A DNA stretch of 50,819 nucleotides from an uncultured Bacteroidales bacterium (GTDB lineage: Bacteria; Bacteroidota; Bacteroidia; Bacteroidales; Bacteroidaceae). Shown in pieces: positions 1 through 50,819 of this stretch. The notes under the pieces were generated by a model. It was not told the DNA's origin and did not search any database. It worked only from the letters and a program-made list of their open reading frames with translations. The DNA lies in the NCBI GenBank assembly GCA_902802265.1, contig CADCLN010000018.1:1-50819 (forward strand). Reading direction: 5' to 3'. The position numbers and the translations under genes are program-made. The first letter of the stretch is position 1; every line of letters begins with the position of its first letter.

Positions 1-4
1 AATT

Positions 5-39
5 AAGGGCAAGTACCTGTTTCCCAGATACTTGCCCTT
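5..39 (-). terminator. Terminator of ppdK
   Basis: A perfect 11-bp inverted repeat (arms 5-15 and 29-39, AAGGGCAAGTA type) starts 28 bases beyond the ppdK stop codon. The stem can be extended by three more pairs around a short TTTCC loop. On the minus strand it is followed by AATT at the window edge, so the U-tract is not fully visible. Confidence 0.75.
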
Positions 40-67
40 TATGTAACTGATTTTCAGCATCTTTCGA

Positions 68-2788
68 TTATTCCTCGACCGCTGCCTGCGCGGCGGCTAG
101 ACGTGCGATTGGCACACGGAAGGGTGAGCAAGAAGCGTAGTCCATGCCAATCTTGGCACAGAACTTCACTGATGATGGTTCACCACCGTGCTCGCCGCAG
201 ATGCCGGTGCGGAGTCCTGGACGAACAGCACGGCCCTTCTCTACTGCCATCTTGATGAGCTGACCGACACCGTTCTGATCAAGAACCTGGAATGGGTCAA
301 CCTTCAGAATCTTCTTCTCCAGATAAACTGGGAGGAAGCTAGCGATGTCGTCACGAGAGTAACCGAAGGTCATCTGAGTCAAGTCGTTTGTACCGAAGGA
401 GAAGTACTCAGCCTCCGAAGCAATCTTGTCGGCGGTGAGGGCTGCACGTGGAATCTCAATCATCGTACCGATTTCGAATGGAATCTCGATGCCTTCCTCG
501 GCAAATACTTCCTTAGCTGTTGACTGGATAATTTCCTTCTGCTGTTTCAGCTCGTAGAGGATACCGATGAGCGGAACCATGATTTCTGGATGTGGGTCGA
601 AGCCTTCTTTCTTCAGCTGGCAAGCAGCGCCGAGGATGGCGCGAGTCTGCATGGCTGTGATTTCGGGGAATGTGATACCCAGACGGCAACCACGGTGACC
701 GAGCATTGGGTTGTTCTCAGCCAGAGAAGCAACACGCTGCTGGATAACCTTGATGTCAACGCCCATCTGCTCAGCCATTACTTGCTGTCCCTTCAGGTCG
801 TGTGGTACGAACTCGTGGAGTGGCGGATCGAGCAAGCGGATGTTCACGTGCAAACCATCCATAGCCTTCAGGATGCCGTAGAAGTCAGCCTTCTGGTATG
901 GCAGCAGCTTGGCAAGAGCCTTTTCGCGACCTTCAACAGTCTCGGAGAGAATCATCTCGCGCATAGCGATAATCTTCTGGTCTTCGAAGAACATGTGCTC
1001 TGTACGAGTCAGACCGATACCCTTTGCACCGAATGCACGGGCAACCTCGGCATCGTGTGGCGTATCAGCATTGGTGCGAACCTGCAGCTTGGTGTACTTG
1101 TCGCAGAGATCCATCAGCGCCTTGAAGTCGCCACTGAGTTCAGCAGCCTTTGTTGGAACTTCACCTGCATAAACCTGACCTGTTGTACCGTTCAGAGAGA
1201 TGTAGTCACCTTCCTTGTAGGTAACGCCTTCGATTTCTACAGTCTTAGTCTTGTAGTCAACAGCGATGGCACCTGCACCGCTGACGCAGCATTTACCCAT
1301 ACCACGAGCCACAACGGCTGCGTGACTGGTCATACCGCCACGAGCTGTGAGGATACCTTCGGCAGAAGCCATACCTGCGAGGTCTTCAGGACTGGTCTCG
1401 ATACGAACCATGATAACCTTATGACCGTTTGCGTGCCATTCCTGAGCGTCGTCAGCATGGAACACAATCTGACCGCAAGCTGCACCTGGAGATGCGGGCA
1501 GACCCTGAGTGATGACCTTAGCCTTCTTCAGAGCGTCCTTGTCGAATACTGGGTGGAGCAGTTCGTCAAGCTTCTGCGGTTCACAGCGCTTAATGGCGGT
1601 CTTCTCGTCGATAAGTCCTTCGCGAACCAAGTCCATAGCAATCTTCACCATGGCAGTACCGGTGCGCTTGCCGTTACGAGTCTGGAGGAACCAGAGCTTG
1701 CCTTCCTGAACGGTGAACTCCATGTCCTGCATGTCCTTGTAGTGCTTCTCCAGCTTGTCCTGGATGTCGTTCAGCTGAGCATAGAGAGCAGGCATAGCTT
1801 CTTCCATAGAAGGATACTTGCTGGCACGTTCAGCTTCAGAGATGCCGGCACGTTCAGCCCAACGCTGACTGCCAATCTTTGTAATCTGCTGTGGAGTTCG
1901 GATACCGGCAACCACGTCTTCGCCCTGAGCGTTGATGAGGTATTCACCGTTGAACAAGTTTTCGCCGTTACCAGCGTCGCGTGAGAAGCAAACGCCCGTA
2001 GCACTGGTGTCGCCCATGTTACCGAATACCATGGCCATGACGCTCACGGCAGTACCCCACTCGTCTGGAATACCTTCCATCTTGCGGTAGAGGATGGCAC
2101 GCTCGTTCATCCAGCTGCGGAACACGGCACAGATGGCCCCCCAGAGCTGTACGATAGGATCGGTTGGGAACTCCTGGCCAGTCTGCTCCTTAATGGCAGC
2201 CTTGAAGAGCTGAACCAGCTTCTTCAGAGACTCCACAGAGAGATCCTTGTCCAGTGTAACGCCCTGCTCTTCCTTCACCTTCTCGATGATGGCCTCAAAC
2301 GGGTCGATGTCTTCCTTGTTGACAGGTTTCAGACCCATTACCACATCACCGTACATCTGTACGAAACGACGGTAAGAGTCATACACAAAGTGTGGATTGT
2401 TAGTCTTCTTCACCATACCTTCTGCCACTTCGTCGTTCAGACCCAGGTTCAGGATGGTGTCCATCATACCTGGCATAGAAGCGCGAGCACCTGAACGCAC
2501 GCTGACGAGCAGCGGATTGTTCACGTCGCCGAACTTGCAGTTCATCAGGGCTTCTGTGTGAGCCACGGCAGCGTTCACTTCGTTCTGGAGGAGTTCCTTA
2601 ATCTTCTCCTCGCCCACTTCGTAGTACTCGTTGCAGCAGTCAGTAGTGATTGTAAAACCAGGAGGCACTGGTACACCGATAAGATTCATTTCGGCAAGGT
2701 TTGCACCCTTACCGCCCAGTTCCTCTCGCATTGATGCGTTACCTTCGGCCTTTCCGTTTCCGAAGGTGTAAACTCTTTTTTGAGCCAT
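68..2788 (-). CDS. ppdK: Pyruvate, phosphate dikinase
   Basis: This enzyme reversibly converts pyruvate + ATP + Pi into PEP + AMP + PPi in the cytoplasm, linking glycolysis and gluconeogenesis and saving ATP in anaerobes that also use PPi. The 906-residue product is full length for the family. An N-terminal ATP-grasp domain comes first, then the swivelling phosphohistidine domain with GGMTSHAAVVARGMGK (the phosphorylated His is near residue 489), then a C-terminal PEP/pyruvate barrel with LTRTEHMFF and the Cys-Gly-Glu-His motif GICGEHGGEP. The start MAQKRVYTF fits the family N-terminus and follows a good promoter about 60 bases upstream. The gene is monocistronic with its own terminator. Very sure. 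Confidence 0.98.
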   Translation of the reverse strand: MAQKRVYTFGNGKAEGNASMREELGGKGANLAEMNLIGVPVPPGFTITTDCCNEYYEVGEEKIKELLQNEVNAAVAHTEALMNCKFGDVNNPLLVSVRSGARASMPGMMDTILNLGLNDEVAEGMVKKTNNPHFVYDSYRRFVQMYGDVVMGLKPVNKEDIDPFEAIIEKVKEEQGVTLDKDLSVESLKKLVQLFKAAIKEQTGQEFPTDPIVQLWGAICAVFRSWMNERAILYRKMEGIPDEWGTAVSVMAMVFGNMGDTSATGVCFSRDAGNGENLFNGEYLINAQGEDVVAGIRTPQQITKIGSQRWAERAGISEAERASKYPSMEEAMPALYAQLNDIQDKLEKHYKDMQDMEFTVQEGKLWFLQTRNGKRTGTAMVKIAMDLVREGLIDEKTAIKRCEPQKLDELLHPVFDKDALKKAKVITQGLPASPGAACGQIVFHADDAQEWHANGHKVIMVRIETSPEDLAGMASAEGILTARGGMTSHAAVVARGMGKCCVSGAGAIAVDYKTKTVEIEGVTYKEGDYISLNGTTGQVYAGEVPTKAAELSGDFKALMDLCDKYTKLQVRTNADTPHDAEVARAFGAKGIGLTRTEHMFFEDQKIIAMREMILSETVEGREKALAKLLPYQKADFYGILKAMDGLHVNIRLLDPPLHEFVPHDLKGQQVMAEQMGVDIKVIQQRVASLAENNPMLGHRGCRLGITFPEITAMQTRAILGAACQLKKEGFDPHPEIMVPLIGILYELKQQKEIIQSTAKEVFAEEGIEIPFEIGTMIEIPRAALTADKIASEAEYFSFGTNDLTQMTFGYSRDDIASFLPVYLEKKILKVDPFQVLDQNGVGQLIKMAVEKGRAVRPGLRTGICGEHGGEPSSVKFCAKIGMDYASCSPFRVPIARLAAAQAAVEE

Positions 2789-2850
2789 AAAAAACGTTTA
2801 TTTAAGGTTTAAAAAATGTATTACGTAAAATAACATTTTATTTTCGTTTA

Positions 2851-2883
2851 CAAATGTAAGTTTTTCCAACGATACAAACCAAA
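2851..2883 (-). promoter_or_regulatory. Promoter of ppdK
   Basis: Reading the minus strand, TTTG (2880-2883) is followed after 21 bases by TACATTTG (2851-2858). This fits the Bacteroidota housekeeping sigma consensus (TTTG, then TAnnTTTG). It leaves a leader of roughly 55 bases before the ppdK ATG. Confidence 0.7.
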
Positions 2884-2953
2884 TTTTCAGCGAAAAAAAA
2901 TAATTGTGTGCGTTTTTATACCATTTTTTAGTACGTATAACCGATATATTTTG

Positions 2954-2961
2954 TAATTTTG
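2954..2961 (+). promoter_or_regulatory. Probable -7 box of panB
   Basis: TAATTTTG matches the Bacteroidota TAnnTTTG -7 element and lies 53 bases before the panB ATG. No clean -33 TTTG is seen at the expected distance, so the call rests on one half-site. Confidence 0.45.
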
Positions 2962-3014
2962 CGGCAAATTTTGCAAAACAAACAAAAACTTAAACATTCT
3001 AAATCGAACACATC

Positions 3015-3836
3015 ATGGCAGGCTATTTAGTAGATGACCAACGCAAGGTCACCACCCACAGATTGATTCAAATGAAACAGGAAGGCAAGAAGATTGCCAT
3101 GCTCACATCCTACGACTACACCACAGCCCAAATCACAGACGAAGCAGGCATAGACATCATCCTGGTGGGCGACTCTGCCAGCAACGTCATGGCCGGCAAC
3201 TGGACCACACTGCCCATCACACTCGACCAGATGATTTACCACGCCAAAGCTGTGGTTCGTGCCACCAAACGTGCACTGGTCGTATGCGACATGCCCTTCG
3301 GCACTTATCAGGTGAACGAGACAGAAGCCGTCAGCAACGCCATTCGTATCATGAAGGAAACTCACTGCGACGCTCTGAAGCTGGAGGGCGGTGTCGAAAT
3401 TCTGCCTGCTGTAAAAAAGATATTAGACGCAGGCATCCCCATCTGCGGACACCTGGGACTCACCCCTCAGTCTATAAATAAATTCGGTACGTACACGGTG
3501 CGCGCGCGCGAAGAAGCCGAAGCCAGGAAACTCGCCAGCGATGCCCACGCATTGGAAGAAGCTGGCTGCTTTGCCGTCGTACTGGAGAAGATTCCCGCCA
3601 AACTTGCCGCACAGGTAGCTCAGGAACTCACCATCCCCGTTATTGGCATTGGTGCCGGCGGTGGTGTTGACGGTCAAGTGCTCGTCATTGACGACATGCT
3701 GGGCAAGACCCAAGGCTTCAGCCCCAAGTTCCTCCGTCGCTATGCCGACCTCCACACCATCATGACCGACGCCATCGGCCACTACATCGAGGATGTCAAA
3801 AACTGCGACTTCCCCAACGAGAACGAACAATACTAA
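3015..3836 (+). CDS. panB: 3-methyl-2-oxobutanoate hydroxymethyltransferase
   Basis: PanB transfers a hydroxymethyl group from 5,10-methylene-tetrahydrofolate to alpha-ketoisovalerate, giving ketopantoate, the first committed step of pantothenate/CoA synthesis. The 273-residue product has the family length and the TIM-barrel signatures: [11 protein letters not shown] near residue 30, the metal-binding [23 protein letters not shown] in the middle, and [21 protein letters not shown] near residue 210. The ATG at 3015 gives the usual N-terminus. The SLOG/nuclease gene follows on the same strand after 58 bases. No other pan gene is in the window. Confidence 0.97.
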
Positions 3837-3894
3837 AACAGACAGGGAACTTTGTTTTCAAGGACAGAATCTCGCATCTCTGTGATTTTTTATC

Positions 3895-5034
3895 ATGTTT
3901 CGCACTATCCAGTATATCGGCAATCAAGCACTACTGCAAAGAGAAAAGACACTCTTTGTGTGCTCGAAACGGGCACCATTAGGAGCTTATGAGAAGATTT
4001 TTGGTTGGGTGGAATCGATAAAAGAGGAAGAGAAAGGCGTTGTGATTTGCTGTAATACCACCGAACTGGAACAGGAGGTGATGAAGTCATTGGTGGCACA
4101 CCGAGTGCCAACCATATTGGTTGTGATGAATCGGTTCAGAGAAGAAAACAACATACAGATTCAAAGAGCATTGGCAGAGGATAGAATGTTGATTGTGGTA
4201 ATGAAACAAACAGACAAGAAACGATGGTCACCACGAGACAGAAACGAATTCCTTATTAACGAGATAGCAGACCGCATTGTAGGTGGATATATTGACAAAA
4301 ACGGCAGTCTATTTCCGTTACTTGCCGGCAAGAAGAATTTCAACATATTGACAACCCCAATAACGTTAGATCGTGCAGCAGAATCAGACAACAGCTATCA
4401 GCGATGGACTGTAGGAGAAGACAAAACGTTGCTACGGATGTACTACGAAGACTTCAGCATCCACGAAATTAAGAAGCAACTAAACCGCACCTATGCTGCC
4501 GTGAAAGAACGTATCCGCGCTATCACTATGCCAGAAGACGTGCTGAAAGGACGTGAGTTTGAAGAGTTTGTGCTTGAACTGTTTGACATAAAGAATGGCA
4601 AATATCGGCTGAAAGAATGGCGTGGCGACAAGACGTTGGGAGAGGTGTTCCCCGAAAACAACAGCTATCCCGATTTTTTAATCGAAGAAATAGAGACAAA
4701 ACGCCATGTTGCCGTAGAATGTAAGTGGCGACAGAAGTTTAACCATATCGGCATGGCTGACTTGTTTTCCCCCGAACAACTTATCACATACCAAGGATTT
4801 TCAAAAGAACGGACTTTGCCCGTGTTTATCATTCTTGGCATTGGCGGAAGTCCCTGTGAACCAGACGACGTTTATATCGTACCTTTAGAAAAAGCCGCTT
4901 CCGTCCAAATACCCCAAAAGAACAACCCGCCCACTCTTGTGTATGAACCTTCGCTGCTTACAGCCTTCAAACGCACAACTGCTGATGCCCCACTCTACTT
5001 TGACGAATTCTGCTTTGAAAACACCCTAACTTAA
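3895..5034 (+). CDS. SLOG-like / Myb-like HTH / PD-(D/E)XK nuclease protein
   Basis: I do not recognise this 379-residue protein as a named family, but three parts can be seen. Residues ~1-130 look like a Rossmann-type SLOG/DprA-like domain: strand-Gly patterns such as FVCSKRAPLGAYEKIF, then VVICCNTTELEQEV and VPTILVVMNRF. Residues ~168-210 (RWTVGEDKTLLRMYY to AAVKERIRAI) resemble a Myb/SANT-type DNA-binding helix bundle. Residues ~218-335 have the order of a PD-(D/E)XK nuclease: Glu in GREFEEFV (~222-224), Asp260 in YPDFL, and Glu275-x-Lys277 in VAVECKWR. There is no signal peptide or membrane segment, so it is likely cytoplasmic. It lies between panB and a repeat array with no obvious partner. 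A DNA-damage, competence or defence role is inference only. Confidence 0.6.
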   Translation: MFRTIQYIGNQALLQREKTLFVCSKRAPLGAYEKIFGWVESIKEEEKGVVICCNTTELEQEVMKSLVAHRVPTILVVMNRFREENNIQIQRALAEDRMLIVVMKQTDKKRWSPRDRNEFLINEIADRIVGGYIDKNGSLFPLLAGKKNFNILTTPITLDRAAESDNSYQRWTVGEDKTLLRMYYEDFSIHEIKKQLNRTYAAVKERIRAITMPEDVLKGREFEEFVLELFDIKNGKYRLKEWRGDKTLGEVFPENNSYPDFLIEEIETKRHVAVECKWRQKFNHIGMADLFSPEQLITYQGFSKERTLPVFIILGIGGSPCEPDDVYIVPLEKAASVQIPQKNNPPTLVYEPSLLTAFKRTTADAPLYFDEFCFENTLT

Positions 5035-5173
5035 ACCACCTCCACAGAAAACCATTACCCCAACAGCCTCTGTTGAGGCAAGAAAAGATTTTCCCGACAC
5101 ATACAAACCTTAGTCACAGGAAAAAGCAGAGGACACTTCCGTGCGGAAATGCCCTCCTTGGGTGTGAGCCCAA

Positions 5174-5257
5174 ATTGTATCCCGAACCTTCTGTGGACTG
5201 GCAGAAGCAAAAGAGCAGTAGCATCTCATCCCTTGAGCAGAGGTTTTCTGTCTGTGT
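5174..5257 (+). repeat. Conserved head of repeat element A
   Basis: From ATTGTATCCCGAACCTTCT onward this segment is about 90% identical by eye to the reverse complement of 23218-23301, including GAGCAGAGGTTTTCTGTC. In both places it runs straight into the 22-bp array, in the same relative orientation. It is therefore one repeated element and not two independent arrays. It encodes no plausible protein. Confidence 0.8.
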
Positions 5258-5455
5258 GGCGCAGTTCTCTCCCTGCTGTGGCATAACTATGCTGCTCGTC
5301 TGGCACTGCATTGCTACTATGGTGGCATAACTGTGCTACTCGTCTGGCACTGCATTGCTACTGCTGTGGCATAACTGTGCTGCTCGTCTGGCACTGCATT
5401 GCTACTGCGGTGGCATAACTATGCTGCTCGTCTGGCACTGCATGGCTCACCCGTA
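5258..5455 (+). repeat. 22-bp modular repeat array A (8 full units plus a degenerate one)
   Basis: Eight contiguous units of exactly 22 bp begin at 5258, 5280, 5302, 5324, 5346, 5368, 5390 and 5412, followed by a decayed copy at 5434. Apart from the divergent first unit, each opens with GGCA, has a variable six-base word (CTGCAT or TAACTG/TAACTA), a constant TGCTAC or TGCTGC core, and a variable tail. The two words alternate, giving an apparent 44-bp period. There are no spacers, so this is not CRISPR. It ends about 25 bp before the GH43 stop codon. Confidence 0.9.
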
Positions 5456-5478
5456 GATGATGTGGAGAGGAAAAAAAT

Positions 5479-7161
5479 TCACTCAAATACCAAGTCGTGA
5501 AGGGTGCAGAGAGATTGGCCTTTCGTGTCCGACCTAAACTTGAAGAAAAGGGGAATTTGTCCGGAGAAGGAACCCAGTTCGGGCAGGGTGACACTTAGCT
5601 GCGTCGGCTCCTGCTTCATGCTTGCCTTCAGTTCGATGGTACCCATTTGCTCGCCGGCAGCCATACTACCTCCCATTGGCAATGAATCGACAGCTACTGC
5701 CCACGGACGCAGAATCCACACTTCAATGCTTCCGTCAATGCCCTGTGGAGTCAAGTTCAGCAGCAACTTGATGTCTTTGCGGTTCAGCGTGGTCCTATCG
5801 TCCAGTTTAAAATATTTGTAGCCCACGATTGACCCGTCTGTGTTGTTCACCACATCGTTTGTATTGTTGCGGAGTGCATAGGGCGCATCGAATTTATCTT
5901 CTGTACCATAACCAGATGCCACGTAAGACCCGAAGAAAGTGTTGTTTGGCCACTCATGCGTAGCAGGTTTCGGACCGGTGTACCAACAGGCAATACCAGC
6001 CGAATGCCGCTCAAAGGGGTCAAGACCATCCAGCGCAAAGCCGTTGGAGTTGTACTCTCCTTCCGAGATTTCCACCTTCCCGCCTTCACCTTCTTCCACA
6101 GTCACCGTGATGGGAGCCACCATTGCCTGGCGGGCAAACTCATTGGTTCCCGTCTGGCGGTGGTAGAACACGTACCACTGGCCGTTTATCTCGCAGATGC
6201 TGCCATGAGTATTGCCGTCGGGAGTGGCTGAAGCGATGATGTTACCCTGTTCATCCTTCTCGCGTGCACGGCCGTCGATGATGGTTCCGCCGTATGTCCA
6301 GGGCCCCAGCGGATGGTCGCCATAGGCATAGGCAAGGGTGTAGTTCGACGTAGGAAGACCAAACTCTCCGTCCTCGGTGAAGCGGCTGTAGATGAATACA
6401 TACTTATCCTTGATTTTGCGAATGGACGAAGCCTCGAAGAAACGAAACCTTCCAGGCTGATAACGGCCCGAAATCATGTCCTCCACTATCTTTGTGCCAG
6501 GCTTCACCGTAGCCATTGTCTCGGGATTCAGTTCTGCGGCGTATGAACGTTCAAAGCCCCAGTAGCCATAGACACGACCGTCGTCATCGACAAAGACGGC
6601 GGGGTCGAACTGCAAGACGCCATCCGTCACGTTGGGATTGTCCTTGCTCCAGTTGCACACCTCAAAGGGTCCGTCAGGACGTTCGCTCTTGGCAACAAGG
6701 CCATTGCGTCCGCCTGCCTGGTCATTGGGGAAAAGGTAGTAAGTTTTCCTGCCATTCGCATCGGTCACCATGGTCACGTCGGGAGCAAAGAGCACGTCAC
6801 CACCGCCGGCAACATCCAATGTCTCTCCGTTAGCATTTTTATCAACCACGAGAATCACACCGTCGTAGCGCCAGCGGTTCAGACTGTCCACCGAAGCAGA
6901 CCACACCACCTGGTCGCGTCCACAATAGTCGGTAATCAGATTGTCGTGCGAACCATAGACATACACACGATACATCCCTGGTCGGTCGGGGTCTTCAAAC
7001 ACGTAGGGTTCACCGTCGGGGATGTGTTCCCAAAGGGGCATGAAAGGATTGCCCACAGTGATGAGTTCGTCTGCCTTCATTTCCGTGTTGGGAGTCGTGC
7101 AGCCCGTCAGCAACACAGCGCCGAGAGCCGCAGCAAAAAGGGTTTTAGTCAAATTGTTCAT
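5479..7161 (-). CDS. GH43-family glycoside hydrolase, lipoprotein
   Basis: Predicted arabinan/xylan-type exo-acting hydrolase anchored in the envelope. The start is placed at the ATG of MNNLTKTLF because it gives a canonical lipoprotein signal with lipobox LLTGC; the in-frame ATG 16 codons upstream would put charged residues before it. The ~560-residue product has five-bladed-propeller motifs of GH43: DPDRPGMYRVYVYGSHD near the N-terminus, FAPDV, DPAVFVDDDGRVYGYWG, a likely general-acid Glu in FFEASSIRK, and GSICEINGQWYVFYHR. The last ~150 residues form a separate beta-rich module of carbohydrate-binding character. It stands alone, without SusC/SusD partners. The exact substrate cannot be read from the sequence. 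Confidence 0.85.
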   Translation of the reverse strand: MNNLTKTLFAAALGAVLLTGCTTPNTEMKADELITVGNPFMPLWEHIPDGEPYVFEDPDRPGMYRVYVYGSHDNLITDYCGRDQVVWSASVDSLNRWRYDGVILVVDKNANGETLDVAGGGDVLFAPDVTMVTDANGRKTYYLFPNDQAGGRNGLVAKSERPDGPFEVCNWSKDNPNVTDGVLQFDPAVFVDDDGRVYGYWGFERSYAAELNPETMATVKPGTKIVEDMISGRYQPGRFRFFEASSIRKIKDKYVFIYSRFTEDGEFGLPTSNYTLAYAYGDHPLGPWTYGGTIIDGRAREKDEQGNIIASATPDGNTHGSICEINGQWYVFYHRQTGTNEFARQAMVAPITVTVEEGEGGKVEISEGEYNSNGFALDGLDPFERHSAGIACWYTGPKPATHEWPNNTFFGSYVASGYGTEDKFDAPYALRNNTNDVVNNTDGSIVGYKYFKLDDRTTLNRKDIKLLLNLTPQGIDGSIEVWILRPWAVAVDSLPMGGSMAAGEQMGTIELKASMKQEPTQLSVTLPELGSFSGQIPLFFKFRSDTKGQSLCTLHDLVFE

Positions 7162-7255
7162 CGTTGTATTAAGATTTATGTGAATGAGGGATTTTTTATT
7201 CTTCTGCATGCAGGAGTCATGTCTGTCTGTGTCTTACACACGTCGTCTGGAAATC

Positions 7256-7314
7256 ACCCGCGTCCTGCTAAATCCGCAGGACTTCAGCCACTGACCTGGA
7301 GAGCATACGCGGGT
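7256..7314 (-). promoter_or_regulatory. Structured 5' leader element of the GH43 gene
   Basis: A 59-base block is closed by a perfect 8-bp inverted repeat (ACCCGCGT at 7256-7263, ACGCGGGT at 7307-7314). It encloses a 7-bp hairpin (arms GTCCTGC and GCAGGAC, 7262-7282) and a small TCAG/CTGA hairpin. The 7-bp hairpin shares two bases with the outer stem, so the two cannot both form completely. The block sits where the GH43 transcript should begin. I do not recognise the fold as a named riboswitch. Confidence 0.45.
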
Positions 7315-7326
7315 ATAATTGAGGCA

Positions 7327-7357
7327 CAAAGTTACAAAAATCATCCTTACACACAAA
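7327..7357 (-). promoter_or_regulatory. Promoter of the GH43 gene
   Basis: On the minus strand TTTG (7354-7357) is followed after 19 bases by TAACTTTG (7327-7334), a good Bacteroidota promoter. It implies a start near 7320 and a leader of about 160 bases, beginning with the structured element at 7256-7314. Confidence 0.7.
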
Positions 7358-7439
7358 CAAAACCAAAGCATAAAATCACACACACACCCGATTTTGTGCG
7401 AAAAGATAAAAAAATTCTTCATTCTTCATTTATTTTTCT

Positions 7440-7447
7440 TATCTTTG
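7440..7447 (+). promoter_or_regulatory. Probable -7 box of the 7470 gene
   Basis: TATCTTTG matches TAnnTTTG and lies 22 bases before the ATG at 7470. The -33 TTTG is not obvious. Confidence 0.45.
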
Positions 7448-7469
7448 TGCACAAAAAACCAAATATAAG

Positions 7470-8660
7470 ATGAACAAAACTTTGAAAATGCTGATGGTGA
7501 CAGCATTCTTGTCATTGCCAATCTTATGTATTGCCCAGGATAGGCTCATCCGTGTGAATAGTGAATCAAATGCATGGAGAAAGAGTAACCCTCAGGTTGT
7601 GTTGAACGACCAAGAGAAAGCACGTTTGCTGATGCCGCAGGGTGCAGCTTTCGGTGTGGAATGTGTGCCATCATTCTCAAAGGAATGGGCGTTGACATAC
7701 GACTCCGTAGCTCATGCGCTCGTTTACAAGAAAGCAGACAAAAGCATCTGGCAAACCACCTACAGGGCATGGCATAAAAAGAAAAAGGTAAAAAAGAACT
7801 ATTCTAAATGGGTGCTTCGAAAGCATCCGAAGAACTATGAGGCTCCGACTGCAATAACTTTCACACTGAGCATCACAGACCAGCAGGCGCAGAGGCTGAA
7901 AGCTTTGTGGAAGGATGCTATCAACCAGGCTGAAGACAGAGAAGTATTCATCTTGGATGGTACGAAATGGACGTTCTTTACGGGTGGTCAAAAGGCGAAA
8001 AGCCATCGCGACGAAAATCCGCTTGTAAAGTTTACCAAAGAGCTGGTTCTTGCTGTCTGCACTGGCGAGGGAAGCCTGAGGGATTCGTTGCTGTCCGACG
8101 AAACATTGCATCATTGTCTGGAAGCGATGAATAAGGTTGAAAAGCCCTTTCGGCAAAACAATGATTCCATCGTCGTCATGACCAATCGACAGTTGCTCCC
8201 CGACTCTCTGTGCCGACTGATACGTCACAGGCCGAAGCAGTTTTACTATCAGCAGGGAGAGTTGATAGACAGCATGAGCATGTGGACGATTGTTGGTGCG
8301 AAAGAACATTTTGGAATAGATTGTCCGGTATTGCAATTAAAGACCGTGCCCGACACGCTCTGCAATGATTACGTCAGCCAGCACCCTGAGATGTTGCAAA
8401 ATCTGTGCTGTATGTCGGGCATTGTTTTGGATGAAAACGATAAGCCGCTGGCCGATGCTTGGGTTGGTCTCTATGGCGGGGGAGCTGGTGCTGCGACCGA
8501 TTCCACCGGACAGTTTTTCTTTTGGCTACCTCGTGAAAAGAAATTTTCCTTTGCCCTTTATGCTGAATGTCCTGGCTATCAAAAACTCCAAGGCATAGAT
8601 ATCACCCAATCCCCCACCCTGAGAATAAGACTAAAGCTTACAGCGCAAAAGGGGAATTGA
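7470..8660 (+). CDS. Exported protein with C-terminal carboxypeptidase-regulatory-like domain
   Basis: I do not recognise this 396-residue protein. It has a clear Sec signal peptide (MNKTLKMLMVTAFLSLPILCIAQ, cut after ~residue 23). A basic middle region contains KKKKVKKNYSKW near residue 108. The last ~75 residues start at CCMSGIVLDENDKPLADAWV and fit a carboxypeptidase D regulatory-like beta-sandwich, the module common at the start of Bacteroidota outer-membrane proteins but here at the C-terminus. There is no outer-membrane barrel after it, so it is probably a periplasmic or surface protein. It is transcribed alone, divergent from the GH43 gene. Confidence 0.7.
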   Translation: MNKTLKMLMVTAFLSLPILCIAQDRLIRVNSESNAWRKSNPQVVLNDQEKARLLMPQGAAFGVECVPSFSKEWALTYDSVAHALVYKKADKSIWQTTYRAWHKKKKVKKNYSKWVLRKHPKNYEAPTAITFTLSITDQQAQRLKALWKDAINQAEDREVFILDGTKWTFFTGGQKAKSHRDENPLVKFTKELVLAVCTGEGSLRDSLLSDETLHHCLEAMNKVEKPFRQNNDSIVVMTNRQLLPDSLCRLIRHRPKQFYYQQGELIDSMSMWTIVGAKEHFGIDCPVLQLKTVPDTLCNDYVSQHPEMLQNLCCMSGIVLDENDKPLADAWVGLYGGGAGAATDSTGQFFFWLPREKKFSFALYAECPGYQKLQGIDITQSPTLRIRLKLTAQKGN

Positions 8661-8752
8661 TAATCTGATGCCCCGCACGGAAGTTACTTATTTAACTTTC
8701 GGAAGTAATAAAAACCACAGATTTGGCTACGCCGAAGTCAAACTTTAATTAC

Positions 8753-9634
8753 TTATCCCTTATCCGTAATGCTTTGTATAAATTCCCAATAATCATCAAG
8801 AATATCTTGTTCATATTCCAGGTCGTATTCTTCGGGGTCGAAGTGTTTGTCATCGATGCCAAACCATTTCAGACGTTCTTTTTCCTCCTTGGTCTTACGC
8901 GCCTTTGCTCGAATTTCCAGCAAATCCGCATAGCCCCATACGCCACCACAATCTTCGGGCGGACAAGCCCCCGCGCCTTTGACAAGACTGACGACAGGCT
9001 CTTCGTCGGGTTCATATTCACGAATACCCTTTACCCACACATCGTGCTGCCAACTGTCTCCAAAGTCGTACTCAAACATCATGCGGTCACCCTTTTTCTT
9101 CAGCACTTCAAACAGCGCACAATCATTAGCATCATAAATTCGGCGGTTGGCATGATGGAAGAAACCACCAAACAAATCATTCGCATCTTCTATATCAGCC
9201 CTACTTTTATAAAATGTGTTGCCCTGGCGGAACTGATGCAAATGGACATCTTCCCACCCCATGGCATGCAGCAGGAACCTTGAAAGCAGTTCGAGCGAGA
9301 TGTTAGAAGGGACTTTCAGTTCACGCCAAACACTCACAGGCGAACCCGTCAGTTTGATGCGCAAATGATACTCCCGCACATCGCCGACGTTCAGGAAGAA
9401 GTTGTCGGGCAGTCGGTGATATTCATCGTCTTCTTCGTCGGGTTCGCAGGTCAAGTCAGAAGGTGCTATAAGATTCACCAAATCCTCTATAGAACGCACA
9501 CCCATATCCTCCATCACCTTTCGTTCATCAGACGATAAACCATTGAACAAGTCTTCAAATATCTTGTTCGACAGGTCTTCATTCATATTCTGCGCCCTGT
9601 CTTCTTCCTTTGTTAGTTTTACTATTTTTGCCAT
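8753..9634 (-). CDS. Plasmid pRiA4b ORF-3-like family protein
   Basis: The 293-residue product resembles the pRiA4b ORF-3 (IS1096 TnpR-like) family through YHLRIKLTGSPVSVWRELKVP near residue 110, HAMGWEDVHLHQF, FEYDFGDSWQHDVWV and GACPPEDCGGVWGYADLLE. The molecular function of this family is not established; it is common on chromosomes as well as mobile elements. The N-terminal ~95 residues are acidic and helical. There is no signal peptide. No transposase accompanies it. An eight-base G tract lies about 50 bases upstream (9684-9691). Confidence 0.8.
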   Translation of the reverse strand: MAKIVKLTKEEDRAQNMNEDLSNKIFEDLFNGLSSDERKVMEDMGVRSIEDLVNLIAPSDLTCEPDEEDDEYHRLPDNFFLNVGDVREYHLRIKLTGSPVSVWRELKVPSNISLELLSRFLLHAMGWEDVHLHQFRQGNTFYKSRADIEDANDLFGGFFHHANRRIYDANDCALFEVLKKKGDRMMFEYDFGDSWQHDVWVKGIREYEPDEEPVVSLVKGAGACPPEDCGGVWGYADLLEIRAKARKTKEEKERLKWFGIDDKHFDPEEYDLEYEQDILDDYWEFIQSITDKG

Positions 9635-9683
9635 AATGAGTTAAATGTGTTTTGATAATGACCAGAATGTTGTCTATGCAAAC

Positions 9684-9691
9684 GGGGGGGG
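9684..9691 (+). repeat. G8 homopolymer between CDF and pRiA4b-like genes
   Basis: Eight consecutive G residues lie in the 71-base gap upstream of the pRiA4b ORF-3-like start, in its likely leader. Such tracts slip easily, but nothing else suggests phase variation here. Confidence 0.6.
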
Positions 9692-9705
9692 TAAAATGTA
9701 AGCCC

Positions 9706-10623
9706 CTATTGAGGTTCCACATGCACTGCCACGTGGGTTCCCGCTCCATAGCGGCTTCGCAGCAGATTCTCCACCTCCGAAGCCTTGTCGTGGGCTTCGC
9801 GCAGGGTGATGTCGCTATCCATGAGCACGTGCAGTTCAATGGCATAGTGATTGCCGATGCGACGGGTACGCAGGTCGTGGGGCAGACTCACGCCGTCAAC
9901 AGAACCTGCCAGGCGCAGGATTTCCGTTTCCACCTCTTCGGGCAACGACTGTTCCATCAGGTCACCGATGCCACGCCGCAGCAAACCGATGCTCACCTTG
10001 ACGATGAACAGACCGACGACAACCGCTGCTAAGGGGTCGAGCACAGTCCATCGTTGCCCCAGGCAGACAGCCCCACCGATGCCGATGGTTGTGCCGACCG
10101 ACGAAAGGGCATCGCTGCGGTGATGCCAAGCATTGGCTTCCAGCGCCTGCGACTGCCACCGGCGTGCCGCCGCCATGGAGTAGCGATAGACAGCCTCCTT
10201 CAGCACCACCGAAAGCAGCGCAGCCCAGAGAGCCAACGTGCCAGGAGCCTCCAGCTGCTGCCCCCTCATCCATGCCGCCACCTTCATCCCGCCGCTGCAG
10301 AGAATGCCGACAGCAGCGGCAAGCAAAGCCACGCCGATGAGGGTCATCGCCAACGTCTCGTACTTGCCATGCCCATAGTCGTGCGACTTGTCCTTAGGCT
10401 TTCCGCTGATGCGGACAAACACCAGCACCACGATGTCCGTTCCAAAGTCGCTGAGCGAATGGACAGCATCAGCCGTCATCGCCGCACTATGTCCCACGAT
10501 GCCCGCCACAAACTTCACCGTCAGCAGCACCACGTTAATGGCTCCGCCAACCAGCGTCACCCTGCAGATTTGCTGTTCCCTGCATTTGTCAGAATCCAGA
10601 TGCTTAACCTCCTTCATGCCCAA
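9706..10623 (-). CDS. Cation diffusion facilitator (CDF) transporter
   Basis: Inner-membrane divalent-metal/proton antiporter of the CDF family, expected to export Zn2+, Fe2+ or similar. The 305-residue product has the family layout of six membrane helices followed by a C-terminal cytoplasmic ferredoxin-like domain (from ~residue 215). Metal-site motifs are visible: TADAVHSLSDFGTDIVVL in helix 2 (HxxxD) and ANAWHHRSDALSSVGTTIG in helix 5 (HxxxD). KSHDYGHGKYETLA in the loop between helices 2 and 3 is also typical. The metal cannot be assigned by eye. An alternative start MKEVKHLD two codons downstream is equally possible. Confidence 0.93.
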   Translation of the reverse strand: MGMKEVKHLDSDKCREQQICRVTLVGGAINVVLLTVKFVAGIVGHSAAMTADAVHSLSDFGTDIVVLVFVRISGKPKDKSHDYGHGKYETLAMTLIGVALLAAAVGILCSGGMKVAAWMRGQQLEAPGTLALWAALLSVVLKEAVYRYSMAAARRWQSQALEANAWHHRSDALSSVGTTIGIGGAVCLGQRWTVLDPLAAVVVGLFIVKVSIGLLRRGIGDLMEQSLPEEVETEILRLAGSVDGVSLPHDLRTRRIGNHYAIELHVLMDSDITLREAHDKASEVENLLRSRYGAGTHVAVHVEPQ

Positions 10624-10651
10624 TGAAACAATACCCTATTGATTGCGACGG

Positions 10652-10659
10652 CAAAATTA
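10652..10659 (-). promoter_or_regulatory. Probable -7 box of the CDF gene
   Basis: TAATTTTG on the minus strand, 29 bases upstream of the CDF start, fits TAnnTTTG. No -33 TTTG at the usual distance is seen. Confidence 0.4.
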
Positions 10660-10756
10660 CATAAAAAACTCCGATTCCGAACACGGATTGTTAAGAAAAT
10701 GATGGATTTCTGCGTTTTTTTTGCCTTTGCGGTGTACAACATAACACAATTCTTCG

Positions 10757-10764
10757 TATTTTTG
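10757..10764 (+). promoter_or_regulatory. Probable -7 box of ald
   Basis: TATTTTTG matches TAnnTTTG and is 52 bases before the ald ATG. The nearest TTTG upstream (10726-10729) is 27 bases away, further than normal. Confidence 0.4.
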
Positions 10765-10816
10765 CACAGTCGAAATGTGCAGATGTGATGTTTTACCTTC
10801 TAAAACCTAAAAGATT

Positions 10817-11929
10817 ATGAGAGTCGGAATTCCCAAAGAGATGAAAAACAACGAGAATCGCGTGGGCATGACCCCTGCGGGAGTGGCAGAACTTTGCCGC
10901 CATGGCCATGAGGTCAGCGTGCAGCACACAGCTGGCGAAGGCAGCGGATTCTCAGATGAAGAGTATGTGCAGGCAGGTGCCCGCATCCTGCCCACCATCG
11001 AGGCTGTCTATGAAGAGGCCGAGATGATTGTCAAAGTGAAAGAACCCATCGAGCCAGAATACAAGCTGGTGCGCCGTGGGCAGCTCGTGTTCACCTATTT
11101 TCATTTTGCTTGCGAGAAAGAACTGACGGAGGCCATGCTGAAGAGCGGAGCCGTCTGTCTGGCCTATGAAACCGTGCAACTGCCCAATGGATCGCTGCCA
11201 TTGTTGCAACCCATGAGCGAAGTGGCAGGACGCATGGCCGTTCTCAACGGAGCCTATTACTTGCAGAAAACAAAAGGTGGCAAGGGCAAGCTCATCAGCG
11301 GTGTGCCAGGTGTCAGTCCAGCCAACGTGCTTGTCTTGGGTGGTGGCATTGTGGGCGAAGCTGCAGCCATGATGGCAGCTGGCCTGGGAGCCAACGTCAC
11401 CATCGCAGACATTTCGCTGCCACGCCTGCGCCAGTTGGACATCGAAACACCAGCCAACGTCCACACCCTCTACAGCTCCAGCCACAACATCCGTCAGCAA
11501 CTACCTACAGTTGACATCGTGGTGGGCAGCGTGCTGGTGCCAGGCGACAAGACACCTCACCTCATCACGCGCGAAATGCTTCACCTGATGGAGCCAGGTA
11601 CTGTGCTGGTAGATGTGGCCATTGACCAGGGCGGCTGTTTCGAGACCTCTCACCCCACCACTCACAGCGAACCCGTCTATACCGTTGACGGCATCGTGCA
11701 CTACTGCGTGGCAAATATCCCTGGCGCTGTGCCCAACACTTCTACGCTGGCTCTGACCAACGCCACCCTGCGTTATGCCGTCAGCCTGGCAGACAAAGGT
11801 TGGCAACAAGCCTGCAAGGACGACCCAGCCTTGGCAAAGGGACTCAACATCGTAGAAGGCAAAGTAGTCTTCAAAGCCATTGCCGACATCTTCGGCTTGC
11901 CCTACGAACCGCAACCTTTTGCAGGCTGA
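10817..11929 (+). CDS. ald: Alanine dehydrogenase
   Basis: NAD-dependent interconversion of L-alanine and pyruvate plus ammonia, in the cytoplasm. The 370-residue length is typical. Substrate-binding and catalytic residues of the family are in place: Arg15 in NNENRVGMTP, Lys75 in IVKVKEP, His96 in TYFHFA and the Asp in VDVAIDQGGC. The Rossmann fold is shown by NVLVLGGGIVGEAAAMMAAG around residue 170. The gene is monocistronic, with its own promoter half-site and a strong terminator. Confidence 0.97.
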   Translation: MRVGIPKEMKNNENRVGMTPAGVAELCRHGHEVSVQHTAGEGSGFSDEEYVQAGARILPTIEAVYEEAEMIVKVKEPIEPEYKLVRRGQLVFTYFHFACEKELTEAMLKSGAVCLAYETVQLPNGSLPLLQPMSEVAGRMAVLNGAYYLQKTKGGKGKLISGVPGVSPANVLVLGGGIVGEAAAMMAAGLGANVTIADISLPRLRQLDIETPANVHTLYSSSHNIRQQLPTVDIVVGSVLVPGDKTPHLITREMLHLMEPGTVLVDVAIDQGGCFETSHPTTHSEPVYTVDGIVHYCVANIPGAVPNTSTLALTNATLRYAVSLADKGWQQACKDDPALAKGLNIVEGKVVFKAIADIFGLPYEPQPFAG

Positions 11930-11962
11930 ATTTAATTCCATCATGAAGAATACCAAGCAAAC

Positions 11963-11997
11963 AAGAGCGACGCACCCACATCGGATGCGTCGCTCTT
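11963..11997 (+). terminator. Terminator of ald
   Basis: A perfect 12-bp stem (AAGAGCGACGCA at 11963-11974 and its complement at 11986-11997) with an 11-base loop lies 33 bases after the ald stop. The following bases are ATCC and then A/T-rich, without a long T run. Confidence 0.8.
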
Positions 11998-12076
11998 ATC
12001 CTATAAAATGGTAAAGTATTTTTTGCAGAGTTGCCCGTTTTTACTACTCTCCACATTCAGCGGCGTCACAACACGA

Positions 12077-12140
12077 ATTTAACAGCAGTTAAGTTTTGAA
12101 AATTCAGGAGCCGTGTTTTGAATCTTCAACAGCTAAGTTT
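12077..12140 (+). repeat. Interspersed structured element, copy 1
   Basis: A TTAAC-AGCA-GTTAA hairpin is followed by a second imperfect hairpin around AGCCGTGT and by GAATCTTCAAC. The same order of blocks occurs in reverse complement at 34070-34130. This copy lies beyond the ald terminator and has no gene immediately downstream on its strand. Confidence 0.7.
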
Positions 12141-12186
12141 TAACTCTAATATGGATAAAAGATGTGAAAAAACAGAAGAGGGCGTT

Positions 12187-12522
12187 TTATTCAACAATAA
12201 AGTCTCTTGCCTCGGTAGCTGTCATTCTGGGGTATGACTGTTCTTTATTGTCAGGATGCTTCTCTGCGAGTTTACGCATACGCTCCTTTACTTGTTTGGG
12301 TGTTTCACCTGTAGTTCGAGCAATTTCTTCAGCCATGAGCGTTTCTTCATAATAATAGCCGACAACATGCAATGCCAAACGTTTGCGAATGCTGTCTCGT
12401 TTCAATTTGTTCTTTGCTTCGACGTCTGCTCTGTGGGTCTTATAGTAAGACACTACATTAATAAGAGTTGATAATACGCCAGCACATGATGCGATGATTG
12501 ATACAATTAATTCTGTTTTCAT
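12187..12522 (-). CDS. Small membrane-anchored hypothetical protein
   Basis: An unrecognised 111-residue protein. Residues ~4-27 (ELIVSIIASCAGVLSTLINVVSYY) form one N-terminal membrane helix. The rest is charged and helical: KAKNKLKRDSIRKR-type sequence, then TGETPKQVKERMRKLAEKHP, so a single-pass protein with a cytoplasmic helical tail is likely. Codon use and A+T content resemble the next two upstream genes, suggesting it belongs to the same acquired island. A weak resemblance of its C-terminal half to a helix-turn-helix (EEIARTTGETPKQVKERMRKL) is possible but unproven. Confidence 0.6.
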   Translation of the reverse strand: MKTELIVSIIASCAGVLSTLINVVSYYKTHRADVEAKNKLKRDSIRKRLALHVVGYYYEETLMAEEIARTTGETPKQVKERMRKLAEKHPDNKEQSYPRMTATEARDFIVE

Positions 12523-12613
12523 AATAAAAAGTTTTTAATGTGTTTATAAATTAAATATAGTTATATAAAATGGTTCCATAGTCATATCATTTCAAAAGTA
12601 AATGATTACGATT

Positions 12614-12883
12614 CTATGCAACTTTAATTGCCGCCAATAATTGCCCTGTTGTATTAATTGTTATAGTTGTTCCCAAATTTAATTCTTCAGGTAATGACAA
12701 TTGAGCACCATTCCAATTTATTTCAACGACATTAAAAATCGGGGTTACACCATCTTCATTAGCATATTCTAAATCGTTTTGTCCTATTTTATTTCTACCA
12801 TCTGCTGTAACTGGAATATTCCAAGAATTATTAGAATGAGATAAATTAAAATCTATTTCTGATGGATCATTTTTTATTTTCAT
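12614..12883 (-). CDS. Small AT-rich hypothetical protein
   Basis: An unrecognised 89-residue protein without signal peptide or membrane helix, rich in Asn, Ile and Thr (for example TTITINTTGQLLAAI at the C-terminus) and probably beta-structured. It starts 15 bases after the stop of the dockerin-like gene and is probably co-transcribed with it. Both have far lower G+C than the surrounding chromosome, which suggests joint acquisition. It could be a fragment of a larger beta-rich surface or phage-type protein. Confidence 0.5.
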   Translation of the reverse strand: MKIKNDPSEIDFNLSHSNNSWNIPVTADGRNKIGQNDLEYANEDGVTPIFNVVEINWNGAQLSLPEELNLGTTITINTTGQLLAAIKVA

Positions 12884-12898
12884 ATTTAATACACTAAT

Positions 12899-13423
12899 TT
12901 ATTTATTTTTAATATAATATGCGTTAAATGAACGAGTTGCACCAGTATTCCATATATTATATTTTATACCGCCAATAGTAACAGTAGAAATTGGTGAACC
13001 TGTTGCATAATTTGTGTTTTGCGCATCAAATACTCCTAATCCACTATTTTCTGGTAATGCAAAATACCATTCTGTTTTTGATGTTCCAGTTATAGGATTT
13101 GCTGAAGTATCATAATTATATGTTGTAGTTAAAGAATTACCTGTTAATCTCCATCCTGGTGAAGTATTATCATTTACAATTGGTGAAATACTTGTCATTG
13201 TTGAAGGATTAGTTTGTCCCACATACCAATAATAAGTTGTTGTTTGTGGTGCATCAGGGTCTGTGTTCAGATAAATATCAATGACGGTTGTTACGTCCAC
13301 GATATCTACTCTGCCATCACCATTTACGTCGCCCTTTACGGATTCGTTGTTTTCACTCTGTGCGAATGCACTTGTACTACTCAGCAACACGGCTGCCAGC
13401 AGCATGAAAAAATGCTGTTTCAT
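12899..13423 (-). CDS. Secreted dockerin-like protein with unknown C-terminal module
   Basis: A 174-residue exported protein. Residues 1-21 are a Sec signal peptide (LLAAVLLSSTSAFAQ). Residues ~29-53 (KGDVNGDGRVDIVDVTTVIDIYL) are a single dockerin-type calcium loop, the same module found in the two proteins at 43.4 and 44.6 kb. From ~residue 58 a Tyr/Trp/Thr-rich beta module begins (TTYYWYVGQTNPSTMTSISP) and ends in RSFNAYYIKNK. The DNA changes abruptly at about 13260: the signal/dockerin part has normal G+C, the rest is very AT-rich. It is preceded by the structured leader at 13525-13650. A short overlapping frame (13377-13523) may influence its translation. Function unknown. Confidence 0.7.
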   Translation of the reverse strand: MKQHFFMLLAAVLLSSTSAFAQSENNESVKGDVNGDGRVDIVDVTTVIDIYLNTDPDAPQTTTYYWYVGQTNPSTMTSISPIVNDNTSPGWRLTGNSLTTTYNYDTSANPITGTSKTEWYFALPENSGLGVFDAQNTNYATGSPISTVTIGGIKYNIWNTGATRSFNAYYIKNK

Positions 13424-13523
13424 AAGTTTGATTTGTTTTTATTTGTTCACAATGTTTATAATACCGCTTTGGGGGGTAGCCAACACCAGACGTATGAACA
13501 TAAGAAAAGTGCAGACCCGCCAT
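13377..13523 (-). other. Possible upstream open reading frame (48 codons)
   Basis: An ATG directly after the structured element opens a frame beginning MAGLHFSYVHTSGVGYPPKR that runs past the dockerin-gene ATG in another frame and stops at a TAG. The composition is not convincingly that of a protein. It is listed because the equivalent ATG after the second copy of the structured element (47627) reads in frame into the lipoprotein gene. Confidence 0.25.
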
Positions 13524-13524
13524 A

Positions 13525-13650
13525 CTCTCATCCAGGTCTAGCACAACCTCAAATACCTTATGGAGAAGCCTACACTTAAATAGTGCAGCTCCAACAGGTA
13601 TTTGGTTTGCCCTTTTACTTCTCTTTTCGAGGTGCTAGTTCGGATGAGAG
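13525..13650 (-). promoter_or_regulatory. Structured leader element S1
   Basis: An imperfect palindrome of ~126 bases. The outer stem pairs CTCTCATCC (13525-13533) and CTAGCAC (13538-13544) with CTAG-containing arms at 13632-13650; the inner stem pairs CAAATACCT (13550-13558) with AGGTATTTG (13596-13604); a terminal hairpin sits between. In gene sense the inner part reads TGTTGGA, then a hairpin whose loop contains TTTAAG. The same two blocks, in the same nested positions, occur at 47628-47752 before another surface-protein gene. It lies within the predicted transcript leader of the dockerin-like gene. Confidence 0.65.
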
Positions 13651-13690
13651 ATTTGAGCAAATAAAATGTCGTGTTCCGAAGAACACGGCG

Positions 13691-13722
13691 CAAAAGTAAC
13701 AAATAATCCCCATAACGCCAAA
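13691..13722 (-). promoter_or_regulatory. Promoter of the dockerin-like gene
   Basis: On the minus strand TTTG (13719-13722) is followed after 20 bases by TACTTTTG (13691-13698). The -33 box falls in the loop, and the spacer in the stem, of the upstream MATE terminator. Predicted start near 13685, leader about 260 bases. Confidence 0.6.
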
Positions 13723-13740
13723 CATTATGGGGATTATTTG
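13700..13740 (-). terminator. Terminator of the MATE gene
   Basis: A perfect 16-bp inverted repeat (CAAATAATCCCCATAA at 13700-13715 with its complement at 13725-13740) and a 9-base loop, 53 bases downstream of the MATE stop codon. It overlaps the promoter of the next gene. Confidence 0.85.
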
Positions 13741-13792
13741 CTTTTATCGTCGTAAAAAGTTGGAAGAAGGCTATTCCACAAACACTTCACCT

Positions 13793-15151
13793 TTATATAT
13801 ATTGTATATCCTCCTTCCTGACAAAGCCCTTCGTGCGCCACTTGCCAGAACGCCAGCGGCGAAGGAGGATGATGCCTCGGATGTTCTCATCGAGGGCAAA
13901 GCCTATCCACATACCAACGAGACCATACCCAAGGGGGATGCCGATGACGTAGCTCAGGCCGACAGCAACGCTCCATTGGAAGATGACACCCACAACGAAG
14001 GGATAAACTGTGTCTCCCGTGGCTCGCAAAGTGCCCGTCGCAAAAATGTTGGCGGTGCGACCTATCTCAAGGAACCAGTCCACAACAAGTACCCACATGC
14101 CCATAGCGATAATATCAGGGTTGTCGGTAAAGGTACTGAGGATGCTGCGACCGGAGAGTGCGAGAAGGGCGGAACCTGTGAGAGTAATAATCATAGACCA
14201 GCGGAAGAAAAAGTTGCCCAGGATGTAAGCATCCTGATGTCGGCGCTGACCGACGAGGTGCCCGACAAGAATGTCACCGCCCTGCGTGATACTGATGCAG
14301 AAAAGATAGACGAACATAATCATGTTGGCGCAATAGGCACGGGCAGCCAGAGCCTCGTTGCTGATTTGGTTGATGAAGAAGGTGATGACAACCTGCGACA
14401 GGCAATAGGATATATTCTCGCTCATAGCAGGGACACCTATTTTCAGCAGATTGCGCAGTTCCTGCCACGGCATAGGGCGGAAATTGCTTAAAGGGAAGCT
14501 GGGGATGTGCTTCTTGAAATGGATAACAGCGAGCAGCACCATAGCTACAGCCCGACTGACAGCGGTAGCAATGGCAGCACCTTCGACACCAAGTTGCGGA
14601 CAGCCCCAATGACCGAAAATAAGAGCATAGTTTCCCAAAACATTCAGCACATTGACTATGCCCGTAACAACCATAGGATAGATGACCTTGTCGGCACTAC
14701 GCAAAGACGCAGAGAAGGTGAGCGACAGCGCCTGGAAGAACGACAAAGCACCTGTCAGACGTAGATAAACAAGACCATCTTCCATCAGTTCGGGCCGCAG
14801 TCCCATGAGTTGCAGCAGTTGCTCGGCGTAGAGGTAGAGCAAGGCACTGACCGTCAATCCAAGCACCAAGTTTACCACAAGAGCCATGCCCACAACCTGC
14901 ACAAGCCGTTTCCTCAGCCCCGCCCCGATGTATTGCGCACAGAGAATGGCTGCACCCATCGAAAAGAACTGGTAAACGAGAAAGACGAGCGACATCAACT
15001 GGTTGTCCAGGCCCACAGCGGCTACGCTATTATCGCTGTAGCGGCTCAGCATCACCGTGTCGATGGCACCAAGCAACATGACGAGTGCCATCTCAATGAA
15101 GACGGGGATGGTGAGCACACGCAGTTGTCGTTTCAGGGAATGGTCTGGCAT
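13793..15151 (-). CDS. MATE family efflux transporter
   Basis: Inner-membrane multidrug/toxic-compound exporter, cation/drug antiport. The 452-residue length and twelve hydrophobic segments fit the family. Typical stretches are PVFIEMALVMLLGAIDTVMLSRY at the N-terminus, GAAILCAQYIGAG near residue 65, the GVEGAAIATAVSRAVAM repeat-half motif near 190, and NILKIGVPAMSENISY-like sequence near residue 240 that starts the second bundle. It is not part of the V-ATPase operon: a terminator-like hairpin and a tandem repeat separate them. The substrate is not predictable. Confidence 0.93.
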   Translation of the reverse strand: MPDHSLKRQLRVLTIPVFIEMALVMLLGAIDTVMLSRYSDNSVAAVGLDNQLMSLVFLVYQFFSMGAAILCAQYIGAGLRKRLVQVVGMALVVNLVLGLTVSALLYLYAEQLLQLMGLRPELMEDGLVYLRLTGALSFFQALSLTFSASLRSADKVIYPMVVTGIVNVLNVLGNYALIFGHWGCPQLGVEGAAIATAVSRAVAMVLLAVIHFKKHIPSFPLSNFRPMPWQELRNLLKIGVPAMSENISYCLSQVVITFFINQISNEALAARAYCANMIMFVYLFCISITQGGDILVGHLVGQRRHQDAYILGNFFFRWSMIITLTGSALLALSGRSILSTFTDNPDIIAMGMWVLVVDWFLEIGRTANIFATGTLRATGDTVYPFVVGVIFQWSVAVGLSYVIGIPLGYGLVGMWIGFALDENIRGIILLRRWRSGKWRTKGFVRKEDIQYI

Positions 15152-15218
15152 ATAGGGCTACCTTAAATGAAGAATGAAGAATGAAGAATGAAGAATGAAG
15201 GATAGGGCTACCTTAAAT
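15152..15218. repeat. 7-bp tandem repeat flanked by a 17-bp direct repeat
   Basis: Five tandem copies of TGAAGAA (the last TGAAGGA) occupy 15168-15202. They are flanked by two identical 17-bp copies of ATAGGGCTACCTTAAAT (15152-15168 and 15202-15218), suggesting a slippage or small duplication event between the MATE gene and the V-ATPase terminator. TGAAGAATGAAGA also occurs once near 34180. Confidence 0.85.
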
Positions 15219-15222
15219 ATAG

Positions 15223-15265
15223 GGGACACAGAGAGTCCCTCCATAAGGGGGTGTCTCTGTGTCCC
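15223..15265 (-). terminator. Terminator of the V-ATPase operon
   Basis: A perfect 12-bp stem (GGGACACAGAGA at 15223-15234 and its complement at 15254-15265), 31 bases beyond the stop of the K subunit, followed on the minus strand by CTATATTT. It marks the end of the ATPase operon. Confidence 0.75.
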
Positions 15266-15295
15266 TGTGTGTGTTTCTGTTTTCTCCGTTCTCCC

Positions 15296-15775
<480 letters not shown>

Positions 15776-15862
15776 TTAGTTAATAATGATTGACTGAAGG
15801 TTTACCCCACACTACTGCCACCCATGAGAAGGGCTTTACTGGGCTGAAGGGGGGACTTCCCG

Positions 15863-17746
15863 TCATGAGTTGCCAATGATTTTGAAGGGTTTGTATTCTT
15901 TTCCGTTACCCGAGAAGTCGGCATTCTTGAAGTATTCCACGAAGGTGAGTCGCATGGGGTGAACGAAGGATGATATCATGCAGAGACCGAAGTTGATGCC
16001 ATGACCAAAGAGCAGGATGAGGAGCATCACCAGCTCGTGAAGGACGGGTGTAGATGGGCTCATCTCCATGGCCAAGGAGTTGAACACGCTGCCCAGTACG
16101 CCGCCCGTCAGTCCGAGGGCAAAGAGGCGTATGTAGCTGAGCAGGTCGCCCAACAAGCCTGTTGACATGCCGTATGTAGCCCAGAGGCCACCGCCGAGGT
16201 TCGTGCCTATGCCCAGCAGTTTCTTCAGACTGCCAGCCTTGGCGTAGGCTGCGGGATTGTTGAGGAAGTAGATGCCGAAGGCTGCGATGGCTATGAGGGT
16301 GTAGAGCACGTATTGCAAGGCGACAGGAATGACGACGCCGAACATGGGTAAACCAAAGAGGCAGACTGCGCTAAGGAGTGCGAGCACCCAGGAGAATTTG
16401 CCCACGCCGTAGATGAAGCCGTAGTTTTTCACCGCCTTGCACCCTGCCATGAACATACCGATGAGTACCTGCACGAGTCCGATGATGACGGAAATGACCA
16501 TCATGGGCGAATAGCCAAAGAAGCTGTCCTTCTTCGAGTCGTTGAGGAAGTAGGGCTGGATGGGCTTCATGAATTCCCAATCGACCGTGGAGAGGTCGAT
16601 GCCGAAGAATGTGCCCGTGATGAATCCGCAAATGCAGGTCATGCCGCCGAGCAGGGCTCCCAGCTGACCGTAAGCCTTCAGAGCGGGTTTCTTGAAGATG
16701 ATGAGCAGCGAAACGGCTGTGATAATGAGTCCGTAGCCCATGTCGCCCATGCAGAGTCCGAAGAAGAGCATGAAGAAGGGCGCAAAGAGCGGAAGCGGGT
16801 CGATGTCGTGATAGTTGGGCAGCGAGTACATACGCAGGATTGGCTCGAAGAGTGTGGCAAACTTGCTGTTCACAATCTTGATGGGCACATCGTCGTCGAA
16901 AGCTGGGTCGGCCAGTTCGTAATAGATGCCTGCCCTGTCCAGATAGGAGGTGACATCGGCTGACTTTTCTGCCAATGTCCAGCCTATCATCAGCTTCACG
17001 GCGTCGTCGGCAATGGACTGCTTGCTGAGGTGCACCTTGGAGAGCTGGATGTTGTTCTCGTTGGCCAACTGTGCTGCGAGGATGCTGGGAAGGTATTCCG
17101 CATGGATGGCCAACAGGGATTCGTGCACTTCTGCTATCTGCTGCTCTATGACCTGGGTTTCGTTCTTGTAGTACGACAATGACTGCCCTGGCAGTTCCAG
17201 CCGTTCAGCCGTGATGGGGGGCTCTGCGTCGGCAAAGGCTACAAAGTAAATCTTCTTGTTCTGCTCGGCAATGGGCGTAGCAAAATACTGTTCGCCCCAC
17301 TCTGCCTTGTAAAGTTTTGCAGGCACAGAGAAGAAGTACATGTTGGTGCCCGCCTCAGACAGCTGGTGCACCGCCTGCCAAGAGAAATCGCCCCAGGGCT
17401 CCAATTTGCTGATAGCGGCATTTGCGCTGTCGAGTTCATGCTTCAGACGGTTTTCCTGATCGACGAGCTGTTCCACTTCGTCCAGTTTCTGCAGCCCCGC
17501 AGCTGTATCGGCTGGTTTGGCAGAATAGACACCTTGGGGCGTGTAGGATTCTTTGGCGTAGTCAAGCGTCTGAATCACTTTCTTGAAGCGGTCGGCCAAA
17601 GCGATGCCCTGTGTGAGTTCGTCGCTGGTGGCGCCTTGCTGCAGTTCCTGCACATGGATGACTCCCAGCTGACGGATATCATGGATGAACTGGTCGTATT
17701 CCCCGTTGGTAATGAGGAACGTGAGTTTCTTCATTTTCTGAATCAT
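15863..17746 (-). CDS. atpI: V-type ATPase subunit I (membrane stator)
   Basis: The 627-residue stator subunit provides the ion half-channels next to the K ring. Residues ~1-320 are a cytoplasmic coiled-coil/alpha-beta arm; about seven membrane helices follow. The family motif LLSYIRLFALGLTGG holds the essential Arg near residue 540, and PMRLTFVEYFKNADFSGNGKEYKPF is the conserved C-terminus. The ATG at 17746 overlaps the stop of subunit D by four bases (ATGA), indicating translational coupling. A second in-frame ATG four codons on is an alternative start. Confidence 0.95.
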   Translation of the reverse strand: MIQKMKKLTFLITNGEYDQFIHDIRQLGVIHVQELQQGATSDELTQGIALADRFKKVIQTLDYAKESYTPQGVYSAKPADTAAGLQKLDEVEQLVDQENRLKHELDSANAAISKLEPWGDFSWQAVHQLSEAGTNMYFFSVPAKLYKAEWGEQYFATPIAEQNKKIYFVAFADAEPPITAERLELPGQSLSYYKNETQVIEQQIAEVHESLLAIHAEYLPSILAAQLANENNIQLSKVHLSKQSIADDAVKLMIGWTLAEKSADVTSYLDRAGIYYELADPAFDDDVPIKIVNSKFATLFEPILRMYSLPNYHDIDPLPLFAPFFMLFFGLCMGDMGYGLIITAVSLLIIFKKPALKAYGQLGALLGGMTCICGFITGTFFGIDLSTVDWEFMKPIQPYFLNDSKKDSFFGYSPMMVISVIIGLVQVLIGMFMAGCKAVKNYGFIYGVGKFSWVLALLSAVCLFGLPMFGVVIPVALQYVLYTLIAIAAFGIYFLNNPAAYAKAGSLKKLLGIGTNLGGGLWATYGMSTGLLGDLLSYIRLFALGLTGGVLGSVFNSLAMEMSPSTPVLHELVMLLILLFGHGINFGLCMISSFVHPMRLTFVEYFKNADFSGNGKEYKPFKIIGNS

Positions 17747-18360
17747 ACGGCTTGCTCTTCCTCCTTTCTTGCCCGTGCCTCTTGCAGGGACTTGAGAATC
17801 TTCTGTGACGATTTGCTGAGGTTTTCCTCGTCTTCCATAAATCGCTTAATCTTGCGGACAGCCTCTTGGAAGCCTGGAATCTGCACTTTTTCGAAGAGGT
17901 TTACTTTCTGCGTAGTCTTCTTGCGTGCATGGTCGAGCAGGTAGAGCTTTGCCATGACAAATTCGCGCTCCACGGCTGTCTTGGCAAGTCCCTGCAACAG
18001 ACGGATGCCGTCGAAGTACCATTTGGGTGCGCTGAACAGGCCGAAGGGCTTTACGTCCAGTTCTATATTTTTTAATATAGGTACGCGCACGCCCGCAATC
18101 TTCTTCACATCCAGTTCCACGTCTTTCAGAGTGACCAGCGAAGTGTCGAACTCACCCCACAGGGCATACATCGACTCGTAGCCGCCAATCTGACTTTGCA
18201 GTCGGGCTTCCAGTTCTTCGGCTTCTTCCTTGCAGCGTTTCACCTCCAGCCGCAACGCTGTCTCCTTGTTCTTGATGATGGGGAGGGTGCGCTGCCGCAT
18301 CTTGAGGTTCTTCTCAATCTGCTGCAAAGAGGTTTTATTGTATTGAAACTTTATTGCCAT
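17743..18360 (-). CDS. atpD: V-type ATPase subunit D (central rotor shaft)
   Basis: Subunit D forms the coiled-coil rotor shaft through the A3B3 head. The start is set at ATG 18360 because MAIKFQYNKTSLQQIEKNLKMR is the family N-terminus and because this ATG overlaps the subunit-B stop by one base (TAATG); the longer frame upstream lies inside atpB. The ~205-residue product is mostly two long helices with a short middle domain and the C-terminal QKVNLFEKVQIPGFQEAVRKIKRFMEDEE segment. Confidence 0.95.
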   Translation of the reverse strand: MAIKFQYNKTSLQQIEKNLKMRQRTLPIIKNKETALRLEVKRCKEEAEELEARLQSQIGGYESMYALWGEFDTSLVTLKDVELDVKKIAGVRVPILKNIELDVKPFGLFSAPKWYFDGIRLLQGLAKTAVEREFVMAKLYLLDHARKKTTQKVNLFEKVQIPGFQEAVRKIKRFMEDEENLSKSSQKILKSLQEARARKEEEQAV

Positions 18361-19682
18361 TATTTCCAATAAGTATCGGTAAACTCTTTCTTGATGTTGA
18401 CCTCTTCCAGCTTGAAGTATTTCTTGAAGAGTGTCCATGTTACGTCGAGCATTTCCTCAGTGTCGAGGTTCACGTCGATGGCCAGGAGCTTGTCGGCATA
18501 TTCCTTGGCGAAGTCCAGGCAGCGGTTGTCGTAGTCGGTCAGGTCGAAACCGTTCTCCAGCTTGGTCTTGGCATTGGCTGCATCGGAGTAAAGGCGGATG
18601 GCTGCGTTCATCACCTGCGAGTGGTCCTTACGGGTCTTCTTGCCTGCCACCAGCTGCTTCAGACGTGAAAGTGAACGGAACGGGTCAACGATGACCTTAC
18701 CGATATCGGAGTCGCGACGCAGATAGAGCTGACCTTCGGTGATGTAGCCCGTATTGTCTGGCACAGCGTGTGTGATGTCGCCGCCTGAAAGTGTGGTCAC
18801 GGCAATGATGGTGATGGAGCCGCCACCGGCACTCTCTGGGAACTGAACAGCCTTCTCGTAAATCTTTGCCAAGTCGGAATAGAGCGAACCAGGCATGGAG
18901 TCTTTCGAAGGAATCTGGTCCATACGGTTCGACACGATAGAGAGCGAGTCGGCGTATGAAGTCATATCCGTCAAGAGCACAAGCACCGTCTCGTGTTTCT
19001 CCACCGCAAAGTATTCGGCTGCCGTCAATGCCATGTCTGGCACAAGCAGACGCTCCACAGCGGGGTCTTCGGTGGTATTCATGAAGGCAATGATGCGGTC
19101 GAGCGCACCAGCCTCCGAGAAGGTGTTTTTGAAATAATAGTAGTCGTCGTTGGTCATACCCATGCCGCCGAGAATAATCTTATCCACCTTGGCACGCAGG
19201 GCAACCAAAGCCATCACTTCGTTGAAAGGCTGGTCGGGGTCGGCAAAGAAGGGAATCTTCTGGCCAGACACCAGCGTGTTGTTCAGGTCGATGCCGGCAA
19301 TACCCGTGGCAATCAGTTCGCTGGGCTGCTTACGGCGTACAGGGTTCACAGAGGGGCCGCCAATCTCCACATCTTTACCCTCGATGGCAGGGCCACCGTC
19401 GATGGGGTCGCCATAGGCATTGAAGAAACGTCCTGCCAACTGGTCGCTCACTTTCAATGAGGGAGCCTTGCCAAGGAACACAACTTCGGCATTGGTAGGA
19501 ATGCCTCCTGTGCCCTCAAACACCTGCAACGTCACGTCGTCGCCACTGATTTTCACTACCTGAGCCAGCTTGCCGTTGATGGTAGCAAGCTCATCATATC
19601 CTACGCCCTTTGCTTTGAGGGCAACTGTGGCCTTTGTGATTTGGCCAATCTTTGTATATACTTTCTGAAAAGCTGTAGCCAT
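18360..19682 (-). CDS. atpB: V-type ATPase subunit B (non-catalytic head)
   Basis: Subunit B alternates with A in the hexameric head and contributes the arginine finger. The 440-residue product has the family length and motifs: GRFFNAYGDPIDGGP near residue 85, GIAGIDLNNTLVSGQKIPFF in the degenerate P-loop region (no Walker A, as expected), LVLLTDMTSYADSLSIVSNRMDQIPSKDSMPGSLYSDLA around 235-280, and PFRSLSRLKQ. It begins 11 bases after atpA ends. Confidence 0.97.
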   Translation of the reverse strand: MATAFQKVYTKIGQITKATVALKAKGVGYDELATINGKLAQVVKISGDDVTLQVFEGTGGIPTNAEVVFLGKAPSLKVSDQLAGRFFNAYGDPIDGGPAIEGKDVEIGGPSVNPVRRKQPSELIATGIAGIDLNNTLVSGQKIPFFADPDQPFNEVMALVALRAKVDKIILGGMGMTNDDYYYFKNTFSEAGALDRIIAFMNTTEDPAVERLLVPDMALTAAEYFAVEKHETVLVLLTDMTSYADSLSIVSNRMDQIPSKDSMPGSLYSDLAKIYEKAVQFPESAGGGSITIIAVTTLSGGDITHAVPDNTGYITEGQLYLRRDSDIGKVIVDPFRSLSRLKQLVAGKKTRKDHSQVMNAAIRLYSDAANAKTKLENGFDLTDYDNRCLDFAKEYADKLLAIDVNLDTEEMLDVTWTLFKKYFKLEEVNIKKEFTDTYWK

Positions 19683-19693
19683 AGTGTCTATTA

Positions 19694-21436
19694 TTATGCG
19701 GCAAGCATATCCCTGATTTGTGATACAAACATGTTATACATTTCACTCTTGTACTCCGAGTAGTTCATCTGCTTGCAGAGGTTGATGAGCTTACGGAAGT
19801 AATCTACACAGTCGAGGAAAGTGTCGAAGTGGAAGTCTTTCTCACAAATCTCTGTGACGAGGTCGAGAATAGCTTCCTGGCGTTCCAGGCTGGTCACGGC
19901 ATCTACCTCGTCGAAGGCATCCTGCTGAAGCACCACGAAGTCGATGATTTCCGATTTCCAGAACACCACGTGATAGTCCACAGGCACACCGTCGTCACCC
20001 AGGATGTTGATTTGCTCGGCAATCTCCTTGCCGCGCTGCATACGGGTCTTCAGGGCAAGCACCTTTGGAATCCACTTGTCGTTAATCTTCTTTGATATGT
20101 ATTCCGAAAACTCGGGGTATTCCAGGTATTTTGAATAGGATTCAATCGGGTTCACAGCCGGATAGCGCTTCTTGTCGGCACGGTCCTGCTCCAGTCCGTA
20201 GAAGCAACGAGCCACCTTCTTGGTGTTCTCCGTCACAGGTTCCTTCAAGTTACCGCCAGCAGGAGAAACTGTTCCGATGAAGGTAATACTGCCCACCTCT
20301 CCGTTGTTCAGATAGACATAGCCGGCACGGCCGTAGAAGTTGGAGATGAGGGCACCCAGGTCCATCGGGAAAGCATCAGGGCCAGGCAGTTCCTCCATAC
20401 GGTTCGACATCTCGCGCAGAGCCTGTGCCCAGCGCGATGTGGAGTCGGCCATCAGCAGCACGCGCAAACCCATGGAACGATAATATTCTGCCATTGTCAT
20501 GGCTGTATAGACTGAAGCTTCACGGGCAGCCACAGGCATGTTCGATGTGTTGGCAATGATGATGGTGCGTTCCATCAGCTTGCGGCCTGTATGGGGGTCG
20601 TCCAGTTCGGGGAATTCGGTAAAGATTTCCACTACCTCGTTGGCACGTTCACCACAGGCTGCGATGATTACGATGTCGGCCTCTGCCTGCTTTGAAATGG
20701 CGTGCTGAAGCACCGTCTTGCCTGTACCGAAAGGACCAGGGATGAAGCCTGTGCCACCCTCCACGATGGGGTTGAAAGTGTCGATTGTGCGTACACCTGT
20801 TTCCAGGAGCTTAAAGGGGCGTGGCTTCTCCTTGTAGTTGGTCATGGCGAACTTCACGGGCCAGTGCTGAACCATATCCACCTGCACTTCGGTGCCGTCC
20901 TCCTTCTGGAGTACAGCCACCACGTCGTGAATCTTGTATTCACCAGCCTTCACGATGCTCTTCACCTTAGCCTTGCCCTCCATCTGGAAGGGAGCCATGA
21001 TTTTGAGCTTCTGCGAGTTTTCAATTACTTCGCCCAGCCAGTCGCTGCTCTGCACTTCGTCGCCCACCTTGACCAGCGGGGTGAAGCCCCAGGGGCGTTC
21101 AGCGTCGAGCGGTTCGGTGTATTGGCCACGACGCAGGAATACGCCCTCCATCTTGTCGAGGTCGTTCTGCAGACCGTCGTAGTTTTTCGACAACATGCCT
21201 GGTCCGAGCTGCACTTCGAGCATGTGACCTGTAAATTCGGCTGGAGCACCCACCTTCAGTCCGCGTGTAGATTCAAACACCTGGACATACACGTCTGTGC
21301 CCAACACCTTGATGACCTCTGACATCAAGCGGTCACCACCAGTCTCGATGTAACAGATTTCGCCCTGGCGGACAGGACCGTCCACACGAAGGGTCACCAT
21401 GTTGGCAATTACGCCACTTACTGTTCCTTTTGTCAT
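19694..21436 (-). CDS. atpA: V-type ATPase subunit A (catalytic)
   Basis: Catalytic ATP-hydrolysing/synthesising subunit. The 580-residue length matches bacterial V-type A subunits and includes the extra 'bulge' domain that F-type beta subunits lack. The Walker A loop GPFGTGKT is at ~234-241, the catalytic Glu region at IIAACGERANEVVEIFTEFPEL, Walker B at LRVLLMADSTSRWAQALRE, and the C-terminal SYSKYLEYPEF segment is present. It lies between DUF2764 and atpB. Confidence 0.98.
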   Translation of the reverse strand: MTKGTVSGVIANMVTLRVDGPVRQGEICYIETGGDRLMSEVIKVLGTDVYVQVFESTRGLKVGAPAEFTGHMLEVQLGPGMLSKNYDGLQNDLDKMEGVFLRRGQYTEPLDAERPWGFTPLVKVGDEVQSSDWLGEVIENSQKLKIMAPFQMEGKAKVKSIVKAGEYKIHDVVAVLQKEDGTEVQVDMVQHWPVKFAMTNYKEKPRPFKLLETGVRTIDTFNPIVEGGTGFIPGPFGTGKTVLQHAISKQAEADIVIIAACGERANEVVEIFTEFPELDDPHTGRKLMERTIIIANTSNMPVAAREASVYTAMTMAEYYRSMGLRVLLMADSTSRWAQALREMSNRMEELPGPDAFPMDLGALISNFYGRAGYVYLNNGEVGSITFIGTVSPAGGNLKEPVTENTKKVARCFYGLEQDRADKKRYPAVNPIESYSKYLEYPEFSEYISKKINDKWIPKVLALKTRMQRGKEIAEQINILGDDGVPVDYHVVFWKSEIIDFVVLQQDAFDEVDAVTSLERQEAILDLVTEICEKDFHFDTFLDCVDYFRKLINLCKQMNYSEYKSEMYNMFVSQIRDMLAA

Positions 21437-21482
21437 ATATCTGATTTTTCTTTATTTCGTTGTTTAAGTCATCTCGTTGTTT

Positions 21483-22349
21483 TCACCTCTCCTGCCTATT
21501 GTAGCCGGCGGTTTTCACCTGGAATTCTTCAGGCACACGGGCTTCGCCGCGCAGGTCTTCAATGATTTGGCTGAAGGTCTCCTTGCCTTTCTCCGGATCG
21601 AGCAGTTCCCAGCGCTCCAGCATACGCAACTTGCAGAGGTATGCAAAGACAGCCTCGATGCTGAACGGCTCGAAGAAAGTCTGATCGTCCAGCCAGATCC
21701 ACTTGAAGGCATCAATCTTTTTCTCCTTCAGCACGGGGTCTTGACAGTCCACAATCTGCATCAGGTCCTTCACATAGTCGAACTCGTGCGAGAGGTCGAA
21801 GTCCTTGGTATTGTTGTTCAGTATCATTTCCGTCACTTCGTTCTCGCCCTGGATGTAGTCAGCCACCGCCCAACCGTTCTGACGGGCAATCATGGCCGTG
21901 AGGATGTTGGTGATGTCAAGATTGAGTGAATACCACTCGCGAATCATCCGGTCGGGACACGTCGCGGCATACTCGTAGAATGCCAGCAGCATAGCATCTT
22001 CTGCATACCACCCCTGCGCATCCTTATTATAATTATAGTCACGCGCAAACTCGGAGAGGAATGCAGGATAACGATGTACGTTGAAGTTCATCTCGCGGGC
22101 CGAAGTGATCAGGTCGCGATACTGCTCCATCGTGTAGTTGCCGTTCAGGCTTATCTCCGCATCGGGATTCTTCAGCAACCGCACCAGATTCTTGCAGTCG
22201 TTTTCAAGGAAGAAATAGAACATCAGCCCCTTGTCACGTTCCGTGAGCTGCATTTCCATTTCCTCGCGAAGGTCTGACATACTGACCGGCGCAGGGCTGT
22301 CGAGCGAGATGTCAGGCAACCCTGCCATCATGCAATAGTAATTTGCCAT
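21483..22349 (-). CDS. DUF2764 V-ATPase-associated protein
   Basis: A 288-residue protein starting MANYYCMMAGLPDISLD, recognised as the DUF2764 family, which occurs between subunits E and A in V-ATPase operons of Bacteroidota, Chlamydiae and spirochaetes. Composition is helical and acidic with no membrane segment, so it is probably a peripheral stalk or connector protein. Because no recognisable C (AC39-like) subunit is encoded in this operon, a role in place of subunit C is a reasonable inference; direct evidence from this sequence is only synteny. It starts three bases after atpE stops. Confidence 0.88.
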   Translation of the reverse strand: MANYYCMMAGLPDISLDSPAPVSMSDLREEMEMQLTERDKGLMFYFFLENDCKNLVRLLKNPDAEISLNGNYTMEQYRDLITSAREMNFNVHRYPAFLSEFARDYNYNKDAQGWYAEDAMLLAFYEYAATCPDRMIREWYSLNLDITNILTAMIARQNGWAVADYIQGENEVTEMILNNNTKDFDLSHEFDYVKDLMQIVDCQDPVLKEKKIDAFKWIWLDDQTFFEPFSIEAVFAYLCKLRMLERWELLDPEKGKETFSQIIEDLRGEARVPEEFQVKTAGYNRQER

Positions 22350-22352
22350 GCT

Positions 22353-22943
22353 TTAAAAAATCATTTCAACCAGTTGTGGACGCAGGAAATTCTTGAAATA
22401 CTGCTCAAACTCAGCAGCACCGAAGTTCACCTTGTAGCTACCGTCGGCGGGCTGGATGGTGAACTGAGCCTTCTGGCCGTTCACCTCTTCAATCTTCACA
22501 CCCTTGTCGAGCAGCGCCTTGGCCTTCTGGGCAAAGAACGCCTTCAGCCCCGCAGCGTCTGCTGTGCTGATGACGATGTCCTCACCAGCACCCCATTTCT
22601 CTGCCAGCTTCAGGATAAACTGGTTCATGAAGTCCTTGTCGGCAGTAACGGCGCCCGCAGCTTCCTTCACAATCTTGTCACCCACCACGTTGGCCACTTC
22701 GCTCTTCAGAGCTTCCAGCGCCTGTGCGGCGTACATCTTGACTTCAGCCTGCATGTTCTGCTGCTGAGCCTTCACATTCTTCTGAGCAGCCTGCTCCACT
22801 TCTCCGGCAGCAGCCTGTGCCTCTGCCACAATCTGGGCAGCCTGTTCCTTGGCCTGGGCAATGATTTTTTCAGCTTCGGCATTGCCACGCTCCACGCCTT
22901 CGCGCAGGAGCTTCTCGGTCAACTCTTGTATTTTACCTTCCAT
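22353..22943 (-). CDS. atpE: V-type ATPase subunit E (peripheral stalk)
   Basis: First gene of the V-ATPase operon. The 196-residue product has the subunit-E plan: a long Ala/Glu/Gln-rich N-terminal helix (RGNAEAEKIIAQAKEQAAQIVAEAQ to ~residue 65) that pairs in the peripheral stalk, and a C-terminal globular domain binding the head. The usual stalk partner G (or H) is not recognisable in the operon. Confidence 0.92.
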   Translation of the reverse strand: MEGKIQELTEKLLREGVERGNAEAEKIIAQAKEQAAQIVAEAQAAAGEVEQAAQKNVKAQQQNMQAEVKMYAAQALEALKSEVANVVGDKIVKEAAGAVTADKDFMNQFILKLAEKWGAGEDIVISTADAAGLKAFFAQKAKALLDKGVKIEEVNGQKAQFTIQPADGSYKVNFGAAEFEQYFKNFLRPQLVEMIF

Positions 22944-22977
22944 GTGTTATATGTTTTGTAATAATTGGATTCCGTTA

Positions 22978-22985
22978 CAAATTTA
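22978..22985 (-). promoter_or_regulatory. Probable -7 box of the V-ATPase operon
   Basis: TAAATTTG on the minus strand, 35 bases upstream of the atpE ATG, fits TAnnTTTG. No clear -33 TTTG at 19-21 bases. Confidence 0.5.
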
Positions 22986-23063
22986 CGACTTTTTTCTGAA
23001 TCCGTCACTATTTTCCCATACAAAAATGTATAAAGCGCGTAAAAAGAGCAGGAAAGCAATACA

Positions 23064-23217
23064 AAACGAGCGAGAAAACTATGCCGTCGCGACAGCAATG
23101 CAGTGCCAGACGAGTAGCACAGTTATGCCACGGCAGTAGCACAGTTATGCCACGGCAGTAGCAATGCAGTGCCAGACGAGCAGCATAGTTATGCCACGGC
23201 AGGAAGAGAACTGCGAC
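23064..23217 (-). repeat. 22-bp modular repeat array B (7 units)
   Basis: On the minus strand, seven contiguous 22-bp units occupy 23196-23217, 23174-23195, 23152-23173, 23130-23151, 23108-23129, 23086-23107 and a decayed 23064-23085. The unit at 23174-23195 is identical to those at 5280-5301 and 5412-5433. The same words (CTGCAT; TAACTG/TAACTA) and cores (TGCTAC/TGCTGC) as in array A are used, but their order differs: two TAACTG units are adjacent here. Confidence 0.9.
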
Positions 23218-23301
23218 ACACAGACAGAAAACCTCTGCTCAAGGGAAGAGATGCTACTGCTCCATTGCGCCTGCCAGTCCCCAGAAGGTTCGGGATACAA
23301 T
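23218..23301 (-). repeat. Conserved head of repeat element B
   Basis: Reverse-complement counterpart of 5174-5257, about 90% identical by eye, joined to array B exactly as the first copy is joined to array A. The two elements are thus inverted relative to each other, 18 kb apart. Confidence 0.8.
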
Positions 23302-23307
23302 TTTTGC

Positions 23308-23358
23308 TTGCCAGTTGGCCAATTCGTGTATATAGGGAGCGAATTGGCCGGCTGGCAA
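23308..23358. repeat. 19-bp inverted repeat upstream of pyrB
   Basis: TTGCCAGTTGGCCAATTCG (23308-23326) pairs with 23340-23358 at 17 of 19 positions around a 13-base AT-rich loop. It lies 75 bases before the pyrB -7 box. It could be an operator, a terminator for the opposite direction, or the edge of repeat element B. Confidence 0.7.
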
Positions 23359-23431
23359 CAATAAATCCCCCAAAATCCCGTCCTTTAAACATTATTTTCG
23401 GTTGAAATTTTACCATTCCACAAAAAATGCG

Positions 23432-23439
23432 TAACTTTG
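23432..23439 (+). promoter_or_regulatory. -7 box of pyrB
   Basis: TAACTTTG matches TAnnTTTG exactly and lies 21 bases before the ATG at 23461. Because it overlaps an in-frame TTG-type start at 23437, it rules out that longer pyrB start. Confidence 0.6.
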
Positions 23440-23460
23440 CACAAAATTCAGAGACACACA

Positions 23461-24393
23461 ATGGAAAACAGAAGCATTGTTTCGATAGCCGACTACAGCA
23501 GGGAGAAGATTCAGAGCCTGCTCGACATGGCGGCAGAGTTTGAACAGAAGCCCAACCGCAAACTGCTGGAAGGCAAGGTGGTAGCCACACTGTTCTTTGA
23601 GCCAAGCACACGCACAAGACTCAGTTTCGAGACGGCAGCCAACCGGCTGGGCGCACGAGTCATTGGTTTCAGCGACCCGAAGGCCACCAGTTCGTCGAAG
23701 GGCGAGACGCTGAAAGACACCATCAAGATGGTGAGCAACTATGCCGATGTTATCGTCATGCGCCACTATCTGGAAGGAGCCGCGCAGTATGCCAGCGAAG
23801 TGACCGACGTTCCCATCATCAATGCTGGCGACGGATCAAATCTGCACCCGTCGCAAACCATGCTCGACCTCTACTCTATCCGCAAGACACAGGGCAAGCT
23901 GGACGACCTGAACATCTACATGGTGGGCGACCTGAAGTACGGACGCACCATCCACTCGCTGCTGATGTCAATGCGCAAGTACAACCCCACGTTCACTTTC
24001 ATCGCTCCCAAGGAGCTGGAAATGCCGGAGGAATACAAGCTCTACTGCAAGGAGCAGGGCATTCGCTACCATGAACGGCAGGACTTCGACGAGGAAACCC
24101 TCCGCGACTGCGACATACTCTACATGACCCGCGTACAGCGAGAACGCTTCTCCGACCTGATGGAATATGAACGCGTGAAGGACGCCTACATTCTGCGGGC
24201 CGACATGCTCTCGAAGTGCCGTCCGAACATGAAGATTCTGCATCCACTGCCTCGCGTGAACGAAATCCAGTACGACGTGGACGACAGTCCGCACGCATAC
24301 TATTTCCAGCAAGCCCAGAACGGCCTCTATGCCCGCGAAGCCCTCATCTGCGACGTGCTGGGCATCGGCATTGAAGAAATCAAGAAAGCATAA
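23461..24393 (+). CDS. pyrB: Aspartate carbamoyltransferase catalytic subunit
   Basis: Catalyses carbamoyl phosphate + L-aspartate to carbamoyl aspartate, the committed step of pyrimidine synthesis. The 310-residue product has the carbamoyl-phosphate signature [13 protein letters not shown], the second-subunit loop [23 protein letters not shown] and the late HPLPRVNEI. The start [13 protein letters not shown] fits E. coli-like PyrB and follows the promoter. Unusually, a toxin-antitoxin pair separates it from its regulatory partner pyrI. It opens a run of nine co-directional genes ending at 33.2 kb. Confidence 0.98.
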
Positions 24394-24406
24394 AAACAGA
24401 GAGATT

Positions 24407-24655
24407 ATGGCTACAACAAACACACAGAGACGGCGCATCTCGATAGACCTGCCCATCTATGCCATCGGTCGCCTTGACCAGATGGCCAAGGAAAACCATG
24501 TCAGCAGGAAAAGTTTCCTGGAAAGCTATCTGCTGGACAGTCTCTACCATGAGCCAAACGAAGTGACCCTTGCGGCTATGAAGGAGGCTGAGGAAGGAAT
24601 AAACCTTGAACCGCTGGACGCTTATCATTTCAGGGAATATTTAGAAACACTTTGA
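24407..24655 (+). CDS. Ribbon-helix-helix antitoxin
   Basis: An 82-residue DNA-binding antitoxin. The start MATTNTQRRR was chosen because it is 13 bases after pyrB stops; the longer frame lies inside pyrB. RRRISIDLPIYAIGRLDQMA followed by HVSRKSFLESYLLDSL is a ribbon-helix-helix fold (strand then two helices); the C-terminal tail NEVTLAAMKEAEEGINLEPL is the likely toxin-wrapping part. The toxin ATG follows two bases after its stop, so the pair is translationally linked. It probably represses transcription together with the toxin. Confidence 0.85.
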   Translation: MATTNTQRRRISIDLPIYAIGRLDQMAKENHVSRKSFLESYLLDSLYHEPNEVTLAAMKEAEEGINLEPLDAYHFREYLETL

Positions 24656-24657
24656 CA

Positions 24658-24927
24658 ATGGTAACACTTCTCCAAACAACTCAATACAAGAAGGACCTAA
24701 AACGTCACAAGCATGACAAGGAAAAGATGAAAGCCCTGGAGGAAATCCTGATTTCACTAACAGAAACAGGAACCGTTCCAGAAAAGAACAAGCCCCACAT
24801 GTTATCGGGAAACTATAAAGGACACATAGAATGTCATGTTTTGAATGATTTCCCGCTCATTTGGATAGACGAAAAGACAAATACCATCAAACTGGTGCGT
24901 CTCGGCTCGCATTCAGAACTATTTTAA
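24658..24927 (+). CDS. YafQ-family mRNA interferase toxin
   Basis: An 89-residue RelE-superfamily toxin expected to cut mRNA on the ribosome. The alignment to E. coli YafQ is direct: PHMLSGNYKGHIECHVLNDFPLIWID and LVRLGSHSELF match HPLQGSWKGYRDAHVEPDW and ERTGTHAALF. The four catalytic residues of YafQ (His50, His63, Asp67, His87) correspond to His47, His60, Asp64 and His85, and the terminal Phe is kept, so the toxin looks intact. The ATG at 24658 is preferred over the TTG two codons upstream, which overlaps the antitoxin stop. pyrI starts 10 bases after it. Confidence 0.9.
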   Translation: MVTLLQTTQYKKDLKRHKHDKEKMKALEEILISLTETGTVPEKNKPHMLSGNYKGHIECHVLNDFPLIWIDEKTNTIKLVRLGSHSELF

Positions 24928-24937
24928 TAACTGCATA

Positions 24938-25393
24938 ATGGACCAGAACAAAGAACAACTGATGGTGGCAGCCCTGGAGAACGGCTCCGTCATCGACCAC
25001 ATACCCACCGACAAGCTGTTCACTATCGTGCAGCTGCTGGGACTTGACACCTTCAAGAACGAGGTCATCATTGCCAACAACCTCAACAGCAAAGTGATGG
25101 GCAAGAAAGGACTCATCAAGATTAGCAACAAGTTCTTCAACGAAGCAGAAATCAGCCAGCTGGCTGTAGTATGCCCGCACATCCGCCTGACCGTCATCAA
25201 AAACTACAAGGTGGCAGAAAAGCGGGAAATCAACCTGCCTGAGCGACTCATCGACATCGTGAAATGCGCCAACCCCGTGTGCATCACCAACAACGAACCG
25301 ATGAAGACCTTCTTCACCATCACCGACGTGCTGACCCTGAAGTGTCGCTATTGCGGAAAAGAACAAGCATTGGATAACATAAAACTGAAATAA
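24938..25393 (+). CDS. pyrI: Aspartate carbamoyltransferase regulatory subunit
   Basis: PyrI binds CTP/ATP and makes the dodecameric, allosterically regulated ATCase with PyrB. The 151-residue product has the nucleotide-binding N-terminal domain (VAALENGSVIDHIPTDKLF) and the C-terminal zinc domain with four cysteines (CANPVCITNNEP and LKCRYCGKEQ), which bridges to PyrB. It stops five bases before ileS. Confidence 0.97.
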   Translation: MDQNKEQLMVAALENGSVIDHIPTDKLFTIVQLLGLDTFKNEVIIANNLNSKVMGKKGLIKISNKFFNEAEISQLAVVCPHIRLTVIKNYKVAEKREINLPERLIDIVKCANPVCITNNEPMKTFFTITDVLTLKCRYCGKEQALDNIKLK

Positions 25394-25398
25394 AAGAC

Positions 25399-28300
25399 AT
25401 GAAATTTACAGAACGCACCAAGCTGAACCTGAGCGAGGTCAACGCCGAGGTGCTCAAAGACTGGAACACAGAGGACGTGTTCCACAAAAGTATTACAGAA
25501 CGCGAAGGATGCCCCTCTTTTATCTTTTTTGAAGGCCCACCATCTGCAAACGGACATCCAGGTATCCACCACGTAATGGGCAGAACAATTAAGGACACCT
25601 TCCTGCGCTACAAGACCATGAAGGGATATCAGGTGAAGCGCAAGGCGGGATGGGACACTCATGGCCTGCCCGTGGAACTCAGCGTGGAGAAAGAACTGGG
25701 CATCACCAAGGAGGACATCGGACGGAAAATCTCGGTGGATGACTACAACAATGCTTGTCGCCGCAACGTGATGATGTACACCAACGAATGGACTGAGCTC
25801 TCAGAAAAGATGGGCTACTGGGTGGACCTGGAACATCCCTACATTACATACGACAATAAATACATCGAAACCTTGTGGTACCTGCTGAAACAGCTCTACC
25901 AGAAGGGTTTGCTCTATAAGGGCTATACCATCCAGCCCTACTCACCAGCTGCCGGAACGGGACTTTCAAGCCACGAGCTGAATCAGCCTGGTTGCTACCG
26001 CGACGTAAAGGACACGACGGTAACGGCACAGTTTAAAGTAAAGCGGAACGACCTTGACTTTCCGGAAATTCCGGACAATTTGCCCACCTATATCCTCGCC
26101 TGGACCACTACCCCATGGACGCTGCCGTCAAACACAGCACTCTGTGTGGGTCCCAAGATTGACTATGTAGCCATCAAGGGCAAGAACCCCTACAGCGGCG
26201 AGGAAGCCATTTACATCTTGGCAGAAAGCCGCTTGTCAGCCTATTTCCAACCAGAGAAGGATGAGGACGGCAACGAAAAGCCATTGGAGATTCTGTGGCG
26301 CGGCAAGGGTTCCGACCTCGTAGGCATCTACTACGAACAGCTTTTCCCTTGGGTAAAGCCATGCGCTCTGGAAGACAACAAGGTGGTGGTGAAGGATCAG
26401 GATGCCTTCCGCGTCATTCCAGGCGACTATGTAACGACGGAAGACGGTACTGGAATTGTACACATCGCACCCACCTTCGGTGCTGACGACGCCAAGGTGG
26501 CTAAGGATGCCGGCATCCCCTCGCTTTTCATCATCGACAAAGCTGGAGACACCCGTCCGATGGTGGACTTCACTGGCAAGTATTTCTTGAAGAAAGACAT
26601 GAACGAAGAGTTCCTATCGCTTTGTGTCAACGAGAGTTACTGGAAGCATAGCGGTGATTTTGTAAAGAACGCTTACGACCCCAAATACAACCAAGGCGGC
26701 AAGTATGACGAGAAGGCTGCCACAAAGGATATGGACCTGAACGTGGTGCTCTGTCTCGAAATGAAAGAAGAAGGTACAGCCTTCAAGATTGAGAAGCACG
26801 TGCACAACTATCCACATTGCTGGCGGACCGACAAGCCTGTGCTCTACTATCCGCTCGACTCCTGGTTCATCCGTTCTACGGCCAAGAAAGACCGTATGTT
26901 TGAACTGAACAAAAGCATCCTGTGGAAGCCAGAATCAACCGGTACAGGCCGCTTCGGCAAGTGGTTGGAAAATTTGAATGACTGGAACCTTTCACGCTCT
27001 CGCTACTGGGGCACTCCGCTGCCCATCTGGCGCAACCGCGACACTCGCGAAGAAGTGTGCCTCGGCAGCGTGGAAGAACTCTACAATGAAATAGAAAAGG
27101 CTGTAGCTGCCGGCATCATGGTCTCCAATCCGCTGAAGGAGAAAGGCTTTGTACCAGGCGACATGTCTCAGGAAAACTATGACAAGATTGACCTGCACCG
27201 TCCCTACGTGGATGAAATCAAGCTGGTGTCAGACAAGGGAAATGTACTTATCCGCGAACTGGACCTCATCGATGTGTGGTTCGATTCAGGCGCCATGCCC
27301 TACGCACAGGTTCACTATCCGTTTGAGAACAAGGAACTGATTGACAAAGGTATTGCCTTCCCTGCCAACTTTATTGCAGAAGGCGTTGACCAGACACGCG
27401 GCTGGTTCTTCACACTTCACGCCATCGCTACAATGGTCTTCGACAGCGTGGCATTCAAGGCTGTCATCAGCAACGGACTGGTTCTCGACAAAAACGGCAT
27501 CAAGATGTCGAAGCGTCTGGGCAACGTCATCAATCCGTTTGAATGCATCGACACCTATGGGGCTGACGCTGTGCGTTGGTACATGATCACCAACTCTTCA
27601 CCCTGGGACAACCTCTCGTTTGACCCCGAAGGAGTGAAGGAAGTGACCAGCCAGTTCTTCATCAAACTGCAGCAGGCATATTCTTTCTTTACGATGTATG
27701 CCAACGTGGACGGCTTCGAATACAAGGAAGCAGACCTAGCCTACAGCGAGCGTCCCGACTTCGACCGCTGGTTGCTCTCAGAACTGAACACATTAATAAA
27801 GAATGTAGAAACATACCTGGACGACTACGACCCCACCCCAGCAGGACGACTCATCCAAGCATTCGTTATAGACAAGCTGTCGAACTGGTATATCCGTCTG
27901 AACAAAGCTCGCTTCTGGAGTGGAGAAATGACGCAAGATAAACTTTCAGCTTATCAGACACTCTACACCTGTCTTGATACGCTGAGCCGACTCATCGCGC
28001 CCATTTCGCCTTTCTATGCCGACCAGCTCTTCTGCGACCTCAACCGCGCAACAGGTAAGGACACAGCCAAGAGCGTACACCTTGCCAAGTTCCCCACATA
28101 CAACGAAGCATATATCGACACCGAACTGGAGACTGCCATGGAGTCGGCCATGAAGGTGACTTCGATGGGACTTTCCATCCGCAAGAAGGTGAAGATTCCT
28201 GTTATCCAGGCTCTGCAAACCCTGGCTATCCCCGACACAGACCCAGCATTCAGTGCTGACATTGAGCGCATGAAAGCTATCATTCTGAAGGAAGTCAATG

Positions 28301-28851
28301 CCAAAGAACTGCAACTGATGGACGGCAAGATGCTCGTGAAGAACGTGAAGTGTAACTTCCGTGTGATGGGCAAGAAGTTCGGCAAATTGATGAAGGCTGT
28401 AAGCAATGCCGTAGCAGCAATGTCACAGGCACAGATTGCAGAACTGGAAGCCAACGGACAGGTAACCTTGCAAGCCGAAGGACAGGATGCCGTTGTGGAA
28501 CTCGCCGATGTAGATATCATGTCGCAAGACATCCCTGGATGGAGTGTGGCCAACGAAGGCACAACCACCGTGGCACTCGACATCACCATCACTCCGGAAC
28601 TGAAAAACGAAGGTAATTCCCGCAAACTCATCAAGCAGATTCAGGGACTCCGCAAGTCGCAAGGCTTCGACATTACCGACCGCATTCAGGTTGTCATCAC
28701 CGACACACCCGAAACACAGGCGGTGCTGGCTGTCTTCAAGGACAACATTGCCGCACAGGTACTTGCCAACAGCATCACACTGGGCCATCCGGAAGGAGAA
28801 TCCATCGACTTCGACGATTTCAAAGCTGTCATCCATGTCATTAAAGACTAA
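25399..28851 (+). CDS. ileS: Isoleucyl-tRNA synthetase
   Basis: Charges tRNA-Ile. The 1150-residue length is typical of the Bacteroidota/eukaryote-like long form. The class I HIGH motif is GHPGIHHVMG near residue 52 and the KMSKS motif is GIKMSKRLGN near residue 702. The editing domain between them has TTPWTLPSN and TGIVHIAPTFGADD. A C-terminal helical and junction domain completes the protein; no zinc finger is obvious. The gene is packed between pyrI and lspA, whose start lies inside its last codons. Confidence 0.97.
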   Translation: MKFTERTKLNLSEVNAEVLKDWNTEDVFHKSITEREGCPSFIFFEGPPSANGHPGIHHVMGRTIKDTFLRYKTMKGYQVKRKAGWDTHGLPVELSVEKELGITKEDIGRKISVDDYNNACRRNVMMYTNEWTELSEKMGYWVDLEHPYITYDNKYIETLWYLLKQLYQKGLLYKGYTIQPYSPAAGTGLSSHELNQPGCYRDVKDTTVTAQFKVKRNDLDFPEIPDNLPTYILAWTTTPWTLPSNTALCVGPKIDYVAIKGKNPYSGEEAIYILAESRLSAYFQPEKDEDGNEKPLEILWRGKGSDLVGIYYEQLFPWVKPCALEDNKVVVKDQDAFRVIPGDYVTTEDGTGIVHIAPTFGADDAKVAKDAGIPSLFIIDKAGDTRPMVDFTGKYFLKKDMNEEFLSLCVNESYWKHSGDFVKNAYDPKYNQGGKYDEKAATKDMDLNVVLCLEMKEEGTAFKIEKHVHNYPHCWRTDKPVLYYPLDSWFIRSTAKKDRMFELNKSILWKPESTGTGRFGKWLENLNDWNLSRSRYWGTPLPIWRNRDTREEVCLGSVEELYNEIEKAVAAGIMVSNPLKEKGFVPGDMSQENYDKIDLHRPYVDEIKLVSDKGNVLIRELDLIDVWFDSGAMPYAQVHYPFENKELIDKGIAFPANFIAEGVDQTRGWFFTLHAIATMVFDSVAFKAVISNGLVLDKNGIKMSKRLGNVINPFECIDTYGADAVRWYMITNSSPWDNLSFDPEGVKEVTSQFFIKLQQAYSFFTMYANVDGFEYKEADLAYSERPDFDRWLLSELNTLIKNVETYLDDYDPTPAGRLIQAFVIDKLSNWYIRLNKARFWSGEMTQDKLSAYQTLYTCLDTLSRLIAPISPFYADQLFCDLNRATGKDTAKSVHLAKFPTYNEAYIDTELETAMESAMKVTSMGLSIRKKVKIPVIQALQTLAIPDTDPAFSADIERMKAIILKEVNAKELQLMDGKMLVKNVKCNFRVMGKKFGKLMKAVSNAVAAMSQAQIAELEANGQVTLQAEGQDAVVELADVDIMSQDIPGWSVANEGTTTVALDITITPELKNEGNSRKLIKQIQGLRKSQGFDITDRIQVVITDTPETQAVLAVFKDNIAAQVLANSITLGHPEGESIDFDDFKAVIHVIKD

Positions 28852-29497
28852 ATACGCATTATCCACCATACTTTTTATCGCCGTACTTGTCGCAGACCAA
28901 ATCATCAAGGTCTGCGTCAAGACGGGAATGTATCTGGGAGAACGAATTGAAATCACCTCGTGGTTTCAGCTCGTTTTCGTTGAGAACAATGGCATGGCCT
29001 TCGGTTGGGAACTTTACGGAGGGAAACTCTTCCTCACGCTCTTCCGAATCTTGGCCGTATGCTTTATTGGCTGGTTCATTCATAAAGAAATCCGCCGAGG
29101 CAGGCCGATGGGCTACATTGTCTGTCTCACCCTCGTCATGGCAGGTGCAGCCGGCAACATCATCGACTGCCTGTTCTACGGACTCATCTTCAACAATCCG
29201 CCCTACCCACTGGTGGCAGAATTTGTGCCTTGGGACATGGGCTACGGCGAACTGCTCTATGGACGTGTGGTCGATATGTTCTACTTCCCGTTGGTAGAGT
29301 GGGATATGCCCGAATGGGTACCGGTCTATGGCGGTGAACATTGCGTATTCTTCAGCCCTGTATTCAACTTTGCCGACGCAGCCATCTCTTGCGGCATCGT
29401 AGCGCTTATCCTGTTCTACCACAAGATACTGAACGAATACTCCGCCAAAACAGAAACAACAACTACAGAGGAAACAGAAAACACCACAGCATCTTGA
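28835..29497 (+). CDS. lspA: Lipoprotein signal peptidase
   Basis: Inner-membrane aspartic protease that cleaves prolipoproteins after diacylglyceryl transfer. The ATG at 28835 (MSLKTKYALST) gives the proper N-terminal membrane helix and overlaps the ileS end by 17 bases. Four membrane helices are visible. Family motifs are ENNGMAFGW, the catalytic Asp in GRVVDMFYFP and the second catalytic Asp in PVFNFADAAIS. At ~220 residues it is longer than E. coli LspA because of an inserted loop (NPPYPLVAEFVPWDMGYGE) and a Glu/Thr-rich tail. Confidence 0.96.
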   Translation: MSLKTKYALSTILFIAVLVADQIIKVCVKTGMYLGERIEITSWFQLVFVENNGMAFGWELYGGKLFLTLFRILAVCFIGWFIHKEIRRGRPMGYIVCLTLVMAGAAGNIIDCLFYGLIFNNPPYPLVAEFVPWDMGYGELLYGRVVDMFYFPLVEWDMPEWVPVYGGEHCVFFSPVFNFADAAISCGIVALILFYHKILNEYSAKTETTTTEETENTTAS

Positions 29498-30489
29498 AAC
29501 AGCCCTCCATCTTCCTCCTGCTCATACTGGTGGCATTTGCATCCTGCAAGAAAACCCCAGAAGGCATATTGTCGAAAGGCGATATGGAAGATGTGCTGTT
29601 CGACTACCATCTGGTGCAAGGAATGATTGACCAGATGGATTCAGAGCAACGGCTGGCAAACCAGCGCTATCTGGACGCAGTCTTCAAGAAGCATGGCATT
29701 ACCGAGGCACAGTTCGACTCCTCGATGGTCTGGTACAACCGAGACGGCGTAATGCTCAAGGAAATCTATACCGAACTGGACAAACGCTACAAGCGGCTTG
29801 ACGAAGAACTCAAACTGAAAAGCGGCAACAGCAACCTGCTCACCACCTTCAGCCAGACGGGCGACACAGCCAACATCTGGACAGGCGACCCGCTCATCAT
29901 CCTGCGCCCGCAAAACCTGCTCAACCAGGAAGTATTCACGCTGAAAGCTGACTCCAACTTTTACAGGAAAGACAAGTTCAGACTCTATGCCAAAGCCTAT
30001 TTCGTCAAGGAAATCAAAGACGAGCGCGACTGCAACCTCTACGTCGGCATCACCGTAGAATACAAAAACGGAAAAACCATCGGAACCACGCGGAACCTTG
30101 ACTACGACAGTCCTTTAGAACTGAACCTTGAAGCATCCGACGACGAAGACATCGAAGCCCTCCACGGCTACTTCTTCTACCGAGGAAAAGCATCCATGCG
30201 GAGTCTCGCCATCATCAACCAGATTGCCCTGCTCCGAATGCACGACAAGACCCTGCCGCCACCATCCCCTGCCGACTCCCTCCGTGCTGATTCCCTCCAG
30301 ACAGACTCCACAGAGAGAGACAGCACCCAGAAACAGCCACGTCGCCACCTCACACCCGAAGAAGTGCGACAGCAGAACAAGACCAAGGACCGCATCCAAA
30401 TCAAGGCTGCACCCGATGTCAGAACCAAAAACTCATACGGACCAACACGAAGGAAGAATGCAAAGAAAAAGACGAATAGCAGCCAGTAG
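29494..30489 (+). CDS. DUF4296 lipoprotein
   Basis: A ~331-residue predicted lipoprotein. The start is taken as TTG at 29494, overlapping the lspA stop by three bases, because it gives a signal ending in the lipobox VAFASC; the ATG further upstream lies within lspA. The region EGILSKGDMEDVLFDYHLVQGMIDQ to ~residue 105 fits the DUF4296 family, usually found beside lspA in Bacteroidota. The last third is Pro/Ser/Asp-rich and basic (SLRADSLQTDSTERDSTQ, then RRKNAKKK) and probably disordered. Function unknown; possibly envelope-related from its neighbour. Confidence 0.8.
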   Translation: MKQPSIFLLLILVAFASCKKTPEGILSKGDMEDVLFDYHLVQGMIDQMDSEQRLANQRYLDAVFKKHGITEAQFDSSMVWYNRDGVMLKEIYTELDKRYKRLDEELKLKSGNSNLLTTFSQTGDTANIWTGDPLIILRPQNLLNQEVFTLKADSNFYRKDKFRLYAKAYFVKEIKDERDCNLYVGITVEYKNGKTIGTTRNLDYDSPLELNLEASDDEDIEALHGYFFYRGKASMRSLAIINQIALLRMHDKTLPPPSPADSLRADSLQTDSTERDSTQKQPRRHLTPEEVRQQNKTKDRIQIKAAPDVRTKNSYGPTRRKNAKKKTNSSQ

Positions 30490-30769
30490 AGTCTATACCA
30501 GTCCCGAAACATACCTCACCAACACCGTGGTGGAACTGACCGACGGCATCGTCACCGACATCCACCCCCTGCAAGGGGAACCTGCCATGACTGAATGGCT
30601 CTGCGGCACCATCGTCCTCACATCCCAACCAGACACCCACAGGGAAATCCGAAACATAGACGACTTCTACACGCAGACTTCCGCCGAAACCATCGCATAC
30701 CTCATTGAGTGCATACCCTCACAGGAAAACCCATTCAACAGGGACACACCCATAACAAGGTTAAAATAA
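30458..30769 (+). CDS. Small conserved hypothetical protein
   Basis: A ~103-residue protein whose ATG (MQRKRRIAASRVYTSPE) overlaps the DUF4296 gene by 32 bases. The N-terminal half (VYTSPETYLTNTVVELTDGIVTDIHPL) resembles the small beta-domain that precedes amidohydrolases, and GEPAMTEWLCGTIVL follows; the catalytic barrel is absent. Packing in the lspA cluster and the overlap argue that it is real. I cannot assign a function. Confidence 0.6.
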   Translation: MQRKRRIAASRVYTSPETYLTNTVVELTDGIVTDIHPLQGEPAMTEWLCGTIVLTSQPDTHREIRNIDDFYTQTSAETIAYLIECIPSQENPFNRDTPITRLK

Positions 30770-30773
30770 AATA

Positions 30774-33230
30774 ATGACAACCGACCATACAAACCATCAA
30801 CAGGAACAGGAACAGGAATCCAAGATAAACCTCCAGTTACTCTGGTCCATCCTTCTCGTCAAACGATACTGGTTCATCGTATCGTTTCTGCTCTTCCTGG
30901 CCGGTGCCGTAGTCTATCTCAAACTACAGACCACCACCTATCTCATGACCTCCAAAGTGCTCATCAAGGACCAAGACGAAGGTTCATCCTCCATTTCACA
31001 CAAACTCAACTTCATGGAGAACATGGGATTTGCCAACAACAGCAACGGATTCGACAACGAACTGGAAGTGCTCTCCTCCGACAACCTTTCCGAAATCGTT
31101 GTACGCCACCTGAAACTCTATACACAATATTACTATAAAGGGCGATTCCGCTTCAAGGAATTTTACGGAAAATTCTCCCCTTGGATTGTTGACATCGACA
31201 GTGCCACCATTGACACCTTGCAACGCCCCCTCACCCTCATCCTGCAACAGCAGGAAGACGGCATCATCTCCGCAGAACTCACTTACGACGGCGAACAGAA
31301 AACCACCTTCATCAAGTCGCTCCCCGCCACCATCCCCTTCTCCCCCACAGGGAACCTCCACATCCACTTCCAGGACTCCCTCTTCGAGGCAGACACCTTC
31401 GACTTCCATCAAAAGATAAAAGTCACCGTCATGCCCCTTTCCCTCGCTACCATACGTTTCGGCAGCAGACTGGAAGTGGCACCCACCTCAAAGACTACTA
31501 CTGTAGCACTGCTCCAGTACGTTGACAACCTGCCGGAACGAGGCGTTGACTACCTGAAAGAACTCACACAGGCATACAACATCGACGCCACCAGCGACTA
31601 CAACCAGGAAGCACAGCAGACGGCAGACTTCATCCGTCAACGACTGAAACTCATCTCCACCGAACTCGACGACACCGAAAACAGCCTGGAACATTTCAAG
31701 CGCAAAGGCGGCATCTCCGACTACGACAACGACGTGAAGATGTCGGCTACACAGAAATACCAGTACGACAACCGCATCGCCGAGACAGAAACCCAATACC
31801 GCCTTGTCAGCGACCTGCTCGACTACGTCAATAACCCTGGCAACAAACTGCAGCCTGTCCCCTCAAACATCGGACTGGCTGACCCCACCCTGGCAAAAAG
31901 TCTTGAGGAATACAACAAAATCATCTTCCAATATCAGCAACTGCAACGCACCGCATCACCAGGCAACCCCACCCTGCTTCAGGCTGAGCAAAGCGCCGCC
32001 GACTTCCTGAAGGGCATCCGCATGTCGCTCAACACCTTGCAAAAACAATACGCCATCCGCATCAGCGACCTGCAAAGGCAGGCAGGGAAATACAGCCACA
32101 ACCTCAACACATCCCCCACCAAGGAACACACCCTCGCACAGATAAAACGCCAGCAGGAAGTCAAGTCCGGACTTTTCATCATGCTCCTGCAAAAACGCGA
32201 GGAAACCCTTATCCAGCTTGCTTCCTCCGTCTATAAAGCCAAGGAAATCGAAAAACCAGCCTGCCGAGGCTACATCTCACCACGCCCACGCTGGGTCTAT
32301 CTCATCGCACTCGCACTTGCACTTGCCTTGCCCTACCTCCTCTTCTTTGCCATCCGCTATTTCAAGATACGCGTCACCACCGAAGAAGAACTCAAGGCAC
32401 TCACCGACATCCCCATCTTCGGCTACGTTCCCTTCGTCAAGGCGCTCACCACGGGCAAGCGCACCATCGTCATCGAGGAAAACCGCAACAGCCTCATGAT
32501 GGAAGTCTATCGGCAACTGCGCTCCACCTTGCCCTTCGTCATGAAGCCTGGCGACAAAGTCCTGCTGTTCACTTCCTGCGTGGCGGGCGAAGGCAAGACA
32601 TCCATCGCCTGCAACCTTGGCACAAGCATCGCTTTCACAGGCAGGCGGGTGCTGCTCATGGGACTTGACATCCGCAAACCCCGACTGGCAGGACTCTTCA
32701 ATCTGGAAGACGAAGAAAACGGCATTTCCAACTACCTTGCCCGCAATGCCGCCGACACCGCTTACCTCGAAAGCCTCATCCAGCACACGGACATCAGCCC
32801 CAACCTCGACATCATCGCCGCAGGCACCATTCCCCCCAACCCTGGAGAACTGCTCACACGTCCCAACCTCCGCATCGGGTTGGAATACCTCAAACAGCAG
32901 TACGACTACATTATCATGGACACAGCCCCCATCGGACTCGTCTCCGACACCATCTCGTTAGCTCCGCTCGCCGACGTCACATTCTACATCGTCCGCTCGG
33001 GCTACACCCTGAAAGCCGACATGCAACTCATCAACGAATACCGTCAGCAGGGCATATTCCAGAACATCAACATCATCTTCAACTCCGTCAACCTCGCAGG
33101 CACAGGCATCCCCGCCAAAGCCTACGGCAGCAAGACATACGGCATCGGCCGCACCTATGGCTATGGATACGGCTACGGCTACCGCTATGGATACGGCTAC
33201 GGCAACGACAAATTGCTGGAAGAAGTCTGA
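30774..33230 (+). CDS. Wzc-like polysaccharide co-polymerase / BY-kinase
   Basis: An 818-residue inner-membrane protein that should control chain length and export of a surface polysaccharide. The N-terminal membrane helix (YWFIVSFLLFLAGAVVYL) and Wzz domain come first, then a long periplasmic coiled-coil region (~270-480), a second helix (VYLIALALALALPYLLFFA) and a cytoplasmic tyrosine kinase. Walker A is VAGEGKTS (~603), Walker A' LLMGLDIRKPRL (~625) and Walker B YIIMDTAPIG (~711). The C-terminus is a Tyr/Gly run (YGYGYGYGYRYGYGYG), the autophosphorylation cluster. No Wza, glycosyltransferases or phosphatase are nearby; its end overlaps the convergent methyltransferase gene by 34 bases. Confidence 0.93.
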   Translation: MTTDHTNHQQEQEQESKINLQLLWSILLVKRYWFIVSFLLFLAGAVVYLKLQTTTYLMTSKVLIKDQDEGSSSISHKLNFMENMGFANNSNGFDNELEVLSSDNLSEIVVRHLKLYTQYYYKGRFRFKEFYGKFSPWIVDIDSATIDTLQRPLTLILQQQEDGIISAELTYDGEQKTTFIKSLPATIPFSPTGNLHIHFQDSLFEADTFDFHQKIKVTVMPLSLATIRFGSRLEVAPTSKTTTVALLQYVDNLPERGVDYLKELTQAYNIDATSDYNQEAQQTADFIRQRLKLISTELDDTENSLEHFKRKGGISDYDNDVKMSATQKYQYDNRIAETETQYRLVSDLLDYVNNPGNKLQPVPSNIGLADPTLAKSLEEYNKIIFQYQQLQRTASPGNPTLLQAEQSAADFLKGIRMSLNTLQKQYAIRISDLQRQAGKYSHNLNTSPTKEHTLAQIKRQQEVKSGLFIMLLQKREETLIQLASSVYKAKEIEKPACRGYISPRPRWVYLIALALALALPYLLFFAIRYFKIRVTTEEELKALTDIPIFGYVPFVKALTTGKRTIVIEENRNSLMMEVYRQLRSTLPFVMKPGDKVLLFTSCVAGEGKTSIACNLGTSIAFTGRRVLLMGLDIRKPRLAGLFNLEDEENGISNYLARNAADTAYLESLIQHTDISPNLDIIAAGTIPPNPGELLTRPNLRIGLEYLKQQYDYIIMDTAPIGLVSDTISLAPLADVTFYIVRSGYTLKADMQLINEYRQQGIFQNINIIFNSVNLAGTGIPAKAYGSKTYGIGRTYGYGYGYGYRYGYGYGNDKLLEEV

Positions 33231-33988
33231 CGCCTTCTGAACTCCGCGCAGACCACAGCTGTGGCAATGGCAACATTCAGCGACTCCGACGTCGCCCTGC
33301 CTGCAGGGTAGTTGGGAATCCACAGACGCTCCGTAACAAACCGCGCCACACCCTCGCTGACACCCCTGCCCTCATTGCCCATCACAATGACACCATGCTG
33401 GGCAAGCGGCATTTCATACAGCGAACCGCCGTCGAGGAACGTACCATAGACAGGCACGTCAGTCCCCAGCCCAACCAGCGCAGCCTCCAAGTCCAGCTCA
33501 TGCACAGCCACCCGCGCCAGGGCACCCATCGTCGCCTGTACCGTCTTCGGGTTATAGACGTCCGCACAGCCAGACGAACAAAACACATGTTCAATGCCAA
33601 ACCAGTCAGCCAAGCGCACTATCGTACCCAAATTACCAGGGTTTTGCACATCGTCCAGCATCAAGCAAAGCCCTTTCCTTGCCACCACACACAAATCCAC
33701 ATCCTCCTGTCGCTGACGAAACACAGCCATCACCTGCTGCGGCGTTTCCTGCAGGCTTGCCCTGCGCAGTTCTTCTTCCGTCACCACATCCCGTTCCTTC
33801 GGGAAAAACTCAGCTTGCCCTACATTTTCCTCATACCACTCCTGCGTAGCAGCTAAATACACACACTGAAAATGCGGCAGCAGGTCGCCCACCAGCTTCC
33901 TGCCCTCAGCCAAAAACACGCCCTCCGCCCTGCGATACTTCTTCAGTTCCAGCGAGCGGATATACTTCATTCGGTTCTTTGAAATCAT
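33197..33988 (-). CDS. TrmH/SpoU family RNA 2'-O-methyltransferase
   Basis: S-adenosylmethionine-dependent ribose methyltransferase of the SPOUT class acting on rRNA or tRNA. The 263-residue product has an N-terminal substrate-binding domain (KKYRRAEGVFLAEGRKLVGDLL) and the three knot motifs: LMLDDVQNPGNLGTIVRLADWFG, VIVMGNEGRGVSE and LWIPNYPAGRATSESLNVAIATAV. Divergent placement next to the tamL-type gene is a familiar Bacteroidota arrangement. The exact target base is unknown. Confidence 0.93.
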   Translation of the reverse strand: MISKNRMKYIRSLELKKYRRAEGVFLAEGRKLVGDLLPHFQCVYLAATQEWYEENVGQAEFFPKERDVVTEEELRRASLQETPQQVMAVFRQRQEDVDLCVVARKGLCLMLDDVQNPGNLGTIVRLADWFGIEHVFCSSGCADVYNPKTVQATMGALARVAVHELDLEAALVGLGTDVPVYGTFLDGGSLYEMPLAQHGVIVMGNEGRGVSEGVARFVTERLWIPNYPAGRATSESLNVAIATAVVCAEFRRRQTSSSNLSLP

Positions 33989-34069
33989 TGCGCCATGCTA
34001 TTTTGTACAATGCCGCAGAAACGGCATCACACTGTTTTTTTTACATGATTTATCTTTCGTAAAATTGAA

Positions 34070-34130
34070 ACTATGCAGTTGAAGATTCAAGACACGGCTG
34101 TTGTCTTTTCGATACTTAACTGCTGTTAAA
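34070..34130 (-). repeat. Interspersed structured element, copy 2
   Basis: Reverse-complement relative of 12077-12140: TTTAACAGCAGTTAAGT, then GAAAA, AGCCGTGT and GAATCTTCAAC in the same order. Here the second stem is AAGACA/TGTCTT, different in sequence from copy 1 but in the same place. It lies in the predicted leader of the methyltransferase gene. Confidence 0.7.
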
Positions 34131-34161
34131 TCAAGGATTGAATAAACATTATATTTGGCCG

Positions 34162-34169
34162 CAAAGATA
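34162..34169 (-). promoter_or_regulatory. Probable -7 box of the TrmH-like gene
   Basis: TATCTTTG on the minus strand, 173 bases upstream of the methyltransferase ATG; would give a leader containing the element at 34070-34130. The -33 box is unclear. Confidence 0.35.
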
Positions 34170-34243
34170 AGAAAAATAAATGAAGAATGAAGATTATTTT
34201 TACAAAAATGGTAAATGGTAAATGGTAAATGGCAAATAATTCT

Positions 34244-34251
34244 TACCTTTG
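34244..34251 (+). promoter_or_regulatory. Probable -7 box of the tamL-type gene
   Basis: TACCTTTG fits TAnnTTTG and is 17 bases before the ATG at 34269. It follows a 7-bp tandem repeat (GTAAATG, three copies plus a degenerate one, about 34211-34235). Confidence 0.45.
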
Positions 34252-34268
34252 CACCGATAATAGAATAG

Positions 34269-36497
34269 ATGAAACATTTTTCAGCCTACATACTCTCCCT
34301 GCTGCTGCTGGCTTCCTGTTCGGTGGGCAAGTACATTCCCGAGGGGGATTATCTGCTCAAAGACGTTACCGTGACCTACGACGACAGCAGCCGGATGCTG
34401 AAGGACTACGACCTGTTGTCGTATAATCAGCAACTGCCAAACTCAAAATGGTTCGGCGCAAAGATTCCGCTGAAAATCTACTCGCTCTCGGGCACCGACA
34501 CCACGCGCTGGATATGCAGGACGCTGCGCAAACTGGGTGAAGACCCCGTCATCTTCGACAGTCTGAGAGCAAAAGCCTCTGCCGAACAAATGTACCAGGT
34601 AATGGCGAATGCGGGCTACATCCGAGGCAAGGTCAACACCATCCGACACATTGACGGCAAGAAACTCTCGCTGGAGTATGCCGTGACGGCAGGGGAACGC
34701 TACCACATCGGCAACATCGTGCGCGACGTGGCTGACCCTGGACTGGACACCCTGATCAGAGGGACAGACATGAACGAGTCGCTACTCTCCCCTGGGATGC
34801 CGCTCGACATCAACCTGCTGAACGGAGAACGCGGCCGCATCGCCTCGAAGCTGCGCGACAGGGGCTACTACAAGTTCACGAAGGAGGACATCCGCTTCCG
34901 ACTGGACACGCTGCTGGGCAAGACGGAGGCAGACCTGACCATGTTCGTGAAGCTGCATCTGGAGAACGGACGCTCAGAACCGGAACCGCATCGGCAATAC
35001 CGCATCGGCAACATCCATTACCTACCCGAACAGGATGGCAAATACCACTTCCGCCGCTCGTTCTACACCGCCAACACGCTGATGGTGCCAGGCGAACTGT
35101 ACAACGACACGCACCTGAAGCAGACCTACTCCAACTTCCAACGGCTGGGCGGAGTGTCGTTCACCAACATCCAGCTGAGAGAACGCGGAGATTCAGACAC
35201 CCTGGATGTATATATGACGGTAAACCACAGCAAGCCTTACTCCATAGGCTACGACGTGGAAGCCACCAACTCGGAGGGCGACCTGGGTGCAGCGCTGTCG
35301 GGCACCATCAGTCAGCGAAACATATTCCGTGGCAGCGAAACGCTCTCACTGAAGCTGCGCGGTGCCTACGAGTCCATCACAGGGCTGGAGGGATACGAGG
35401 GACACCACTACATGGAGGTGGGTGCGGAGCTGAAACTCTCCATCCCTACCTTCCTGCTGCCGTTCATCGACAAGCGGTGGGCTGTGCGGCACGGCAGCAA
35501 CACAGACATCTCCCTGCAATACAATCTGCAGAACCGTCCGGAATTTCATCGCCGTGTGCTCACAGGAGCATGGCGTTACCGTTGGCGCGGCAAGGACAGG
35601 CGCGCCAGCCACCGCTTCGACCTGATAGAAGTGAACTATGTGTATATGCCGTGGATGTCGCAGACGTTCAAGCGACAATATATCGACTCCATCGGACGAA
35701 GCAACGCTATCCTGAAGTACAATTACGAGAATCTGCTCATCACCAAACTGGGCTACACCTATACCTATAATTCGCTGGGTGCCGCACAGCAGACCTACGG
35801 CAAGACTGCCCACACCTTCAGAATCAACATCGAGACATCGGGCAACCTGCTGAGAGCCAGCACAGCCCTGTTTCACGGCAAGCGGAACAGCGAGGGGCAA
35901 TACACCTTCTGCGGCATTGCCTACGCACAATATGCAAAGTTTGATTTCGACTACACGAAAAGTCTGCGTCTGGACCAGAACAACTCGTTGGCTTGGCGCA
36001 TCAGCTTTGGCATAGCCTACCCCTACGGCAATTCGCGCATCCTGCCTTTCGAGAAACGCTACTATGCAGGTGGAGCCAACGGCGTGCGTGGCTGGTCGGT
36101 GCGCTCGCTGGGTCCAGGCAGCTACGATGGTGCGGACCGTGGCATCAACTTCATCAACCAGTCGGGCGACTTGCTGCTGAACCTCGGCTTGGAGTTTCGT
36201 GCCTTCCTGTTCTGGAAACTTTCGGGTGCATTCTTCGTGGATGCAGGCAACATCTGGACACTACGCAACTATGAGGAACAGCCTGGCGGACAGTTCAGCC
36301 TGGTTCGTTTCCCAGAACAGATTGCCATGAGCTACGGACTGGGACTGCGCATGAACCTGAGTTTCTTCATCCTGCGTTTCGATGCAGGCATGAAGGCCAT
36401 CAACCCAGCCCGCACGGGTCGTGACCACTACCCCATCTACCATCCACGCTTCAGCCGCGACTTTGCCTTCCACTTCGCTGTGGGGATGCCGTTCTGA
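34269..36497 (+). CDS. tamL: BamA/TamA-family outer-membrane lipoprotein
   Basis: A 742-residue Omp85-superfamily protein of the Bacteroidota lipoprotein type (TamL). The signal ends in the lipobox LLASC (Cys17). POTRA-like repeats span ~25-340 (EGDYLLKDVTVTYDD, YHIGNIVRDVADPGLDTL, YRIGNIHYLPEQDGKYHF). The C-terminal half is a 16-strand barrel with YDVEATNSEGDLGAALSGTISQRNIFRGSE, the lid-lock-like segment YAGGANGVRGWSVRSLGPG and a terminal aromatic strand FAFHFAVGMPF. It should assemble outer-membrane or surface proteins, probably with TamB-like partners located elsewhere. Confidence 0.93.
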   Translation: MKHFSAYILSLLLLASCSVGKYIPEGDYLLKDVTVTYDDSSRMLKDYDLLSYNQQLPNSKWFGAKIPLKIYSLSGTDTTRWICRTLRKLGEDPVIFDSLRAKASAEQMYQVMANAGYIRGKVNTIRHIDGKKLSLEYAVTAGERYHIGNIVRDVADPGLDTLIRGTDMNESLLSPGMPLDINLLNGERGRIASKLRDRGYYKFTKEDIRFRLDTLLGKTEADLTMFVKLHLENGRSEPEPHRQYRIGNIHYLPEQDGKYHFRRSFYTANTLMVPGELYNDTHLKQTYSNFQRLGGVSFTNIQLRERGDSDTLDVYMTVNHSKPYSIGYDVEATNSEGDLGAALSGTISQRNIFRGSETLSLKLRGAYESITGLEGYEGHHYMEVGAELKLSIPTFLLPFIDKRWAVRHGSNTDISLQYNLQNRPEFHRRVLTGAWRYRWRGKDRRASHRFDLIEVNYVYMPWMSQTFKRQYIDSIGRSNAILKYNYENLLITKLGYTYTYNSLGAAQQTYGKTAHTFRINIETSGNLLRASTALFHGKRNSEGQYTFCGIAYAQYAKFDFDYTKSLRLDQNNSLAWRISFGIAYPYGNSRILPFEKRYYAGGANGVRGWSVRSLGPGSYDGADRGINFINQSGDLLLNLGLEFRAFLFWKLSGAFFVDAGNIWTLRNYEEQPGGQFSLVRFPEQIAMSYGLGLRMNLSFFILRFDAGMKAINPARTGRDHYPIYHPRFSRDFAFHFAVGMPF

Positions 36498-36525
36498 AGC
36501 TGTTAGAGACCCGAACAGAGCTTTT

Positions 36526-37629
36526 TCACTTCTTCACCTTTTTGTATTCCTCCCAACGGACACGGATGCTGTTGACATAGTCGTAGGTTTCGGTGCCACG
36601 GAAGTAGCCGTGTTGCACTTCGGGAAGGTTGTAGTAACGCGGATCTGCCATGCGGAGGACGTAGCCATCGACGTTGCCTAACCAGCGGTCGGGGTCTTTG
36701 CCGTATTTGCGGGCTAAGGCGCGGGCATCGTCCACATGGCCAGGACCTGCGTTGTAGGCGGCAAGGATGAAGTTGATGCGCTCCGATTCGCTGCGAATAA
36801 AGGAATAATGCTGATTCAGCTGGTTGATGAGACGGACGGCTCCACGGATATTGCTTTCGGGATGGAACACATCTTGCTGGCTGACGCCTACGCTGCGAGC
36901 TGTGTTAGGCATCAGCTGCATCAGTCCCATGGCTCCCATGAAGGAGATGGCTTCGGGGTCGAAGGCAGACTCCTGATAAGCTTGGGCGGCCAGCAGTCGC
37001 CAGTCCCAATTGCATTGACGGGCATACTGGCGGAAGAGGTGGTCGTAGAGAGATATTTCGCCCTTTGCCAGGTTGCGGATGGGAGCTGAGACACGACGGC
37101 GCGGTGTGTAGGTCTTGCCGCTCTTGGTGCGAATCTGAATGGTGGAAAGTGCCAGCAGGTTCTTGTTGTTCGTCTTAATCCAATCGCCCAAAGCGGTAAG
37201 CAGTTCGGGATTTTGCTTGCTCACAGCCCATGAGCGGATGATGGTGTCGCCACGGAAGTATTGGTTTTCGTCCGTCTGCAAGGAGTCGGGCACGTTGCAG
37301 GCAATGATGTCGCCATCGCCAGCCTGCAGGCGCGACTGCAGTTCGTCGGTACTGCGGCAGACTTCCACACGGAGGGTTACGCCGATGCTGCGGGCAAAGG
37401 CATCAGCAAGAAGATACTGGCGACCGAAGTGTTCGCCACGAAACTCAAAGTAGGTGTCAGGGCCGTACTGCGTAAGGATGATAAGTTCGCCGTTGTTCTG
37501 AATTTCCTTCAGGTCAAAAGTCTGCTGCTGCTGACGGGGAGCGTTGAAGGGAGAGGCGGGCTTGGGTTGTTTGCAGGAACCACAGATTACACAGATTACA
37601 CAAAGAAGACAGCGAAGACAGCGTTTCAT
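36526..37629 (-). CDS. MltF-like lytic transglycosylase lipoprotein
   Basis: Membrane-bound lytic transglycosylase that cleaves peptidoglycan glycan strands. The 367-residue product has a lipoprotein signal (lipobox CGSC), then a periplasmic substrate-binding (SBP3-like) domain ~45-185 beginning GELIILTQYGPDTYFEFRG, then an SLT domain from ~205. The catalytic Glu is in LLAAQAYQESAFDPEAISFMGAMGLMQLMPNTA; LILAAYNAGPGHVDDARALA is the second SLT motif. This is the MltF arrangement. Its ATG overlaps the yigZ stop (ATGA). Confidence 0.93.
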   Translation of the reverse strand: MKRCLRCLLCVICVICGSCKQPKPASPFNAPRQQQQTFDLKEIQNNGELIILTQYGPDTYFEFRGEHFGRQYLLADAFARSIGVTLRVEVCRSTDELQSRLQAGDGDIIACNVPDSLQTDENQYFRGDTIIRSWAVSKQNPELLTALGDWIKTNNKNLLALSTIQIRTKSGKTYTPRRRVSAPIRNLAKGEISLYDHLFRQYARQCNWDWRLLAAQAYQESAFDPEAISFMGAMGLMQLMPNTARSVGVSQQDVFHPESNIRGAVRLINQLNQHYSFIRSESERINFILAAYNAGPGHVDDARALARKYGKDPDRWLGNVDGYVLRMADPRYYNLPEVQHGYFRGTETYDYVNSIRVRWEEYKKVKK

Positions 37630-38219
37630 CGTTCTATTCTTAACGTTTCTACTTTCTCCAACCGTGCTTTCAACTGCGGCATGGAGTCTTTTCGGATGCG
37701 GAGGGTCATGGAACAGTCGGTGTCGTAGCCCTGGTGGATGATTTGCGGTTCCATGTCCTTGACGACACGCATCACGTCGTTCATGAATGGGTATTCAAAG
37801 AAGAAGGTAACGTCCTCATCGACGGTCTTTTCAATGATTTCAGCAGCGGCAATGGCTTCGGCGGCGGCAGCGCGGTAGGCGACGATAAGTCCGCTGGTGC
37901 CCAGTTTGATGCCACCGAAGTAGCGCACCACGATGATGAGGATGTTCGTCAGTTCGTTGGAATTGATTTGCCCCAAGATGGGCTTACCCGCCGTACCGCT
38001 CGGCTCACCGTTGTCGTTGGCACGAAACTCCAGGCGTTCAGCTCCCAGCATATAGGCGTAGCAGACGTGGCGGGCATCGTAATATTTCTTCTGATAATCC
38101 GCCACCATCAGCTTGACTTCGTCCACGGAACTGACGGGCATAGCAAAAGCGAGAAACTTGCTGCGTTTCTCGCTATAAGTGCCTTCAGCCAAAGCTTTTA
38201 TCGTGCGGTATGAGTCCAT
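37626..38219 (-). CDS. yigZ: YigZ/IMPACT family protein
   Basis: A 197-residue protein with the UPF0029 (IMPACT) N-terminal domain. SKFLAFAMPVSSVDEVKLMV, DARHVCYAYMLG, NDNGEPSGTAGKPILGQI and NILIIVVRYFGGIKLGTSGLIVAYRAAA are the classic motifs, followed by a ~65-residue DUF1949 domain. The biochemical role in bacteria is uncertain; the eukaryotic relative regulates GCN2. It is translationally coupled to the downstream transglycosylase gene. Confidence 0.93.
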   Translation of the reverse strand: MDSYRTIKALAEGTYSEKRSKFLAFAMPVSSVDEVKLMVADYQKKYYDARHVCYAYMLGAERLEFRANDNGEPSGTAGKPILGQINSNELTNILIIVVRYFGGIKLGTSGLIVAYRAAAAEAIAAAEIIEKTVDEDVTFFFEYPFMNDVMRVVKDMEPQIIHQGYDTDCSMTLRIRKDSMPQLKARLEKVETLRIER

Positions 38220-38236
38220 TAACTATTTATAATCTT

Positions 38237-38261
38237 TTGACTTCGTCGAGCTAAAGGTTCG
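38237..38261 (-). repeat. AGCTCG interspersed repeat, copy 1
   Basis: On the minus strand CGAACCTTTAGCTCGACGAA, followed by GTCAA, is a variant of the 28-bp repeat at 38331 and 43201 and faces the next copy, giving an inverted pair about 70 bases apart. Confidence 0.65.
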
Positions 38262-38310
38262 CTTGTTCTTTTTTCTTTTCTAAGGAACAGGTGTTTGTTT
38301 TTTTTTTTCT

Positions 38311-38404
38311 CTAAGGAATTTAGGAATTAAGGAACCTTTAGCTCGGCGGTAGCCAATTTTTATCGATGCTCTGCATCGACCTTCCTTGGTTCCTAAATTC
38401 CTTA
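38311..38404. repeat. Large cruciform downstream of DUF1015
   Basis: CTAAGGAATTTAGGA-type arms of 24 bases (38311-38334 and 38381-38404) match at about 22 positions. Inside them lie the AGCTCG repeat copy 2 and a small perfect hairpin TCGATGC-TCT-GCATCGA. It is 57 bases past the DUF1015 stop and may serve as its terminator. Confidence 0.7.
38331..38358 (+). repeat. AGCTCG interspersed repeat, copy 2
   Basis: 28 bp beginning GGAACCTTTAGCTCGGCGGT and ending AGCCAATT, identical to 43201-43228. Confidence 0.85.
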
Positions 38405-38461
38405 GAAAAAAACACATATTCCCTGGGAGAAAAACGCTTTCTATTACTTCTGAAAGTTGAA

Positions 38462-39730
38462 TTATTTCAGTTTATGAATGACCAGTCCAGAGCGCAGTTT
38501 CGGCTCGAACCAAGTGGCTTTGGGGGGCATAATCTTTCCGCTGTCGGCAATGTCCATAATCTGCTGCATCGTGACAGGATAGAGCGCCAAAGCCAGGCGC
38601 ATTTCACCACTATCCACACGGCGTTTCAGTTCGCCCAAACCACGCAGACCGCCCACGAAGTCGATGCGCTTGTCGCGGCGCAAGTCTTTGATGCCGAGGA
38701 TTTCGTCCAGAATCAAACGGCTGCTGATGCTGACATCCAGCACGTCGATAGGGTCGTCGGCATTGTACGTGCCAGGCTTGGCGATGAGCGAATACCACCC
38801 CCCGTCGAGATAGAGCGAGAACTCATGCAACTGCTGTGGACGATATTCCTTTTCGCCCTTCAGCGTGACGGTGAAATGCTTCTGCAAAGCCTCAAGAAAT
38901 TCCGCCGACGTCAGTCCGTTCAGGTCTTTCACTACGCGGTTGTAGTCGAGAATCGTCAGCTGACTGGCAGGGAAACATACAGCCATGAAGTAGTTGTACT
39001 CTTCGTCGCCACGGTGGTTGGGATTCTGCTTTGCCTTCTCAGCACCCACAAGGGCTGCTGCCGCCGATCGGTGATGGCCGTCGGCAATGTAGAGGCTGGG
39101 CATCTTGGCAAACTCCGCCGTAATGGTCTGAATGTCGGCATCGTCGGTGACGCACCAGAGCTTGTGGCCAAAGCCGTCGATGGGTGCCGTGAAGTCGTAT
39201 TCGGGCTGCGTCTTGGCATACTTTTCTATCAGCTGGAGCAGCACGGCGTTGTCGGGATAGGCAAAGAATACAGGCTCGATGTTGGCGTCGTTCACACGCA
39301 CATGCTTCATGCGGTCTTCTTCCTTGTCGGCACGGGTCAGCTCATGCTTTTTGATGACGCCCGTCTGATAGTCACCGCTGTAGGCTCCGACCACGATGCC
39401 ATATTGTGTTTTCTCCTTATTGCCGTTGGCAGGCAGACAAGAGGTCTGCGCATAGATGTAGTACTGTTCCTTCTCATCCTGCACCAGCCATCCCTTGTCC
39501 TGGAATTTCTGAAACTGCCGTGCAGCCTCTTCATACACCCGTGGGTCATACTCACTGGTACCTGGTTCGAAATTGATTTCAGGCTTGATGATGTGGTAGA
39601 GCGATTTTTCGTTGTCGCCAGCCTCTACCCTGGCCTCTTCCGAGTCCAGCACGTCGTAGGGGCGGCTTTCCACCTGCTCCACCAACGCCTTTGGGGGACG
39701 AATGCCCCTGAATGGTTTTACTATTGCCAT
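38462..39730 (-). CDS. DUF1015 family protein
   Basis: A 422-residue cytoplasmic protein of the DUF1015 family, recognised from IVKPFRGIRPPKALVEQV at the start, RPYDVLDSEEA, and LYIADGHHRSAAAALVGAEKA near residue 220. In many Bacteroidota it accompanies serC/serA; here those genes are absent from the window. The function is not established (a kinase-like or hydrolase role has been proposed only from fold arguments). The gene is monocistronic with a -7 box upstream and a cruciform downstream. Confidence 0.9.
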   Translation of the reverse strand: MAIVKPFRGIRPPKALVEQVESRPYDVLDSEEARVEAGDNEKSLYHIIKPEINFEPGTSEYDPRVYEEAARQFQKFQDKGWLVQDEKEQYYIYAQTSCLPANGNKEKTQYGIVVGAYSGDYQTGVIKKHELTRADKEEDRMKHVRVNDANIEPVFFAYPDNAVLLQLIEKYAKTQPEYDFTAPIDGFGHKLWCVTDDADIQTITAEFAKMPSLYIADGHHRSAAAALVGAEKAKQNPNHRGDEEYNYFMAVCFPASQLTILDYNRVVKDLNGLTSAEFLEALQKHFTVTLKGEKEYRPQQLHEFSLYLDGGWYSLIAKPGTYNADDPIDVLDVSISSRLILDEILGIKDLRRDKRIDFVGGLRGLGELKRRVDSGEMRLALALYPVTMQQIMDIADSGKIMPPKATWFEPKLRSGLVIHKLK

Positions 39731-39760
39731 AGTTTATGCTTCATTATACAATTCAGGCTG

Positions 39761-39768
39761 CAAAATTA
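39761..39768 (-). promoter_or_regulatory. Probable -7 box of the DUF1015 gene
   Basis: TAATTTTG on the minus strand, 31 bases upstream of the ATG. The -33 box is not clear. Confidence 0.4.
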
Positions 39769-39853
39769 CGAAAAACTTCTGATAACAGACAACCTTTTAA
39801 GCGGATTTTTAAAAAAGCCGACACAATGATAGGTGCGTTCGACAAAATATTCG

Positions 39854-39861
39854 TACATTTG
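39854..39861 (+). promoter_or_regulatory. Probable -7 box of the pectate lyase gene
   Basis: TACATTTG matches TAnnTTTG and lies 35 bases before the ATG. No clear -33 TTTG. Confidence 0.45.
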
Positions 39862-39896
39862 CATCTACATAGAAAACAAGCAATTTAATTTATACA

Positions 39897-42887
39897 ATGA
39901 TGAAACATTCTTTACTGATTCTTTCGTTGGTCTGCGCCACAGGGATGCAGGCTCAACAGTTGGCGTTCCCTGGAGCTGAAGGTTTTGGCGCTTATGCTTC
40001 GGGTGGACGTGGTGGAAAAGTGGTACACGTGACAAACCTGAAGGCTTCGGGTGCAGGCTCTTTGGCAGACGCCGTCAGCCAGTCGGGACGCATCGTGGTC
40101 TTCGATGTAGGCGGTGTCATTGACATTACGGGCACAAACCTCACCATTGCCAGCAACATCACCATTGCCGGACAGACGGCTCCAGGCGAAGGCATCACCG
40201 TCTATGGTGGACGTATCATCGCCTCGAAAAGCAAGAACATCATCATCCGCTACCTGCGTATGCGTGGCGGAAAAAGTGTGAACAGCAGCAAGTGCACGCT
40301 GACGCTGGACAACTGCGAGAACCTCATCATGGACCACTGCAGTGTGTCGTGGGGACCGTGGGACAACGTGCACATCAAGGATGCCAACAACATCACATGG
40401 CAGAACTGCATCATCTCGGAGGGCATCGAGCCGCAGCGGTTCGGGTCCATTACCGACGGCACACGCAACTGGACGGTGCACCATTGCTTGTGGGCCGACA
40501 ACAAGAGCCGTAACCCCAAGATGAAGTGCTACATCCAGTATTATAATAATGTGGTCTATAACTACGCCATGGGTGTCGTCGGCGGACACTCCGCAGCCGA
40601 CAACTATCAGGACCTGATGAACAACTACTTCATTGCCGGCCCTGACGGTTCTGCCAAGTATTTCGACCAGTGGACCGAGACCGACCACATGTACAGCAAG
40701 GGCAACTACTTCGACGGGAATTGCGACGGAAAGCTCAACGGCACACTCATCACAGACCACAACGGTGCCACCGTCATGAGCAGTCCTTCCCTGAAATGCT
40801 CTGCACCCATGCAGTTGGAAACGGCTGCCGAGGCATACCAGACCGTTGTGGACCATGTGGGAGCATCGCGTGTGCGCGACATCCACGACAAACGCATCAT
40901 CGAGCAACTGACCTCACTGGGCAAGAAGGGCAGTTTCATTGCCAACGAAGACGAACTGGGCGGCATCGGTAAGGTGGGTGGAGGCACACCTCCAACTGAC
41001 AGCGACAAGGACGGCATGCCCGACGAATGGGAAACGGCCAACAATCTGAACCCCAAGAAAGATGACTCGCAGGGGACGGACCTCGGTGGCGGCTACACCA
41101 ACATTGAGCATTACATCAACAGCTTGGCACAGAAGGGCAGCTACCTGATGTATCCCGTGAACCCTGCTGCCCGTCTCATCGACGACACGACCGTGGAGCT
41201 GACATGGACAAACACAGACCTGGAACCAACCGACGTCACTTGCATCGAAATGTCGGAAGACGGAAAGACATTTACGGAAGTGAAGCGCGAACCGGCCACA
41301 GCATCGAAGACGACCATTTCTGGACTTGAAGCCGGAAAAATCTACTACTTCCGCATGAAGAACATCTCCGACGACACGGAGTCGCTCTACTCCACCACCG
41401 TCTCCATCAACGACGAATATATGCGCCCTGGCGGTGGAACTCCCGCCAACACCAACCCCTTCACTCCCGCCGAAAAGAAACTCTACCGCATCATTTCGTA
41501 TGCTACCATTCCTTTCAATTCGGGGACAACCATCAACGGCACGCCCAAATACCTTACGTTCAACAGCAACGGCAGTCTGGGCACTACGGAAGAGTATCAG
41601 TGGGACAATCCAGCGCTCTTGTGGGAAATCACACCGACAGAGGGCGGAGTCTATATCCAGAACTTCAGCACAAAGGCATACATCAGCCCCACCAACCTCA
41701 GCATCGCCGGCAGTGAGCGCATCGGTTCGGCAACGGAACCTACCCTGCTCACCATCAACTACACGGGCAATCAGCAGCCAGCCCAGTCGGGTGTGAATAC
41801 GCCTGTGTCGATGTACCGCATCAACTGCCCCTCGAACAAGGACCAGCAAATTCGTGCACGCGGATTTGCCGACGACTGGATTTGGGGCTCCGGCACATTC
41901 GACCGTGCCGACATGATATTCACCTTCACCGAAATAGACCTCTCGCTGGTGCGCCTCTATCTCAAGACGTTCCAAGCAACGCTTGAAAATACCGTCAAAC
42001 TGGCCAACTCTGCTCAGGTTGATGTCACGCTGGGCTACCCATCCAGTGCCCTGGAGACGCTGAACAACGTCATCGCAGCAGCAAAGGCTTTTGCCGAGGA
42101 AATCGAGGCAGGCGAACACGACCAGGCAGAAGTAGATTCCGTGGTCAACCGTCTGAACCAAGCCCAAGCGGACTTCGCAGCCACCCAGATAATGACCTTC
42201 ACAGGATTCTCCACCGACGTGGCCTACAACATCTTCAGCTACGGCACCACGTCCAATGCACGAACCACCACAGCCACGATGGACACCCAGCGACGCTACC
42301 TCTACAGCATCAAGGCTGCCGACGGCGTGAGCGACTCGCTTGTCTATCGGGTGGGACTGTCCGAAGACCAAATCAATGCCGGCCAGCAAGACCCCATCGC
42401 CAGCCAACCAGCCGCCCTGTGGACCTTCGAAGCAGGACAGGACGGCAATGTCTATGTGCGCAACCTGGCCTGTGGCGCCTATCTGCAAATTGAAAACATG
42501 CTCTCTGCACAGCCCATCACCATCTATCCCTATTATGCCAAGGACGACAACAACAAGATGGCATACTATCTGCACAGTGACGAAAAGAGAAAACGCTGCT
42601 TCAATGTAGGCACACCCGATGCCGACGGCAAAGGCGGACCACTGGCATTCTTCAGCGGATATGCAGACCGCACCCGTCTGCGCTGGGTCATCGAAGAAAC
42701 CGACATCCGCTCCACCCCTGTGTCCGTCCCGTCCGTATCCGCTCAAAACGCTCCCGCCTCTGTTCGGTATTTCAATCTGCAAGGCATCGAACTGGGGCGC
42801 AAGCCCACCTGCGGAATGTACATCGAGCGCATCACAGCCCCCGACGGAACTATCAAGACGCAGAAGCGGATTTCTCCAGTACGGTAG
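39897..42887 (+). CDS. Secreted multidomain pectate lyase
   Basis: A 996-residue secreted polysaccharide lyase acting on pectin backbones. A Sec signal (LLILSLVCATGMQAQ) precedes a parallel beta-helix domain (~24-330) of pectate-lyase type: AFPGAEGFGAYASGGRGG, GRIVVFDVGGVIDI, NITIAGQTAPGEGITVYGG, NIIIRYLRMRGG and MDHCSVSWGPWDNVHIKD. A Ca-binding type-3-repeat-like stretch (DSDKDGMPDEWETANNLNP) follows near 365, then a fibronectin III domain (~415-505), two beta-trefoil-like modules and a helical linker. The C-terminus (VRYFNLQGIELGRKP to the final KRISPVR) resembles a type IX sorting tail, so it is probably surface-exposed. Its stop codon lies inside the first unit of repeat array C. Two adjacent ATGs make the start uncertain by one codon. 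Confidence 0.9.
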   Translation: MMKHSLLILSLVCATGMQAQQLAFPGAEGFGAYASGGRGGKVVHVTNLKASGAGSLADAVSQSGRIVVFDVGGVIDITGTNLTIASNITIAGQTAPGEGITVYGGRIIASKSKNIIIRYLRMRGGKSVNSSKCTLTLDNCENLIMDHCSVSWGPWDNVHIKDANNITWQNCIISEGIEPQRFGSITDGTRNWTVHHCLWADNKSRNPKMKCYIQYYNNVVYNYAMGVVGGHSAADNYQDLMNNYFIAGPDGSAKYFDQWTETDHMYSKGNYFDGNCDGKLNGTLITDHNGATVMSSPSLKCSAPMQLETAAEAYQTVVDHVGASRVRDIHDKRIIEQLTSLGKKGSFIANEDELGGIGKVGGGTPPTDSDKDGMPDEWETANNLNPKKDDSQGTDLGGGYTNIEHYINSLAQKGSYLMYPVNPAARLIDDTTVELTWTNTDLEPTDVTCIEMSEDGKTFTEVKREPATASKTTISGLEAGKIYYFRMKNISDDTESLYSTTVSINDEYMRPGGGTPANTNPFTPAEKKLYRIISYATIPFNSGTTINGTPKYLTFNSNGSLGTTEEYQWDNPALLWEITPTEGGVYIQNFSTKAYISPTNLSIAGSERIGSATEPTLLTINYTGNQQPAQSGVNTPVSMYRINCPSNKDQQIRARGFADDWIWGSGTFDRADMIFTFTEIDLSLVRLYLKTFQATLENTVKLANSAQVDVTLGYPSSALETLNNVIAAAKAFAEEIEAGEHDQAEVDSVVNRLNQAQADFAATQIMTFTGFSTDVAYNIFSYGTTSNARTTTATMDTQRRYLYSIKAADGVSDSLVYRVGLSEDQINAGQQDPIASQPAALWTFEAGQDGNVYVRNLACGAYLQIENMLSAQPITIYPYYAKDDNNKMAYYLHSDEKRKRCFNVGTPDADGKGGPLAFFSGYADRTRLRWVIEETDIRSTPVSVPSVSAQNAPASVRYFNLQGIELGRKPTCGMYIERITAPDGTIKTQKRISPVR

Positions 42888-43028
42888 CAAAGTTCTCCCA
42901 CTTCAGTAGCAAAGTTCTCCCACTGCCGGCGCATAGTTCTGCCGTTGCAGTGGGAGAACTTTGCTACGGCGGTGGCACTGCATTGCTACCCTGACGGCAC
43001 TGCATTGCCACCGCAGCGGGAGAACTTT
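42878..43028. repeat. 22-bp modular repeat array C with internal inversion
   Basis: Three 22-bp units on the minus strand (42878-42899, 42900-42921, 42922-42943), an 8-base centre, then three units on the plus strand (42952-42973, 42974-42995, 42996-43017) and a partial one (from 43018). The plus-strand consensus is the same as in arrays A and B (GGSA, six-base word, TGCTAC core), but the commonest word here is GAACTT; CTGCAT appears twice. The head-to-head order lets the array fold as a long hairpin (GGGAGAACTTTGCTAC pairs with its complement). The first unit includes the last codons and stop of the pectate lyase gene. Confidence 0.9.
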
Positions 43029-43200
43029 CAAAATTCCTACTTGATTTTTTCAAACAAAGTTACACCAAATAGCGTTTTCTACGGAAAATCAGTAAAATAA
43101 GTCTAAAAAAGTTACATGAAAGTTGCACTAAAGTTGCACCAAAGTTACACCAAATCGTCACTCCCAAAGAAGATTTTGTGCAATCTTTCATTTTTTCTAA

Positions 43201-43228
43201 GGAACCTTTAGCTCGGCGGTAGCCAATT
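43201..43228 (+). repeat. AGCTCG interspersed repeat, copy 3
   Basis: 28 bp identical to 38331-38358, again next to CTAAGGAA on its left. A more distant version (AGCTCGGCGAAGTCAATTT) occurs at 50665-50683. Confidence 0.85.
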
Positions 43229-43249
43229 CAGGAACCTTTAGAATAAAAA

Positions 43250-43272
43250 CCCTACTAAAAACTGTACACAGA
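43250..43272 (-). repeat. Shared 3' element, copy 1
   Basis: The ~23-base block containing CTACTAAAAACTGTACACAG is identical to 46306-46328. Each copy lies beyond the 3' end of one of the lectin-fold surface-protein genes, on the far side of a strong hairpin. Confidence 0.8.
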
Positions 43273-43291
43273 AAAAAGATTTCATACTGTC

Positions 43292-43354
43292 CCTGCTCTT
43301 TGGACGGCCTTTTCTTTTTGGCCGTCCCTTTAGCAGAGCAAGCAGGATTTTCGC
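43292..43354 (-). terminator. Terminator of the FGE-like gene
   Basis: GGACGGCC (43312-43319) pairs with GGCCGTCC (43330-43337) around an A/T-rich loop; outer GCTCT/AGAGC and CCTGC/GCAGG arms extend the stem. On the minus strand it is followed by a T-rich run (CTTTTTTC). Confidence 0.7.
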
Positions 43355-43389
43355 TTAGGCTTTTCCTGTTTTTTCTGCTTTTTCTTTCC

Positions 43390-44541
43390 TTATTTTGTAG
43401 AAGAACTAAGGGCAAGGCGCAGACCAATGTAGTAGTAACGATTCGTCGGCGTACTGTAATTGCGATAGGTTACACGACAGTTCCTGGCATTGTTGACCCA
43501 GCCGCCGCCACGTAGCACGCGGCGAGAGCCCGTTGAAGGACCTGTAGGATCGGACTGGGCAGAAGAAGAATAGTTTCCATACCAGTCGCTGCACCATTCC
43601 CTCACATTGCCAGTCATGTCATAGAGCCCCAGTTCGTTAGGCTGCTTGGTACCCACCTCATGGGTGTTGCCACCGTTCTCTGTGTACCATGCCACATCGT
43701 CTATCGTGTTGCTGCCGCTGTACTTGTAGCCCTGGCTCTTTGTGCCGCCACGGGCTGCAAACTCCCATTCGGCCTCTGTGGGCAGGCGGAAGGTCTTGCC
43801 TGTGGCCTGGTTCAGCATCGTGATGAATTCCTGGCAGTCGTCCCAGCTTACATCCTCCACCGGCAGGTTGTCGCCCTGCCAGTAGGACGGATTGCTGCCC
43901 ATGACAGCTTGCCAAAGAGCTTGTGTCACTTCGGTCTCGCCTATCTGGTAGTCGCTCAGGGTCACGTTGTGAACGGGAGCTTCATCGTCGTAAGCATCGG
44001 CATCGTAGTTGGAGTCAGAGCTGCTTGTCCACTGTGCGCCCATCAGGAACGTGCCGCCTGTGACGGACACCATCTTGAACGACACACCGTTCACCGTGTA
44101 GGTGGGCTGTACCGGTTTGGCTGAAGTATAGACTGCAACCTCATTGCCTGTACCAGCAGCCACCACCAAATAGTCAGAGGAGATTTCCTCAATCTTGAGG
44201 CGAGAAACGGGTACACCACTGGCATCATAGAAAAGCACAGTGCCCTGGAAGGGGCGGAACTTGTAGGTACCACCGTCAATATAGTCGGTCGTGCCGTCGG
44301 CATTGAATGTGATGCTTTCGGTCATTGACTTGTACCATGTACCCACCAGACTGCCGTTCTGCACGACGTATGGGTCAATCAGTTCGACTGCACCCGTAAG
44401 GTAGCCGTCAATGAGCAGGGTGACATCTTCCACATCGAGACCGTCATTGTGATTCAGGTCTCCGTTAATGACTTGTGCCTGGACCGCTGTAGTCAGCACG
44501 GTGGCTGCAAGAAGCAGCAAGAGACGTTTTAATTGTTTCAT
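43390..44541 (-). CDS. Secreted dockerin-like / FGE-sulfatase-fold protein
   Basis: A 383-residue exported protein. Signal peptide 1-22 (ends TTAVQAQ); a dockerin-like calcium loop ~24-50 (GDLNHNDGLDVEDVTLLIDGYL); a small lipocalin-like module ~66-140 (GTWYKSMTESITFNADGTTDY); then a formylglycine-generating-enzyme (C-type-lectin) fold from ~155 (VTGGTFLMGAQW, TQALWQAVMGSNPSYW, RLPTEAEWEFAARGG, GNVREWCSDWYGN). The catalytic Cys pair of true sulfatase-modifying enzymes is not kept (Asn at the first, Cys at the second position of GGGWVNNARNC), so it is probably a binding protein. The C-terminal RNCRVTYRNYSTPTNRYYYIGLR is rich in Asn/Tyr/Ser, as in retroelement-diversified proteins. It starts 68 bases after its paralogue stops. 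Confidence 0.85.
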   Translation of the reverse strand: MKQLKRLLLLLAATVLTTAVQAQVINGDLNHNDGLDVEDVTLLIDGYLTGAVELIDPYVVQNGSLVGTWYKSMTESITFNADGTTDYIDGGTYKFRPFQGTVLFYDASGVPVSRLKIEEISSDYLVVAAGTGNEVAVYTSAKPVQPTYTVNGVSFKMVSVTGGTFLMGAQWTSSSDSNYDADAYDDEAPVHNVTLSDYQIGETEVTQALWQAVMGSNPSYWQGDNLPVEDVSWDDCQEFITMLNQATGKTFRLPTEAEWEFAARGGTKSQGYKYSGSNTIDDVAWYTENGGNTHEVGTKQPNELGLYDMTGNVREWCSDWYGNYSSSAQSDPTGPSTGSRRVLRGGGWVNNARNCRVTYRNYSTPTNRYYYIGLRLALSSSTK

Positions 44542-44609
44542 AGTCTTGTTGAATTTTTAAAAGGTTTAGTTTGCGATTTTATTAAAAATTTGGCTGAGTT
44601 GATGAAATA

Positions 44610-46124
44610 CTACGGGCACACGGCGCGGACACTATACCCGATTTCACGGGCACTGTAAGTCATGCCGATATTGCCCGACGTGATGAACAAGTAGTAAGCG
44701 TAGTTCGGGCTTGAAGTGTTGAGCGAACTCGACCAATAGTAACCGCATTTCCCCTCATTTTGGGGCGAACCTTCTTGGCTGTATCCGCTCGCAGGCAGGA
44801 AGATAGAGTTGCCATTCGGGCCTGTCACTTTATAGCCGTTCATGCCGCCCTGGGCTGTCCATTCCCAAGTGCACATTTTCCTCAGTTCATTCAGTTCGTC
44901 ATAGGTGGGCATACGCCATGTGCCGCCCCAATTAATATGGGCCGCGTCATTTTCCAGGTCAAGGACTGTCTTGTTATCTACCGTGCCGTAAGAGCTGTTG
45001 GTGCAGTACTTGGTCAGGCTGGAGGAACTGCCATTCCTGCACCACATATACGTTGCCCAGGTGTAGATGCTCTTGGTGGAAGTCTCTCCCCAGGCATAGG
45101 AAATGCCGGAACCGGAACTTGCAACCGTGTTCAGCGTAGCCCATCGCACAGAGAGACCAAGGTCAATCCAAGCGTGACCATATTCCGTGCCGGAAACTGG
45201 TCTGACAGTCACGTCACAGAAGGCTCTTACGCCACTGCCGTCAGCGGCACTGCAGATGATGGTGGTTGTGCCCACGTTTCTGGCTGTAATCGTACCGGTT
45301 TCCCTGATGGTGGCCACTGTCTTATCGCTGGAATACCATGTCACCTCCTTGTTGGTCGCATCGGAAGGACTCACCGTGGCAGTCAATTTATGCGTGCTGC
45401 CTACAGCGAGCTTAAGAGATGTTGATGAAAGCGTTATCTCTTCAACAAGTGTCGAACTGATAACCTTCACGGTACAGGTAGCTGTGCTTCCTGCCACTTC
45501 TGCCGTGATGACAGCTGTGCCGTCGGCTATAGCAGTGATATAGCCGCTTTCCACGGTAACCACTCTCTCGTCGCTGCTGCTCCACGTCACTGTGCCTGCA
45601 TCCGCGGGAACAACCGTAGCACTCAGATGGACCAAATCACCAGATTTTAATTGGAGCGAAGTCTGCGAAAGGGTGATGCTTGCAGGCTGTGTGGCAGAAT
45701 AGCGATCAGGTGTGCTGCTGCCTGTGGGCAGAAGAACCAGATAGTCGGATGTTGCCTTCAGTACCCGAAGGGCATAAACGGGCACACCCGAAGCATTGTA
45801 GAACAAAATGTAGCCCTGCGTGGCAAGGAACTCATAGGTGTAGCCAGCAGCATAGTCGGTCGTGCCGTCAGCATTGAACGTAATGCTTTCGGTCGTTGAC
45901 TTGTACCACGTGCCCGTTACAAAACTGTTGTCCACCGCAAAGGGTGCGCCGCCTGTCTGAATCTGTTCAGACTCACCAGTCAGGTAGCCATCAATCAGCA
46001 AGGTGACATCTTCCACATCGAGACCTTGATTGTGATTCAGGTCTCCGTTAATGACTTGTGCCTGGACCGCAGTGGTCAGCACAACAGCTGCAAGAAGCAG
46101 CGAGATACGTTTTAATAGTTTCAT
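44610..46124 (-). CDS. Secreted dockerin-like / Big2 / Fib_succ_major-type protein
   Basis: A 504-residue exported paralogue of the next gene. The first ~145 residues match it closely (signal peptide, GDLNHNQGLDVEDVTLLIDGYL, GTWYKSTTESITFNADGTTDY). Then come two bacterial Ig-like Big2 domains (~150-235 and ~238-320: LSATVVPADAGTVTWSSSDERVVTV and LTATVSPSDATNKEVTWYSSDKTVATI), and a C-terminal Fibrobacter-major-type domain (HAWIDLGLSVRWATLN, WGGTWRMPTYDELNELR, GYYWSSSLNTSS) ending in GYSVRAVCP. This C-terminal domain is shared with the gene at 46.6 kb, not with the adjacent paralogue. A good promoter precedes it. Confidence 0.85.
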   Translation of the reverse strand: MKLLKRISLLLAAVVLTTAVQAQVINGDLNHNQGLDVEDVTLLIDGYLTGESEQIQTGGAPFAVDNSFVTGTWYKSTTESITFNADGTTDYAAGYTYEFLATQGYILFYNASGVPVYALRVLKATSDYLVLLPTGSSTPDRYSATQPASITLSQTSLQLKSGDLVHLSATVVPADAGTVTWSSSDERVVTVESGYITAIADGTAVITAEVAGSTATCTVKVISSTLVEEITLSSTSLKLAVGSTHKLTATVSPSDATNKEVTWYSSDKTVATIRETGTITARNVGTTTIICSAADGSGVRAFCDVTVRPVSGTEYGHAWIDLGLSVRWATLNTVASSGSGISYAWGETSTKSIYTWATYMWCRNGSSSSLTKYCTNSSYGTVDNKTVLDLENDAAHINWGGTWRMPTYDELNELRKMCTWEWTAQGGMNGYKVTGPNGNSIFLPASGYSQEGSPQNEGKCGYYWSSSLNTSSPNYAYYLFITSGNIGMTYSAREIGYSVRAVCP

Positions 46125-46170
46125 AGTCTTGTTGAATTTTTAAAAGGTTTTATTTATAAATTTATTAAAT

Positions 46171-46233
46171 ATTCGGCTGCAAATTTACACCTTTCTTTCT
46201 AATCCACAAAAGAATTTGGCATAAATGTGGCGC
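46171..46233 (-). repeat. Promoter cassette, copy 1
   Basis: 63 bp (starting ATTCGGCTGCAAATTTACA on the plus strand) that match 47949-48011 at 61 positions. It contains a full promoter in the same place in both copies. Confidence 0.85.
46180..46210 (-). promoter_or_regulatory. Promoter of the Big2 surface-protein gene
   Basis: TTTG (46207-46210) and, after 19 bases, TAAATTTG (46180-46187) on the minus strand; predicted start near 46173 and a leader of ~50 bases to the ATG at 46124. The short gap to the downstream paralogue suggests both are on one transcript. Confidence 0.75.
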
Positions 46234-46305
46234 GTTTTGAATTGACAAGTGCTGTGTTTTGATGCAAAAAACAATGTGTACAGCCTCTTTCGGTGACATT
46301 CTGTC

Positions 46306-46328
46306 CCCTACTAAAAACTGTACACAGA
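46306..46328 (-). repeat. Shared 3' element, copy 2
   Basis: Identical to 43250-43272 (CTACTAAAAACTGTACACAG core). See that entry. Confidence 0.8.
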
Positions 46329-46427
46329 AGAAAGTTTTTCTGTAAAACAGTTGTATCATTACGACAGAAAAAGGCTAAAAAGATTCCTGCCTTTACAAAA
46401 GATCTGTATAAAACAGGATAAAAAAAC

Positions 46428-46509
46428 AAGCCTTTCGCCTGTGCGGAGGTGCTGCAACGGCTCCTTTTTTGAGAGCCGCCGCCTGCACCTCCGCACAGGC
46501 GAAAGGCTT
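46428..46509 (-). terminator. Very long terminator hairpin of the 46.6-kb gene
   Basis: A perfect 25-bp inverted repeat (arms 46428-46452 and 46485-46509, AAGCCTTTCGCCTG type) encloses a second 6-bp stem (CGGCTC/GAGCCG). On the minus strand it is followed at once by TTGTTTTTTTATCC. It lies 54 bases beyond the stop of the lipoprotein gene. The stem is much longer than needed for termination. Confidence 0.85.
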
Positions 46510-46562
46510 TTGGGTCGCGCGTCCTTGCCCGTGGAGGGAAAGGATGCACTAACTTCTCGAAG

Positions 46563-47627
46563 CTACGGGCAGACAGCGCGCACAGACTGACCGTAGCTGC
46601 GGTAGTAGTCGTCCCAGTACGTACCGTCCGAATTGAAGCCCAGCTCGTAGGCGTAGGTGTCGCCGCCCGGGCAGAACGAACTCGACCAGTAGTCGCCGCC
46701 GTAGCCCGCGCGGTTGAGGCGGTCGTCCCAGCGGATGCCCGCGGCAGGCAGGAAGATGGAGTTGCCATTCGGACCTGTCACCTTCTGGCCGTTCACGCCA
46801 CTCTGCGTTGTCCACTCCCAGTTGCACTTTTCCTTGAGTTCTTTTATTTCATCAACGGTTGGCATACGCCATGTGCCGCCCCAGTTGGCATGGGCTGCAT
46901 CGTCTTTCAAGTCAAGCGTGGTCTTGTTGTCAACGGTGCCCCACTTTGACGTGGTGCAGTATTTGGTCAGGGTATAGTATGAGCCATTGCACCATTTATA
47001 GGTTAACCAATCGTAGGTACTCTTTGTGGTGGTCTCGCCCCATGCGTAATAGTTGCCGTAGTCTTCGGGAGAAGATGCGCCAATGTTCATAGTAGCCCAT
47101 TTCACAGAAAGCCCCAAATCAACCCATTGGTGACCATTTTGCTTCCCTGTTGAAGATGTATTTGTTCCTCCACCGTTGCCACTTTCACCATTCCCATTAT
47201 TATGGTTATTATTGTTATTTGTTTGTTTATAATATGTATAGCTGTCTCCGTCATTGTCCATGATAACAAAATACGAATCCGTTAAAGACACAACAATAAA
47301 TACTCTTGTCCAACCGCTAGACTTTAAAATACTTAACAAACCAGTCTGTTCGTTATAAGACCATTGACCACTTATTGATTCTGATGAGCCGTCTGATTGC
47401 TTCCCTATAAATGTCCCATCTGCATTAAAAGTATAAGTGTCAACACTTATTCCATAATTTCCATTACATTTCCATGTACCAACAAATGGATTTGAGGAAT
47501 TAGAATCGGAATCTCCAGAACACGCAATACAAAGTAAAGCCATCACTACAATAGCTAAAGAATTTAATACATTTTTTTCATAATGAGTAAATAAAATAAG
47601 AAAAGGCGTGTAACCATTAGCACTCAT
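46563..47627 (-). CDS. Lipoprotein with lipocalin-like and Fib_succ_major-type domains
   Basis: A ~340-354-residue surface lipoprotein. The lipobox is LLCIACS; a lipocalin-like module (FVGTWKCNGNYGISVDTYTFNADGTF) follows, then an Asn/Gly linker and a C-terminal domain shared with the 44.6-kb gene (GHQWVDLGLSVKWATMN, WGGTWRMPTVDEIKELK, GDYWSSSFCPGGD, GQSVRAVCP). The start is uncertain. The open frame starts at ATG 47627 with 17 odd residues before the signal; the normal-looking ATG at 47581 runs into a stop after MKKMY, because an A7 tract (47572-47578) is one base short of the frame MKKNVLNSLAIVVMALLC. This is a real slippage site, a pseudogene-like lesion or a sequencing error. The 3' part (VR-like, 46563-46750) is strikingly GC-rich against an AT-rich 5' half. 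Confidence 0.75.
   Translation of the reverse strand: MSANGYTPFLILFTHYEKNVLNSLAIVVMALLCIACSGDSDSNSSNPFVGTWKCNGNYGISVDTYTFNADGTFIGKQSDGSSESISGQWSYNEQTGLLSILKSSGWTRVFIVVSLTDSYFVIMDNDGDSYTYYKQTNNNNNHNNGNGESGNGGGTNTSSTGKQNGHQWVDLGLSVKWATMNIGASSPEDYGNYYAWGETTTKSTYDWLTYKWCNGSYYTLTKYCTTSKWGTVDNKTTLDLKDDAAHANWGGTWRMPTVDEIKELKEKCNWEWTTQSGVNGQKVTGPNGNSIFLPAAGIRWDDRLNRAGYGGDYWSSSFCPGGDTYAYELGFNSDGTYWDDYYRSYGQSVRAVCP
47572..47578 (-). repeat. A7 homopolymer at the lipoprotein start
   Basis: Seven A residues directly after a good ATG. Eight would put that ATG in frame with the lipoprotein signal peptide. This is a possible on/off slippage site or a base-count error. Confidence 0.6.
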
Positions 47628-47752
47628 CTTTGCTTTAGGTTACCGCCAAGTGACCTTTTCCCAAACAAGTGTTATATAGTTCACGCCTTAAACGTGAACT
47701 TCCAACAACTTGTTCTTCGGGATGAATGTTTGGCGGTATTCAAAGCAAAAAG
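47628..47752 (-). promoter_or_regulatory. Structured leader element S2
   Basis: An imperfect palindrome: TTTGCTTT (47629-47636) with AAAGCAAA (47742-47749), TACCGCCAA (47641-47649) with TTGGCGGTA (47730-47738), AACAAGT (47664-47670) with ACTTGTT (47708-47714), and a terminal hairpin GTTCACG/CGTGAAC (47679-47699) with a 7-base loop. In gene sense the inner strand reads TGTTGGA and the loop contains TTTAAG, exactly as in S1 (13525-13650), while the stems differ in sequence. It directly abuts the ATG at 47627. Confidence 0.65.
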
Positions 47753-47948
47753 AACAAGAGCAGAAAGCTCTATATCAATAAGTACGAAATGGGAACACAG
47801 ATCTTTTCAGGTTAATAAAAAATTATTTTTGTTCCCTCTTGTGGGCGAGCCACACCTGTGCGGCTGCATCCCGATGATTGTTTTTGTACTGTCTGTTTCT
47901 TGGTGAGTTTTGTTTTTAAAAGATTAAACTTTGAGTTACTTCTCTTGT

Positions 47949-48011
47949 ATTCGGCTGCAAATTTACAACTTTCTTTCTAATCCACAAAAGAATTTGACAT
48001 AAATGTGGCGC
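47949..48011 (-). repeat. Promoter cassette, copy 2
   Basis: 61 of 63 bases match 46171-46233 in the same orientation. In it TTTG (47985-47988) and TAAATTTG (47958-47965) are 19 bases apart on the minus strand, so it should drive the lipoprotein gene with a ~320-base leader containing S2. Confidence 0.85.
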
Positions 48012-48198
48012 AGCGTGGGCTGAGTGGATGGGGTTTGTCAAGGTATTGAAAGGAACTTCAGCACGACAAGAAACGGAAACTGATTGCAACACGGCCATCG
48101 TGTTTTGAGACAACATTTGAAAAGCGGAGAAAACAGAAAGTTTTCCGTTTTAAAATACTATACGATTGATTTAAAGAGAGATAAAATTTTTAGTTAGA

Positions 48199-48238
48199 GC
48201 AAAAGTTTTCCACTTTAGAAAACTTTTGCATTTTTTTT
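48199..48238 (+). terminator. Orphan intrinsic terminator
   Basis: A perfect 12-bp stem (GCAAAAGTTTTC, 48199-48210, with its complement at 48218-48229), a 7-base loop and then eight T residues. It points rightward, but no plus-strand gene lies upstream for more than 5 kb and the nrdD promoter is just downstream. It may end a small RNA. Confidence 0.75.
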
Positions 48239-48248
48239 GACGAAAAAG

Positions 48249-48280
48249 TTTGCGCAAAACGAAAATAATACATAGCTTTG
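48249..48280 (+). promoter_or_regulatory. Promoter of nrdD
   Basis: TTTG (48249-48252), 20 bases, then TAGCTTTG (48273-48280). The ATG at 48307 follows 26 bases later, which excludes the longer frame from 48250. Confidence 0.75.
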
Positions 48281-48306
48281 CAGCCGCAAAATTAAAACGT
48301 AAAAAA

Positions 48307-50514
48307 ATGATTCAGACCGTAAAGAAACGCGATGGACGCATCGTGGGATATAACGAAGAAAAAATCAAGGCTGCCATACGCAAAGCCATGCTCCAGACCG
48401 AGAAGGGTGAGGACGAAAGCCTCATCCACCGCATTTCGGACCGCATCGGCGCTCAAGGCAAAGAGCAGATGAGCGTGGAGGACATCCAGGACATGGTGGA
48501 ACTGGAACTGATGAAAAGTCCGCGCAAGGAGGTGGCCAAGAAGTACATTGCCTACCGCGACCAGCGCAGCATTGCCCGACGTGCCAAGACACGCGACGTC
48601 TTCCTCGACATCATTGAGGCAAAGAACAACGACATCACACGCGAAAATGCCAACATGAACGCTGATTCGCCAGCGGGCATGATGATGAAGTTTGCCAGCG
48701 AAACCACCAAGCCCTTCGTGGACGACTACCTGCTTTCGCCAGAAAGCCGCGAGGCCGTCAGGAACAACTACTTGCACATTCACGACAAGGACTACTACCC
48801 CACCAAGTCGCTCACTTGCGTGCAGCATCCACTGGACAACATCCTGAAATACGGCTTCATAGCCGGACACGGAGAGAGCCGCCCCGCCAAGCGCATCGAG
48901 ACAGCCAGCGTCATTGCCTGCATCAGTCTGGAAACGGCACAGAACGAAATGCACGGCGGCCAAGCCATCCCAGCTTTCGACTTCTACATGGCTCCCTACG
49001 TGCGCTCGTCGTTCCAGGAAGAAGTGAAGTACATTGAACAGATGACGGGGCAAGACCTGCACGACCTCTACAATGCGCCGATTGAGGATTACATCAAGAA
49101 GACACTCGACGGACTCACCGGCTATGAGCGTGCCAAGCAGCATGCCATCAACCGCACCGTGGGGCGTGTGCATCAGGCCATGGAGGCTTTCATCCACAAC
49201 ATGAACACCATCCACTCCAGAGGCGGCAACCAGGTAGTCTTCTCCAGCATCAACTACGGCACAGACACCAGCGCCGAGGGACGTTGCGTCATTCGTGAAC
49301 TGCTGGAATCGACCTACGAAGGTGTGGGCAATGGTTCCACAGCCATCTTCCCCATACAAATCTGGAAAAAGAAACGTGGTGTAAGCTACCTGCCCACCGA
49401 CCGCAACTACGACCTATACTGCCTGGCCTGCAAGGTGACAGCACGCCGCTTCTTCCCCAACTTCGTCAACCTGGATGCCACGTACAATCAGCACGAAAAG
49501 TGGAACATCGACGACCCAGAACGCTACAAGTATGAACTCGCCACGATGGGTTGCCGCACCCGTGTTTTCGAGAACCGCTACGGCGAAAAGACCTCCATCG
49601 GACGCGGAAACATCTCCTTCTCCACCATCAATATCGTGAAACTGGCACTGGAATGTATGCCTATCGAGGACAAGGAAGCCCGCATCAACGCTTTCTTCGC
49701 CAAACTCGACGAAGTGCTGAACATCACAGCCAAGCAACTGCATGAACGCTACAAGTTCCAAGCCACAGCCCTTGCCAAGCAGTTCCAGCTTGTGATGTCG
49801 AAGCTGTGGAACGGGGCCGATGTGCTGAACGAGAACGACACCATCGCCAGCGTCATCAACCAGGGCACACTGGGCATCGGCTTCATCGGCTTGGCAGAAT
49901 GTCTCATCGCCCTCGTCGGCAAGCATCACGGCGAAAGCGAAGAAGCACAGCAGCTGGGCTTGCGCATCGTCACTTATATGCGCGACCAAGTGTTGAAGTT
50001 CTGCGAGAAATACCAGCACAACTACTCCGTACTGGCTACACCGGCAGAAGGTTTGGCTGGCAAATTCACCAAGCGCGACCGCAAAAAATTCGGCATCGTA
50101 GCAGGTGTGACCGACAAGGACTACTACACCAACTCGAACCACGTGCCTGTGTATTACCATTGCTCACCGCGCCACAAGGCAGAAATCGAGGCTCCCTACC
50201 ACGAACTGACACGCGGCGGTCACATCTTCTATGTAGAGATAGACGGCGATGCCACACACAACCCCGAAGCCATCATGCAAATCGTGGACCTCATGGACGA
50301 ATACGACATTGGCTACGGGTCGGTGAACCACAACCGCAACCGCTGTATGCACTGCGGCTATGAGGACGCCAGCGAAAATCTGACCGTCTGTCCCAAGTGC
50401 GGCAGCACAGACATCGACACGCTGCAACGCATCACAGGCTACCTCGTCGGCACAACCGACCGTTGGAACTCCGGCAAACTGGCAGAACTGAAGGACCGTG
50501 TAGTGCACAAATAG
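48307..50514 (+). CDS. nrdD: Anaerobic ribonucleoside-triphosphate reductase (class III)
   Basis: Glycyl-radical enzyme that makes deoxyribonucleotides without oxygen. The start MIQTVKKRDGRIVGYN is chosen because it begins the N-terminal ATP-cone (~residues 3-95) and follows the promoter. The ~735-residue product has SLTCVQHPLDNILKYG, GGQAIPAFDFYMAPYVR and the C-terminal zinc site with four cysteines (CMHCGYEDASENLTVCPKC). The radical glycine is in the following RITGYLVGTTDRW. Its activase NrdG is not found in the remaining 300 bases, so it must be further downstream or elsewhere. Confidence 0.97.
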   Translation: MIQTVKKRDGRIVGYNEEKIKAAIRKAMLQTEKGEDESLIHRISDRIGAQGKEQMSVEDIQDMVELELMKSPRKEVAKKYIAYRDQRSIARRAKTRDVFLDIIEAKNNDITRENANMNADSPAGMMMKFASETTKPFVDDYLLSPESREAVRNNYLHIHDKDYYPTKSLTCVQHPLDNILKYGFIAGHGESRPAKRIETASVIACISLETAQNEMHGGQAIPAFDFYMAPYVRSSFQEEVKYIEQMTGQDLHDLYNAPIEDYIKKTLDGLTGYERAKQHAINRTVGRVHQAMEAFIHNMNTIHSRGGNQVVFSSINYGTDTSAEGRCVIRELLESTYEGVGNGSTAIFPIQIWKKKRGVSYLPTDRNYDLYCLACKVTARRFFPNFVNLDATYNQHEKWNIDDPERYKYELATMGCRTRVFENRYGEKTSIGRGNISFSTINIVKLALECMPIEDKEARINAFFAKLDEVLNITAKQLHERYKFQATALAKQFQLVMSKLWNGADVLNENDTIASVINQGTLGIGFIGLAECLIALVGKHHGESEEAQQLGLRIVTYMRDQVLKFCEKYQHNYSVLATPAEGLAGKFTKRDRKKFGIVAGVTDKDYYTNSNHVPVYYHCSPRHKAEIEAPYHELTRGGHIFYVEIDGDATHNPEAIMQIVDLMDEYDIGYGSVNHNRNRCMHCGYEDASENLTVCPKCGSTDIDTLQRITGYLVGTTDRWNSGKLAELKDRVVHK

Positions 50515-50819
50515 AAACACATTATATATATATTCTCACACTTTACCAAACAAAACATACTCCTTACTGATTAGCGGATAAATGAAAACAGGGAGGTGCA
50601 GCGAGTGCACTTCCCTGTGTGCTACACGGATGTGTGTCAAGAAACAAGGATTAAACGAACTTAGAGCTCGGCGAAGTCAATTTGATGATTTTTTTAACTA
50701 CGAATTTGACGAATTTGACGAATTGGGTTAGGCGCTTAGAGCGCACTTGTGAAACGCCCTATTTTAGGCGTTTTGGTTCATAAAACACCATTCTACGAAT
50801 GAGCACATCGAAGATTGTG
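50515..50819. other. Gene-free end of the window after nrdD
   Basis: Contains a hairpin (CAGGGAGGTGCA at 50589-50600 with TGCACTTCCCTG at 50606-50617, one G:T pair) likely to terminate nrdD, a distant AGCTCG repeat (50665-50683), and a run of ACGAATTTG repeats (50700-50727). A short GCGCTTAGAGCGC palindrome follows near 50732. No coding sequence is seen up to the edge. Confidence 0.55.

What the first reader, a model, noticed from the sequence alone, without database searches (positions are those of the whole stretch)
23064..23217. 22-bp repeat units use a small alphabet of interchangeable words
Across arrays A, B and C more than 20 units, each exactly 22 bp and without spacers, keep a GGSA opening and a TGCTAC/TGCTGC core, while positions 5-10 take one of a few words (CTGCAT, TAACTG, TAACTA, GAACTT, GAACTA) and the tail varies as well. 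Word order differs between arrays A and B although the heads match, so units seem to be shuffled or recombined, not only duplicated. 22 bp is about two helical turns, which would place bound proteins on one face.
Basis: partly seen in the sequence, partly recalled or inferred. Interest (0 to 1): 0.75.

Follow-up and report, generated by a model that had tools for sequence, protein, structure and literature searches.

The report
Modular 22-bp intergenic palindrome arrays
Between many genes of this gut-type bacterium sit short DNA arrays built from 22-letter bricks that keep a strict spacing but swap and flip a few eight-letter words, a mosaic repeat of a generally known kind with an unusual grammar that recurs, with other words, in other Bacteroidales.

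Summary
The window holds three spacer-less 22-bp arrays, and at least 62 arrays were read in the genome. Each unit is a variable, imperfectly palindromic 14-bp GC-rich linker plus an 8-bp A...T word from a small lexicon. Words occur in both orientations in register. In 33 of 38 arrays with both orientations of the AGAACTTT-type word, the two face each other. Arrays sit mostly at gene 3' ends.

The inferred shuffling is only partly right. A and B are two dispersed copies of one element that differ by a single 22-bp unit, as slippage would give. Across a sister species, however, matching gene boundaries hold arrays with the same lattice and different word order and orientation.

Best reading: bricks of a MITE/BIME-like interspersed mosaic element, copied as cassettes and kept at gene 3' ends. 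Function there is not shown. Hairpin potential is high, but U-run terminators and arm-to-arm covariation were not found. Membership in REP/RAYT or BrickBuilt fails or is untested. The same 22-bp grammar with other words occurs in other Bacteroidales families, the most unusual point. Verdict: new variant of a known kind.

The parts
5169..5278 (+). head (leader) of element A, ~105 bp shared with element B
   Evidence: 92% identity to 23199-23303 minus strand; only these two matches at E <= 0.001 in the own genome
5275..5429 (+). array A: 7 words on a 22-bp lattice, alternating ATAACTRT and ACTGCATT, all in one orientation, between convergent genes
23067..23199 (-). array B (the given finding): 6 words on the lattice, copy of element A in opposite orientation lacking one 22-bp unit, in the divergent gap between a V-type ATPase subunit E-like gene and pyrB
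   Evidence: genes:
23199..23303 (-). head (leader) of element B
42881..43013 (.). array C: words B- B- B- B+ A+ A+ (B = AGAACTTT type, A = ACTGCATT type), inverted halves in register, starting at the end of a + strand ORF (pectate-lyase-like)
43026..43154 (.). flank family beside array C with 11-bp AAAGTTACACC repeats, similar flanks next to arrays L073, L089, L105, L091

Best explanation
The three arrays are brick arrays of non-coding interspersed mosaic elements (MITE/BIME-like). A brick is a 14-bp imperfectly palindromic GC-rich linker plus an 8-bp A...T word. SHOWN: similar cassettes (array, often with a shared leader) lie at unrelated gene boundaries; two copies differ by one whole 22-bp unit; words stand in either orientation in register; at some gene boundaries shared with a sister species arrays are present in both with different word order, at one followed boundary the array is absent from the sister; arrays favour gene 3' ends. 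INFERRED: cassettes are copied by a non-autonomous transposition or ectopic copying process; units are gained and lost by replication slippage; the palindromic linkers let template switching or hairpin-mediated copying flip a word without breaking the register; arrays are retained where they do least harm or some good, downstream of genes, perhaps as structured transcript ends or supercoiling/topoisomerase sites as proposed for REPs.
For: Lattice: 292 of 300 spacings are multiples of 22; 68 three-linker segments (62 own, 6 from the sister MAG) align without a gap over 58 columns with invariant word edges A15, T22, A37, T44. Imperfect palindromes: 325 linkers have on average 3.75 of 7 mirror positions Watson-Crick paired, against 2.07 (largest 2.24) in 200 shuffles. 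Dispersed cassettes: 43 alignments (40 distinct locus pairs) of at least 84% over at least 110 bp that include at least 80 bp of array, e.g. L071/L079 95% over 144 bp, L069/L075 93% over 219 bp with leader (shared bricks alone can cause some of these); leader families. Unit gain/loss: A versus B, one 22-bp gap. In-register flips: B- 134, B+ 130, A+ 59, A- 59, other 5. Dyad: B- before B+ in 173 word pairs, the reverse in 9; 0 of 2000 within-array shuffles reach 173. Turnover at fixed sites: L082/L122, L098/L134, L107/L117, L108/L121, each tied by at least one flanking gene, and the pyrB site tied by both. 3' ends: 22 convergent, 25 tandem, 6 divergent of 53 placed arrays; 32 of 53 within 100 bp of a stop; sister MAG 7 convergent, 13 tandem, 0 divergent of 20 placed (23 loci examined at the best lattice position, 3 unplaced).
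Against: No terminal inverted repeat, target-site duplication or clean empty site was shown. At the L075 site nine other genomes show no lattice, but the left neighbour also differs, so insertion is not proved. No mobilising enzyme is tied to the units. The order B- then B+ is not explained by hairpin need alone, since the opposite order pairs as well. Gene calls are from a simple codon-score script, and the control for gene context is only 29 gene pairs of the window (Fisher p 0.013).
Confidence: 0.6

Rival explanations
1. Transcribed hairpin element: the array acts in RNA at transcript 3' ends, as terminator, processing block or stabiliser, and its dyad halves are kept for pairing.
For: Arrays fold far better than dinucleotide shuffles (mean z -7.0, 53 of 62 below -3; 30 shuffles each); location at gene 3' ends; B- before B+ dyads; REPs of other bacteria show the same placement (PMC3733652, passages).
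Against: Stability does not exceed that of the same units in random order and orientation (mean z +0.3). Arm-to-arm matching of variants is not significant (436 against 421 +- 10, 200 permutations). No enrichment of T runs at array ends (14 of 122 ends, against 19 to 30 at three offsets; the first 22 nt include GC-rich linker, which lowers the count). Word orientation is not tied to gene strand in 25 tandem arrays. No Rfam family reaches its gathering score in the window; the 28 weaker hits in 14 loci searched are all microRNA families.
Confidence: 0.25
2. Array of protein-binding sites on one DNA face (nucleoid or topoisomerase sites, or a dedicated regulator), the words being alternative recognition sequences.
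For: 22 bp is about two helical turns, with an 11-bp sub-period in array autocorrelation (0.38 at lag 11, 0.63 at 22, 0.67 at 44); word edges almost invariant (A 99%, T 99%); a few words dominate (top three 76%).
Against: No protein identified; main words differ between distant genomes with the same lattice; only 6 of 53 placed arrays lie in divergent gaps.
Confidence: 0.2
3. Classical REPs/BIMEs mobilised by a REP-associated tyrosine transposase (RAYT).
For: More than 100 intergenic palindromic units in clusters with inverted copies; a Y1 transposase gene lies about 330 bp from array L101.
Against: That gene is bounded by GGTAGCCAGCCAT palindromes, not by the 22-bp units. No Y1_Tnp match at E 0.001 in the sister MAG with 32 word matches (its completeness is not given), while strong Y1_Tnp matches occur in genus members with at most one word match (G014, G024, G033). 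Orientation is nested (- - + +) and not alternating.
Confidence: 0.12
4. Unit shuffling by a site-specific recombinase.
For: In-register flips; different word order at matching sites.
Against: A versus B is a one-unit difference. No recombinase was found tied to the arrays (only Y1_Tnp was searched); words 22 bp apart are very tight for a synaptic complex (inference).
Confidence: 0.06

Closest known systems
BrickBuilt MITE of Porphyromonas gingivalis (PMC4596501)
   Same: Spacer-less 23-nt tandem repeats, intergenic, many dispersed loci, leader and tail flanks, stem-loop prediction, length differences between strains by repeat number (abstract, sections 5, 7 part 1 and 8, and passages seen)
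   Different: BrickBuilt has 19 loci in strain ATCC 33277, was found by its authors only in P. gingivalis and P. gulae, and has IS5-like terminal inverted repeats in some copies; here 62 or more arrays, several unrelated leader families, words flipped in register, no terminal repeats found. The 23-nt sequence was not in the text I saw, so no sequence comparison was made.
REP / BIME elements and RAYTs (PMC2817692, PMC3733652; passages seen)
   Same: High-copy intergenic palindromes, clustered in both orientations, predominantly between convergent or co-directional genes, genome-specific sequence
   Different: No GTAG/CGTC-tagged 20-40 bp stem-loop as unit, strict 22-bp register without inter-REP spacers, nested and not alternating orientation, no cognate RAYT flanked by the units found
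Ordinary minisatellites / VNTRs (recalled)
   Same: Whole-unit gain and loss
   Different: As far as I recall, minisatellites do not flip single units in register or share one lexicon among scores of loci

Membership tests
BrickBuilt-type MITE | Spacer-less tandem repeat of 22-23 bp at many intergenic loci | tested here: met
BrickBuilt-type MITE | One conserved leader and tail with terminal inverted repeats | tested here: not met
   Several unrelated leader families; no common terminal repeat seen in the alpha, beta, gamma alignments, by inspection only
BrickBuilt-type MITE | Target-site duplication / empty site | tested here: inconclusive
   One locus followed to 9 genomes; neighbour genes differ, no precise junction
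BrickBuilt-type MITE | Sequence homology of the repeat | not tested
   The 23-nt sequence was not in the text I saw (a figure logo in PMC4596501); no P. gingivalis genome was searched by name
REP/BIME | >100 intergenic palindromic copies, avoiding divergent gaps | tested here: met
REP/BIME | GTAG or CGTC tag at one foot of a 20-40 bp stem-loop | tested here: not met
   profile of 325 units, shows no fixed tag; GTAGC occurs in part of the linkers only
REP/BIME | Cognate RAYT gene flanked by the repeat | tested here: not met
   Strong Y1_Tnp of the own genome carries other palindromes; none detected in the sister MAG. The weaker own match on C31 was not inspected.
REP/BIME | Alternating orientation of regularly spaced REPs | tested here: not met
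   B- then B+ nested order, 33 of 38 mixed arrays
Intrinsic terminator | Hairpin followed by U run | tested here: not met
   14 of 122 array ends have TTTT in the first 22 nt, not above offsets; a few arrays (L058, L061, L071, L090, L094) do end in GCTTTT

The most novel reading that the evidence does not exclude
A class of Bacteroidales repeats defined by grammar and not by sequence: a strict 22-bp lattice of GC-rich imperfectly palindromic linkers that carry 8-bp A...T words, where distant genomes use their own lexicon (AGAACTTT and ACTGCATT here; AAAGTTTT/AAAGCTTT and ACAGTTAT/ATAGCCGT in two genomes of another family; AAGCCTTT, AGCATCCT and AACACCGT in others). The lattice outlives its words, so something (a protein that reads the 22-bp phase, or a copying mechanism that uses the palindromic linkers as joints) maintains phase and word edges while words are replaced genome-wide.
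Probability: 0.25. Interest if true: 0.75.

Novelty: new variant of a known kind. Interest (0 to 1): 0.5.

Why it matters
Bacterial interspersed repeats are mostly known as fixed palindromes (REPs) or fixed minisatellites. Here the register and the word edges are conserved while words, orientation and linker sequence turn over between sister species. That makes the units natural markers for how short palindromic repeats are copied and flipped, and makes the question 'what keeps the 22-bp phase' directly testable in cultured Bacteroidales.

Tried and rejected
Tried without a positive result: Rfam (none at gathering score in the window; 28 weaker hits in 14 loci, all microRNA families). Terminator and promoter scans at the three arrays: region of A 2 terminator-like sites, both upstream of the array, 0.5 expected; region of B 2, one inside the array's left edge, 0.7 expected; region of C none, and one promoter-like site. 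T-run test (negative). Mirror covariation test (not significant). RAYT link (rejected as above). Gene-strand dependence of word orientation (none seen). Papers: ten searches listed no paper that describes a 22-bp lattice of this kind in Bacteroidales; only open-licence PMC papers are held, so this is weak evidence of absence.

Results against the reading: unit-scrambled controls fold as well as the real arrays; 5 of 36 same-genus genomes have one AACT-word match and 31 none, so the lexicon is nearly private to this species and its sister; at the L075 site the sister lacks the array; Y1_Tnp was given 24 genomes, 22 of them of the 36 same-genus ones, and the pyrB search 32 (31 of the 36).

Counts left out or biased: L066 (a lone word) was dropped before array counts; matches beyond the printed lists (roughly 35 of 135 and 11 of 111) were not fetched; 9 of 62 arrays lacked a callable neighbour. 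The near-palindromic ACTGCATT word can be counted once on each strand, so 111 overstates sites. The unit profile was symmetrised, and the strands were chosen at random, so linker palindromy rests alone. Two-unit scan of GTDB: 24 stretches; 4 in the sister MAG; 5 others in 4 MAGs show clear further units on inspection (L036, L041, L047, L049, L051); of the other 15, three (L039, L044, L050) were read by eye and showed none, the rest were only scanned by script.

Full report
WHAT IS THERE. The window lies on contig C18 of a 2.88-Mb, 63-contig genome, about 86% complete. GGSAN6TGCTRC matches 16 times in the window against 0.51 expected. Fifteen matches form three arrays: A at about 5275-5429, B at 23067-23199 (the given finding, minus strand) and C at 42881-43013. 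On the lattice they hold 7, 6 and 6 words. A and C lie between convergent genes. B lies in a divergent gap between a gene resembling V-type ATPase subunit E (below that model's cut-off) and pyrB.

ANATOMY. Genome-wide the motif has 187 matches against 25 for the reversed control. The two word-specific motifs GGSANAACTDTGCYRC and GSCANTGCANTGCYRC have 135 and 111 against 0 (the second counts some near-palindromic sites twice). I fetched 60 stretches around listed matches; 59 hold an array, and with the window there are 62 arrays of at least three words. Of 300 spacings 292 are multiples of 22. The unit is an 8-bp word, A first and T last in 99%, plus a 14-bp linker of the type GCYACYGCRGTRGC. 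The single linkers are imperfect palindromes: 3.75 of 7 mirror positions pair on average, against 2.07 in shuffles. Of 387 words 23 are distinct and the top three make 76%; of 325 linker cores 99 are distinct and the top three make 26%. The two main words are ACTGCATT and AGAACTTT with variants. Both occur in both orientations in the same register: 134 and 130 for the AGAACTTT type, 59 and 59 for the ACTGCATT type. A weaker 11-bp sub-period exists (identity 0.38 at lag 11, 0.63 at 22, 0.67 at 44).

ORDER OF WORDS. Where both orientations of the AGAACTTT-type word occur (38 arrays), AAAGTTCT stands left of AGAACTTT strictly in 33; pair counts are 173 to 9, and no within-array shuffle of 2000 reaches 173. 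Many arrays are therefore inverted repeats built from 22-bp bricks; 24 of 62 have the word in one orientation only, array A among them. The opposite order would pair just as well, so pairing alone does not explain the polarity; this remains unexplained.

DOES A VERSUS B SHOW SHUFFLING? No. With their shared head (92%, found only twice in the genome) they align over 253 positions, 222 identical, with one gap of exactly 22 bp. They are two copies of one element in opposite genomic orientation.

DISPERSAL. Arrays often carry a shared flank. Alpha, beta and gamma families join arrays at different loci, and array-containing matches recur at 84-95% identity in both orientations (43 alignments, 40 locus pairs). 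The flanks form mosaics: in gamma a ~70-bp and a ~200-bp module occur together or singly beside arrays.

PERSISTENCE AND TURNOVER. The GTDB contig scan turned up the MAG RGIG3754 (Bacteroidaceae, roe-deer abomasum by its record), handled as G061. It has 32 matches to the AACT-word motif, while 36 same-genus genomes have 0 or 1 each. Its flanking genes are about 74-89% identical to ours at shared sites. At matching boundaries both species hold arrays on the same lattice with different words, orders and orientations (L082/L122, L098/L134, L107/L117, L108/L121; the pyrB site). The first four are tied by at least one flanking gene, the pyrB site by both. They were found through array matches in the sister, so they do not tell how often sites are shared, except the pyrB site, which was searched with its genes and array together. 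At the L075 site RGIG3754 and eight other genus members show no lattice in the stretch held around the conserved gene (best scores -50 to -66).

LOCATION. Of 53 arrays with two callable neighbours, 22 are convergent, 25 tandem and 6 divergent; window gene pairs are 4, 20 and 5 (Fisher p 0.013 for convergent). In tandem gaps arrays lie nearer the 3' end in 17 of 25 (median 86 against 251 bp, Wilcoxon p 0.067). RGIG3754: 7 convergent, 13 tandem, 0 divergent of 20 placed out of 23 loci. Published REPs show the same bias (PMC3733652, passages).

STRUCTURE. Predicted RNA folds are much more stable than dinucleotide shuffles (mean z -7.0; 53 of 62 below -3) but no more stable than the same bricks in random order and orientation (mean z +0.3). 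Mirror-position covariation is not significant. T runs are not enriched at ends. The sequence evidence therefore supports hairpin capacity, not a demonstrated RNA function.

SPREAD OF THE GRAMMAR. A 58-position model of 68 segments, run on 393 genomes of the order, hit three: the own genome and two of another family, G145 and G245 (strict filters and at most 14 candidates scored per genome, so a lower bound). Both hold 22-bp lattices with GGC...GCC linkers and A...T words, but other words: AAAGTTTT/AAAGCTTT/AAAGGTTT in G245, ACAGTTAT/ATAGCCGT/ACAACCGT in G145 (ACAGTTAT is also a minor word here). In G245 one word motif has 18 matches (12 and 6 by strand, one site counted on both), control 0, spaced by 22, 44 or 66 within clusters; it has none in the own genome. 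The GTDB contig scan also brought arrays with other words in a Bacteroides MAG (AAGCCTTT), two Prevotellaceae MAGs and a Dysgonamonadaceae MAG. Those loci were selected by a pattern with the same linker edges and spacing, so only the further units beyond the pattern are independent evidence.

MECHANISM, COMMITTED. Non-coding, MITE/BIME-like mosaic elements spread as leader-plus-array cassettes (dispersed copies shown, enzyme unknown). Arrays change by whole-unit slippage (one-unit difference shown for A/B) and by in-register flipping, most simply by template switching at the palindromic linkers (inferred). They accumulate downstream of genes (shown), where they are tolerated or serve as structured ends or topological sites (inferred). 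Confidence 0.6 in the class, about 0.25 in any RNA role.

RELATION TO KNOWN KINDS. It works like BrickBuilt (PMC4596501; abstract, sections 5, 7 part 1 and 8, and passages seen) and like BIMEs (PMC2817692, passages), but does not meet the defining features of either that I could test: one leader/tail pair with terminal inverted repeats (not found), tagged stem-loop unit, cognate RAYT, alternating orientation (not met). Hence 'new variant of a known kind'. Ten paper searches (listed in Tried and rejected) listed no description of this lattice.

Spacing counts now come (window included), linker palindromy and not from the symmetrised profile, and the cassette count is given as alignments and locus pairs.

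Noticed in passing
L062, L077, L082, L084, L097, L106, L107, L113, L115 flanks (beta family): A ~330-bp flank element has blocks of 11-bp words (GGAACC, GTCAC or GGCAC type) whose words change together between separate blocks so that pairing is kept by eye: covariation or templated homogenisation inside one element.
   Followed up: partly
43108-43154: Next to array C, 11-bp repeats AAAGTTACACC; the same flank family lies beside at least four other arrays.
   Followed up: partly
12086-12141: A TTAACAGCAGTTAAGTTTTGAA... stretch; similar sequence lies beside the Y1 transposase in L147 and left of array L065.
   Followed up: no
43390-47627: Genes with FGE-sulfatase, Big_2 and Lcl_C domain matches (Lcl_C below cut-off); similar sequence lies near several arrays in other loci, so gene duplication may have carried some arrays.
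   Followed up: partly
L147:1380-2060: IS200-like TnpA gene with GGTAGCCAGCCAT inverted palindromes at both ends; a related gene with like ends in G024 (L148).
   Followed up: partly
15166-15200 and 34179-34193: Same 7-bp unit AATGAAG tandemly repeated at two places; AATGAAG repeats also lie left of array L116.
   Followed up: no
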